NCBI RefSeq assembly: GCF_025024155.1
Contig: NW_026251759.1
Span: forward strand, 124,001-188,000
From: Gamsiella multidivaricata
Taxonomy: Eukaryota > Mortierellomycota > Mortierellomycetes > Mortierellales > Mortierellaceae
Length of the DNA: 64,000 bases
Direction of reading: 5' to 3'
The translations under genes were made by a program, and so were the position numbers. The notes beneath the pieces are model-generated. The model made no database searches and was not told the DNA's origin. It was given only the letters and a program-made list of their open reading frames with translations. Shown here piece after piece: positions 1 to 64,000 of the stretch; within the stretch, counting starts at the first letter, position 1; each line of letters starts with the position of its first letter.

Positions 1-120
1 CTCACCTCATCTTCCCTCCAACTTTGCTGAACCCTCGGTGCAGTGTCCGTATTCTTGTCACACGCGTAAATACCACCCCCACATATCCCTGCTGTCTTAT
101 TCGCTTGCATATTTGCCGCA

Positions 121-1302
121 ATGGCATCAGCTGTAACCTCAACTCTCGCCTCCGCCACCTTTGTCACATCAGAACCAACAGCGACTCAGGTTGCATACCC
201 ACCCAACATCAACCATGTACGTGTCTATGCTTCTTTGCGACCAAATCAGGAGACCTGCAATTGCTCCAACAATGAACTGAAAAATGAAAAAAAAAAAAAA
301 AAAAAAACGGCAAATTAGGCGGCTGCATACATCTCTGGGAGAGTATTGACCATCGGGGGACTGACTCTGCTGTTCATCGGCCTATGTAAGTGTTGACAAG
401 CATCAGTATACAGAGTCATTTTACTTTCCCCACTGAAAGAGACGCCCTCGCTGAGTGTTTTGTCCCTGTGTTCCGCCTGCATAGGCTGTATTGCGGTTAC
501 AATCTTAAGATTTTCGGAACAGGAACAGCATCCGGCGCAGGCCGTCGACCAGGAGAAAGCGCTCGTCTTGGACCAGAGTACTGTCAACAGCACCTTTCCA
601 ATCCGCGTCTATCCCTCGAACCAGCATCTCTTTCTTGATAACGACGCCATGCTGGTTGTTACGACAACTACTGTATCGCAAGAAGAGTTGACGGATCAAT
701 CGCGGCAACAAGAGAATGGCCCAGCACAGGGAAGTGAAAAGCAGATGCTTCATCCAACAGTTCAACATGCGTTCATGGACCTAGGTCGCCTAGGGCGATT
801 ATGGAATCGAGACTCCTCGCGCTTCTCGTCTGTCTGCAATTCTCCCAGTCCTAGTCAGGCGGCTCGAATGCCATCATTTACAACGACGATGATGCAGAGT
901 ACGCCAGTTCTATTATCGGCATCCTTTGCTGTGCCAATTCAGCCAGACACCCATGAGTCACCGGATCAAGTATCCACAGCTGAGGAGCTATGCTCGATCT
1001 GTCTCGGCGAATATGCAATCGATGACCGAATTCGGGTGCTTCCTTGTGGCCATGAATACCACGCAGGATGCATCGGTAAGTCTAAACACTAATGATTCGG
1101 CATTCTTGAAGGATAAGCCTGTTAATATGTTGAACTTGTTCACTGCATTCACTAACTCTCTGCTATACGTTCTCCTTTTATTCTAGACATTTGGCTTTGC
1201 CGCAAGTCGACGCAGTGCCCGCTATGCAAACACGATCTCCTGAACGACATTTCATCGTCCACTCCAGCACAGGTTCATTTTCTGGAGACGCCTTTTCCTT
1301 AA
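121..1302 (+). CDS. Transmembrane RING-H2 finger protein, probable E3 ubiquitin ligase
   Basis: Four exons (121-216, 319-385, 485-1075, 1187-1302), all GT-AG and in phase, give about 289 aa. Exons 2 and 3 join to form one membrane span, with GGLTLLFIGLCCIAVTIL at its core. A long Ser/Thr/Gln-rich stretch follows, then a C-terminal RING-H2 finger: CSIC, LPCGHEYHAGCI, and CPLC, fitting C-x2-C-x14-C-x-H-x2-H-x2-C-x10-C-x2-C. Intron 3 splits the finger, as in the other RING gene at 21870. Family knowledge: such membrane-anchored RING-H2 proteins recruit an E2 enzyme and ubiquitinate membrane or secretory-pathway substrates. The substrate cannot be read from the sequence. No PA domain is present, so this is a simpler architecture than the second RING gene. 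Intron 1 holds a 21-nt A-run (287-307). The start is the first ATG in frame with the membrane span. Confidence 0.85.
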
Positions 1303-1466
1303 GATCTACCTTACACATGGGTTTCAGGGCAATTTTTCTTCCATCTCAATGTAGTATATCGTGTATCTAGGTAACACTTTCGACGAAACAACTGTATAAT
1401 CATACCATTTCAAACTGAACTGGCACTCTATGGAAATAATGATTATGTTGTCGAGGATGCTGGCCG

Positions 1467-2370
1467 CTAGCCCTGTTTAGCCATATGGTAGAAAAAGTAA
1501 TGGAAGGCGTCTCCGAGAGTCGAGATCTGAACAGTCCAGCAAGGCCGCTCCAGATGCCTTTTCCTGAAATGAGGTTGTCCAAATGTGATGTAGAGGAATT
1601 GCCCACCGACTTTGAGGACCCGCACGACCTCATCCACTTCCTGAGCTACAGTCCTGATAAGTTCCTCGTCTGGGTTCCAGACATCTCCTCGATCGCACAT
1701 CAGAGCGTCCATGGTGCCCTTATCGATCGCAACATCAAAGCTGCCGCCCTCAAATTTAAGATCCTTGATATCCATTTCAATCCCTATTGTAGATATATTC
1801 GTAAATGTGTTTGTCAATGTCGGGTTGGTCTTTCAGTTGCTTTCCGATATATATTTAAGCGATAATGTGGCATTCTTACACTCCATGCCAACTCGGTCCT
1901 TGCACTTTTGAGTCATGTTCTCGATAACAGTTTTTGAGAAATCGATGTTGACAATGTTATGGTACCCGTCATCGTACATGTCCTCGGAAAGCGCTGGAAT
2001 GGATAGAACATATGCAAAGGGAAAGGTGAATTGTTTTGTTGCTACAAAAGTCCAGATGATGAATATTGAAGAATGCGGTTATGAGCAGCCGAACGTACTA
2101 GAGTTCCCGCAGCCAAGCATCAATATCCTTGCATCCTTGGATTTTATATGCTCGTTCAGCAGAGGCTTCAGATCTGAATAGGTCTTGAACCAGTCGAATG
2201 ACTCTTCCTTGGCATATCGTTCCTCCCTATCAAGACCAAGCACATCCAGTATCAATTGCTGAGCCAGATTCCCTCTGTTCAGGCTGAAAGTTCCTTTACA
2301 GAGTATCCTGTTACCAGTATTCCTGTCTCTTGTACGCTGTTGGGTCTGCGGGTACTTCGACATGGACCAT
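1467..2370 (-). CDS. METTL13/EEF1AKMT4-like class I methyltransferase
   Basis: Four exons on the minus strand (2370-2315, 2226-2099, 1993-1880, 1783-1467) give about 204 aa. The protein has the SAM-binding motif I ILMLGCGNS followed by TLSEDMYDDGYHNIVNID, then FDVAIDKGTMDAL and GGQFLYITFGQPHFRKRHL. These are signatures of the single-domain relatives of the METTL13 N-terminal half. Family members methylate lysine residues of translation elongation factor eEF1A; the substrate here is inferred from homology. I set the start at 2370 because only that ATG reads into QEYW at the end of exon 1, which joins to EERYAKEESFDWF. The nearer ATG at 2363 is in another frame and gives a non-family N-terminus. 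The gene diverges from BUD13 over about 230 bp. Confidence 0.9.
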
Positions 2371-2599
2371 AGTTGTTGAATGAGTTGTCGCTGCTGGGGT
2401 GCGTTGAATCACTTTGGGTTGATCTCTTGCAGAGTTTTAAATTCAATTTGTAGCCCATACGATTGTGACCAAGGGCTGAGTGCTTATACTCTAAACTCAC
2501 CAAGCAGATCACTTTCAACTCACACCTTCATCACTCTCGCGCAGACGAAACCAAGAACAAGCACTTCCCAACAGCGTCATCACTCACAACAGTAGGGCT

Positions 2600-4321
2600 A
2601 TGTCGTCAACACAGGATTACCTCAAAAAGTACATGTCCAAACCAGCATCCCTGGAGGATCACAAGAAACGAAAGATAAAGAAGAAAAAGGCAACGACCAC
2701 TAAGACCACGATCAAGAAGGGCAACTTTGCGATCCACGACGAAGACGAAGTCTCATGGAACAACGTTGCATCCGAATCCGACGATGACAGTGAGTTTAAC
2801 TGGAGATCTTTGAGGTCGGCTTGTGCATCAGCTCCACTCTTCCCTTTCGGATTAACCAACATACCCTAACTCTAACTTGAATTCGATCATGAACGAACGA
2901 TAGTGCCTATCGTCGAGCAACCCACAGCACCAAAGTATAAGTCCAGTTCGAGCAGCTGGGAGAAGATTCGCGAAGGCGAGCCGGAGCCGTCCCGTGAAGC
3001 AGTGCTCAAACGAAACGTCGTGCCTGAGTGGGATGATGTCGAAAACGAAGACGAGCGGCCAGCGATCGCCGGCGTTGGTAAGGCCGCAAGATCCCTTGTC
3101 TAGGATGTAAATTTGTTGGATGCGTCGTTGTGAATTTGGATCGTATCTAACGTTTATAATCCTGCTACTACCTTTCCTCGCAGTTGTGGAAACAGTATCG
3201 TCGGAACGTCCGAAAAAACCTGCCAAGAAGACCTGGAAGGAACCAACAAAGACTAGCAACGCGCGGGAACTTTCGCCAGATGGATCTCCATACAATGGCA
3301 GGAGGAGATCGTCATCGCCATTACGGGGACGATCGCCGGAAGCGCAAAGAGGATTAAGACAGTACTCCCGATCACTCTCAAGATCGAGATCACCCGTTCA
3401 GCACAAGAGACAGCGTTCGCGATCACGCTCATTGTCACCATATTCCAGGAGATCGGATTCAAGTCCACGACGCAGATCAAGATCGCGGTCTCTTGAGCGC
3501 ATGAGTTCAGGAGCTGCAGTGGGGCTGCAAACAGCAGCAAGCGTCAAGCGGGACATGGATAAGAGACAAAAGAACCATATGGATAAAATGCGTGCATTGG
3601 ATCCATCAAAGAGTGGTCGCGACTCGGAGACGGTGTACCGTGATGCTCAAGGTGCGTCGAAGAACTAGACATTCGTTGTCGAAACTAATGATGCTATTTT
3701 ATGTATTCGTCGCTAACGAAGAATCCCGCTCGTTTTTTTCATGGCAATAGGCAGAAAAATCGATCGGGTCCAGGAAAAGATTGAAAAGGCCGAGGCAGCA
3801 CGGCGCGAGATTGAAAAACAGGAACGCCATATGGAGTGGGGCAAAGGCCTTGTTCAGCGAGAAGCCGAGGAAGATAGGAAAAAGAGGGAAGCGGAGGAGA
3901 AATTCAAACCCATGGCACGATACAGGGACGATGAGGAGCTCAACGAAGAACTCAAGGAGCGGGAACGGTGGAACGACCCGGCAGCGATGTTTCTTACTGG
4001 CACAAAGAAAAGCAAAAGGGCAGTCCGCAAGTATCCCCTCTACCAAGGAAACGTCCCACCTAACCGCTTCGGCATCAGACCTGGTTACCGGTGGGATGGC
4101 GTCGATCGCTCCAACGGATTTGAGAAGGCCTACTTTGAGGTAAAACTGGCGATCTGTGCTTAATGAGTGATATACGACTCTGTACACTCAGTCCAAGGGG
4201 ATTGCACCAACGCTAACATTGCTTTCCATCTGAACACTCTGCTTTCACTACTATCTAGCGCATCAATACTCGAAAGAACAACGCAATGGAAGCACACATG
4301 TGGAGTGTAGAGGACATGTAA
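2600..4321 (+). CDS. BUD13: BUD13, pre-mRNA retention and splicing (RES) complex subunit
   Basis: Five exons (2600-2789, 2904-3077, 3184-3651, 3751-4139, 4259-4321) encode about 427 aa. The N-terminus MSSTQDYLKKYMSK and a Lys-rich stretch precede a central Arg/Ser-rich region (roughly residues 150-225) with many SRS and RRSRS repeats. The conserved C-terminal domain then carries YRDAQGRKIDR, a charged helix, YQGNVPPNRFGIRPGYRWDG and VDRSNGFEKAYFE. In the RES complex (with Snu17 and Pml1 in yeast) Bud13 binds the activated spliceosome and helps retain unspliced pre-mRNA in the nucleus. The last intron splits the C-terminal motif just before a 20-residue tail exon. The stop lies only 24 bp from the stop of the convergent Era gene, so the 3' UTRs must overlap. 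Confidence 0.93.
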
Positions 4322-4345
4322 TCTAGTCGCATAAAAATCTAAGTT

Positions 4346-5842
4346 TTATTGCTTCTTGGCCTTTACTTTCACTTGAAGATTGAGCATGACTCTCCTCTGC
4401 AATGCCTTGCCAATTTTTTGCCTTGCATTTAGCGTGAGATCTTTGATCGCGGAGCCATTGGTGCCCACAATTATTTTCTATGCGATTAGAAAGATCAATC
4501 AATTAGTAGTTAGTATGCGTCAAAAAGTTCACCAGCCAAAACCATTGCGGATCGAATTATTTATGTTACCTTCAAGCCCGGTCGGTCAACCACTAAATAT
4601 TGGTCGATTCTCAATACATTATCTTCGAGTTCTGTCCATCCAACATTGACTTGTTTGACATTATAAGGCACCTTAAGCAATTCATACAGCTCCGACCGAA
4701 TCATATCCTCAACTCGGCTCAAATCAGCCTGATCTGTCTTTTGATCTGCAGGATAGAGCCACGGTCCTGGCCGTGTGAGTGACAGGAGATGTGATCGAAG
4801 TTCCTGGATGCCAACCTTGGGTGTCTGCGCGCTGGTGTATATGGTCTTGACAAAGTTAGGGTATTGTTGACTATACTCCTGTACAAAATTCTGCAATCTC
4901 TCATCCCTTCCTTTGACTAGATCCATCTATTGAAAAGATAATTGATAAGCAATGAGAAATTGAACAGCGGTAAAAAGGACAATTAAAAATATTGGATCAA
5001 ACGACATTGACAATTACCTTGTTGTAGATAATAGTCGCTGGTGGCTTCCTTTCCAACTTTTCGAGTCGCTGAAAGATATATTTCTCTGTGATCAGGGTGT
5101 GATCCAGCAGTTTGTTGCAATCCATGACCACCAGTAAATGGTCGGCGTCTTCAATGGCCTTCCAAGAAGCCGTGACCAACTCACGATTCAACCTTGACAC
5201 ATTCTTCTCAGGAACAACACCTGGGGTGTCATATAACACGATCTGCTTATTCTGATGTGTCAGCACAGCCTTGATCCGCTCCCTTGTTGTGTGTGCTCGA
5301 ATAGAGACAATGGAAACAGTGCTCTGGACAAGATCATTCACAATCGTCGATTTTCCTGCGTTAGGTGATCCAATGATGGCAATCTTGACAATTTCTGCGT
5401 CCTCTGGCTGAGAGAAATCCCGAATAACGTTGGGAAGTCGGACCGTCATGTCTGCAGGACTGGCAAAGATTGGCATAGTACGATCCGGCTTATGGTCCTG
5501 TAGATCGGAAGATTTCTCATTCTCTGCGGATACTTTGATGGCTGGCGAAGAACTTGTTGGATCGGATGTTGGCTCTGAGGTGTTTATTGATCCTGCGAGA
5601 GCCTGGCGTTCCGTGATATCCCGTAGCTTCTTTTTCTTGTCGTAGAGTGTCTGCTTCAAGAGCTCAAGCGTCTTTGGTGTTGCTGGGATGCCCTCATGAT
5701 GACTGCTTTTGCTCGGCTTGGTGGCGAGGAATCGCACTGCAGGGTATTGGGCTGGGGCTGAGCTTGAGCAAACAGGTGATGATGTGGCAAGTCTGAGGTT
5801 CAGCGGCCGTGCCGACCTGATAAGGGACGTCGCGCGATTCAT
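4346..5842 (-). CDS. ERAL1: Mitochondrial Era-like GTPase (ERAL1 type)
   Basis: Three exons (5842-5018, 4926-4570, 4477-4346) encode about 437 aa. Visible GTPase motifs are G1 GSPNAGKST (residues 158-166), G3 DTPG (205-208) and G4 NKMD (274-277), the last created by the exon 1-2 junction. The C-terminus has a KH-type RNA-binding segment, VGTNGSAIKDLTLNARQKIG, ending in LQVKVKAKKQ, as in bacterial Era. Residues 1-42 are rich in Arg, Ser and Ala and nearly free of acidic residues, fitting a mitochondrial presequence. Era proteins bind the 3' end of small-subunit rRNA and assist ribosome assembly; mitochondrial small-subunit assembly is the inferred role. Roughly 80 residues between presequence and GTPase domain look low-complexity. 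The gene diverges from QTRT1 and converges on BUD13. Confidence 0.92.
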
Positions 5843-6114
5843 AGGAAAGCAATGAATGAAAGCGTGGAGGCGAAAGAAGTGTTCGTTGTTTAGTTTGTTG
5901 AGAGTCTCTGACCCTTTGGTGTGAGAAATTATGTCCCTGAGTGGCTGGTATGTTGTTTGATTTGCCCTGCATCCCAAACCTTGTTCCTGGAGTAAAAGAA
6001 AAAAAAGCACTCGGTCCACTTCGTTCTCTTGCTCCGTTCCTACTTGCTCCACTCCCTCCCATTACCTTCACTCAACCCGCCATCATTCAGCCTCTTCAGC
6101 CAGTCTCGCGCATA
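5843..6114. promoter_or_regulatory. Shared divergent promoter, Era GTPase / QTRT1
   Basis: These 272 bp separate the start codons of two divergently transcribed genes and must hold both 5' UTRs and promoters. The right half is pyrimidine-rich just before the QTRT1 start. I see no clear TATA box. The bidirectional role is inferred from gene orientation. Confidence 0.6.
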
Positions 6115-6724
6115 ATGAAATCCGCCTTGAAGTGGGATGTCCTCGCCAAGTGCAGCACCACCAAGGCCAGGGCTGCGGTCCTCACCTTGCCACACGGTCC
6201 TGTCAACGCCCCAGTCTTCATGCCTGTTGGGACACAGGGCACTCTCAAGGGCATCACTCCTGAACAAGTCGAGGGACTCGGATGTCAAATCATGCTCAAC
6301 AATACTTACCATCTCGTAAGTAGTCTTTTTTCTATAAAAGACTGTGTTCCCCTTGTTAATCGTCCCACTGACTGCTTAATCCACTCGTGAACACCTTTTA
6401 CAGGGTCTTCGTCCTGGTCAGGAACTACTGGATGCATGTGGAGGCGCACACGTTTTTCAAGGCTGGAACCGCAACCTCTTGACAGATAGTGGTGGATTTC
6501 AGATGGTGTCACTATTGAAGTTAGCCGAGATCACAGAGCAGGGAGTCCAGTTCGAGTCGCCCCACGACGGATCGTTGATGCTACTCACCCCAGAACACTC
6601 CATGTCTCTTCAAAATTCGATCGGAGCCGATATCATGATGCAATTGGACGACGTTGTCTCCTCTTTAACTACTGGACCCCGCGTAGAAGAGGCAATGTGG
6701 CGATCAATTCGCTGGTATGTTGTT

Positions 6725-6775
<51 letters not shown>

Positions 6776-7655
6776 CGCTCGGATATTGCACGCCTATTGG
6801 GGTACATTCAAGCAGCTCTGTCTTCCCCTTCGCCGTTTAACGTACGATTTGCATCTCAATTTGAAATTTACAGGTTGGATAGATGCATCAAGGCACACAA
6901 GAAGCCAGAGACACAGAACTTGTTTGCGATCATTCAGGGAGGACTGGATCCAGAGCTGAGGAAGAAGTGTATTGACGAGATGGTTAAGCGGGACACGCCG
7001 GGATACGCAATTGGAGGATTGAGTGGAGGAGAAGAGAAGGACAAGTTTTGGAGAGTTGTTACGCTGTGCACGGATCTGATGCCCAGGACCAAGCCTATAT
7101 ACTGCATGGGAGTCGGGTACGTTCTCAAAATTGGTTGCGCTTCATGGATGAAGATCGATCTGACATATGCAGGACCATTATCGCTAACAGTTCCTGACTT
7201 TCTTTTCCGCTAGGTACGCGGAGGATCTGGTGGTGTGTGTGGCATTGGGCGTCGACATGTTTGACTGCGTCTTCCCGACGAGAACAGCGCGCTTTGGAAA
7301 CGCACTGACTTCGACAGGAACACTGAGCTTGCGCCAGGCAAAGTTCAAGGATGACTTTAGACCGATCGAAGAAGGATGCGACTGCATTGCCTGCAAATCA
7401 TACACTCGCGCATACCTGTACACGGTGGTGACCAAGGAAACGGTGGGATGCCACTTGATTTCGATCCACAACACCGCATACCAATTGCGACTCATGAGAC
7501 AGATACGCGAGAGCATTATCGAAGATCGGTTCCCACAGTTTATCCACAAGTTCTTTAAGGACCTCTTCAAGGAAAAGAGTGCATACCCAGAGTGGGCCGT
7601 GAACGCGTTGAGGAGCGTCAACGTTAACCTTTTGAACGAGGATGTACAGAACTAA
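6115..7655 (+). CDS. QTRT1: Queuine tRNA-ribosyltransferase, catalytic subunit
   Basis: Four exons (6115-6315, 6404-6714, 6874-7116, 7214-7655) encode about 398 aa, the usual length of eukaryotic TGT. It exchanges guanine-34 of GUN-anticodon tRNAs (Asp, Asn, His, Tyr) for queuine, normally as a heterodimer with QTRT2. Landmarks: DSGGFQ with the conserved Asp95, [20 protein letters not shown], and [13 protein letters not shown] with the nucleophile Asp269. The zinc site is CDCIAC (Cys307, 309, 312) plus His337. Intron 2 carries a 49-nt T run. AATAAA lies at 7666. Budding yeast has no TGT, so the gene argues against Saccharomycotina. Fungi do not make queuine, so the enzyme implies salvage from outside (family knowledge). 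QTRT2 is not in this window. Confidence 0.96.
6727..6775 (+). repeat. Poly(T) run, about 49 nt, in QTRT1 intron 2
   Basis: An uninterrupted T tract lies 12 nt after the intron 2 donor and about 100 nt before the acceptor. It fills about 30% of the 159-nt intron. It is a mononucleotide microsatellite; its exact length may be unreliable in the assembly. Confidence 0.9.
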
Positions 7656-8130
7656 ACGGCATTGTAATAAATGAAAAATGAACTTGCACAGCTAATCCAT
7701 GCTCCTCAGCGCCAATGCAAAGGCCTCTTGTTTGTGCCTGACATTGTCCACTCGTCTTTCTTTTGGGTCTGGCATGGGATCCCATACGTCACGTACATGT
7801 ACACGGTGTGAGCCCTCTTCCCCTGCCTCTTTCACCTGTTGAATGAACCAACCCCATCCTCCCTCCTTTTGCCTTCCTTCTCCCCCTTCCCCATCATCCT
7901 CTTTCTTTCTCACCCTCTCTTCAACACGCCTTCGCTTTCCCACCGTATCCTGGTGCTAGAGAACAGCCAAAAAGCCTTGTCTGGACACACCTAACCGACA
8001 ACTGACTCGATAGGCGCCACCTTACGCGGCCTTACTCTCGTATTTTCTTTACATACACACACTGAAATTGGAGTTGGCATCCCTCATCCAACCAACCCAA
8101 ACTCGATCTCGATCTCGCAACTAAAACAAC
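7656..8130. other. Intergenic: QTRT1 3' end and ARP1 promoter
   Basis: The stretch holds the QTRT1 poly(A) signal (AATAAA at 7666) and then a strongly pyrimidine-rich tract (about 7850-7940) upstream of ARP1. Short GATCTC repeats lie just before the ARP1 start. No open reading frame here resembles a protein. Confidence 0.6.
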
Positions 8131-10360
8131 ATGGAATACGAAGACGTTCTTACAAATCAGCCCGTCGTTATTGACAATGTGAGTTCTTTGCTCATTCCGG
8201 CCCTGAGCTTGCTAGTCCTACCTTCAAAGCACGGCGCGTTCCTGAAAATAATATGTACTTAACCTCAACTTCCCCAACATCTTAACGTGATTCCCCTTTG
8301 CCATGGTCTATAGGGTTCGGGAGTCATCAAAGCTGGCTTCGCTGGAGATGATCAACCAAAATGCTTCTTCCCTTCCTTGTAAGTCCTCGAGTCTTCATGA
8401 GCAGGTGTTTGTAGCTGGGCACAACGTGGAGGACCCCCACCACCACTGCTACAAATGAAACCACAGCACCATCTGCATGTCCTTGTAACCAATTCATCAG
8501 CTAATACATCTGGTACTACCCTATCCTGGCAAATGAATAGCGTTGGACGCCCCAAGCATCTCAGGATCATGGCAGGAGCAGTTGAAGGAGACGTGTTTAT
8601 TGGCAAAAAGGCTCAGGAACTGCGTGGTCTGCTCAAGATCAAGTATCCGATTGAACACGGCATTGTCCAGGACTGGGACGACATGGAGAAAATCTGGCAG
8701 TACATTTACTCGGACGAGCTCAAAACCATGTCGGAGGAGGTAAAGATGCGCGCGGTCTATGCTTTTTTTCACACCGTATTCGATATTGCCTCCCTTTTGT
8801 GAACACATCATCGCGGACTTGGCTAGCTATCGCACCAATAACCCCCTAACGAAGGATGGGAGGACGGCTAAGGGGAGCGGTGGTCGAGTGAACAGATATT
8901 TATTTATCATCAGCAGTGGAGAGGGATACGATGGGTGATATTCTGCGCCATATTGCCACATCACCATCCGTCCACTGTCATGTGCAATTTTTATTTTATT
9001 TGAATGTATCGGCATCATGCGCGCTGCTCTCGTCCTCCTCTATGAAAAAATGAACCACACGCGGACCCGGTCATCATTCTGTCCTGTGAAGCATGCTATC
9101 CAGAGATTAATCAACTGCTTGTCTTCCTTTCTTGCGCTCGTAGCATCCTGTCCTGTTGACCGAGGCACCCCTCAACCCAATGAGGAACCGCGAGATGGCT
9201 GCACAAATCTTTTTTGAAACCTTCAATGTGCCTGCCCTCTTCACCTCCATACAAGCAGTATTGAGTCTGTAAGTCATTGTGCGCAAGGCTACAACCTGGA
9301 TCCGGATTTTTCAATTCAAGTGTCTGGATAAGAAAAAAAAAAGAAAGAACGGCGCTCTGACTTCTTACTCTGCTGCCTATATATAGGTACTCGTCTGGAC
9401 GAACGACCGGTGTTGTACTTGATTCAGGAGACGGTGTGACCCACTCCGTCCCTGTGTATGAAGGTTTCGCTATACCCCATGCAATTCAACGTGTCGATAT
9501 TGCCGGCAGGTATGTATCATGGCTAAAGCAGGGTCCGTTCTTGAGATCAAGCAATAGTTCTGGAGTCGAAGCAGCTTCTAATTTGTAATCTGAAATTCGC
9601 CTCTGATAGAGATGTCACGGAAAATTTGCAGTTATTGCTTCGCAAAGCCGGCTACCACTTCCACACCACTGCCGAAAAGGAGGTTGTGCGCATTATCAAG
9701 GAAAAGACGTGCTATCTGCCACTGTACCCTGCCAAGGAAGAGAAGGATGCGGGAGAGAAGAAGGAGGACTTTATGTTGCCCGATGGAAACATGATCAAGG
9801 TGAGGAATAGAGCCTGGTGTATCATTAGATTTTCAGTTTTTACTTGACAACTCTACATCTCTTGGCTGACCATGTCATAAACAAACTGCCTTGTTTTGTT
9901 GTAGCTGGGAACTGAGAGATTCAGGGCGCCCGAGATCCTGTTCAATCCAGAGCTTATTGGACAGGAATACCCAGGCATCCACCAGGTTGTTGTTGACTCG
10001 ATCAGCCGATCGGACATGGACCTGCGCAAGTCATTGTATACCAACATTGTTTTGTCTGGAGGATCGACTTTGTGCAAGGGATTCGGAGACCGTCTTTTGC
10101 AGGAGGTCAAGAAGCTAGCTCTCAAGGATATCAAGATCAAGATCTCGGCACCCCCAGAGCGCAAATACAGTACCTGGATCGGTGGTTCTATTTTGGCCTC
10201 GCTGAGCACATTCAAGAAGGTAAAAATCATCCTTGCGGCTATATCTCCTTTTGCGTCCTGCACATTTTCTAATGCCAATGTATTCTTATCTCTCTAGATG
10301 TGGGTGTCCGCAGAAGAATACCAGGAGGATCCTTACAGGTGTTTCTCATCCATGTGGTAA
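8131..10360 (+). CDS. ARP1: Actin-related protein 1 (centractin), dynactin filament subunit
   Basis: Eight exons (8131-8178, 8314-8378, 8541-8739, 9144-9268, 9387-9509, 9610-9799, 9905-10219, 10298-10360) encode 375 aa, against 376 in human ACTR1A. Actin-fold landmarks are [20 protein letters not shown] (phosphate loop 1), [18 protein letters not shown] (loop 2), [15 protein letters not shown], and [20 protein letters not shown]. The NQPVVIDNG start and the VGRPKH segment mark ARP1 instead of conventional actin. ARP1 forms the short filament of dynactin, the dynein cofactor for nuclear and vesicle movement in hyphae. Intron 3 is 404 nt, much longer than its neighbours. The C-terminal tail reads [15 protein letters not shown] and lacks the usual HRK-x-F ending. 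An AATAAA lies at 10505, beyond an A/G-rich tract. Confidence 0.95.
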
Positions 10361-10400
10361 AAAAGAAAAAAAGAAAAAGAAAAAGAAAAAGAAAAAAAAA
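10358..10400 (+). repeat. A-rich AAAAAG-type simple repeat after ARP1
   Basis: Imperfect AAAAAG units run for about 40 nt immediately after the proposed ARP1 stop codon, in its 3' UTR. It is a low-complexity tract with no coding sense. Confidence 0.8.
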
Positions 10401-10674
10401 GACAATGCCATCCCCGCCAGCGACGACCTTGGTACAAGATCACGGTGCCAGCAAATGTTTAAAATTTGCCTGGACTAAAAAAGAAAGAAAAGGTGTCAAG
10501 ATGCAATAAACGACTCTTCAAACAAACAAGACAAGCTGGATATTACTCTACTGGTTTTTTCCTTTTTCTTTTTCTTTTTTTCTGGATTTTAATAACATGG
10601 AATATGAACAGCAATTTCTAAGAGAGGTGTCGATGATAGAGTAGAAGGGAACGAGAACGAAATGATAAAGTTCT

Positions 10675-11673
10675 TTACGAGGACGAAGGGAACTTGTCCC
10701 GCTCCTCCAAAAGGTCCTGGACACGCGAGATAACCTTGCGTCCGGGATTGGCTTCAGCAGAGCTCTTGTTGGTGGTGTTGGAGGCAGCGCCTTGGGGCAA
10801 ACGGCTGCTGCCGTTGTAGTTGTAATGATCGCGGCCTCCCAATGATCCCGTAAGCCAATGTCCTGGTCCTGGAGCTGTGTGACCCAACACAACATTGGGG
10901 CGTCCGTCGGCGTCGAGATCGGCTCTGTAGACGTAGTATGGTTGCAGAGATTTGGATGGTTGCAGGGCGTTCTGAAGATGTGGCGCGTTGTATGTAGGTA
11001 ATGAAGCAACGACACCGCAGACACCAATGACCTGGTTGCTTTTGGTTCGGCCCAAGCTGCGTCCCTGGACGATGGTTGGAGTCGAGGGCTCAAAGAATCC
11101 GTAAGTGGGTCCGACCTTGACGCGGGTGTTGGATCCGGTCAAGGGTGCTGTGGTCGAAGTGCCGGATGCTCCTGTGATGGATAAAACGCCGACGGTGGCC
11201 TGGGAAGTGGCGGTGTCGATAGAGCCGCCCTTGGTATCTCTGGGCATGATGTTCATAAAGTCCAGATGGTCGTCTGATCGGACCTTATTCTCGGCCAGGG
11301 CCTCCTTCCAGGCCTGTCTCTTCTCCTTGGCAGACTGAAGCAGTTTTTGGAATTCAGCGTCGGTCATGGTCGCGAGATCCTTCTTGACAGTGACGGGCTG
11401 GGGCTGTGGAGGACGCGAGCGCGGGAAATTCTCCTTCCAACGTTGCAAGAACAGGTAGTCGGACGTCGCGGACTGGAAGGGTGTCTGGTGCTCGGCCGTG
11501 TCAAGTTGTTCGATGTAGAGGTTGTGGGTCCTGAGTACGGTGGGCAGGTTGCGCTTGAGACCCCAGTCGCCGATCGCCTTAGCCTTTTGGGGGGTGGTGT
11601 AGATCTGGGCGATGTTCTTGTCGAAGGTGGCGAGGCGGGAGGTCCGCAACAGGTGTGAGAACGACCGCTCCAT
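10675..11673 (-). CDS. MRP51: Mitochondrial small-subunit ribosomal protein MRP51 (bS1m)
   Basis: A single exon of 332 aa. The N-terminus (MERSFSHLLRTSRLATFDKNI) is basic and mitochondrial in character. It is followed by the family signature YTTPQKAKAIGDWGLKRNLP and then by a segment with TAEHQTPFQSA and FLQRWKENFP. This pattern (poly-basic start, QKAKxxGDWGLKRxLP, a downstream Asp/Glu-His motif) matches the fungal MRP51 family, a mitorib small-subunit protein needed for translation of mitochondrial mRNAs in yeast. The C-terminal 100 residues are Ser/Gly/Asn-rich and less conserved in appearance. The gene is intronless, unlike most of its neighbours. The family call rests on recognising the N-terminal motif and is less certain for the C-terminal half. 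Confidence 0.85.
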   Translation of the reverse strand: MERSFSHLLRTSRLATFDKNIAQIYTTPQKAKAIGDWGLKRNLPTVLRTHNLYIEQLDTAEHQTPFQSATSDYLFLQRWKENFPRSRPPQPQPVTVKKDLATMTDAEFQKLLQSAKEKRQAWKEALAENKVRSDDHLDFMNIMPRDTKGGSIDTATSQATVGVLSITGASGTSTTAPLTGSNTRVKVGPTYGFFEPSTPTIVQGRSLGRTKSNQVIGVCGVVASLPTYNAPHLQNALQPSKSLQPYYVYRADLDADGRPNVVLGHTAPGPGHWLTGSLGGRDHYNYNGSSRLPQGAASNTTNKSSAEANPGRKVISRVQDLLEERDKFPSSS

Positions 11674-12362
11674 GGTGCAAGGAGATCTGGCGATGGAGAG
11701 GTGGAGTTTTGGGTGCCTGAGAGGAAATGCGATGGGTTATTGCCCTGAGAGTGAAGCGCTGGCTGTGTGCCCCCGTACAGCATTCCCCGAAGGTAAACAG
11801 TTCTGAGTGGCTTACGACTGCCTGAATTGATCCAATTGTATTTGGCCAATCAGAAACATTTTCTCTTTCCTAGGATATACTCACTGGATCAAAGGACGCG
11901 AGACGCGTCGCACGCCTATGGCGACTCTGCAGGAATATTTCGTGGGTCCTTCCCAGACGGTCTTTCCACTGACTCTTCGCCTGGGAGCCCACCGAGATCC
12001 CACAGAACCAGAGTTTCTAAAGAAGACAAACGGGCGCGAACAACGACATCGTAGATAAAAATAATACCAATTGTAGAAAATGAAGAAAAGCATAGATTTT
12101 CACCACACCGTAAATAGGTAATACAACGGCGAGGTTTGCAACTCCCCTAGGATTCTCTTCTCATCCAAAAGCAATGCTGATACTGTCGCAGAGAAACTTC
12201 AGCTGTGAACTATATCATGTATAGTATTCCTGCTCAAACTGAGAACAGCCAAGGCGAAATGAACGAGGAAAACGTCCATGACAAACGACCCCGGTCTATC
12301 ACGCGAGTCACACCACAGGAGGTGTGTCAGTCAACTTGAAGCAAAGACAACTTTTTCTGGCG
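11674..12362. other. Intergenic between MRP51 and the CsbD-like gene
   Basis: Divergent genes flank this stretch, so it should hold the MRP51 promoter on the left and distal control sequence of the CsbD-like gene on the right. A CCCCT element, the reverse of the AGGGG stress core, occurs near 12145. No convincing coding sequence is visible. Confidence 0.5.
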
Positions 12363-12389
12363 AGGGGTTACTTTTCCCAGATATAAAAG
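12363..12389 (+). promoter_or_regulatory. STRE-like AGGGG and TATA box of the CsbD-like gene
   Basis: AGGGG at 12363-12367, the core of fungal stress response elements, is followed by a TATAAAAG box at 12382-12389, about 105 bp before the start codon. A strong TATA box with a stress-element core fits an inducible gene; regulation by Msn2-like factors is inference. Confidence 0.6.
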
Positions 12390-12491
12390 GGAGACTAGAG
12401 ATCGTTGCAATCTCCACAATTCAACACCCTCTCCTCATTATTAAACGCACTCTTACAACCCTTCTCCCATCCAGAAGCAATTCCTCTCAAT

Positions 12492-12907
12492 ATGACTGAC
12501 AAGATATCGAACACTTTCTACTCTGCTGTCGGTGGTGCCAAGGAGTCCCTTGGCAGGGCCGTCGGAAACGAGCAGCTCGCTACCGATGGTCAGTTCTTCC
12601 AATCTGCATCACCTTTGGGCGCAGCTCTAACGATAGGTTGACATTTTCTCTCGTTTGCGAGATACTTACTGCCATCTTTGTCATCCTCTCTGATATATCA
12701 AAAAATACCATAGGTGCCTCTCAGAAGGCCCAGGCCCAGGCCCAGGCTCAGTGTCAGAAGACCCAGCAGCAGGCCCAGGGCGCCACCGACAACATGACCG
12801 GTCGTGTCAAGTCGACCGTCGGAGCCGCCACTGGCGACCGCTCCATGGAGGCCGGAGGCCATGCTCAGCAGGCCACTGGCAACGTCCGCCGCACTGTCAA
12901 CCAGTAA
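12492..12907 (+). CDS. CsbD-like small stress-response protein
   Basis: Two exons (12492-12588, 12714-12907) encode 96 aa. The protein is hydrophilic and Gln/Ala/Gly-rich, with the CsbD-type pattern KESLGRAVGNEQLATDG, a QAQAQAQ stretch, then TGRVKSTVGAATGDRSMEAGG and HAQQATGN. It contains no Trp. CsbD family proteins are induced by general stress in bacteria, and fungal members are common among starvation, conidial and stress transcripts; the biochemical role is unknown. The upstream AGGGG and TATA elements agree with inducible expression. AATAAA follows at 13004. The strongly C/G-ending codons in exon 2 suggest high expression. The family call comes from composition and repeat pattern, since no catalytic motif exists. 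Confidence 0.84.
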
Positions 12908-13625
12908 GATGTTTCCTTTGGAGAATCGGACACTCTATTCAGGGCCTTGTTTGTTCCAAGCTAAATCATTTGTAAATAAGAAGGCCCCAAGCGACTTCTT
13001 GTAAATAAAACCGATGTTAAAGTTGTATTACATGAAAAACGTTGATGGTTCACGGACATGTTGGCAACTGCGCGTGCATGGGCCACCTCCGAAATCTCAC
13101 ATGGCGAGAAAAACATTCTACATTAACGCATGCTCGGTAGTCGACGCAAGATGACTTCTTGGCTTACTTGGCAGGGGTACCTGGCCTGCTTGTAACGGGA
13201 TAAATACATAATATGGAGGACAGGAAGACTCAAGAAGCAACAGGTCGGCTCCAATTACAGCAAAGCAGGTCGAACATTTAAAGTTGTATCCGACCCGAAA
13301 ATTACAAAAACGAGCGAGTGATCGAGAGGCCGAGGGGTGGATGCAGATCTACTTTTCCACGAGCAATTGAGGACGGAGGAATAGTCCGTTGTGGGATTGC
13401 AACCTGCAGGAAGGGTCCGCCTGAGTATCTCTTTCATGGCCCTTACAGAAAATGAAGCAAGAAAGCACAGGTATCCTACTCTCTTCCTGTTTGTTGCTAT
13501 CTATCCGCTTCGCGTGCTGCCTGAAGCACATGAAAATGAAAGATGCCCTGTAAAACCTTCTGAGTGTTTGGCCCATCTCTTTCCTCTCACTCATCCCTCA
13601 TTGACTCCTCCACTCCCCGCCTGCC
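12908..13625. other. Intergenic between CsbD-like gene and hydrolase
   Basis: The stretch holds the CsbD-like 3' UTR with its poly(A) signal, then non-coding sequence, and a C/T-rich tract (13570-13622) that ends at the hydrolase start codon. I see no additional gene. Confidence 0.55.
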
Positions 13626-15329
13626 ATGCGCAAAGAAGCATCCCTCATTTGGAAGTATATGGTGCCAAAGGCGCCCATGCTCATCGGCACCACTGTCAGT
13701 CACTACACTTTCGGACCACCCAAACCCTCATGGTCCTACAAGTTCAACATCACCATGGCCATGGCGAGAGCGTTCACTGCACACCTCGAGGACGTGCCCT
13801 TGAAACAGTCTCAGGCTATGAGTCGCCTCAATGACAAGTACGCGCCCATTCACTCGGGTGCCATTGCCTCCGAGTCGACTGTGCCCAGCACCTACAGAGA
13901 CAAGGCTGCAGAATACGTCGACCGACTCCTCAAGGAGCAAGGCTTCGACTCAACAAAACTCGGCTGGGACTGGACACATGATCCGAGAGCCGAGAAGCCG
14001 CTCAAGGGGGAGTGGACCGAGACTAAGGTCAAGGATGAGAAGTTTGCAGAGGGGCGTACAGTCCTTTATCTGCATGGTGGAGGGTACTTTTTATGCTCTA
14101 TCCGAACTCATCGCTGGGCTACATGGAGTATGGCGCGGCTTGGAGGCGCCAAGGTCTTTGGTATGATTTATTTGTATGCTTCCAATGTTCAGGATCTGCA
14201 AGGTTCCCTTTTTTCAGGTGCTGACTGATATAAACCGCTGCTGCATTTTTTGCTGCCTCTTCCCTACACTAGCGGTCGATTACCGGTTGGCCCCCGATTC
14301 ACCCTTCCCTGCAGCTCTTCACGACGCGCTTGCGGCCTATCTATACCTTCTGGACCCACCGGCTGAATCCGGTATTGCCTCTGTCGATCCAAAGAACATT
14401 GTCATCATGGGCGATAGCGCTGGAGGAGGTATACCAAGACAACATTGCTCGCTCTTTTTTCTATTAACGTGAACCTGATCCGTCGCACGTCTAGAAGACT
14501 AAAGGGCTTTTTTGATTTTTTGATTTTTTTTATCGCTCAACAGGTCTGACATTTGCAACAATGCTCGCTATTCGCGATGCTGGTCTGCCAATGCCAGCGG
14601 GTATCATTGGTTGGAGTCCATGGATCGATCTATTGCACTCTATGCCGTCCGTTTTGGAGAACACTCTCTCGGACTACCTTCCCTCCGAGGGGTTTTCACA
14701 TGGAGGACAGGCGTCGCTCAAAAAGCTGGCCAAGGTAGTGGTGGCGGCCGTGGGCACGGACGAGGACACGGTGCTCCAATCACTTCCTGCAGTGCAGCAT
14801 TATACCAATAACCGCCTGCTGCATTGCAAGTACGTCAGTCCGATCCTCGAGGACAACCTGGAAGGAGCGTGCCCTATCTTGATGGTAAGTATCCTGGTCT
14901 TTTTTTTTAAGAGGGGGAAGTCTCATACTGAGGCTTGCAGTCTGCACTCGGTCGCTCACTTTTCTTTTCATTTTTTATTTATTTGTGGTTTATTAGATTG
15001 CTGGCGACGGCGAAATGCTTAGGGACGAATCGATCGTATTTGCCAAAAAGCATGCTGATGCTCCAGCAGGTGTCCAGCTCCGCGTTTACGACGATATGCC
15101 ACATGTGTTCCAGATGTTCGGCTTCCTGCCAAGTGCTAAACACTCACTGAAAGAATCGGGCGAGTTTATCAGAAATGTAACCATTGGCGGAGCTGGTGTC
15201 GAGAACAAGACTTTAGAGAGGATCAATGTCAAGGGGGAGCGGCGGCCGCTGGAAGAGGACGCTGTGTCGGAGTGGAGAGAGAGGATCGGAAAGCTGGGTG
15301 GAGGATCAAAGTTCTTGGCCAAGCTGTAA
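13626..15329 (+). CDS. Alpha/beta hydrolase, hormone-sensitive-lipase (type IV esterase) family
   Basis: Four exons (13626-14160, 14273-14428, 14544-14884, 14997-15329) encode about 454 aa. The HSL-family oxyanion motif HGGG is at residues 150-153 in LYLHGGGY. It is followed by [19 protein letters not shown], the nucleophile elbow GDSAGG (Ser227), Asp348 in AGDGEML and His380 in DMPHVFQMF. The triad is complete, so the enzyme should be active on short or medium acyl esters or lipids. No signal peptide or clear membrane span is seen, so a cytosolic or lipid-droplet location is likely. About 140 residues precede the catalytic domain, with [11 protein letters not shown] near the start, as in fungal HSL-like esterases. 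The substrate cannot be named. Confidence 0.92.
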
Positions 15330-15382
15330 GAGACACTACCATAATGAACGAAAATTATAATAAATGATAGGAATAATCTATT

Positions 15383-15774
15383 TGACAACCCGGGCTGTTA
15401 CTCTTATTGGCAACCCCTGCACAAACCCCATGTAAAACAAGACTCGTATCTTTTGCGAATTTCAAGTCGAAACAACGCGGCGAGAGGTTGAGAACCATTC
15501 CTTCCTCCACCTGGCACCCCATGCAACCCTTTGCGACCTTGGGAGAAGCCTTCTTCATGACGGAAAACAGGGTTTTGTCGATGGGGGACTCAGCGATGAC
15601 GAAATGGGAGATCAGTTACATTGTGGAGTCCTTTAAGAGACAGATGACGATCTGCTTAAAGAGCCGGGGCCAGGAACCATAAGGACTACTGGCATAATCG
15701 ACATTTAAAAAATGTTGGCCTTACATGGAGTTAGTATAGGGGTTGCCAAATAGCAGTGTCAGCCCGGGTTGTCA
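15383..15774. mobile_element. MITE-like element with long terminal inverted repeats
   Basis: The left end (15383-15418) begins TGACAACCCGGGCTG, continues through TTACTCTTA and ends GGCAACCCCT. The right end (15738-15774), read as reverse complement, begins with the same 15 bases and ends with the same 10, with a few mismatches and one indel between. Weaker inverted similarity runs inward, through CCATGTAA, to about 56 bp per arm. The whole unit is 392 bp. The core has one 91-codon open frame that I cannot match to any family, so it is probably non-autonomous. I could not define a target-site duplication. The element lies 53 bp after the hydrolase stop, at the edge of a gene-poor region. Confidence 0.7.
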
Positions 15775-18663
15775 CCCTAGACTCCAGAGTTGTCTGATGC
15801 TGATTTGTGGAAAAAAAAAAAGAGAAGCGGATGGGAGTCTCCACCCAAAGCTGGCATGTGCTACAGCCCAAACTAATTCCCGTAATCCACCAGACTGCCC
15901 AGTGCTACCGCCATTTTTGCTGTTCCATTGCTGGCCTGCAACAGGCAGTTACTCAGGGGCCTCTTGCCTCGGGCCTACGCCCAGGACAGAATGCCCACAC
16001 CAAGCTTCTAATGGGCGGTATACCTAAGTAGCCGCAGCACACGTTGACCCAGCCTCAAGCGATCCATCATCCCAATATCGGCCCAAACTAGGCTTACAGC
16101 AATCTGCTTACAACTGCCCGATTCGAAAGTAGTCGCGAATTCTAAGGTTTATATAAACCAAATATTGTGAGCAGTGGTGTATATGGGATTGCTCATGTTG
16201 AACAGTCCGGCTTGGTCGATAATTTGTGGTTAGAAATCATTGTTGGACTGCCTTGCAGGATTTAGTTGTAAAAAAATAAAATGGGTAGGCATCCCTCCCC
16301 CCCCCCCCAAAAAAAAATGAAAGCGATATGGCCGATACTACCAACATGCTACGAAAAAAAGGGACAAAATATTTGGGCGTAGCACAATAGGAAACAACGC
16401 GATTGAGGGCCTATGAGTTTACGCAGCATGGCACTAGTCGAAAAAAAGATAACTTGGAATACCTGAGGATGCACGCAAGCAAACAGGCATGCCGTAAAAA
16501 GAAGGATGTGCCAGCGCCGGCCAAGTCTTGAAGAAGCCAAGCACATCCACGTGGATGAGAAAAATGAAAGATAGGCAAGCTTTGTTCCTGTATGCAAATG
16601 TGCCGGCGCAGATTTCCGATTGTAGGCTGTCTTCTCCTTGTTTTTCCTTGCAGACAGTCAAAGCGTGGAGCAGTAAGTGTATATCCAAGTGAACAACGAC
16701 CATACACAGCCCTGTGGGAGTTATATCTTGATATCTTTCCTGATGGAGAAAAGGCTGCTGCACTAAAACAAAAAAAAATGCTTCCTACAAATTTATAAAT
16801 GGGACTTTTACGCTATTTGATCGATTGAATAAAGACTGTGTTCACAAGAGCAGGACAGCGCAATAAACCGATGCTTACGAAGAGGAAGCAGAGTATATCG
16901 ATAGGGTCCTATCGCACCATAGACTTATTTTCCATCCTCCAAAAGCTTGTTCTGAGAGCACGACGAAATGGACACTCAATTTGGTAATCGGCGTCCAACC
17001 GGACAAAGCAAAAGCAATCAACCGTTTATGCAAGCAGTGCCGAATAATTACTTGGTATACGGACTTCAAAGGAAGCACAGCATCGCTTTGGAAAGTGTAT
17101 TTGAGGGTGGGTGCGTGAGTGCCTAGGATTTGATTCGCTGAAAGATCTGACCTGCCGTGTTCATTCTACTTTTCTATGGACAAAGGTGATATCAAATGAG
17201 GATGGGCATCCATCTATGTTAGTTGCATACATCGACACAGAGTCTTGGATCAAGGTGGACTAGATCGAGCGAGGAAAAGATTAAGTGCACTCTATAGTTC
17301 TTGCTGTTCACGGTAACCGTATGGACTGTGTTCATGGGAATAACATTGCCTATTCGTCTAGCGGTTCTCGATCGGCCGTTGTGGATGTATGCTGTCGTGA
17401 TCAGCGTACCTTGGTCTTTCATCTTAAGGTGTGCCGTCAACACAGTAGCATGGGTACCTTTTTTTTTTTTAATTTATGGATTTGTTCATCGACAGAGTTT
17501 TAATCCACTATGCCACTCACTGAAAACACCTCGGATCTCAAATTCAGCAATGGTGGACACACCGCTCAACAGCTGTAGGGTGCTCCAAGTGCGGCCGAAT
17601 AAAACGAATGAATGCTCGCGAGGGAGAGATGAGGATATAAACAACAGACAGACCTAGACGCGTGCTTTTAGCCTCGTAGTCTGTTCATTCGACATCAGGA
17701 AAAGCAGCGAAGGAAGTTGATAAAAATAAAAACCCTAACGGTCTCTTCATAGACACACCGTAAACTTCATGGACTAAAGCATGGCCCGATTCGGCAATAG
17801 TTGTGGACTATATATAAGAAAGAGGCGACAAACGCGAACGAGTACCACTTGTAGATATAGTGAATGAGTGTTGCACGGAAAAGAATGGCAAACAGGGCGG
17901 CAAACAAGAACCGGTGCGTACAATTACAACTACTAGAAACCATAGAAACCACACAACATCCGGCCACATCAATAGCCAGTAAGTGAAAGAGGTAGTGAGT
18001 GCGTGCTCAGTAAATGCAGGCATTTTTGAAGAGCAGCGAGCATGATCTCACTGTAACAGAGAGAAGCTCTGGGCATGTTGTGTACGCATGGGGGCAGCGG
18101 TACAGTCTAGTCTGTCTGAGACAGCCTAGAGAAGGGCAGGGGTGCGGGCAGTGTTCGACAGCAAGACTGCAAGGGACGCATGGTCCTCCAGTGCGGGGTG
18201 TGCATGGTGTGCACTGTTTAAGGTTGTGTATGTGCTTGTGCACATGTAAGACAAGAGGGTGACACAGTTTTGCGGAGAGGCACCAGCAAAACACAGGGGC
18301 AGCCAGTAGTCGCGCGTCTATTGCGCTCGGACACCGTTTTTTTGATTGCTCTCTGCCAGATTCGCGTATTTATTTCGTCGCCGACTGCGTGTCCCACCCA
18401 TCTCGCATGGCAGCCCAAAAAAATCATCTAAGCGAAAACCAAAAACACAGGGGCGATCTTCGGGATATTTTTTTCGTCCTTTGCTTTAAAAGCATCGTCC
18501 AGGGCAACATTCCCCCTCTCGATCCTGCTGCACTCTTTCGAGGACACATACCACTCCTCCCTCCGTCCCCCCATCTCTCCCGTTAACGACATATACCCCT
18601 CCCTCTCACTCCTCCCCCCACCTTCTCTTCCTCTCACTACCATCGCAACCATCTCAACTGAAT
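15775..18663. other. Gene-poor stretch upstream of the OPT transporter
   Basis: About 2.9 kb contain no reading frame with recognisable protein features. It includes a C11/A8 junction (near 16300), a 14-bp palindrome GGTTTATATAAACC (16146-16159), several short A or T runs and, next to the OPT start, a long C/T-rich tract (18530-18660). A TTTAAAA sequence occurs near 18484. The proximal part is presumably the OPT promoter and 5' UTR. The rest could hold a non-coding RNA or degraded repeats, but I see nothing decisive. Confidence 0.5.
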
Positions 18664-21066
18664 ATGGACGAGAACCAGGAGTTCGAGAATGAAAAGCCCG
18701 ATTGCATCAATGAGAAGCTCCTCATCGAAGATACCATCGAGTTGGAGGAGGATGAGGACGAAGATGATTATGTGGATTACGTAGAGAACTCTAGAATCGA
18801 GGCCGTCCGACTAGGTAGGTGTCCCCACAGCGATCTAATTCACATCCATTTCAGACATCCTGATTCCCTCCATCGCTGACACAACATCCCTGCCTCCTTC
18901 CTCCCCCTTATACCACCCACAGTCGTACCTGTAACAGACGACCCCACCCTGGTCTCAGTCACCTTCCGCTTCTGGATCCTATCCTTCTTCTTCTCCGTCA
19001 TCGGCTCCGTCATCAACCAATACTACTATTTCCGCACCACTACCGGTACCTTCTCCATCTTCTTCGTCAACTTGGCTTCCTATGTCCTTGGAAAAGGTAT
19101 GGCCAGGACCCTCCCCAGGGCCAAGGTGACCATTGGTAACTTTGGCATGTCCCTCAATCCAGGTCCATTCAACATCAAGGAGCATGCCCTGATTGGTATT
19201 GCGGTCTCGACTGCCGCAACCTCTGCTTATGCCATCGATATATTGTCCGCCATGGACTTGTTCTTGCACCATCGCATCAACGCCTTCGGCTCCTTGGTCC
19301 TCATCATCACCACACAGTGCCTGGGTTATGGCATGGCTGGTGTCCTCCGCAAGTACCTTGTCTACCCTGCCGAAATGGTCTGGTGGGGCAATCTGGTCCA
19401 AATTGTATTCTACAACGCCATCCACAACACCGACGAGTTCAAGACCAAGAGAATGGTTCACGGCTGGTCCTACATGAAGTTCTTTTGGATCATCTGCGGT
19501 GGTATGTTCGTCTATGAGTTCTTCCCTCAATGGATTGCTCCCCTATTCGTCTACTTTGATTGGATCTGCTGGATCAATCCCTTCAACAAGGACTTCTGGG
19601 CCCTGTTCTCCTCCATGACCGGAGGTGGAATCCTCTCCCTCTCCTTCGATTGGACTTCCATTGGCGGTGCGACCCTATACCTGCCCCTTGCAGCCCAGCT
19701 CTGCAATTACGGCGGTGTCATCTTCTCGTACTGGATTATCCTGCCCATTATGTGGTTGACCGACAGCCTGGGCACCAAGACTTTGGGCCGTCCCCTGACC
19801 TCGCATCTTTTCTATGCGAACGGAACTAGTTTCGACGTTATCTCGTACCTGAACGACGATTACTCCTTGAACGAGAGCATGTACAATGCCGGTCTCCCAG
19901 CCAAGATGACCCCTATGTATGCTCTCTGCTTCTTCTTCTCCTTTGTTGCTCTGACGGGGTGCGTCTCTCATGTTATCTGCTTCAACGGAGCTGATATCTG
20001 GAAGAGCTGGAAAATGGCCATCGGCGACGAGGATCAGGATGTCCATACCAAGATGATGGGCATCTATCCCGAGGTGCCTCAGCTCTGGTATGCCGTCTTC
20101 TACGTCCTCATGGTCATTCTTTCTATTACAGTCTGCGAAGTCTATGGTCTTCAGCTGCCCTGGTGGGGCCTGCTCATCGCGTGTCTGCTCGGCTGGGTCT
20201 TGACACTGCCTATCTGTGCCATGAGCGCCATCACTGGTTTCGGTCCTGGTCTCAATGTCATCACGGAGTTGGTTTGTGGATACATGCTCCCCGGAAAGCC
20301 TATTGCCAATATGACCTTCAAGTGCTACGGTTACATGGCCATGTACCAGTGCATGACCCTGCTCTCGGATCTCAAGCTGGGTCATTACATGAAGATCCCT
20401 CCTCGTTCCATGTTCGTTGCTCAGTTTTGGGGAACCATTATCGGTGGTGTCTTCAATTATTTTACTATGATTGTCATCATCGACTCTCGTCGTTCGTACC
20501 TGGACGGCACTGATCAAGACCCCAACGGTCTCTGGACAGGAGTTAGCCCTGATACCTTCTGGGGCTCTGCTCTCATCTATGGCGCCTTGGGACCCAAGCG
20601 CATGTTCGACCCGAACGGTGACTACGGCTTCGTCTTTTACGGTTTCTTGGTCGGTTCCATCGCCCCTGTTATTCTCTGGGCCCTCTCCAAGAAGTTTCCG
20701 AACGTCGATTGGTCCAAGTTCAACGTCGCCATCATCGCTGGAGGCATGAGCGCTTACCCTAATGGTTACGTTGTTGGTATCTTGCCCTCGTTGATCGTGT
20801 GCTTGGTTTTCCAGTACTACCTCTTCCGATACCACAAGAACTGGTGGTCAAAGTACACGTTCATTCTGGCGGCGGCCATGGATACCGGTGCGGCCTTTAC
20901 AGGTTTGTTCATCTTCCTCTTCCTTGGAGGCGGTATCAGCCCCCAGCTATCGGTTGCGGTCCCTTCATGGTGGGCCAACTACTATACCCCCGATGGCGAC
21001 AATGCGCCCTACTTGATGGTCGACCGCTGTGGTGCTGCTGGCGGCAACTGGGTCGGTGGCGTTTGA
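18664..21066 (+). CDS. OPT family oligopeptide transporter
   Basis: Two exons (18664-18814, 18923-21066) encode 764 aa. A roughly 50-residue acidic cytosolic N-terminus leads into VTDDPTLVSVTFRFW and a polytopic domain of about 14-16 predicted membrane spans. OPT landmarks are NPGPFNIKEH, the KIPPRSMF motif, SAITGFGPGLNVITELVCGY, and the WWANYY segment near the end. Members of the peptide clade import tetra- and pentapeptides or glutathione with protons across the plasma membrane; the substrate here is not predictable. Codons end strikingly often in C (ATC, TTC, GTC, TAC), more than in neighbours such as SPT16, which suggests strong expression. This bias also creates a long antisense frame that I reject. 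AATAAA lies at 21136. Confidence 0.96.
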
Positions 21067-21869
21067 TTTGTATATATTATAAAAAACGATGCCTGTTGTG
21101 TTGAGTGCAAGATTGCCTCTTCGTATTATATCTTTAATAAATATCTCTCCATTGCTCCAACTACTGGCTACCGATGTTGCTGCCACACGTCTACAAGAGC
21201 GCAGAGGATACGGGATATGATGCGTGTTCATACAGCTTGAACTATAGTCAGCGACCATTCAGTTACGTGCCACTTTGCTGATAGATTAGTAGACGCACGC
21301 GAACCCTTTTGGCGAGGAGGTGTCGGAGATGAAACTACAAGGCAACGATCGCTCGCGTGAGTTGATCGCCGACCGATGTGATATGCTATTTCCTCCTTTG
21401 CGGCTGTATGCGTTCGCAGATTATGCAGTGCCCTCAGTATGGCCCGGGAGATTCCATGGAGTAAACAACGCTAAGAGCTATTGCGCAGATGTTATAAATA
21501 TGCGACATACGGCAATTCGCATAGATGGTGCTGTAATCGATGGCTACTCATGCGTAAATGACGCTTGCAATTGGCCATGTCTGCAAATTGGTACATGTGG
21601 AGGCAATGGACGGATATCCCCTGCCGAGTTAGGGCTCATTGTCATTGTCATCGTCGTTGTCATTGTCGTTGTATTCACTTCACTCCATTCCTTTCTCTGC
21701 ATCCCATTCCTCACCTACTCATTCATCAGTCGCACACACCTACACTTTTTATTTAATATATTCGTTGACTGCACCCTCAAACGCCCTCAAACACCCTCAG
21801 ACATACCCCCTCCTTTAAAAATCTCACCTCGTATTTCTGATATAACGTACAGCCTCCTTCTCTCTCACG
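21067..21869. other. Intergenic between OPT and PA-TM-RING genes
   Basis: After the OPT poly(A) signal the sequence is unremarkable until a GTCATTGTC-type repeat (21640-21670) and a C/T-rich tract before the next start codon. The codons open here do not resemble any protein. The 3' part is taken as the promoter of the PA-TM-RING gene. Confidence 0.5.
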
Positions 21870-23974
21870 ATGGCCTCCGTGTGGCCCCTCTGCAGTCTAC
21901 AGCAAAGCAGGAGTTGCTGCCTGTCGATCATCCTCATCTTCACTGCCCTCCTCGCCCTCCTCTCTCAACCCGTTGCTGCCAATGTCTTCGGAATCCTCGT
22001 CGCACGGGTCAGCTATGATATCGTCAGTGTCAAGAACCCCACCGATATCAACAACCTCAGCATCATCATGGCAGGCAGTAACCTGCCCGTAGGTTCCATC
22101 GCAAAGACTGCCAGCATCCCCGAGGACGGATTATCGGTAAAGCCTCGTTAGTGCACCGAACCAATACTGTTTATTTCATATGGCTCACGAACGATTTGCC
22201 CTTTTGGGACTTGTTTTCGCATAGGGTATTCTCTATGATATGGGGTTTGCCTGTCAACCAGGATTCGACCCCAACACCACACTACCAACGCCCAACCTCT
22301 ACGGCCTCCCAAAGATTGCATTGATCAGACGAGGACCCGCGGATCAGGCGGCGTGCACCTTCCGCTCCAAGATGCTTGCAGCACAGGACGATGGTGCCAT
22401 CGCAGCAATCATCTACAATGGTCCGGGGCAGGGGTCTATCGACGCTGCTACAGCGGCTACCAACTCCTCGGACTCAACAGTCGGTATTCCAGGAATGTTC
22501 ATCTCGTACGATGGAGGCGCTATGCTAAGGACGTGCCTTCAACAGAGCAACGACACAACCAACCCGAGCTACTACGACAGAGTCCGCATTAACATCCTGA
22601 CTAATCAGAAGTTGCCAGTCATCTGGGAATTTGTCTTGATTGTGGTTGTCGTGCTCTTGGGTGTATCCTTCACAGTCTCAGGTACGAGCGCCGTTTTTTT
22701 TTTTTTTTTTTTTTTATCAGCTATTGAACCCCTTTATGTCTGTATCGTAGGGTACATGCCAACGATGTTCTTGCGCGCAATTTTTCATAAGAGCCCACGT
22801 CTCTAACCACTGTTCCTTTTGGGTTACCATAGTGATACTACATTGCCGACTGTATGCACTGAGGCAGCGATACAGAGCAGAGGCCCTAGCTAGAGGAGCC
22901 CACATACTTCCCAATGGAACAATCCGGATGAGAAAGACAATGGAAAAAACCGCATTGGACGAATTTCCAGTCAGGATATTTGGACAAGGCACCTCTTCAG
23001 CACCAGTAGCTAATGCAGTGGCTTCAACATCGGTATTAAGTCAGACTGATCAGCCAGCAAAAATAGAACACGAGATCGCCATTGGACATGATACTGCTGC
23101 CAAACGAACAAGCAATGACGGCATCGATGCTCAATCAAATCAGGACGGACGGGCTCACTCTCTCACCAACAAATCGATTCGATCCTTCCGGGCCATTACT
23201 GCTGCCCAGGCTCTGGAAGCTCAGCCCGAAAGCACCTCAAACACTGCAACTGACGAGATCGTCAATGATACCTGCGCAATCTGTTTGGACGAGTTTTCGG
23301 AAGGCGACGAAATTCGTACCCTGCCTTGCCACCACGAATTCCACTGCGAATGTATCGGTAAGCAATCGGGCTTTCATATTGCCTGTAAGGCCATACAGGG
23401 CCAATTTGACGATTGCATAGCTTACTAATCCTTGGCATTATCTTTAGATCCTTGGCTCACTCGTAAAAGTTCAACTTGTCCACTGTGCAAGTATGAATGC
23501 TCGCCTCCCCAAAGGGAAAGCGAAGAAGGAAACAGTCCAGCAAGTATTGCAGAGTCCAGGGTGGTTATGCCCAGCGATCGATTGATAGAATTTATCATGG
23601 GTCCAGCATGGGTCGCTGCCAGGACACAGTATAATCACAATGGAAGCGGCAGGATCGACCGAATCGGGAACTTTTTTAGCAGAGCAATGGATCGCATTCG
23701 GGGGCGTCCACCACGTCCCTTACCGTCTGCTACCGACCCAATATCACCATCTACCGCACCTACTACAATGATGGCGACTCAGTCTGACGAGAACGGAGAT
23801 GTGCCTCTCCAACTGATTACACCGAATGGGATTGCGCCTATCACCTCAGTGCCCGCCCAAGGAAGCGACACCCCTGCCAACTGCGAGGAGCGCGCGGTAA
23901 TTGTATCGATACCGCCTACAAATGACGCTGAACCATCATCAGAAACATGGAGTGATGGTCAACGCCGCATGTAA
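21870..23974 (+). CDS. PA-TM-RING E3 ubiquitin ligase (RNF13/GRAIL type)
   Basis: Four exons (21870-22136, 22225-22681, 22833-23357, 23448-23974) encode about 591 aa. A signal peptide (core CCLSIILIFTALLALL) is followed by a luminal protease-associated domain ending in a GIPGMFISYDGGAML segment. A single membrane span (VLIVVVVLLGVSFTV) is split by intron 2. The cytosolic part has a RING-H2 finger near residue 395: CAIC, LPCHHEFHCECI and CPLC. The order PA, TM, RING matches RNF13/RNF128-type ligases, which ubiquitinate membrane cargo in the endolysosomal system. A Ser/Thr-rich tail of about 170 residues follows. Intron 3 splits the RING after ECI, the same position as in the other RING gene. 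AATAAA lies at 24068. Intron 2 carries a T-run. Confidence 0.93.
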
Positions 23975-24163
23975 AGCACCACGTACCGCCAATTACCTAT
24001 CTTTAGAGCCATGTGCCATTATGAAGGCTCTGTTGTACCATAGATCTCCATATTCTCCATATTGTTGAATAAAGTGTACTTGTAAATTACAGCATGCAAT
24101 GGGTGAAGTGAGATACTCAGGGTTTATCAGAGGGTCCTTCTGTATGATTATTGGACTATTGAA

Positions 24164-25022
24164 TTATTGGACCAACGATGGCAAGGGGGTAGCCTCGGCA
24201 ACAGGTACGTGATTAGCAACGTCCTCTTCAGTCAGGTAAAGGCGCAAAGTCCATAAGTTGACGGTCTTATTGTCTTTGATTCTCTTGTCGTGAATGTCTG
24301 GCTGGAGAACGAAGCCAACCTTTTCCATGGTCTTTCGACTGGCCCAATTGCCTTCAAATGCACGACCGTTGAATTTGCGCTTACCGACCTCCATTACCGA
24401 GACCTTCCATAGTATCATCTTCAGGGCCTTGGCCATCAAGCCTTGTCCGTGGTATTCAGACGCCAACCAGTAGCTATCGATTGTAGAAGCAGTTGAAAAT
24501 TACAATGTGAGTGTTAGCAGCTCTTCTGGACATTTTGTTTTCTCGGTCTCCTTTCCAAGCTGAGCGCATTTTTTTTTCTTACCCAGTATCGTCGCCATCC
24601 AGCTTGTCGTCGCTGTCGTTAGAGACGCCAATAGATCCGATGACCTTGCCGCTTCTTGTCATATCCCTGATCGAAAAATTGAGGGGCATACCCTTCTCAG
24701 TCATCCTCAAAGCACGAGAGTTGATCCAAAAATCTGCATCCGCGGGGGTGTAGGGGTTTGGTGGGCCAAGCAGCCATTGATAGATTCTAGGGTCGTTCAG
24801 GTGCTCGAGTAAGGCGTCCTTGTCTGAGGGAAGCACTGGACCGATCTGGATGGTCTCGGTTAACCAGATAGGCTTATAAGAATCGTGTATTTGATTAAGG
24901 CGTTCGAGCTCCTCGGGCGATGTGTTGCTGGTGTCGATGTTGGTGGCAGCACTTCTGACCACCTGCGTACGTACGATAGGCTCCCGAGCTAGGGTTGGTG
25001 ATTCCTTGGGATCGACTGACAT
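24164..25022 (-). CDS. GNAT family N-acetyltransferase (RimJ/RimL-like)
   Basis: Two exons (25022-24583, 24473-24164) encode about 249 aa. The GNAT core shows VIGSIGVSN on one strand, then YWLASEYHGQGLMAKAL, which is the acetyl-CoA-binding loop (Q/R-x-x-G-x-A variant) with HGQGL. NWASRKTMEKVGFV follows as the conserved helix-strand. The pattern fits RimJ/RimL-type acetyltransferases acting on protein N-termini or small amines; the substrate is unknown. I start at 25022 because a TATAAAAG box (25087-25094) lies 65 bp upstream. The in-frame upstream ATG at 25127 would place that TATA box inside the coding sequence. The gene is divergent from SPT16. Confidence 0.88.
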
Positions 25023-25641
25023 TTTGGCCCGTAGGAAAAGGTTGTTTTTAGTAGAAAAATGTTGAGAAAGCGATGAGAAAGGGTGGCTTTTATATCTTTG
25101 TTTCCCATGCTCATTCTTTCGATTCATGGTGACATCCTCAAGTGTTAAAAGTTTAACGGTGCGCCGTAACTCTAAATCCGTATGTAGAGCAAATAAAATG
25201 GGTGTCCTGGATGGTCGTCTGCATACTCCGTTTCATGCTGCGGCAGCACTGCTGGCTCATTTTGACCCAGTTCTTGGTCTGCTGTATTCAAGGCTGCGGA
25301 TATTCTTTTTGAATGCAAAGCAACTAAATTATTCCCTCGTCCTACGTAACCCACGTTAATTATACAGCTCCTTGTCCTTTCCTCCTCCTTCTCCTCCTTC
25401 TCCTCCTTCTCCTCCTTCTCCTCCTTAGCTCATCCCTGGTGATATGCAGGGAATTAATGCAGCAGCACATCCTGATTGGAATGCGGACCCGTTTTTCTTT
25501 TCGCCACCATTTTCCAAGTCGAGTCTTTCGAGACCAAAAATGGAAAGCGCGTCGGTGGCTTGACCGGCTGAGGACCGTTTGTAAAGACATTTTTTTCGAG
25601 GACACTTTTTGTTGATCACCTTCCTCTGTCCATCACACAAC
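25023..25641. promoter_or_regulatory. Divergent promoter region, GNAT gene / SPT16
   Basis: On the left is a TATAAAAG box (25087-25094, minus strand) serving the GNAT gene. On the right, 25380-25427 is a CTCCTT microsatellite, a polypyrimidine tract on the SPT16 sense strand about 215 bp before its start. No other gene is evident. Confidence 0.65.
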
Positions 25642-28600
25642 ATGCCAGCTGCCGAGGTCACCATCGACGCTCGTCTGTTCCACAGGAGGGCCAGAGGCCT
25701 CGTGAACCATTGGCGAGTACGAATCGACCATTTTCTTCAACGACACATACCATCTACGTTTTACTGTACAGGACTTGAACCAGATGAAAGCGACAATACA
25801 GGACGCGTCCTAATAGCAACGTTTTTACTCTTTTATTACGGAACATGCACTGCACTCATTCCAACCCTAGAACTCCAATGGCCCTGAGGACTCTTTTCAA
25901 AACGTCGGTACACTACTCGTCATTCTGGGTAACATCGGCGAAGAGGACAATATTTACCAAAAGACCACTGCGATGCAGGTAAAAGACCGACAAACTCATT
26001 CACCATCCTGCTCTATGTGCTACGCTTCCTGTGAGTTCCGTGGTCTACGAGTATTATGCTGACGCGGCCTACAACTGTGTACTGTGTACTGTGTACTGTG
26101 ATAGACATGGCTCTTCGGATATGAGCTCACCCAGACGCTCATGTTGTTCACCCCAGACACTCTGCATGTCGTCACAGGAGGCAACAAAGGTGCGTGCGTG
26201 CGCTTGCACAGCGAGTACAAGTCGGGTATCCGAGAACAATGGCTGAAATAGCGTCTATCATCGCCTCTGACAACTACCGATTATTTCTCTTACATATCAT
26301 TTAGCCAAGATCCTGGAGACATTAAAACAGTGGGAGGGCCCTCAGTTCCCAATCGAACTACATGTTCGTGGCAAAGACGAGGCCCACAACGAGGAGGTCC
26401 TCAAGAGACTGGTGAAGATTATTGCCAGTCATGGAGTGAGTGTCGCATCAAAGAAAAAAGAAGAAAAAAAGAGCGCAGGGGACTCCACAAAGTGTACAGG
26501 ATTTCTAACTACTTTTGGTTAACCATATGGCGTAATAGGATCGCGTTGGAGTTTTCGCAAAGGATACGCAGAGGGGAGCATTTGCAGCATCGTGGAAGGC
26601 AGCCTTAGATAGCTCGGATAAGCCTATTGAGAGCGTCGACATGTCTACGGGCGTTGCCGAGGTCTTTGCTATTAAGGATGACGAAGAACTGGTACATCTT
26701 GGGCATAGCGCTGCGACTTCTGCCCTATTAACTGCTGTATGTCTGCTAACCATCGTACAACGTCTAAATTTCAAAATAGAGATCCACCAAGATGGCTGCC
26801 AAGCTGAGTTCATTGGTCATGAGGAATTATTTCATTGAAGAGATGTCCAAGATCATTGACGAGGAACGCAAGATCACACACGAGAAGCTGGCAGACAAAA
26901 TGGAGGCCGCTCTTATGGATGAGAAAATGTACAAGCAACTGAAGTTCCCTGCGGATGTAAGTTTATCACCGAGGCTTTTTAGTTTGGCATGCGATTCGCG
27001 GCGGAACAGAAGTCGTGAGATATGTACTGATAGTAGTTGTTATTGGTATATATTAGGCTGCTTCAGGGAACCCAGAGTGGTGCTACACCCCGATCATTCA
27101 GAGCGGCGGCGATTACGACTTGAAGACATCCGCGGTTTCGAACGAGAAGGAACTGCATGCAGGCGCTATCATCTGTTCTCTGGGAGTGCGTTACAGATCG
27201 TACTGCTCCAACATCGGCCGCACGTTCCTCATTGACGCCAATAAGACTCAGGAGAAGAATTACGCATTTCTCTTGGATGTCCAGCGCAAGGTGCTTGATG
27301 CAATGAAGGAGGGCGTCTTGATCAAGGATGTCTTCAACCGTGCAGTCGATTTTATCCGTAACAGGAGACCCGATCTTGAAAAGAAGTTTGTCAAAAACCT
27401 TGGATTTGGTGTATGTATTTATGTGTCTCTGTGCTTGAAGGACCGCATTTCATCAAAGGAAAATGATAGGTAATAACTCTAGGGTCAACTCTTTGATGTC
27501 GATCATAGACCGGTCTCGAGTTTCGCGAGTCGAGCTATCTTTTGAACGGCAAAAACACCAAGGAGCTTCAGAGCGATATGATTTTCAGTTTGTCTGTTGG
27601 TTTCCAGGATATCGAAAACCCAAAGGCAACTGATGAGAAGTCTAAGAAGTATGTTTCCCAGAGTACCATGGAGCAGTGCAATGTGTTCCATAATTTTAAC
27701 TAGGAGTCTTGTCTCTAATTTATCTTACCTACTCCCTGTTTCAACGAGTAGATACTCGCTTCTTTTGGTTGACACTATCAGGATCACGACAGAGGCGCCC
27801 CAAATCTTGACGAGTTGTGATACCAGCTTCGATGACATCTCGTATATCCTGAAGGATGTAGCAGAGGAGGAAGAGGAACCCGTCAAAAAGGAACAGCCTA
27901 ACAGCCAACGCACAGCCAAATCTGCAGTTCTCAACACAAAGTTCCGTAGCGAGCAGGAGGAGGCGAGCAAGGATCAGGCGCGGAAGGAGCATCAAAAGAT
28001 GCTGGCGGAACAAAAGCATGCCGAGGGTCTCGAGCGGTATGGTGATGCTGGTAGCCTAAAGAAGGACAATCAAAAGAGTGTCTTCCGCAAGTTTGAGAGT
28101 TACAAACGCGAGTCAGCCTTACCTAAGGAAGTCAGCAGTCTCAGGATTGTGGTCGACCAGAGGAACGATACGCTGGTTCTGCCTATCTACGGGCTTGCTG
28201 TCCCATTCCACATTTCGACTCTTCAGAAAGTCACGAAGACGGACGAGGGCGAGTTCTTTTACCTGCGTCTCAATTTTATCACACCCGGACAGCCCGGAAA
28301 GAAGGATGACACTGTAAGGAGACATTTTATTACAACCAGGCAACAGGGATGTCTGGGTTCATTTTTCTTTATCTTTACTAACATGACCAATTATCTCTTG
28401 CAATTGTCTAGCCCTTCGACGACCCCAACGCCAACTTTGTACGGGCACTGTCATTCCGCAGTGCCGATGGCGCGAGAATGTCGGAGATCTACAACCAAAT
28501 CATGGAGATGAAGAAGAATGCGGTCAAGAAGGAGTCGGAGCGCAAAGAAATGGCAGATATCGTTGAACAGGACAAACTGATTGAGGCCAAGGGCAAGCGC

Positions 28601-29884
28601 CCACCACGACTCCCCGATGTTTTCGCTCGTCCTGGTTTGGATGGAAAACGTCCTGGAGAACTAGAGATTCACTCGAACGGTCTTCGCTACGTGTCGCCAC
28701 TCCGGAACGAGAACAGGATCGACATTTTGTTTAACAACATCAAGCACCTGTTCTTCCAACCGTGCGACGGAGAGCTAATTGTCTTGATTCACTGCCAGTT
28801 GAAGAATCCGATCCTGATTGGAAAGAAGAAGACTGAACACGTTCAATTCTACAGGGAGGCGTCGGATGCGCAATTTGATGAGACTGGAAACCGTCGTCGC
28901 AAGTATGTTTATGGTGATGAGGACGAATTGGCCTCTGAGCAGGAGGAACGCAAGCGTCGTGCTGCTCTCAACAAGGAGTTCAAGTTGTTTGGAGAAAAGA
29001 TCACAGAGCTGGTACGTGCTATGGAATTGGAATGTTTCTAAACAAAGAGGGCGGATCAACGCAGACACTGACTATATTATTGCTCAACTTTACATAGAGT
29101 GAGAACAAGGTCGAGGTCGATGTTCCTTTCCGCGACTTGGCTTTCAACGGAGTACCTTTCAGAACTAATGTTCTCTTGAAGCCCACACAAGACTGTCTCG
29201 TACACTTGAGTGAGGCACCATTCTTGGTTGTCACACTTGCCGACGTTGAGATTGTACATCTAGAGCGCGTGCAATTCGGACTTAAGAACTTTGATATGGT
29301 GTTCACATTCAAGGACTATTTCCAGCAACCCATCCACATCAACACTATTCCCATGTCGCAACTGGATAACGTCAAAGACTGGCTGGACTCGATGGATATC
29401 GTCTTTTATGAGGGACCCGTCAACCTGAACTGGGGACCCATCATGAAGACTATCCAAGAAGATCCGGCAGAATTCTACAGGGAAGGCGGTTGGTCATTCT
29501 TGGCAATCGAGTCAGATGCGGAAGATTCTGATGAATCCGGATCAGAGTTCGAGGCGTCGGAAAGCGATTTTGAGTCATCTTCATCGGAGAGCTCGTATGC
29601 TTCGGATGCCTCGATGGACGACGGATCAGAGGAGGAGGCTTCTGACGAAGAATCTGGAGAAGACTGGGATGCGCTGGAGGAGAAGGCCAAGAGAGGTAAC
29701 GTTAACTGTCTTTGATCTACCCTGCTGTATCTTGACTCTGCTTTCTTCAGGATATTGCCACTGATATGTATGTTATCTCTGTTCTTGTTACTTTCGCTGC
29801 ATAGCTGATGACAAGAAGTATGGCGCAAAGCGCGAGGCTGATTCCGACTCTGATAATGAACGCAAGAAGAAACGCAAGCGATAG
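25642..29884 (+). CDS. SPT16: SPT16, large subunit of FACT histone chaperone
   Basis: Twelve exons (25642-25716, 25871-25978, 26105-26189, 26305-26435, 26539-26691, 26780-26956, 27057-27410, 27509-27648, 27752-28313, 28412-29011, 29098-29695, 29805-29884) join in phase to about 1020 aa. The N-terminal half has the aminopeptidase-like fold ([10 protein letters not shown], [22 protein letters not shown] helices, [12 protein letters not shown]). The middle part has [19 protein letters not shown] and [31 protein letters not shown] motifs. The C-terminus is an extended acidic Ser/Asp/Glu tail, then KKKRKR. With Pob3/SSRP1 it forms FACT, which moves H2A-H2B dimers during transcription and replication. 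Length and domain order are canonical. AATAAA is at 29912. The first five exons are short (75-153 nt). Confidence 0.97.
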
Positions 29885-30639
29885 ATGGTCATCTTATTTG
29901 GCACTGAGTATAATAAATATTATGTGAATCTACCTTTTCCCTGTGACCCATGGTACGATTTAGTGAATGTGAGGGCCACTCCAAGCGAACCAATGCAGCC
30001 AAGGCGAGAGACTCATGGACCCCTTTTTTGCCGCTAGTTTTTTTTGTTCGCATCTTGGTGAGTTTGGTCAGTGAGTTTGCAAACACTAAAAATATAGCTA
30101 TACCATACGACTCCCAAGGGTCGATATAGTAAGGTTCGCTGGATCAGGTGATACGCCTCTTCACTATAAATGATCTTTGAGAGTGAAAATCGTTCAGTCC
30201 TTTCGCACCAAACGGATTTTTGTATGTGAGCCAGGCAGCAGGGAACTGGGGACGCCAATCGATCGCACTGAACACCCATGGGATCAGGATGTCATTCATG
30301 GACCAAGTGGCACCCCAGAGAGATGTTTGGCGACATTTGGATGCATCAGGAACGAAACAGCGTGTATATGGATGGATCGATGGATACGGAGCTGGAGAAC
30401 GGATACCCTTTTCTATCATTCCAGCTGTGTCAGACTAAAGGATGATCAGCAATATTTTTTAAGCAATCGCGGATCAAAAAGCTTTAACCAGCCGGAATCA
30501 GCCAGGATCAGTCAACAGTAACATATTACTGTTGGCAGACACCATGTTCGAGAACAGATCAGCAAGAGGAGCAGCAAGACTCATCTATTTCGTTTTTTCT
30601 CTTTCTCGGATCGGGCTTCGCAACTCGTAGTTTTTCGCC
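29885..30639. other. Intergenic between SPT16 and RPS0
   Basis: After the SPT16 poly(A) signal (AATAAA at 29912) the sequence has no coding character. Just before RPS0 is a pyrimidine-rich tract (about 30585-30612), usual for ribosomal protein genes. A short imperfect CAGCCGGAATCAGCCAGGATCAG-type repetition lies near 30490. I see no other gene. Confidence 0.5.
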
Positions 30640-31890
30640 ATGTCTGGACTGCCCGCTATTCTCAAAGCTACCGAAGAGGACATCAAGCTCCTTCTCTCTG
30701 CCCAGTCCCACTTGGGTACTAAGAACTGCGATGTCCACATGGAGCCTTACGTCTGGAAGCGTCGCGCTGATGGTAAGGAAGGCATTCTTTTATTATCTGG
30801 AGACCCTAGAATACGGGTCCATTGAATGGGCAAAAGGACGTTGAGGACCAACTTATCGAGCTTGGAGAAGACCCCTATCAGGAAGGCGACGAGAACACGA
30901 CTACAACAGCAATTGCTCTAGGAAACAGTTTGCGACACATATTGCTTGGGGTGCATGCGATAACTCTACGAGGATGGATCTATTGGACCTAGTTTCGTAA
31001 CCTGAGAGAGTAACAGCTGTCCGACAATCGCTACAGAAATGAGTTTCGACCACCCAGGGAGCAGCAAATTGAGCAGGATTGTAGCCGACGGTGGAGCACA
31101 TACAACGACTCTGGATTGCTTCTATGGATTACGATCACTAACCTGGCGACACAACTTCCTTTTTTTTCTTTCTTTCCCGAACCATGCAGGTGTCCACATC
31201 ATCAACATCGGCAAGACCTGGGAGAAGATCGTCCTCGCTGCCCGTATCATCGTCGCCATCGAGAACCCCGCCGATATCTGCGTGATCTCTGCTCGCCCCT
31301 ACGGTCAGCGTGCTGCCTTGAAGTTCGCCTCGCACACTGGTGCCCAGGCCATTGCCGGTCGCTTCACCCCCGGTACCTTCACCAACTATATCACCCGTGC
31401 CTTCAAGGAGCCCCGTTTGATCATCGTCACCGACCCCTTGACCGACCACCAGGCCATCAAGGAGGCCTCGTACGTCAACATCCCCGTCATCGCTTTCGCC
31501 GATACCGAGTCCCCTCTCAAGTACGTCGATGTTGCCATCCCCACCAACAACCGCTCCAAGCACGCCATCGGTCTTGCCTACTGGTTGTTGGCCCGTGAGG
31601 TCCTCCGCCTCCGTGGCACCATCTCCCGCTCTGCTCCTTGGGATATCATGGTCGACATGTTCTTCTACCGTGATCCCGAAGAGAAGGCTGAGGAGGAGGC
31701 CGCTGCCGCCGCTGCTGCCGAGGGTACCGTCGCTGATGTTGCTGGCACCTGGGCTCCTGGTGAGACTAACCCTACCGGCGAGTGGACTGGCGAGGTCTCT
31801 GCCCCCGTTCCTGCCACCGGTGACTGGGCTGCCGATGCTGCCACCGCTGACTGGTCCGAGGCCCCCGCCACTGACTCCTGGTCTGCTTAA
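30640..31890 (+). CDS. RPS0: 40S ribosomal protein S0 (uS2, RPSA)
   Basis: Two exons (30640-30772, 31190-31890) encode 277 aa. The N-terminus [20 protein letters not shown], then [32 protein letters not shown], the [20 protein letters not shown] block, and [20 protein letters not shown] are diagnostic. It is a small-subunit protein needed for 18S rRNA maturation and 40S stability. The C-terminus has a poly-Ala/Glu stretch and then Trp-containing units (GTW, GEW, GDW, ADW, DSW), like the acidic-Trp repeats of animal RPSA. The 417-nt intron is far longer than most introns here and splits the gene after codon 44. Codon use is strongly C-ending. AATAAA is at 31922. Confidence 0.97.
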
Positions 31891-32207
31891 ATTCATACGG
31901 ACAGTTAGATTTGTCGATATTAATAAACGTGCATCTGACGACGTGAAAAACGACCCAAATGGCCGATATTTTGTCCTCTTTGATGGACTGGAATGCTTTG
32001 GGATAAAATAAGTAATTGAATTACTTCCAAATCGATAAACCTCCACACAGGGGCATTTGCGGCAATGCTGCCAGATATGATATACAAGGGATACAAGAAT
32101 ATTTATTTCGATCCGCAAGGTCATTGAAACTGAATTGAATTCATATTCTTCCAACTCGCAACACTTGGGAGGCCCAACAAGAAGGACAAGAAGAAATCTT
32201 CAGGCAA
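31891..32207. other. Convergent 3' region, RPS0 / GIS2
   Basis: The 317 bp lie between two convergent stop codons. The RPS0 poly(A) signal is at 31922, and several AT-rich stretches should serve as the GIS2 3' UTR on the minus strand. No gene is seen. Confidence 0.55.
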
Positions 32208-33838
32208 TTAAGCCTGGGGGCAGTCGCGGGACTAACAAAGCAGACACAAAAAAGAAAGCGTATTGTTAGCGGATCGGATGTGAGAAGGTGATCGACCAAT
32301 ATGGCGAGAATGGAAGCAGCAACACAGAAAAGTAAAAAACAAGATAGGTGAACTTACGATGTGGCCGACCTCGTTACACTTGTAGCAAGCCTTCTCCTTG
32401 CGCTCATCGGGGCACTCGCGGGAGATGTGGCCAGAGTTGCCGCAGTTGTAGCACTTGGAACCCTGGGTGCAGTCGCGAGACATGTGGCCGAAGCCACCGC
32501 AGGTGTAGCAGCTCTTGCCAGAGTTGTTGTTGTTGTAGCCACCGCGGGAACCAGAGCCGGAGGCAGAGCTGTAGCCGCCAGCCTCAGGGCAGTTGCGCGA
32601 GATGTGGCCAGGCTTGCCGCACTTGTAGCACTCGGGGCCGGAACCCTCAGCGGGGGCCGAGGGGCAGTCACGGGAGATGTGGCCGGACTGGTTGCACTTG
32701 TAGCAGGTCTTTTCCTTACGCTCCTCAGGGCAGTCGCGGGAGAGATGGCCGGACTGCTGGCAGTTGTAGCTGGATTAGGCCAAGTTCGATTGAGGGGAAA
32801 AAATAAATAAAAGTTAGTATTATTAAAAGTAGAACGAATTATTGATTGGGTTAGCTCGACTGCAGCAAGGTTTTAGCTGACTCACCAGAGAGGGGTGCCG
32901 GAGGACTGGCAATCGCGGGCCTGGTGACCGGCTATAGTGGTCGTCCAAAGGGATCCAGTCAAAGCAGAGCAAGACAGAGCAAGGCAAAGCAAAAAGCAAA
33001 GCAAGGCAGAGCAGAGCAGAGCAGAGCAGAGCAGAGCAGAGCAGATGGGCAGTTTCACAGACGAAGCAAATCAAAGGATGTGCATGTAAAAGCATGTAAA
33101 CACGCCATTTGTCGTCAGCAGAAAGATGCACAAATATTAAAAGAGAATAGAAAAAAAAACTATCAGCAAACAGGGGGACCATCTCATAGCATCGTCGTAC
33201 ATAGAAATAACTACGTCTCCATCCATCCATCCTTCTCCTCCACCTCTTCGCTCCTTCTCCACAATATCGACAGATGTCAATACATATGTGAGTGGGGACA
33301 AAATGTCATTTTGAAAACAACACCTCCTCATCCTCGCCTCGCTTTATTGAAGATACAAGGGCTTTATCGTTTCACGATTACATGAAAGAGGATATATGGC
33401 GGACATGGCACAGCAAAAGAAGACCTGTTGCCAAGAGCGGTTCAGACAGACAGACTGCAAGTTCCTTCCCATGGGGTCACAGAGCTACAGCCAAATAGCA
33501 ACAGCTCGTGGTGCACACGTTGCTATTCAGCTGCAGCTGTGAACGCGAGCCAGCAGCACGAATGCGGTGGAGAGAAGAAAGACGGGCTTGTCTGAAAGCC
33601 AAGGTGCATTGTTTGGCAGGTCGTCCTTGATGTCGAGTGCCGGGCAAGATTGGCTGAAAGTCGATTGATCCAACTTATTCCTCTTCATTCAACTGCTTCA
33701 CCAACCAACCAACCAACTTCTTCTTCTTCTCCCAACCAACTTCACCATCATCAAACGACAGCTTCAAACATCGAAACTATCACGGAGATACGTACGCTGG
33801 CCGCAGGTGTAGCAGGTGCGGGGGGGACGGAAAGACAT
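32208..33838 (-). CDS. GIS2: Gis2/CNBP, seven-zinc-knuckle nucleic-acid-binding protein
   Basis: Four exons (33838-33796, 32931-32886, 32769-32358, 32231-32208) encode about 174 aa. It is made almost wholly of seven CCHC knuckles (C-x2-C-x4-H-x4-C): CYTCGQPGHQARDC, CYNCQQSGHLSRDC, CYKCNQSGHISRDC, CYKCGKPGHISRNC, CYTCGGFGHMSRDC, CYNCGNSGHISREC and CYKCNEVGHISRDC. A Gly/Ser/Asn linker separates knuckles 4 and 5. Three are split by introns. Family members bind single-stranded G-rich RNA and DNA and promote translation of selected mRNAs. Intron 1 is 864 nt, the longest in the window, and contains a GCAGA repeat. Exon 1 is short (14 codons), so the start is somewhat less certain, although its knuckle joins exactly in phase. 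Confidence 0.92.
33006..33045. repeat. GCAGA pentanucleotide repeat in GIS2 intron 1
   Basis: Eight perfect GCAGA units on the plus strand (TCTGC on the gene's sense strand) are preceded by about 45 bp of degenerate GCAAG and GCAAA units. It lies in the 864-nt first intron of the CNBP orthologue, about 75 nt from its acceptor. Confidence 0.9.
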
Positions 33839-34162
33839 TATGGAGACTTGGAGGGTTGGAAAGGGAACTGGGGGTAAAGAAGGGGGAGGGAAGAAAGGGA
33901 AAACAGTAATAGGGGAAAAAAAAAAAACTTTTCAAGGCAGCAGAGTGGGTCATGTGAACAGGACTGTCTTACGAGTTAGTTTATGCAAATTGTAAACAAG
34001 TGCCTGTTGCTTGGTCCCCAGGGACAGGCAGCCGCTTCTTCATTCACTCGGAACACCAGGCAGACCAAAGTGGTGGGCACTGCTTCTTTGGGACATACTC
34101 AACGAACACTTTATTCCTCCCAATCAACCATCCCCTCCTCCACCAAACAGCTTCTTCCCGCA
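33839..34162. promoter_or_regulatory. Shared divergent promoter, GIS2 / MRPL16
   Basis: The 324 bp between the two start codons are purine-rich on the plus strand near GIS2 (so pyrimidine-rich in its sense) and contain a short A-run near 33920. No TATA box is evident. An in-frame extension of MRPL16 into this region (from 33983) is open but has no targeting or family character. Confidence 0.6.
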
Positions 34163-34978
34163 ATGGCATCCCTCTTCAGGGCACTCTCCAGGACACCTCT
34201 GCTCCTGAGTGCTGCTCGTCCCTCTACCTCTACTGCCATCCGTCCTCTTTCCTCGCCCTCACTTTTCGTCCGCAACTTTTCTTTTGGTTCGCCTTCTGCA
34301 CCACTCTCTATCCGCAACCATGGCTCCATCTTCCCCTCCCTCCACAGCTCCTTCAACATGTCTTCAGCCGTCCGCTCGTTGGCAACACCCGTAAACAAGA
34401 CCCAGCGTCGCTTCAACAGTTTGCAGCCCAAGAAGATGAAGTATCGCAAAAAGCACAAGGGCAAGATTCCAATCCCTATCGGAGGATCTACTAAGGGTAC
34501 CTTTGTCGAATTTGGGGAATACGGGCTTCGTATCAAGGAAGGTGCTCGCTTGACGGCCAAGCAGATCCAGGCCGCCCACACAACCATCCGCAGGAAGATC
34601 AAGGCAGTGAAAGGATCGCAGATCTGGACCAGGGTCTTCCCAGACATCCCTGTCACGTCCAAAGGAGGCGAGAGTCGTATGGGTAAAGGAAAGGGATCCG
34701 TGGATTACTATGCGACCCGAGTCGGGCTTAACCGTATCATCTTTGAGATTGGTGGAGGTGGAATCCGTCGCGAGCACGCCAAGGAAGCCTTGAGATTGGC
34801 CGCGGCCAAGATCCCTGTCGCTGTTGAGTTTGTTGTCAAAGCTGAACAGGTGAAGCCGCCCAAAGTTCCTCGTGTCATCCCTGGCGCGCCTGTCCCTCTT
34901 AAGGCACTTAACTCTGCGTCTGCAACTGTTGTACCTATTACACCGGTTATCGCCAAGGAGGCCGAGATTGCAGCATAG
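34163..34978 (+). CDS. MRPL16: Mitochondrial large-subunit ribosomal protein L16 (uL16m)
   Basis: A single exon of 271 aa. Residues 1-50 are Arg/Ser/Ala/Leu-rich with no acidic residue (MASLFRALSRTPLLLSAARP), a typical mitochondrial presequence. The L16 core follows: KMKYRKKHKGKIP, GEYGLRIKEGARLTAKQIQA, IRRKIKAVKGSQIWTRVFPD, PVTSKGGESRMGKGKG and REHAKEALRLAAAKIPV. This protein sits near the peptidyl-transferase centre and the A-site tRNA. I chose the internal ATG at 34163, since the frame remains open upstream to 33983 but only this start gives a good presequence. The gene is intronless. Poly(A) signal AATAAA is at 35101. Confidence 0.93.
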   Translation: MASLFRALSRTPLLLSAARPSTSTAIRPLSSPSLFVRNFSFGSPSAPLSIRNHGSIFPSLHSSFNMSSAVRSLATPVNKTQRRFNSLQPKKMKYRKKHKGKIPIPIGGSTKGTFVEFGEYGLRIKEGARLTAKQIQAAHTTIRRKIKAVKGSQIWTRVFPDIPVTSKGGESRMGKGKGSVDYYATRVGLNRIIFEIGGGGIRREHAKEALRLAAAKIPVAVEFVVKAEQVKPPKVPRVIPGAPVPLKALNSASATVVPITPVIAKEAEIAA

Positions 34979-35312
34979 TCTGCCAATTTCTGAAGTGCCT
35001 TTTTCTCTCTCTCTTTCTGTACACCACTCGTTTGATTTTCGGATCTGGATGTCCTTGTTTTCTGCCTTTCGCACCCTTTCATAGCGCTCTTCTCTGAGAT
35101 AATAAACCGATCATAGACCATGCTGCATCAACTGCTCTGTGTGGAAATAAAGGTGACGTCACCCTTTTTTTTTTCCGAAGAACTCCTTGTCTCCACCACT
35201 AGCAGCTCGACGAAGTTTGCACAGACACAGTAGTTGAATCTTTTCCTTCCTTCCCTTACACCCCTCCATTTCATTCTATTCATCCTTTCCTCTTTCTCGT
35301 CCTTCGTCCACA
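34979..35312. other. Intergenic between MRPL16 and COX5
   Basis: The MRPL16 poly(A) signal (35101) is followed by a T-run (35165-35174) and a C/T-rich promoter tract up to the COX5-type start. No gene is seen. Confidence 0.55.
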
Positions 35313-36454
35313 ATGCTTCGCAACCTTGCTCGTCCCGCCCTCCGTGCCACCCAGCGCCGTTGCGCCTCCACCACGGTTACACCCTCGGAGATCCCTCTTG
35401 CCAACCTCGAGTTGCGCTGGAAGACTTTGACCTCCCAGGAACAGGGCTCGCTCGCCAAGCAGCTCGAGCAGGCCCAGGCCGGCGACTGGACCAAGTTGTC
35501 TCTTGAACAGAAGAAGGCTGGTACGGAATGAACACCGATACACTTTAACGCCCAACAGCACCCAACCACACTCAACATTTCTTAACAAGGCAACACACAT
35601 TTGCCGTCAGATCTATTCATTGAGAGGAGAGGCAGCACGGAACGACCCCGGAATCCGAAATCCGTTATGACACTGATCAGGGCGCGTTTTCAGGACACCT
35701 CTTCTACCTCTAGCAGGCTCGTCGCACCTCAATACTGCACTCTTTGAACCGACATTTAACTCTTTTTTTCAACCCACTGACAGCATCACTTTCATCAAAA
35801 AAAAAAAAAAAAAAAAAAACGCCGTGTGTCATTCTTCAGGCCGGGATGGAATCAGTTGCTCAATTGCTTGACTCAATTTAATTATTTATTTTATATTGTT
35901 CCGCACATCCATATCGACCGATCTAGCCTACTGGGTCGCTTTCGGTCCCCACGGTGCCCGCGCCCCTCTGACTGGACCCAACCATTCCCTCAAGGTCTTT
36001 GTCGGTACTTCCGCTGTCGTCGGCGCCGCTGGTGCTCTCTTCCTCTGGATACGCGCTAAGGGTATGTCATATTCTGCCATGCAATTGAAATAAGACCCCG
36101 GGTTATTATTTTTATGTTGTGGCGTGTCGTGGGCGCGTGGAGCCCATACATGGACATTCCGAATCCCTCACTGAGACAACATATTCGGGCGCAATTGCGA
36201 CAAAGATAACCGGAACCTCGTGCAACCCAATCGATCTACGCAAATCCACATTGGAACTCTTTAACTCATCAACATATCCCGACCTTTTTTTCTTGTGCTC
36301 GTGCGGATTAGGTGGTGAGGCTCCAAAGACCACAACCAAGGAGTGGCAGGAGGCCACGAACGAATATGCTCGCGAGAACAAGATCAACCCCATCACTGGT
36401 ATTTCCTCCGAGGGCTACAAGGGCGATGGTTTCGTGCATATCCCCAAGAACTAA
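35313..36454 (+). CDS. COX5: Cytochrome c oxidase subunit 5 (COX IV family)
   Basis: Three exons (35313-35520, 35927-36061, 36312-36454) encode 161 aa. A mitochondrial presequence (MLRNLARPALRATQRRCAST) is followed by the matrix part IPLANLELRWKTLTSQEQ, then the AYWVAFGPHGARAP segment, one membrane span (VFVGTSAVVGAAGALFLWI) and the C-terminal intermembrane-space part KTTTKEWQEATNEYARENK. This matches yeast Cox5a/b and mammalian COX4, a nuclear-encoded subunit of respiratory complex IV in the inner membrane. Intron 1 is 406 nt and has a run of about 20 A residues. Strong C-ending codon use suggests high expression. Confidence 0.93.
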
Positions 36455-36695
36455 ACTTACATATTATATTACATGCATTGAAGAATCTCATGAACGAAGA
36501 AATGATAAAAAAGAAAGCAATTTGTTACAAGTACCACAAAACCCCTGGAATGTGCCATTTGAACTTTATGGAATTTATTATTTCTATGTGGACCTACTTG
36601 AGTGCTTGTTAAATGATAATGCTTGATATTAGCTTGTACATGCAGTTGTTAAAATTATAAATGCGTGTGCATGGCGTGGACAATGCATGGTCCGT

Positions 36696-39388
36696 TCAGC
36701 GACCGTTGTCTGTGAAGCGGATCGTGGCGGGCTCATCACTATCGTACAAATACTCTTCTGCGCCCTCGTCCTCAGAATCGTTCATTGTTGGTGGGAGTCC
36801 TCTGTACTGACGAAAACGCCTTGGTGTCGGCTGCTGGTATCGTCGGCGATTACCACCCTCCTCATCGCGGTCGCTTTCGTCGCTATCGCGACGGACAAAA
36901 TCCTGATCTAGGTCATCCGTATCGTTCAGATCAAAAGAATTGTATCCAGAATGATTACCACTATCGTCCTGCAAAGCCTCGGATTGATGATACTGGGTGT
37001 GGGTGAGAAGGAGTGCATTGTTGCTCTGGCTATTCCGATCACGATGGCGGTGGTGATGCGGCTCCAGTCCTGGCGAAGATGAGCTGGTAGGGGTCCACTG
37101 ATGATAGTTGCTGGTGTAGCGACTGTGAACGGAGTTGACATCGTCGTCCACGTAGAGCATGCTCCTGCCATAGTCGTTCGCAGGAAAGCTCCAGCCATCG
37201 CCAATCGAATTCCGAACTGGCACCAACCAAAGGTACCACACAGGTCCCAACACTTGCACAAAGTTTTGTCTAAGCAGTTCAAGTGAAGCGAGTGTTCATT
37301 ATATGAGAAAAAAAGGGCGCCGACATCTTTCCAATAATGCTTCCAATGCCAATCCAGACGACATACTTCCTGCCGAGATCAAAGACGTTGAGAACACGAC
37401 TGTGCATGACCTCGCCACTATTACCCATCTTGTATTTGTGTTTCTCGAAGCTCTCGATCGTCGTCTTGTTCGACTTGATCAATAGCGCATGGTGGATCGC
37501 AAACGGAGCCAGGCACAGTCCGAAAATCATACCGGCAATAATTATAAAGATCCACTGCGGATCAAATTCGTTCTCGCCCTATTGAAGTCCCAAAATAAAA
37601 GCAGATGCTGAGTAAAAGATGTGGCGATCAATTTGAAATCCAGATGCGGATGAATCAGTCCACTTACATAGGGGACGTTGACAGCCTCGGCAGCTACGGG
37701 TATGGTGCATGCCACAATGGCCACACAATAAATCGCCGTCCATAAAACAAACAGCTGGAGTAAGCGCAAACAAAGGGTATAGATGATAAAGCGGTATTAG
37801 AATGTTATCACTTAGGATGTCGAGTGTTGAGTGAACCATCTTTAAATCACACTTACAAAAAAGGCCTTGTAATTCTTGTGTCCAACGCAATTATTGAGCC
37901 ATGGACAGTGACTATTAGAATAAAGGATGATGGAAGATCGTTTAAAAAAATAATTCATGGTCCTATCAGCGAGAGCGGACAGATAAAGACTTACTGGTCC
38001 ATCTTGAGAACGCATCGTTTGCACGAGGAGCTGTTGCAGGAGCAAGCAATGGATGTTGAACGATAAGGGCGTGAAAATTTTTCAACAAGATGTGAAAGTA
38101 GTAAAGTCCTCGTCACCGCCTTCACTTACCAATGATGTGTTCTGTCAGGCTTTTCGAATCTATCATGAAGTAGGAATATTGTCAGGTCTTTGTCTAATCG
38201 CATACAAAATTTATTCCAGTGAAACCAATGGCGCTCATTTGCTGTCAAGCATAGGTGTCGACATACTTGCACTTTTGACAGTATCGCATCTTGCCATCCC
38301 GCTTGACTGTGAATCGCCGGATCGACCGCCCAAGGGGCTCGTTATCCTCTGCATCGGCTGCATCCTCATTGTCGCCATCATATCCACCGCGACCCGTACG
38401 TCGGCAGTTCTCCTGGAGCGGTCGATCATCCACGTTCCCATCCGGTATGCTCACAGCAGTGTGATCCTGTCGTTGTTTTCCAATAGACTGAAGAGGAGGC
38501 ATTGGTGGCGGTACCAAATAGGATGTCGAAGGTTGGCTGTGACCATGCTGAGATGTCGTTTCCCGCGCCCAAGGGTCAATTAGTCCGCTGTCCTGTTCCG
38601 GGTCCAAATACTGTTGCTGACTGTGATCGGCGATATCAATGTCTTCCGGCAATATCTGACGTCCTTGATCCCTGGTCATCGCTGCTCTCCGTATTTCATC
38701 TGCCTGCAGGGGCGATTCGTTGGCACTAGATGGAGGAGACAAGTAAAACTGCTCTGGTTCTAACAGTCCCACATGAGCTGCGTCCTCTTGATCGATTATT
38801 CTTGTGTCATCCTGAGCGGCTCTATGATACCCTGGATGCACCTGTAGGATCTAGAAAAAAAAAAAAGACAGTAATGGAGCGGATGAAATCGTGAATATTA
38901 GACCCCATGGAGTTCTCCGACAATAACGCAATATATAACGATGGTCCATTCTTTGTTACCTCTGATGGATACCCTGGAGATGCAAAACTGGCAAGGGAGT
39001 AGCTCCAGAGGACAAGCACGACTATCGCTGTCACCATGCAGAGATATATCGTCCCTATGACATCCAGAACGAGTGAGTTGCTTGTCTCTTTGATTCTTAT
39101 CCAGAGACAACAGTAATCTGAGATTTTTACTACCTTGGCCGACATGTTCGTGCGTGAGCAGGTAACGACATACAGAGAACGCAAACACATAGTAGCTCCA
39201 TCCTATCAATACAAGGCCTGCTCAAGTCCATATTAAGAAGCGAAGAGTCGTTACGGACAATTGTTAATTGAGCGCCAAAGTTGTTATCGGCTAGGTAGTT
39301 AGACGGGCCAAAGAGCCTTCATACAAATAGCTACGGGTATCCATGACACGCCCTCCACACAGCGCTCTCGAACCCGCCAGGTCTGCAT
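36696..39388 (-). CDS. DHHC-type palmitoyltransferase
   Basis: Ten exons (39388-39325, 39217-39134, 39054-38960, 38850-38267, 38159-38130, 38030-37995, 37911-37857, 37754-37668, 37578-37367, 37269-36696) encode about 606 aa. Membrane span 1 is in WIPVAICLVLIGWSYYVFAF and span 2 in YLCMVTAIVVLVLWSY. The cysteine-rich domain, assembled from exons 4-7, reads CQKC, FEKPDRTHHC, SSCKRC and MDHHCPWLNNC, then KNYKAFF, with DHHC as catalytic core. Spans 3 and 4 lie in exons 8 and 9, followed by the TTxE-like TTIES and NVFDLGRK motifs. It S-acylates proteins at Golgi, vacuole or plasma membrane. Odd points: about 195 residues separate span 2 from the cysteine-rich domain, and the C-tail of about 200 residues is Asp/Glu/Ser-rich. 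PFA3/ZDHHC2/15-like is my best guess within the family. Confidence 0.93.
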
Positions 39389-39604
39389 GGGTCTGCTTCT
39401 ATGTTCTTTCGGTGGTTCGTCAAGGTGCTGTTATTATGTGGTCAAAAGTGAACAGGATGTTCAAGGGACAAGGATGAGCATGGTCCAGGAGTTCGACATC
39501 ACATCAGGGACATCACAGCCGACCCAATATGCTGCCAACTTTCCACGTGATAGATTCTCTCAAAAGCGAACGTTGAAGAGGGTTTTATTTGATAAATAGT
39601 GCCT

Positions 39605-41056
39605 CTATGATGATCCATCTAAGGACGAAGTCGAGTTCTGCCACAGGTGTGGCAAGACATTGGGCAGATCCAGAATACTGCTGACTTGAAAATGACCAAA
39701 ATTGGAGACCTCTGGATCGTCTGCAACATGAACTGCTGTCCATCCGAGATCTAAGGCTTTATCGACGTTCGCTGCCGAGTCGTCCACAAGGAAGCAATTA
39801 GAGGCGTGAACAACGCCTGCATCTCTCATGGCCCTGCGGAATGATTCTGCCTCAGGCTTGCAAACAAAGTTGGGCTCCAAATAGTCGCAGTATGTCAGGC
39901 CATCAAAGCATCCTTCCAAGCCCAAGCATTTAATCACTCGAAGTGCGTGCTGTGAATGCGTCGCCAGGGAAAAAAAAATCATGATTGTAAAATATGGGTT
40001 AGTAATGTATTCCTAAATGAAGCGCTCTTGTCAATTATTGTCTCGTATCAATCGATGCCTACGTTCTTTCCGGCGTTGGTGAAGAGCCATTTTTTCTCGA
40101 TATTCAAGGATTTTATCATATCACGGAGAGGAATGTTCTCGTGTAAAAGATCTTCCAGCGGTAACGCGCCATCGACCTTGTCATCTATGGCGCAAGATGT
40201 AAGGCAGGATATTAGAATTCGCCTTTCCTTACTCACAACGCGGCCAGCGGCTGAACAGATAACAAGGGCCTTACCATAGTCCCTGACATCGATCTGTTAT
40301 CGCATCGAGTGTATGATATGAATATCCGCAAGAAAAATCATGGTGAGAAAACTGTTCCTGAATCAATTAGTTCCTGTGAAACATTTTTTTTATAATACCT
40401 CTAATTGATATCACACATGAAAAAGAAAAACCTTTGCGTGAGAATCGCAAGAACAGCTTATACAATGTCAGTTGGCGCAAAGTTGAAGATACACTTACCA
40501 GGATGATGAACCACAAGCCCACGGATGGCCAGGCCATAATCGATGTAGTAACGATATGAGATATCGTGAACTAATGTCAACAGTGTGACAATAGCACGTC
40601 GTCAGAAAATATACATTTGCGCAATGGCGATCGCCTGAAATAAAAACATCGTTGTTGAGAAATTGAAGGTGCGCAATAGTACCTTGGGTGCTTTCAATTC
40701 CGACGTCATGGAAGTACTGCTCGATCCTGGTGGCCAAATTGAAGAATGAGAAGCAAAGAGTCAGAGATCCGCAGATAGATTTTCTCTACAATATCGAAAT
40801 CAATTTGATCCGTCCTACAATACTTTTGGCGCATCATGTCTGGGATACCAGTGTCCTTGGGATAGAGGCAGTTGTCAATGTCAAAGAAGAAGACGCGTGG
40901 TTCATGGTTAGGAGTGATAGACCGGTCAACGGACTTTCCAAGGGCCTCCTGGCCCGCTGGGACGTTGATGTCGAGCGTGGATGGTCCATGGGCCACGAGG
41001 TCGTGGTTCCTGTTCACTGGCGTGGGTGAGGGTAGGCCAAGATTGGTGAAGGGCAT
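39605..41056 (-). CDS. SDT1: SDT1-like HAD pyrimidine 5'-nucleotidase
   Basis: Six clear exons (41056-40824, 40726-40683, 40570-40499, 40293-40275, 40184-40063, 39949-39605) give about 278 aa if one 2-nt gap is bridged. HAD motif I is FFFDIDNCLYP, motif II is in WLFTNAGKN, motif III Lys is in FVCKPEAESF, and motif IV is LVDDSAANV. DYGLAIRGLV and VDGALPLEDLL complete the Sdt1 pattern. These enzymes dephosphorylate pyrimidine nucleoside monophosphates. The exon 3 to exon 4 join is out of phase by two bases with plain GT-AG splicing. A 2-nt exon at 40399-40400 or a later donor near 40460 would restore it. An upstream in-frame ATG at 41122 is possible. If the frame is really broken this would be a pseudogene, but every motif is intact. 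Confidence 0.8.
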
Positions 41057-41588
41057 AATGGGTTTCGTCCTGGCTGAAAAGATTCTACAAAAGTGTGGTC
41101 CTTGGTTGGGAGTGGGATGCAAGTCGTTGAGTTGGTGTTGATGGAGATGAGGAGTGATGAATAGAAAAAAGAAATGCAGCAGAGGGAAAAGTAAATCCGG
41201 TTATATCTTCGCCGATGACGAACAGTGACTCCGGCTGTCCGACGCCCTTTGTCCGCAATTGAAGTCATCCAACCGGATTGATTGCCATCTCCACAGCCTT
41301 TACGTCATTTGAGTGCCCATTATGTGGACCCAGGGCAAGGACGGATGAAGTCTTTTTCGTCCCAGGGGATAAATGTCCTATAATGGAGGGTCGAATCGAT
41401 AGGTCGCTAGGCGATATTTGGATGGCACAAAGCGCGTTTTACTGAAATTGTCTATACGTAACATACATGTTGAATGAATGGCTTTACAAGGCTGAGAACC
41501 TGTTTGGACGTTGGGAAGCAAAAGAAAGAAGCAAGGATATGTTGAGATACTTTACATAAATGATGAAAAGAATGAGCAAAAGGACATA
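41057..41588. other. Intergenic: SDT1-like promoter and permease 3' end
   Basis: The two flanking genes are in tandem on the minus strand, so the right end is the 5' end of... the SDT1-like gene lies at the left and its promoter fills this gap; the permease 3' UTR fills the part next to 41589. The sequence has no coding or repeat character that I can support. Confidence 0.5.
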
Positions 41589-43740
41589 TTAGTTAGTCTT
41601 CTCGGTGTCTTGCTTCTCGTCCAGGTCGACAGGTACGATGCCATCCAGTTCCTGAAGAGCAATCTCTGAGACTGGTCCCTTGAACCAGTGGCGTGCGGAT
41701 AGGAACCAAGTCAGGGTCGTGAAGATCAACAAGAAGCCCACAGCTGCAGGTGTAAAGTTGAAGGCATTCATGTCGTCGACAGGCCAACTTTGAGGCAAGT
41801 TGAAGATGATGAAAATAAAGATGGTCCAGATAACGGCAATCCAGCCAACGGGTCTGGAGAACTTGCCTAAGTTGAACTCGTGCTGCACAAAGGTCGAAGC
41901 GCCGACGGTAATACGGAGCAGGATAGGGATCGCGTACGAGACCGTGAAGCCAATGATGGAGATTCCAGAGATGGCGCTCAGCGTTGCCGTCGATCCGAAT
42001 GAGGGCAAAGCAAGGATGATGATGATCACGACCGAGAGCCAGACGAGACGGAGGGGCATCTGCGTGCGCCTATTAAGGACCGTCCAGTAGCGCGAGAAGG
42101 GAAGACCGCCGTCGCGGGCAAAGGCGTAGATCATGCGCGAGTTGGCGGCCACGGTCGCGATGCCGCAGAGGAAACCGGCAAAGACGATAATGAAGATGAG
42201 GACGCTGCCGCCCCTCTTCCCTGCACAGTCGATGAAGATCTGAGGCGCGGCACCAATGCTGCTGCTCAGAGTGGTATTGTAGTCCTGGATGCCAAATGTG
42301 AGGGCAAGGGCGAGGCCGAGACCAATCAAGACTGATGCAAAGATGGACAGCAGGATGCCGCGAGGGCCGTTCACGTACGATTTTTCGGTCTCTTCCGACA
42401 TGTGAGCGGAGCTGTTGGGGGAGCCAGAAACGAGAGAAACGAACGTAATGTTATTCATCGTTAGTGCATTGTAGGACAAATAATGGGCGGAGCGTTAAAA
42501 TGTTCGATGGTGGTCATATCACTTACGCATCGTAGCCAAGCATTGACCATTGCGACTGAAGCAAACCAAGCAGAAAGACAAAGACAGGGCTTGCACTCGA
42601 CGAGGTCGTGTAGCCGGTATGGTCCTCAAAGTCTGTGAACACAAATTTGGCAGTCTGCAGCTTGGGAGCACCGGCTAGAACGACTATGATAATCACAATC
42701 GTGCCCACTATGTGAATAAAAACCGATACCAACGATGCAATTTTCAGAGCACGGCCACCGGCACTATTGACAAGACCAGCGATAACCATCAACGCTGCCA
42801 TGATATAAAAGTTCTTCTTGCCGTCCGTTTCATACGTGGGCTGCCATACAGAGATGAGGTTGTTCATGAACGTAGCGGCAGCAAGAACAGATCCGGAGCA
42901 TCCCGCGACTGTTACGAGGCAATGCAATTAGAGGAAATCAGTCAATGTTGCCACTTGGAGGAGGCACAGCAATGTCAATTGAATCAGATTGGCCCGGTTA
43001 CCTTGTCCAAGCATGTTGAACCAGGCTTCGTACCAGGAGAACATGGGACCCCACTTGGGTCCACCACTACAGAGGCGAATGACAACGGACCATCAGCTAG
43101 TCAGTATACTTTGCAAACTATTCAGTTTAATGTAAACAGCAAGGCAACTTACAGCTTGGCGGTCCAGAAGTACAGCCCTCCAGCGGTGGGGTATGTACTG
43201 CAGATCTCGGCCATTCCCAAGCCAATGAACATGACAAAGAAGGCGACGAGGAGCCAGCCCCAGATGGCAACCACAGGGCCTCCGGCGGTCATTCCAAAGC
43301 CGAACAGGGGCACAATCCCGATCAGAACAGACGAGTTAGTCAGAGTGAATCCAAAATTCTGAAGTCCAGAGAACTGGCGCCTATATATCAATTGGATAGC
43401 AGTATTGGGAGGAAGAAGTGGCACTGTGTGAGATTCAGGTTGGCATCGGCGAGGGTTTTTTGTACAGCTAGTAGTTGCTGAGCTCATTGAGAACTCACTT
43501 CATATTTTGCTTGTAACCCAGCTGATGTTGCATGGGAAATGGAAAAGGAAACGGCAGAGCACAGCAGCTTTATTAGTGGGCGAATGCATATTTGTTTGTT
43601 GAACCAGGGTTGACAAATAGATCAGGGCGGTTTCAATTCCGAATGAGGGAGGGGTGCTGAATGAGAGAGTTCCGTACCCTGGCAAGACGAGCCTCATCCT
43701 CGTTGTAATCGGCGGCATGACCCTTTTCTGTGTTCTCCAT
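41589..43740 (-). CDS. APC-family amino acid/GABA permease (Uga4/GabA-like)
   Basis: Six exons (43740-43678, 43521-43499, 43380-43153, 43066-43002, 42908-42527, 42411-41589) encode 527 aa. Landmarks are DEARLARLGYKQNMKRQFS at the N-terminus, then FGFTLTNSSVLIGI, GGPVVAIWGWLLV, MAEICSTYPTAGGLYFW, QSQWSMLGYDASAHMSEET and GFLCGIATVAANSRMIYAFA. About 12 membrane spans are expected. These motifs are typical of the GABA/choline/polyamine branch of fungal APC permeases, which import nitrogen-containing solutes by proton symport at the plasma membrane. The substrate is not resolvable here. Exon 2 has only 23 nt, yet it joins exactly in phase. The C-tail ends in acidic DEKQDTEKTN. Confidence 0.94.
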
Positions 43741-44452
43741 TTTCGTCGGGTGCAAGGAATGACTTGGAGGGAATGAAGTGCAATGAAGAAAAGTTGCCTT
43801 GGCGCAGAAGAGAATAGCTAGAGTCCACTTATGAGGGGGAGGGGGCTTCGACCGGGCGGACCACCAAGAGGCACCGGCTTCGAAACCCAGCTCGGGAGGA
43901 TTGATACGTGATTGGGGAATGGACTTGAAGTCCCACGTCTGTTCTATTTATATGGGGCGTAATGAGAGAAGAGGATGAGGTTCAAAGGGAAATCATTTCT
44001 ATATCGATGCACCCCGTCTTCTGATGCCTGTCTCTCTGTCCAGTTGTTTAGGAGAGACTGATGTCGAGAAAGAACGGCAATCAATAGCCCCTCCTTTACC
44101 CCGCTATTGTATGCTTTTCCCAAGCACTCATAGTAGATGGTTCAGGGTTCAGGGGGAGAAACTTCTACTGGACCTTCCTTGGGTTCAAGCTCCTACTATG
44201 GGACCTGCTCCCTGCGCTTAGTGAGTATACTAATCATAGACCGCAATTGTATTTTCAGATGCAGTATTGCCATTAGTGCTAGCAGTGGTGATGGCCCTGG
44301 ACATTCGGATTATACTCGCAAGCACCAGCTGAAGGACAATTTACTAGTGCGCATATACAATAGGGGTCCTCGTTTTTTTTATTGCTCCATTGCGCACGGT
44401 ATTAAAGAGAAAAATGTTTGAGTACGCCGCTTCCACTCTCTTATGAAAGGCC
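43741..44452. other. Intergenic: permease promoter and Lsb5-like 3' end
   Basis: The part next to 43740 is the permease promoter and 5' UTR on the minus strand; the part next to 44453 is the 3' flank of the Lsb5-like gene. No convincing reading frame or RNA gene is visible. Confidence 0.5.
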
Positions 44453-46878
44453 TCATGGGAGGGCCGATGCTGGGACGTGAGTACTTGCTGCTTGACTAGA
44501 TCCACTGCCGCCAGTCTGCTGCTCGTGCAGCAGTCTCTGTTGTTCCTTCAGTGCCTGCAGTTGCTCTTCTTCCTGTTGTTGCTGCCTGAAATATGCAGAA
44601 GCATCAAAAATCTTGTCCTGATTATCTGTCCGCTTGCTGTGAAACATAAAGCGAAATAAAAGAAACGACGTCGTCAAACATTGCACATCCAAGCTCATGA
44701 ACACAGCAAGACATATTTAAGTCAATGAACAAAACTGTAACGCTTCCGTAACTTACCCCATCTTGACCGCTGCTGCAACATCAGCCGGTCCAGCGACAAG
44801 ATATGGCTGATCTGAGAATGGATCCGCGGAATGTACTGCAGCAGATCCATTTGTCGCGACTCCCTTGCTGTTTCCGGTCACGGCGCCGTTGCCGTTGCTG
44901 TGAACATGACCGTTACCAACGCCTGCACCATCACCACCATCAAAAGACATCAAATCATGTGCTGGGCTGCGCTGACCATTCGACAACGTCTCGACATTGC
45001 GACTCGGGACTACATCAGTCATTTCGGACGCCTTGGTGACTTTGCTCAAGTGCTGGCGCTCCATCATTTGGTTATATGCCGTGAATGCCTGCACAAGTTC
45101 CTGGTTGCAAGCCAAAAGTGATGCTAGAGAAATATAGTTATAAGGAAAACGGAGTTGAGTGAGTATGTCGATCCATAGGCGTATATTTCGACGCTATATT
45201 TGATGATCAATACAGTTATCAACCATACTCAGCCATTGCTCGTTGGGGTTCGCCGACTCTGTCATTTCTGACAGATATTGCTGGATGCCGCGCTGGAGTG
45301 TGAGACATTTTGAATGGAATTCCTACGGTTGTCGATTGTGTTCATGATCAAGAGTATTAATTCGATATGTTCTGTGCTTATATGCTCATCCTGATAATAA
45401 GGCGCTGCCCCTTTAGTATACCTTGATCAATTCGTTTTCCTCGATAGCCTCTAGTTCCGGATCTGCAAATGACACCGCCTCAATCAACATGTGTGCGTTG
45501 TTCCGTGCGAGCTCAATATCCTGTGCCATTTGCCTCATTTGCTATTGTTGAATGAACGTGAAAGGATCGTCATTTGTGAATGATTCATCTAACTGAAATA
45601 GCACGGCTCTAGAAGCTACAGTAACGATGAACTTTCAAATACCTGTTCCGGTGTGATGGATGCGCGGGGTGGAGAGTGCGAGCCTTGTCGTGGGACGCTC
45701 TATTTCAGAATTCACGATAAAATGATTTAGTAAGAGGTACTGAATGGGGATTCAAGCACATTCCTTCCCGCCGAACGGTGCTGCTTACCGATCTGGGTGT
45801 GTTGTTCTTAACCAATGTGTAGTAGAGGTTTGGAATAATGACAAGTCCGGGATCTGTGGCAAAAACCGCCGCCCAGTCGTCCAATCGCTCCATGAGACGA
45901 ATTTTGACGTTGGCATCAGTGACCTAGAATAAATCAGGTGTGTGGAAAAAAAATGACAGAAAACTCCATTAATCAAGATGGTTGTTGCCTGCCAATGCTT
46001 CCAATTTTCCATGGACTCCGCATGTTCCTTCACCGTTGATGTTGAAATAGCTACTAAACATTTGCATTCTCGTCTTTGGTGCTGTTTCTTACATCTGCAA
46101 TAACCACAGCCTCAATATCGTCTGCGAACTTGGCGGTTGCTAATTGGGCTGTAGAGGGAGTGAAGAGGCGCCGCCAAGTGGAGATATTGCATATCAGTAA
46201 ACAAACATTGACTAATTGCAAACGCACTTTGTATAAAGTAATAGCTCACCTTTGAATTTCGAGCCGCAACCATCCACCATTGCTTGGATTAACTAGAAGG
46301 GAAACGTTTTGCCAGGGCAAACAATCAGAAGAGTTCAGGCATTATACCCGGGGATTCACTTTCTTGTGCTCACCGTGATAGCGTTCATCTGCTGTTGGGG
46401 TCGTCCCAGTCGCAGCTTTTTTCGCAATGCTTTCGCAGCCTCCTTCGCGCTGTCCGGTTTTAGAAATCCCAAGAATAAATTTGCATGAAGTGCACAGAGT
46501 GGGACGACATACGTTGCATGAAAGACGGCAAAGTGAGAACAGTGAGCAGAGCAGGAAAATGCATAATATGAATCCACTGCTATTCGTGTCCTCGTTAAAG
46601 GCAAGGATGGATGCAGCCATTCAGTGCACTTACCCATCGTCCCTGGCGTTAACAGTCTCACACAAGCTTGAGACCGCCTCCCAGTTGGTGATGGCAGCCA
46701 GGCTGGTGATGCCCTCTGTTTACAGACAGACCCAAGAAAGTAAACGAACAAAGTTGAGTCAGTACGAACGCGGTTCGACTACAAGAAGAAAACGCTGGGC
46801 GGCTATGTGTTGTGAGGTAGACGATGAGTAGTTACCAATTTGGCTGGTGATGACTGATTGCTTTGAGAACAGTCCCAT
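44453..46878 (-). CDS. LSB5: VHS-GAT domain endocytic adaptor, Lsb5-like
   Basis: Eleven exons (46878-46836, 46715-46634, 46449-46374, 46292-46250, 46148-46093, 45923-45789, 45699-45643, 45541-45422, 45322-45229, 45123-44757, 44636-44453) join in phase to about 418 aa. The VHS domain covers about residues 15-150 (ITSLAAITNWEAVSSLCETV, AKEAAKALRKKLR, IQAMVDGCGSKF, VKIRLMERLDDWA). A GAT domain follows at about 165-265 (QMAQDIELARNNAHMLIEAV, LACNQELVQAFTAYNQM). The C-terminus is Gly/Asn-rich, then a Gln/Glu coiled coil (FRQQQQEEEQLQALKEQQRL). There is no GAE ear, so Lsb5 is a better match than GGA. Lsb5 links ubiquitin, Arf and actin machinery during endocytosis in yeast. The family is clear; the exact orthology is a little less so. 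Confidence 0.87.
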
Positions 46879-47528
46879 GGTTGGTTGTGGAAGAAGGAAG
46901 GAGGGATGGAAAGGGAAAGAAAGGCAGCAATGTACAAAAGGAAGGAGAAATGGAGCGAGTGCCAATAATGGACCAATTATTCTTTTTCTCTGTGGGGAAA
47001 GTGAGGAACAGGTCGTTGCTCAGAAAGCAGAGAGGGGCAAGCAGATATGGGTGTGGTGTGCGTGAAATGCGAGACGCTTTTTAAGGCCGGCCAATTGAGT
47101 TCTCGAGCAGACCATCATGTGATGGCTCTCCGGGCTGTTGCTGTTGTTCTTGGCAAGACGCGGTGTCGATTTGGGGCCCATCCATTTATCCGCCTTCCCT
47201 CACTCTCTTCGCTTGTCTGCGCTGCATCCTACAGATCAAAGACGATACATGGACATCGAAATTGAAGAAAGAGCAACCCACTCCATAGATTCAATTTCCA
47301 CGCTGAAACAATAAGTCCAATCAAATTATTAGATTTGAAATTGGTGGCAAAGTAACTGAATGTCATAACACACGTTGATCCGACTACATTGGGCACAAAT
47401 CGCCTTGCCACTAATAGCCTAGATCCTTTTTTTTTTTTTTTTTTGTATCGTATATGTTGAGTACGTCGTATGGTGTATGCCGTGTGTGCGTTTTATTGTC
47501 GTATGGTACATGTGCAGCCTATCCTTCC
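46879..47528. other. Intergenic: Lsb5-like promoter and TRM8 3' end
   Basis: The region holds the Lsb5-like promoter on the left and the TRM8 3' flank on the right, with an 18-nt T run (47427-47444). No gene is recognised. The purine-rich plus strand at 46890-46960 reads as a pyrimidine tract in the Lsb5-like sense direction. Confidence 0.5.
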
Positions 47529-48935
<1,407 letters not shown>

Positions 48936-49265
48936 GTTGAACCGCCTTGTTGTTGAAGGAGAAAAGGGATGCACTGAGAAAGGACAAAAAAAAGTGATCA
49001 GCATGGCTCTCAAAGACAAACAAGCGCTCAGCCACCCCAATCGCATACTTCGTGCTGCTTGACTTGGTTATAGTCGCCTTCGCCGTCCCTCCTCCACCTT
49101 CTCCTTATCGCTTCCTAGTCCATCGTCCACAGACTATCCCAACGTAATGAATACCAGCAGGATGCATTGCCACTTCCATGTTAAACTACGTCTTTTATTT
49201 GCCATTAACTGAAACCTGTGTGCCTACCTCACTATCTATTTCGTGAACTAGGCGTGTAAGCGGAA
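48936..49265. promoter_or_regulatory. Shared divergent promoter, TRM8 / EAF3
   Basis: 330 bp separate the two start codons. No TATA box is clear. Short C/T-rich stretches lie near 49080-49110. The bidirectional role is inferred from orientation. Confidence 0.55.
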
Positions 49266-50712
49266 ATGACGAACAAACGACAGATGACCTTCGAGGCCAA
49301 CGAAACAGTTCTCTGTTTCCATGGGCCATTATTGTACGAGGCTAAGGTAACGCCGCAAGGATACCACATCGACTGAGCCTTGATAGCAGGAGCATTCATG
49401 CAACCCAGACCAGCTCATTTACTTTCGAATTCAACTCGACTCTAGATTTTAAAAACAGACTGGAGGAGTCTCGATCCCCTTCATGGAGAAGAGGGTCCTG
49501 TCTATCTTGTCCATTACCGCGGGTGGAAGCAGACGTAAGCAACACTCCTTCAGCTTTAAGTCCTGCTATTGTGCCTTTCCGAACCATCTGTTCACTAACA
49601 ACAAAGCCGTGTTTGAATGCTTTAGGTGGGATGAATGGGTTCCAGAGTCAAGGGCGTTAAAGTGGAACGAGGCTAATCTAGCAAAACAAGCCAGCCTGAA
49701 AGAGTCATATCCCGGTAAAAAAAAGGCTGTACCAAAGACGTCGGGATCAACTGAGAGCTCAGACAGAGGAAAGAAGCGTGCAAAGGATACAAGCGTGGAC
49801 AAGGAAGAGGAATTCACAAAGCGACCCGAGATCAAAGTACCGATACCCGACTCATTGAAGGTGCAGCTCGTGGACGATTGGGAGAATATCACTAAAAACC
49901 AACAGGTTAGGCTCTTTTCGCCCACGGATTTGTACTGGTTTCGTTGTGGTGGACATTATCACTGAAACTTTTTTATTTGTAACAATCAGTTGGTGCCTCT
50001 GCCACGGACGCCAAATGTTGTGCAAATCCTGGAAATGTACAGGGACTCGAAAAAGGACAAGAAAGCGTATGTGTTATTTGAACGCCCGATGTTCATGAGC
50101 GATATAATCATGAATATGAATCAAGTTCTCATCGCTGATTTGTATTTATTGGTTTTCATTCATTGCGACACCAGTAAGAACGATGAGATTTTCCAGGAAG
50201 TGCTGTCAGGAATTAAGACGTATTTCGACAAGTGTCTGGGCAATATGTTGCTTTACCGGTTCGAGCGTCAGCAGTATGTGGACATCAGGAAAAAGAACAC
50301 AGGCAAGGAGGACTCTGAAATTTATGGAGGCGAGCATCTCCTACGGCTCTTTGGTAAGTAGTCGCGTTTTATTTTGAGCGCGCTCTGTCTTGGTCTTCAT
50401 GAATCTGACTTGCTATCTTTTCTATGTGCATAGTGCAATTCCCAATGCTTATCGCACACACACAGATGGACCAGGATTCAATCAATGCTCTCCGAGAAAA
50501 TTTGGTCGACATGCTCAAGTACGGGAATAGCGCCCGGATTACGTTTAATTCAAAGGATGTCTCATATGAAGGAAATGACCGATACTGACAACCCATCGCT
50601 GCTGAACCCATGTTATGCCATCAATAGGTGGATGCAGAAGAACCACAAGGAGCTGATACTGTCAGAATACGAGAACGCCAGTCCTGCGTACCAGTCGATT
50701 GTCAAGTCATGA
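49266..50712 (+). CDS. EAF3: Eaf3/MRG15 chromodomain protein
   Basis: Seven exons (49266-49346, 49446-49534, 49626-49905, 49990-50066, 50175-50353, 50434-50518, 50628-50712) encode 291 aa. The chromo barrel (about residues 8-75) shows ETVLCFHGPLLYEAK, VYLVHYRGWKQTWDEWVPES. A basic linker follows and then the MRG domain (about 130-290): LVDDWENITKNQQLVPLPR, VLSGIKTYFDKCLGNMLLY, GGEHLLRLFVQFPMLIAHT and ASPAYQSIVKS. The protein reads H3K36 methylation and serves both the NuA4 acetyltransferase and Rpd3S deacetylase complexes. Both domains are complete. The second methyl-lysine cage feature WDEW is formed by the exon 2-3 junction. AATAAA lies at 50879. Confidence 0.94.
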
Positions 50713-51354
50713 ACCCATTCCTAAAACAGTTCTTCAAAAACAGCATTCGCGTACTACACTACCAAGTCAAGGAGAGCATGGTGCCATGTCCTGGCCTGCC
50801 TTGTCCTGTCCTGTCGTGCCGTGTTGTGTCCTGAGCAGAGCAGCAGCAGTCCTCGCATTACAGTTTCCTATGGCCGCGAATAAATGAAAGGAAACCCCAA
50901 TTTATATTAAATTTTCCATGAACAATGAAAGCCCGCTGGTGTAAATATAGCGAGCATTAGGTTAATGCAGTGGGGATGGAAGGTCAAAGGGACCCCCTGA
51001 TTGATGGCACAAACTGAGAACCATGCCTCGGCACTACTGCGTCATGGTCTGCAAGAGTGACACTGGCTGATCGCATGGTGTCCTGGTAGACTCACCTGCA
51101 ACCCCCACTCTCACTCTTGACTCCACTCTCCATCCGCCCCTTCCCCTTTGCAGCAACCACCTTAAACTTCCTTGCACTTTTCTCACCTCGCACTTCCCAG
51201 CTCTTCTATCCTTCTCTGTCCTTTCCCTCTCCCTTGCCTCCTAGCATCGCATTTCTTCGACACTCATCTCAACCTCAACCTACTAAACTCGACTCTGGGG
51301 TTCCTGTCCTATCCTCACTCGGTTATTGCCATCTCTCGCGCAGTTGCCTGAACT
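50713..51354. other. Intergenic between EAF3 and DENN gene
   Basis: A TGTCCTG-type degenerate repetition (about 50785-50835) lies in the EAF3 3' UTR region before its poly(A) signal at 50879. A strongly C/T-rich tract (51095-51310) precedes the DENN gene. No other gene is seen. Confidence 0.5.
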
Positions 51355-54300
51355 ATGACCGGACAAGCACCATCTCCGAAGCGCATCGCAGACTATTTTT
51401 TCATGGTCGGGCTGAGAGATGACTTTACCCTAACAGAGACACCAACAGAAGACCAACACAGATGCGAACAGGAGAATGCACATGCACATCGCATGAATAA
51501 CAATCCACCAATTCTGTTCAGCAATGATTCCACATACAATCATACGATCGTGCACAGTTCACTGTTCAATGGTGACACAACGAACAAGAATACAGTCTTG
51601 CCACCATCTACAGCAATAGAGGCGGGGGCATTCACTATAGCGGGTCAGACAACGGCCGCAAGGTCGCCCAACCGCACACGGTCCAAGTCCATGGCGCAAC
51701 CAGCTTATTCCCTTACTACTGCTACCGCGCAGATGCCTCCCACTCTTCCCAGCCATGGCGAGGGATGGCAGACTCAACAAAGTAAGTCCGGTCTTTCGTG
51801 CTTCATTGAGTCCCGAGATTTGTCTCTTCACAGTCTGACAATGCCATGTGTAAATGTATCCGGATTGCTCTATTCAACTTCTCAAATGAAGTTCTAAGTC
51901 CAGGAACAGAGCCTTTTGTCCCTCAAAGGGCGCCCGTAGCACGTAGGACAAGCATTCTCTCCACAAGATCGAATAACCCCGGCAAGAGATCGGGTACCGT
52001 GAGTGACATTAGTCGCAAAGGAAGCACTGGACTTCACCACAAACCGACCTATCGACACGTTTCGGCAGGCACGCTTTTCAAAACAGTACAAGAAGGAGTT
52101 GAGCATCCTCAACTTACCATAGACTCTCAGGCTGGACCTGGTAAGTGGTTTGCACATTCCGTACTTGTGCTGACTTATCTCGATCATACTTCCATGTTCT
52201 TTACTGAGGTACATCTGATTTTACATGGCACTTCTAGTATCCGCTTCACAGCGACATGGCACATACCCTACTACACCAACATCCGCCACGACTTTACACC
52301 AGGACAAAGCCGCTCTCTCTGAGCAGGACATGAAGACTTCGGCACTCAGTAAAAACATGGCCATGATGCGGAGTCGATCCAGGACATTTCACGGAACTCA
52401 GCATTTTCAGACAGACATCCATAAAGATGCAGCACAAAAACCACTAGATACACACCCAGCGGAACGTCTTTTTCAGCCTATCGTGACATGTAGATATCCA
52501 GAGAAGGACTGGAACGACGCGGAAGTGTTTCCACCGCATCTGCCAATGGTTAGCTGGATTTCGCGGTCAAATTGAATGCAGTAATGGTAAATCGGCCTCC
52601 TATGTCTTCTTTCTAACGCAAAACGATATGTGCATCTAGTTTTGTTTTCCAGGAGAGTTATCTTTCAAGCTACAGGAGGATCGGCCGCCAACGACATATC
52701 ACTCGTTTGTTATGACGCAGGAGAGCGGGAATCGCTCATACGCCATGTGTGTAACACTGTACGAACGTCTACCAAAGCGCATGCAGTGGCAGTTTGATGC
52801 ATTGTGTCAGAACTGGACCAGGAGTCATATGGCAAGTTGTTGATCCAGGAAGCTTTACCCGAATGGATTAATTCGTGCCACCACTGTCGCCCATATTGCT
52901 AACACAAATGCACGTCTCTCTTCAGTCCGAGAGCGAGATGGAATATGCGAAGGTCATCAAAGCAAAGATCTCTAGAGAAAAGGCGCTCTTGCGTGGACTG
53001 CAGGACAGACTACGGGAGGAGCGGACACTCGGAAGAAATGATAGCATTATGGAGTTGAAGCGGGATGTTGTGGATGTGGAAGAGAAGCTGTCTCTTCTGG
53101 AGGATCAAATGCAGCCATGGAGAAGGCTCTTTATCGAAGCTGAGGATGTCTGGGTCCCACGGTGCGTTGGCTTGATCAGCCCGATACCATATCATTATCT
53201 GCTGCGAGACTGGCTGCTAGCAGTTGTGGTCGCATGTTCAGGAGGAGTAGAATATCCGGGAATGAGTCTGAACTCCTTGCGACTTGAACGGTAAGCAGGA
53301 ACGGAGAAGTGCCATTTAAAAGGACCAAAAGTCGGTTGCCTTCATACTAACACAACTGTTTATTAACAGATATGTCAGGAACATCATTCACGATGTCACT
53401 GTCCCGCCTCTTGGAAGGACGGAAATCGCAATTTCAGTGAACAACCGACTCATCTACGCATCTAGACCCGCGCTTAACAGCGTCCCCATTGTCAAAAACG
53501 TAAGCTCAGAGCGTTTGTCCTATGAGGACGAAATTACTGCAACTTCTTTCTCATGACATTTTCTCCTCCTTAGTTCTCATTGTTTCCGCTCTTCCGCTGT
53601 CTCTCATCCGAAAATGTGGTCACTCTCATGGAGGTATGTGTCAGGGATGAATATCGATCCACAGGATTGAGTTATACGAGGAGAGCAGCGATTGATATGT
53701 TCATCTGCGTAATCTAGGTCATGCTTTCCGAAGGCAGGATCATATTGGTGTCGTCGTACCCGGGGATGCTCACGCTCGCGAGCGAAAGCATTCTTTACTT
53801 ATTCTTCCCTTTATACTGGCAAGGAGTGTATATCCCGATTTTGCCAGCCGCCTTGATGACATGCCTTCAAGCACCCGTGCCCTATATCATCGGTGTTGAA
53901 CGGAGCTGCTGCGACCCTGACTTTCCGCCAGAGGATGTAGGGTTTTTTTAATTAATTTTACGGCTAATATCTATCATTACACTGCAGGAATTGTAAACTA
54001 GGTTACTAACTTCATTATTGGTTTCAATTTCATTTCACACGGCGCAATAGGCATGCGTGGTTGACCTGGACAAGGGTACCATCAATGTCCAACTGGCGCC
54101 AGTACCACTGCCGCCTCGGCCGCGAAGGAAACTTATCCAGTCCCTGGAGCAGTATTCATCCGCCTGCACTGCAGATGGTGCGTCCTCAGGTCCTCCCAAA
54201 TATGTGCAAGAGGCATATCCACATTCTCGTCTGACCTTGTTCTGCGGTGTGTCTCGAGCGCCACGCTGGAATAGGAAATTGGACAGTCTGAGACCGCCCG

Positions 54301-56404
54301 TTGCCTCTACGCTTTCTGTTGCTACTAGTGCCTCCTCTGTTCCAAATACATCGCCAGCAGTCAGTAGGAAATCCTCCACTAACACTCTGGGACATCGTGG
54401 ATTGAACCCGAATGTGCTGCCGATAATCCCCAAGGTTGATTTCGAAAAGGAGACATTGCTGGAGGGTTTTGGGGAGATGAAGGCGGAAGAGAGCGTCCCA
54501 GGCGATCCAGAAAGGCCCATGAGAGAAACTGTCAGTAAGAAAGATCTTCGATCGGTAGCAGACACGATGGATTTGAGGATAAACCAAATTGCGCCAGAGC
54601 AGGTAAGGCGAATGACATGCTATGTCGCTCGTATTTGAAGTAGGTATCGAGGAAACAACGATTAATGGACCTTGGCTACTTTGTAGGAGGTAACAGAGTC
54701 ACTCAATATGGCAACACGTAAGATCCTATCCCCACAACGTGCTCGTGCCAATTTGTTCGAAGTTCCCAAAAAGCAGGAGGCAGGCGGAAATCAGCAGACG
54801 CCACGGCAACAATTACTTCAACCCGTGGATGCAGCTAGCAATCGTGGTCGCAGTAACAGCTATAGTACCCTTTTGACGCTATCGGATGGCATAAATGAGA
54901 GACTGGCACATCGAGCATCTGTAACATCGCTCGAGTCTTCAGGCTCGAGTATCTTCCAGCGGTCAGCTCCGATAGGTGGCACTCACGGGGCAACCGGCAG
55001 AGGTTCTCCCATGTCGACTATGACCTCCAATACCATGGCCAGCATCAATGGGCCAAGTTTTGCATTCTCGCACCAACAATACCCGTCCTCCTCGACCACT
55101 TCGCTTCCGCCACTGGTGCCGACGGACTCCACCAACAACAGCCAGAACCAAGGCGGTATCGGATTTATTGAAGACGAGATCGAGAGCGAACCTAGTCCTT
55201 CGATACCCATCACAAAGGAGGGCCACGTTCTCTCTATGGTGCCGAACCCTATTCCCATGTCTGTGCTCAACTGCCGCTGTGGTATCTGCTCGCGTGCCCT
55301 TGCAGCCCATCATCAAGTCTATAGATGCGATGGGTGTTCACTTTTTGTGCATGCGGGATGTATCGAGGAGCTGCTCTACCCCTGTGTGCCGCGTGGATTC
55401 GACGAGTCTGGGATCTGCTGGAGCGTCTTGCAGATGTGGGCAGGCCTTCTGAAAGGGTATCGATCAGGTATCCTTGCGGGACAAGCGCTGCAACAGCAGC
55501 AGTTTCAGCAGCAGATTCAGATGCAAATGCAGACGCAGGGCCATGGCCTGAGGGGATATGGGCACTCGAGACAGCTGTCAAGCAGTGGAAGTGAGAGCGA
55601 AAAGGAGAGCAAAGACAGGTTCTCTTGGGCCAGCTTCCGTGGGTGGACTAGTCGGAGCAGTGCTAACACGAGTAGCCCGGCACAGGCTCCAAGAAGTTCT
55701 ACGGTGTTGTCTTCGGCCGCGGTTCAATCACAGCCCCCCCACACACAGACACAACAACCGCAGACCAGAGCAAGGAGGGGAACGAACAGCAGTGTCGTCA
55801 GTGATACAGTCCGGTTCCATCGCGACGTGTTCTTGAAGAGCGTGGACAAGGATGCCAGGGTAGGTGTTGCATATGTTTCTGTCTGAACAAGATACAGCAG
55901 CAGTTCTTCATCGACATTAACGTATGTGCACTCTCAATAGCCGTTTATGAATTCCTTTACCGAATCTCAGGCATTCGTGCAGTTTGTGCAGGACAGAGTC
56001 GATCGTTCCCCTGGAGACCCAGAGATTATGTTTTTTGATGAAGTGATCAAGGCTAAGATCAACCGCTCCCGCTTCCGGCTAGGCAAAGAGGAGACCAAGT
56101 TTCTGGATGTAAAGACTCTTATTTCTAAGGATGTTGATTTGTTTCCTTGTGCATTTTAGAGCGTATAAAACTAAACAGCTCGATGTTTCCGCGTGTAATT
56201 AGGACGCTTCTTATGGTATCCAAAGCACTGTCAAAGCCGTTGCACCGTCGGGCGAAATACAGGAGTATGGTAAGTACCTAAGGCTCTTCACAGCAAGTCT
56301 CGCGTTGCAGGTGAACACTCTCTCTAACAGCTTCTTAACTCTCTGACGTTTTAGATGATGACTCACGGCGATTTCCTACACATCTGAACCCTGCGTATTT
56401 ATAA
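51355..56404 (+). CDS. Tripartite DENN domain protein with inserted C1-type zinc finger, probable Rab GEF
   Basis: Thirteen exons (51355-51781, 51904-52140, 52238-52548, 52640-52831, 52926-53290, 53370-53499, 53574-53633, 53718-53936, 54051-54602, 54687-55859, 55941-56108, 56203-56269, 56355-56404) join in phase to about 1316 aa. The uDENN part begins at IADYFFMVGLRDDF and continues with LPMFCFPGELSF and YHSFVMTQESG after a long Ser/Thr-rich insert. The cDENN core has FSLFPLFRCLSSENVVTLME, EGRIILVSSYPGMLTL and LYLFFPLYWQGVYIPILP. A low-complexity stretch precedes a Cys/His-rich finger (CRCGIC, YRCDGC, VHAGC). The dDENN part is VFLKSVDKDARPF, QAFVQFVQDR. DENN proteins activate Rab GTPases in membrane traffic. 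Intron 4 uses a GC donor (GCAAGT). Poly(A) signal AATAAA is at 56452. Confidence 0.92.
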
Positions 56405-56594
56405 AGAAACGCTGTATCTGAACTTGACAATACTTTGCTCTTCCCCACTGCAATAAAGAAAGGGGGGAGTTTGGTCATCAAATATGGTCTCAATCTGGGC
56501 GAAGTCGATGCAAGATGTATTGTTGCCTCTAGGCTTCTTGTGGCCATTCATGCACCCATAATTAATTGATACATCGTACCCGTCTACATATGTA

Positions 56595-57512
56595 TTACTT
56601 GCTGCTCTGGTTCTTGACCCAATCCTTGGTCGCTATCTCCAACTCGACCCTCTCGCCCATCCACTCTGGCATCCTGTCTACCTGTTTGAACCCGAATTTA
56701 TAAAACAATCTCAACGCCGGGACCTGCGAACCCTGCAGCACGACCTTGACCGTCTGTACCTTGTTCTTCTTTATGAAGCTGGCGCTGCTGGTCGTCGTGC
56801 CGGCGGAGGGATTTCCACTCAGCTGATCCATCGCAGTCTTGAGAAGCAAGGTTCCACATCCGTTACGCTGGTGCGGCTCCTGAACCGCCCAGTTCACAAG
56901 ACGGGCCTCGTTCGATCTTTTGTCGACCAAGGCGCCGATGCATCCGATCACGGGGCCGTTATTTTGCTCCAGGACCCAGAACCTGTTATCCTCCTTGTTG
57001 CTACTGCTGTTGCTGTTGTTCGCTGATGCGGATGATGCTGATGGGGAGGAGGAGGGGACATTGGAGCCCGAGGGTTCTGTGGATCGCTTCTTGAGAGACC
57101 CTGACGACGCCTTCGCGGCGGTTGCAGTGGCGGAAGTCCCATCCTTCTGCTGCTGTCCCTGATCCTGCACTTGTTCCTGATCCTGATCTCCAAAGGCATC
57201 TAATCTTCCCACGACCTCGGGTCCGGAGGCCGCGGTCGAGGCCTCGTAAAGCAATGTCAAGAACAAAATCGCCTGAGCCAAAATAACGGACCCCGCCAAG
57301 ATCGTGAGGACCTCGCTATAGTTCTGAAGATGTGTTTGACGGAACTTGAAGATCGCGGTCGAGATCGCGGTCCAGAGGATTAGGGCCATGGGACGGAGCT
57401 TGAGGAAATTGAAGGAGGCAGGGACGGATCGCATGTGGGTGTCGAAGAGCAACTGGGCTACCCCCGGACGATTCGTAGACGAAAGCGCCTGGATCTTGAG
57501 TGAGGACGACAT
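56595..57512 (-). CDS. NAT8-like membrane-anchored N-acetyltransferase
   Basis: A single exon of 305 aa. After VAQLLFDTHMRSVPASFNFL the N-terminal third has two hydrophobic segments (about residues 40-55 and 70-90, the second including LTILAGSVILAQAILFLTLL). A Gln- then Ser-rich linker of about 70 residues follows. The C-terminal GNAT domain has FWVLEQNNGPVIGCIGALVD, ARLVNWAVQEPHQRNGCGTLL (acetyl-CoA loop Q-R-N-G-C-G) and LRLFYKFGFKQ. The arrangement of a hairpin membrane anchor and a GNAT domain resembles NAT8-type ER acetyltransferases. Substrate is unknown. The gene is intronless and converges on the DENN gene with 190 bp between stop codons. Confidence 0.85.
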   Translation of the reverse strand: MSSSLKIQALSSTNRPGVAQLLFDTHMRSVPASFNFLKLRPMALILWTAISTAIFKFRQTHLQNYSEVLTILAGSVILAQAILFLTLLYEASTAASGPEVVGRLDAFGDQDQEQVQDQGQQQKDGTSATATAAKASSGSLKKRSTEPSGSNVPSSSPSASSASANNSNSSSNKEDNRFWVLEQNNGPVIGCIGALVDKRSNEARLVNWAVQEPHQRNGCGTLLLKTAMDQLSGNPSAGTTTSSASFIKKNKVQTVKVVLQGSQVPALRLFYKFGFKQVDRMPEWMGERVELEIATKDWVKNQSSK

Positions 57513-57944
57513 TGCTTGGCTGTACTCTTGTGGTATGTTGCTTTGACCGGCTGACTGGCTTGCTGGGTTGAGTGTCCGACTGAGTTGGGGTTTATGGAAG
57601 AATGAAGGAGATGAGGAAGGGATGAGGAAAAAGAGATGAGGAAGATGAGATGGTGGAGACTACTCCAGAAAGTCGCACGACTGTACACGGAGTACGATCC
57701 CTCCCCCCTCGTGAGAAGGTCGCTCTCACACGGTCTTGTTTAAATTGTGCACTCTTTTGCATTCAATTGGCGCAACCTTCATCCGCACAAAGTTCATAAC
57801 GTTTTGTTTGTTTGTTTGTTTGTGAGTGGGCCAAAATTGTATTATATTGTTCAAGCATCGTAATGTCAATAAGCGAGAGCGTGTGTTTGTGTGAAGGCGA
57901 TAGATGGTATGTAGAGAGTATCTGGCTGTTACACGAGTATGAGT

Positions 57945-58018
<74 letters not shown>

Positions 58019-58096
58019 AAGAGATGCGGCAGCGGATGGCTATAGAAAGCAGCAGTTGTTTGGTCCTGAACTCGAAAAAATGTCCTACAGTCGCGA
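57513..58096. other. Intergenic with TTTG and GA simple repeats
   Basis: The left part is the promoter of the NAT8-like gene (minus strand). A short TTTG repeat (about 57803-57823) and the GA run at 57949-58014 follow. The right part is the G-beta 3' flank. No gene is seen. Confidence 0.55.
57949..58014. repeat. (GA)33 microsatellite, 3' of the G-beta gene
   Basis: Thirty-three uninterrupted GA units (66 bp) end 82 bp beyond the G-beta stop codon, so the transcript strand would carry (TC)n in the 3' UTR or just after it. It is a pure purine/pyrimidine asymmetric tract. Confidence 0.95.
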
Positions 58097-59508
58097 TCAA
58101 GACCAGACCTTCAACGTCGTGTCCCAGCTTCCAGTACACATCGCCATACCATCGCTTGCAACTCCCAAACAGCTGACACGGTTTTCGTGTCCCATCAGCA
58201 CGCCGACTCGCTCACCACGCAGGGTGTCCCAGACATTACAGTTGAAATCATCGTATCCTGCAAACATGAGCCGTCCAGAGATCGAGAACGCGACCGAGGT
58301 GATGCCGCAGAGAATGTTGTCGTGTGTGTAGATGTTCATCTCGCGATCCGCTCGAAGGTCGAATAAGCGACACGACGCATCGTCTGACCCAGTTCCAAAT
58401 GCATCGCCGTTGGGGAAGAATCTAGACGTGGGACAAGCATTAAAAAAAAAAGCATGATTTAGGGCCAGTGTTTCCCTTCAAAGACTCATCTCACGTTGCT
58501 GTTATCCTCGTGAGGGGACTTACTGCACAGCGTTGATATCGGATTCATGTCCAGTAAATGTCTGAACGCAGCGTCCAGATCGAATGTCCCACACTTTTGC
58601 TGTAGAGTCGCACGCTCCAGAAACAAATAAGCGCTGATCGGGTGAAAGCGATAAACTAGTTACAAAACAAAACAAAAAAAGCATAAAAAAAATAGTTAGC
58701 TACTACTTCATCCTCGTCTGCTCTGGTGATGTCCCCCTGCTATGTTCGCTTACCTCATGACATCGCCCGTATGGTCGTTGAATTCCATGACCTTTATTCC
58801 TGCATCGATATCCCACAGCATACAGCTCATGTCTCCACTCGACGTCAGGATCTGCCGGTCGTTCAGGAATCGGCAGCAGGAGAGATAACCAGAATGTGCA
58901 CTCAATTCTCGTGCCACCTTCACAGCTCCTTCCCGAGTACGGAGATTGTAGATCGAACACATGTTATCGAGACCACCGCAGGCGACAAAGTTGCCTGTCG
59001 GCGCATAGGCGCAGGTCATGACCCAGGACGACCGCAGAGGGATGGCATACACCTTATTGGTTGTGTAAGCATCCCAGACGATCAACTTTCCATCCTGTGA
59101 GGCTGAGACCAGATGCCTCTTGTCCATGGCCCAATGCATGGCGTAAATCTTTGCCAGATGACCCTTGAGCACTCGTCGGATACGCATTCCGATGCGCGTC
59201 AATGGCTCCAGCTCTTGAGACATGACTCTCACTATATGACCAGGTAAGATTGAGCAAAAAAAAAAAAAAAAGACGGGTGAGAGATACATTCATACCAAAA
59301 CAAAAAATAATACGGTGGCAAGCCAAATAATGATCTCCTACTTCTTTTTCCAACATTAAAAAAAGGTTTGGGCGAAGGCCAATTCAGGTTCAGAGGACTA
59401 CTTACAGGACGTGTCATTGAGTGCGCTCTTCTTTTCCCTGATCTTGTCCTTCAAGAACTCTGCTTCCTTGCGGGCATTGGCAATGCGCTCTGCAATATCA
59501 GAACTCAT
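58097..59508 (-). CDS. Heterotrimeric G-protein beta subunit
   Basis: Four exons (59508-59406, 59231-58754, 58655-58524, 58421-58097) encode 345 aa. A charged N-terminal helix ([20 protein letters not shown]) provides the coiled coil for gamma-subunit binding. Seven WD40 repeats follow, beginning [17 protein letters not shown], with [65 protein letters not shown] and the final [28 protein letters not shown] and DVMSLSLSPD are hallmarks of the G-beta family rather than of other WD proteins. It signals with a G-gamma partner to pheromone, nutrient or cAMP pathways at the plasma membrane. The gene is flanked on both sides by purine-rich repeats. Confidence 0.95.
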
Positions 59509-60086
59509 GTTGATTGTCGTTTATGCCGTGCTCACTGGGACAGTTGATATTGTTGTGGTTGTTTTTGTTCCGTGTCGAAAAAAAACACTATATAAATGTC
59601 TTGCTGGGCAAGTGTGGATTTCACTAGAAAGAATAAATGAAAGAAAAGCGTCAGAAAGAGGATTTTATGAAAATTCGGCAGTTGTAAGACGATATAGCAG
59701 ATAGAAAAGATAGAGAGGGGAAGAAAAAAAGAGGGATAGAGAGAGAAAGAGAGAGAAAGAGAGAGAAAGAGAGAGAAAGAGAAAGATAAAAGAGGCGATC
59801 GAAAGAAGAGACAAAAGAAAGCTTGTTTGCAATATGTTCATCTCCATTAACATGCATGGATGAAATGAGCTTTTTGAAGATATCATCATATCCATAGAAA
59901 AATGAAGGAGCAGCTCTGAAAGTGCGTATCCTCGGATCGCTCCTATTTCCCCATCAATCTTAGTGTATGTGAGAAAATAACACAGATAACACAAGGGTGC
60001 TATAGGTCTACACACCCAATGGATTAAAAAAAAGGTGAATGCTGCTGTGTTTGTAGTTGTACCAGAATAGTGGGTTGGGCTGTAGG

Positions 60087-60118
<32 letters not shown>

Positions 60119-61839
60119 TAAAAAAGACGCGGGCACCGGCGACAATGGTACGTTCGAAAAAAGGTGTCTGTGTCCCTCGTTTGCCTTCCTTTTCGCTAGG
60201 ATAAGCACAGGAGAAGTGCGCAAGCTGCGATTGGGCAAGGTAGTGGTAGTGCAACGATGAAAACAGAGCAGTGAAGGGAGAGCGGGAACACATACGGGAC
60301 CGGAGTGTGCAGCCTAGCCAAGTATGGGCCGGTGTGCGGTAGATGGGATCTCGAAAGGAAAGAGCGAATGAGGATGGAGAAGAGGGAATGTGATTCGCAA
60401 TCGAGGAAGCAGGCGACTAGGGAGCGAATGGTGCGGAAGTGGGTGTGCAAGCGAGTGATGGGGATGGAATGGGCGAGGGAGAGAAGGGGAGGCAGAGAAA
60501 GATAAAAAAAAAAGAAAAAGAGGGGTTGGATAAATAAATGTCAGACAGAGGACGTGTTCACCAATTGTCGGGTTCAGAAGAGTGTATGCGCGCTTTGCCC
60601 TTTGTCCTCCAGTCCGCTCATGCAAACCCATATCGATTGACCTGGCCATGGATCTCAAACACGCATCTCCTTCTGCACAATGGCGCTGACTGACTTAGTT
60701 TCTTCACAGCCAGCCAGACTGACTAGCCACTATGGGCGGAATCCTCATCGATACACAAACACCGTTGTGCCATCCGTTCTTACCAGCCTACCATTCCCCA
60801 TCTGCATTATTTCTGAATACTTTGTGCGGACATAACTGCACCCTGAAGCCGTTACTCAAACGGCTGTTTTTTTGTTCGGTTCTGTTGCGCGTTGTGTTAC
60901 ATATTTGCTTCTCGCTCTCGCTCTCAATGCCCAACCTGGCAGGTGGCCATCTTCAAAAGCAGAGGGGGAGGAGGGTACATACGAGGGGGTTACACTTGGC
61001 GGACAATTAAACATCTTAAAGCACGGAGACAAAGAAGAAGAAAGAAGAAAAAAAAAAACGTATCGACATGTTCAGATGAAATGACAACAAAGAATGCAGG
61101 AGCGTTGAGAAGGGGAGGGGGTCTTCAAACATTGAACACGGAGACGGGACACGGCGCTAATTTTAAACAACTACGCCGATGCAATTAAGCACGATCCGCT
61201 GTCAGAACTTTCAGAGCATCCAGTCTTATGCAGTAGCGCCTCGCGTACCTTTTATCGCATTTCCTTTGATGTTTCTTTTTTCTTTTTTATCTGCATCAAG
61301 AGCGCGCGACCGGCATCCTACCTGCGACCGGTACCCTACCTGCGACCATTTTTTTTTTTTAAAAAATGTCCTGGGCAAATTATCATACTCGCGTAGAAGA
61401 CAGAAGAGCACTCGTTCAAATCACCTACTGTCTGTCACTCGAACAACGCGTCCGTCTCCGTCAACAAATCCAGTCCAGCCCAGGCTGATATCCAGCTACA
61501 CTCACCTACATATATTGTCCTTTTCTTTTGTTGTTTCCATAGGGTCAAAAAAAAAAGGGTTTATTAGTTTGAAACATCGCGGGGTAGCACGCTAAGGCCG
61601 ATCAATGCGACAAGCTTTGATCGAAGGATACAGAATGAACAACGGGGGCGTGCATTTGAGCAGACGGACCGGGGAAGAGCAATTCCGCCAACAGAGTAGA
61701 CTGGTACATAATTTCGATTGACAAATAACAGCCTTTATTGTACACGATTAGATAAGAAGACCTAACAACCAGAGATGGCATCCAGAGGTGCCCTGCACGT
61801 TGGTATATAGGTTGGACGACGGCAAAGGCAAAGTCCGCC
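59509..61839. other. Gene-poor stretch with many simple repeats, upstream of G-beta
   Basis: About 2.3 kb have no recognisable gene. Features seen are four GAGAGAAAGA units (59741-59780), a 30-nt A run (60087-60116), a long purine-rich tract (about 60270-60520), and 18-bp tandem units beginning CGACCGG at 61307 and 61325. The left part must hold the G-beta promoter, with a pyrimidine-rich sense strand. Adjacent to 61840 is the 3' end of the helicase gene. Open frames here are low-complexity. Confidence 0.5.
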
Positions 61840-64000
61840 TTAATCGATATACCGGACATCAGCATGTTCGCTCAGGAACTCCATCCACGCCTTCAAAAAC
61901 GGATCGTTCTTGCTCAGTGTCTCAGAGTCTCCGACCACACAGAGCTGCCTCTTGGAACGGGTCATCGCCACTAAAACAATAAGAATCGAGTGCTTATATT
62001 AGTCGTCAGTACTTTACCCACAATGCGGACACCGCCGCGTGCTGTCTGCCCTTACCATTGAGTCGACGGCGGTCAGACAAGAATCCGACCTCTCCAGCAT
62101 CGTTAGAACGAACCAGGGTCAAAATGACAGCCTGCTTTTCGCGTCCCTGAAAGCCATCCACAGTGCCAATTTCAATATCGGGGTAATCCTCTTTCAATAA
62201 TTGTCGCAGCAATGCGTTCTACGAACGTTAGAAATAGAAACAAATGTCAGCCAAGGGGTTGAAAAAGAGTTCATTGGGACCGCATCAACAAACCTTACTG
62301 ACCTGTGCACTATAAGGCGTGATGATGGCAATGTCCTCTGGGCCAACACCAGACTTCATCAAGTCCTTGACATATTCCACCACAGTAGCAGCCTCCCCTC
62401 GGTTCAACTTGCTGTCATCGGGTCCGCCGCCCACGGAAGACCCCCCTGGTCCATTTCCGTCCTGGTTTTCTGTCTCCTCAGTCATGCCAGCCATACTGGT
62501 ATCCAAGAAAACCAACGCATGATCCACGTCGCTTTCTTCCTCGGACGGATCGCGTGCCTTTTTCACCCTCGGCAAATCCTTCAGCAGCCATTGTCGACAA
62601 GATTCGTCCGCAACGAGTAAGTTCTGGTACAATTTCGTGCTCGGGAAAGCCATGATATCCTCGTGCATCCGGTACTGTGTCACTAGAGTTCGCTTAATTA
62701 GCTTGGCACCATCTTTGGGGAAACAGCCCAGGAGTCGCACGAACATCGTGGTCGAGAGTAAGAATGATGAATAGTCCTTGTCCTTGGCGATCCGCTCCAA
62801 ATCCAGTGCAGGGACCTCAAAGGATGCAGAAGCTCCGGCCCTGGCGGCTTTTTTCCTCTGTTCCTTAAGCTCCTTAGTAAGCGAGAGCGCTTCTGCCGCC
62901 AGGAGCGACGTAGCGCTGATTCCCTCTGAAACAATCGTCGGCGGTAACTGTAGATGATCCCCGGCCAAAACCACTTTTGCTCCCTTGCCAATGGCAATCC
63001 AGCATTCCTATCACCATAGCAAATAAACAAATTAATATGTGTATTCCAGTCCTTATGCGCAAAAACGAGCTGTCTGTGCATAGTTTTTGATCACTTACCG
63101 CTGCAGGAAGACGCATAACAGAAGTAAAGAGTTGTGCATGCAGTAAATATATGGGAAAGAAAGGGTCAGTAGATTACGATGGTAGACAGGTATGTAGTGT
63201 TGCGGATTTCCTGCTCAACCACTTTGCGGATCCTTTTGATCATTTACCTTCCAAGGCCTGTGTTGCCTCATCAATAATCACAACATCAAACTTCTCGCCC
63301 CAGAGATTCTTTGCCGCACATCCGTTCAATGTGCTCAAGACCACGCTCGCACTCTGGATCAGTTCCTTGACGACCAGCTTTTCGCGCGCCTTGAAATCCT
63401 TTCGAAGCTGCTTCACCTCCTGATACAGTTGTTTGCGCTCCGAGCGAAATTTGCACCGTTGGATCTTTTGAAAGGTTTCGTCCAGCTCCACACGGATGTC
63501 GTTCACGAGCCTTCCTTGGTCACTGGTCCTGGAGAGCACATCGAGCGAGTGATCCAGCACACTCGGCAGCAGTCGAGCTGGGTGGCCTGTCCTGACAATG
63601 TTGATCCTGTGACTAGCAAGACGCTCCACCAGGTTGTCTATGTTTGAAGACAAAAACCATGAATTGTCTGTTTGAATGTACAATAAAAAAAAAAAATATG
63701 CGGCGGCGATACATGCAGACGGATTCTTCCTTGAGACGTACCCACACTAATGTTGGAGGGCCCACAAACCAAAATCCGTTTCTTTTGCAGGACGAGTTGT
63801 CGAATCAACTCAACCAGCGTAAAGGTCTTTCCTGTGCCTGGCGGTCCATGGATCAAGGCCACCTGCTCTGCGGCCAGTGCGAATCTCACGGCTTCCTGCT
63901 GAGACGGATTCAAAGTCGGGTCCAGAAACTTGACCTTGGAGAGATCAGTCCATGCCTCGTCGAACGTTGGGGTTTGTGCACCGAACAACACGTTTGTCAG
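61840..64000 (-). CDS. HCS1: SF1 (Upf1-like) DNA helicase, HCS1/IGHMBP2 family, 5' end missing
   Basis: Partial gene; the reading frame enters at 64000 in phase 0, so the N-terminus lies beyond the window. Exons are 64000-63742, 63637-63248, a 2-nt microexon 63100-63099, 63007-62303, 62218-62056 and 61970-61840, giving 549 residues to the stop. SF1 motifs in order: Q-motif region LNPSQQEAV, Walker A GPPGTGKT, motif Ib in [10 protein letters not shown], Walker [11 protein letters not shown], motif [15 protein letters not shown], motif [11 protein letters not shown], motif [13 protein letters not shown] and motif [12 protein letters not shown]. These define the Hcs1/SMUBP2 group of 5'-3' helicases. 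The protein ends about 45 residues after motif VI, with no R3H or AN1 domain, as in yeast Hcs1. An acidic/Gly-rich insert lies between motifs IV and V. Confidence 0.94.
63099..63100 (-). other. Putative 2-nt microexon (CG) in the helicase gene
   Basis: The bases CG lie between an acceptor-like CTTCCTGCAG and a donor GTAAGTG. Exon 2 ends in phase 1 (GAA G) and exon 4 begins in phase 0 (GAA TGC TGG). Only two inserted bases restore the frame, giving A-L-E-A-E-C-W-I, the same spacing as ALEASCWI in human IGHMBP2. Without it the frame is lost in the middle of the helicase core. Confidence 0.8.

Follow-up and report, generated by a model that had tools for sequence, protein, structure and literature searches.

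A constitutive exon of a single nucleotide has been proven in Arabidopsis APC11, and that report favours a model in which intron definition acts together with recursive removal (PMC4674806). In APC11 and VPS55, conserved exons of 1 nt are described as absent from plant annotations (PMC8831610), and a constitutive 4-nt exon of MPC1 has been explained by way of exon-definition regions (PMC9929638). In Drosophila, recursive splice sites juxtapose an acceptor and a donor (PMC8605326). Among fungi, stwintrons require a splice element that is interrupted (PMC5639578; PMC8469720; PMC6616335), and Xlr2 of Trichoderma carries a 20-nt switch microexon, that report stating that functional microexons had previously been undescribed in filamentous fungi (PMC11121469). 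Ultra-short spliceosomal exons as such are thus already known; the one described below is real with high probability, and its novelty consists in its occurrence in a fungus, its length of two nucleotides and the age that it likely has in the family. No earlier report of a fungal 2-nt nuclear exon was found in the titles and abstracts of the open-access literature searched, a body of work outside which most subscription papers lie.

The dinucleotide CG at positions 63100-63099 of the window (the whole stretch of 64,000 nucleotides of Gamsiella multidivaricata DNA that was analysed, at 124001-188000 of its contig) is very probably a genuine 2-nt spliceosomal exon, included as a rule, in a Mortierellaceae helicase gene of the SMUBP2/Hcs1 type, and probably an old one in the family. 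The gene consists of 10 exons on the minus strand and has its ends at positions 64968 and 61840 when counted as in the window, with exons 1-4 lying past the right end of the 64-kb stretch, and its nine introns measure 84-147 nt. When the 10 exons are joined with CG included, the result is an intact frame of 730 aa identical to P0001, the public protein of this contig, whose listed contig has the same length of 283,287 bases. As judged from this identity, the published gene model, which may have been guided by RNA or by homology, already includes the 2-nt exon. Compared with SMUBP-2 (PDB 4b3f/4b3g), the joined protein gave an E value of 7.2e-110 with ALEAECWI ungapped against ALEASCWI, and Pfam assigned AAA_11 (PF13086), AAA_12 (PF13087) and the SMUBP-2/HCS1 1B domain (PF21138, 30.1 bits at a cut-off of 27); these comparisons and the nearest-protein searches used a 710-aa form or part of it, the microexon being unaffected. 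A helicase core together with the 1B domain and a best match to SMUBP-2 places the host gene, by sequence comparison, in the SMUBP2/Hcs1 type, and SMUBP-2 as best solved relative and the Pfam domains agree with the Hcs1/IGHMBP2-type identity proposed by an earlier sequence-only reading of this DNA. The 710-aa form resulted from an exon 3 acceptor at 64534, which was dropped when comparison with P0001 placed the acceptor at 64594 and so yielded the public 730-aa form.

Two features of the part of the gene to the right of the window are recorded separately. Exon 3 (L002:4534-4594) has two in-frame acceptors 60 nt apart; P0001 represents the longer form (GGKSLVDLE...) and the Linnemannia exigua model P0003 the shorter one (GGKRLRVG), and the pair possibly gives rise to alternative splicing of 20 residues. 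Exon 4 (L002:4185-4217) is only 33 nt long and absent in some related models (P0012 and P0017), and at either of its junctions 7/31 related models show a flaw.

The junction between exons 6 and 8, which we take to lie between helicase motifs II and III, has the following features inside the window:

Exon 5, part inside the window, 63742..64000, minus strand: helicase motif I region; the model translates exactly to P0001.
Exon 6, 63248..63637, minus strand: 390 nt, ending GCC TTG GAA G (GCCTTGGAAG) in phase 1; equals the public protein P0001 model.
Intron 6 (a), 63101..63247, minus strand: 147 nt, GTAAAT...CTGCAG, starting with GTAAATGATC and ending with CTTCCTGCAG.
AG-free stretch, 63103..63210, minus strand: 108 nt preceding the CAG of intron 6.
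Possible branch site CTGAC of intron 6, 63165..63169, minus strand: 65 nt before the intron end, a consensus-based guess.
Exon 7, 63099..63100, minus strand: the proposed 2-nt microexon CG, completing codon GCG (Ala) in ALEAECWI.
Intron 7 (b), 63008..63098, minus strand: 91 nt, GTAAGT...GATAG, starting with GTAAGTGATC and ending with GGTGATAG.
Exon 8, 62303..63007, minus strand: 705 nt, starting GAA TGC TGG (GAATGCTGG) in phase 0.
Exon 9, 62056..62218, minus strand: 163 nt, in the model that matches P0001.
Exon 10, 61840..61970, minus strand: 131 nt, carrying the stop codon, in the model that matches P0001.

Much of what the sequence-only reading had said of this junction held when the minus strand was read again. 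Its coordinates, 63007-63248, are right to the base and its exon borders are correct, but what it called exon 2 is exon 6 of the 10-exon gene; its claim that direct joining destroys the frame agrees with the exon 6-exon 8 join, a frameshift ending after 441 residues; and its claim that CG brings ALEAECWI to the length of the family agrees with the ungapped alignment to SMUBP-2 and with P0001. All four splice sites around CG (donors a and b, acceptors a and b) are canonical, the dinucleotide standing directly between an acceptor and a donor as CTTCCTGCAG/CG/GTAAGT. That reading had also called the sites around the two bases strong, and in a self-trained scan of 261 kb donor a scored at the 94th percentile, donor b at the 97th, acceptor a at the 76th and acceptor b at the 70th, relative to 118 candidate introns shorter than 200 nt that were collected without RNA check and may contain false introns. 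The AG-free run of 108 nt ahead of acceptor a lies at the 99th percentile of the same introns (median 20, 95th percentile 71) and was matched in 113 of 20,000 shuffles. In intron 7, TTAAT lies 24 nt upstream of the acceptor as a candidate branch site, a guess that, like the CTGAC of intron 6, is weakly placed. Nothing unusual was found in the RNA structure of the 240-nt stretch (z 0.57, with 142 of 200 shuffles folding at least as well).

Arrangements of this kind are rare. An acceptor at least as good as acceptor a and a donor at least as good as donor b flanked 1, 2, 3 or 4 nt in no case among 522,000 strand-bases, and pairs of the same strength occurred once at a distance of 5 nt and never at 8 nt. 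When the genome was searched on both strands (37.5 Mb, 180 contigs), the strict motif YYYYNCAG-NN-GTAAGT (YYYYNCAGNNGTAAGT) had 18 matches including this locus, against 20 for the reversed pattern, and with three nucleotides in the gap the counts were 17 and 16; the strict motif is rare and at background level genome-wide, with no sign in these searches of a genome-wide class of such exons. A repeated or mobile intron (introner) was also considered and rejected, since the 240-nt stretch matches itself only in a genome search that skipped simple repeats and very common words.

The nearest relatives (Dissophora, Linnemannia, Podila, Mortierella, Lobosporangium and the like), which we take to be Mortierellaceae, were compared through their public protein models, namely the 31 listed rows P0002-P0032 with at least 69% identity, a break being an insertion or deletion no more than six residues from a junction. 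A single annotation series supplied many of these models, which therefore do not count as independent evidence. At the microexon junction 21/31 models are broken, against 2/28, 7/29, 7/31, 7/31, 1/31, 0/31 and 2/31 at the other seven junctions. The breaks comprise 10 insertions, eight deletions after ALE, two deletions of the form KFDV-ECWI, in which what we take to be motif II is lost, and one model without the whole left side. Seven of the insertions begin with Gly (GNTKL, GST, GISTND..., GI, GSTDL, GSRLTGIL and GIQ), as they should because run-through from GAAG into a GT donor forces GGT, and two begin with AVS (AVSSS and AVSIG...), as expected when CG is read and the donor GTAAGT is then read through. 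Run-through of one of the two donors would thus account for 9/10 insertions, and the remaining one, ASCEQ, fits an acceptor chosen 14 nt too early. Searches with the two protein halves returned six and seven proteins; the six are apparently exon 8 reading frames from environmental assemblies, and only one of them, the unspliced frame P0121, extends to the left of ECWI, where it reads ...LCCQQECWI, consistent on back-translation with an acceptor CAG directly before GAATGC. No DNA of relatives was found in viral contigs. Among the 10/31 clean models the exon may be absent; Dissophora ornata is represented by a clean model, P0002 (ALEEECWI), and a broken one, P0027, joined by zero-length branches, so that a clean model is no proof that the exon is absent.

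On a midpoint-rooted tree of 35 proteins, many forks of which are poorly supported, broken models occur in Linnemannia, Mortierella, Haplosporangium, Dissophora, Entomortierella, Lunasporangiospora and Podila epigama, and clean models in five core Podila, two Actinomortierella, Lobosporangium, Mortierella sp. NVP41 and one Dissophora ornata. The label broken or clean changes seven times on this tree, compared with a mean of 11.3 in shuffles, and only 4/500 shuffles were as low. Judged from the relatives' protein models, an old origin and a wide distribution of the exon within the family are probable, and our reading of the tree suggests that it was there early and was later lost in core Podila. 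The core Podila models P0011, P0015, P0018, P0019 and P0021 are clean at the microexon junction and that of Podila epigama (P0025) is broken, a contrast that points to the disappearance of one intron or of both in the course of Podila evolution. As a separate observation, P0015 is named Mortierella antarctica (BGZ74) and sits in core Podila, while its namesake P0009 (BGZ75) pairs with M. alpina; P0015 is probably a misnamed strain.

Fungal introns are mostly recognised by intron definition, and each of the two introns flanking CG, having complete sites of its own, would be recognised as a unit. Because pairing at the 5' splice site takes in three bases on the exon side and exon 7 has just two, the final G of intron 6 belongs to donor b as well. 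With two bases between them, acceptor a and donor b could hardly be occupied at once, and since their simultaneous use is sterically implausible the introns would be removed in turn. If intron 6 were spliced out first, the context of the next donor, GCG/GTAAGT, would be unchanged, because exon 6 also ends in G. On these steric grounds the stepwise removal proposed by the sequence-only reading is likely, but recursive splicing of the fly type does not apply, as two bases stay in the message. Splicing with a zero-nucleotide exon was rejected likewise, the two bases between CAG and GTAAGT being needed in the message, and a stwintron was rejected because none of the donors and acceptors is interrupted, CG lying between two complete introns. 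Skipping of the exon or retention of either intron would shift the frame to an early stop (after 399 residues with intron 6 kept and 472 with intron 7 kept), and such products are candidates for decay.

If CG were not an exon, the region could be a single 240-nt intron (63247-63008) in which the frame was broken by an assembly error or by gene decay and the sites around CG were a chance match. Direct joining relies on the identical outer sites, both good, its product is the frameshifted one of 441 residues, and the strict motif does occur in the genome at the background rate; but the remaining gene is intact across 10 exons and equal to the public protein, the chance of the strict motif within a given 240 nt is only about 6e-5, and the break shared by 21/31 relatives' models is something that an error in one assembly cannot explain, all of which makes a single intron highly improbable. 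Intron length was set aside as an argument against it, a 500-nt limit giving a near-even spread of lengths from mostly spurious pairs. Just as hard to credit is another in-frame splice path that dispenses with CG through a non-consensus junction or a site farther upstream or downstream, with residues lost or gained. A scan for single introns with GT/GC-AG borders, in which donors were sought as far as 90 nt into exon 6 and acceptors as far as 135 nt into exon 8, did yield 43 frame-keeping, stop-free options, and two of their shapes recur in public models of relatives, ALE-EGIS in P0020, P0024 and P0027 and KFDV-ECWI in P0013 and P0014. ALEAECWI, however, is kept in none of the 43, conserved residues are deleted in every one of them, several losing what we take to be motif II or III, and the relatives' options vary model by model, as expected of forced guesses. 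Among seven internal exons of the correct length class, five of them stop-free, CG ranked first at 16.0 bits, the next reaching 4.9. The two bases are needed for the frame and fit the family, as the 43 options, the SMUBP-2 alignment and P0001 indicate.

The origin of the microexon is a further matter on which readings can differ, as the two donors carry a repeat:

Donor repeat copy 1, 63234..63248, minus strand: GGTAAATGATCAAAA, of the pattern GGTRARTGATCAAAA.
Donor repeat copy 2, 63085..63099, minus strand: GGTAAGTGATCAAAA, with 14/15 bases common with copy 1.

In the 37.5 Mb of the genome the pattern GGTRARTGATCAAAA occurs twice, both times at the microexon donors, and when candidate donors were compared in 6,903 pairs the closest pair agreed at 12/15 positions, against 14/15 here. 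These facts speak for a recent microexon, in which a copy of one intron's donor gave rise to the other intron and two exon bases were left between, a history that would be compatible with CG being a real exon. Against a recent birth stand the break pattern across much of the tree, the relatives' read-through peptides, which on back-translation do not fit GATCAAAA at either donor, and the similarity of introns 6 and 7 beyond the donor match, which amounts to two 7-base matches; the repeat was, moreover, spotted after the fact, which limits its weight. Because of the tree-wide breaks and the misfit to GATCAAAA, the exon seems older than the repeat, and the best fit is that one donor was copied onto the other at a later time, a recent birth being unlikely. 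Somewhat less likely still is a regulated switch, in which frequent skipping would send a frameshifted message to decay and so set the helicase level; the skipped form is indeed frameshifted, but all four sites are strong, which argues for the constitutive inclusion that we prefer. It is also conceivable, though we regard it as unlikely, that a forced splicing order ties helicase output to spliceosome performance, the skipped message decaying, and that for this reason the 2-nt exon has persisted from the early Mortierellaceae onward, with a loss in core Podila; the locus would then be a natural fungal test bed for how the spliceosome handles an exon too small to define.

If inclusion of CG were confirmed in RNA, the locus would be a 2-nt nuclear exon in a fungus. 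It would offer a tractable case for the order in which two introns with colliding sites are removed. If our reading is right, this conserved helicase has an error at one and the same spot in 21/31 related public models, some of which are left without motif II or III, and gene predictors unable to place an exon of 2 nt damage real proteins.

Seen beside the known systems, the locus most resembles the 1-nt exons of plant APC11 and VPS55, which are likewise nuclear and spliceosomal, shorter than 3 nt, flanked by canonical sites, required to keep the frame, overlooked in annotations and followed by a GTRAGT donor, and which are conserved in a clade, as CG probably is (PMC4674806; PMC8831610). It differs from them in having two bases and in residing in a helicase gene of a fungus, and the plant APC11 exon is proven, whereas CG is read from DNA and protein models. 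The sequence-only reading had placed exons this short near the limit of what a spliceosome can define; given the 1-nt exon of APC11, a 2-nt exon is not beyond known limits (PMC4674806). With the Xlr2 microexon of Trichoderma the locus shares a very small exon and a filamentous fungus as host, but the Xlr2 exon has 20 nt and is switched by glucose (PMC11121469), and CG has 2 nt and is apparently constitutive. Stwintrons, too, are two packed fungal introns, removed in consecutive reactions as is likely here (PMC5639578; PMC8469720; PMC6616335), yet there the inner intron splits a splice element of the outer one, whereas at the CG locus each intron is complete and two coding bases stay. The acceptor and donor that nearly touch, and the likely stepwise removal, recall the recursive splicing of Drosophila, whose ratchet points, unlike CG, lie in long introns and leave no bases behind (PMC8605326); here two bases stay between introns of 147 and 91 nt. 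Finally, the 4-nt exon of MPC1 is also constitutive, made of few bases and not a multiple of three in size, but it has been explained by exon-definition regions (PMC9929638), whereas intron definition is the likelier mode for the CG exon.
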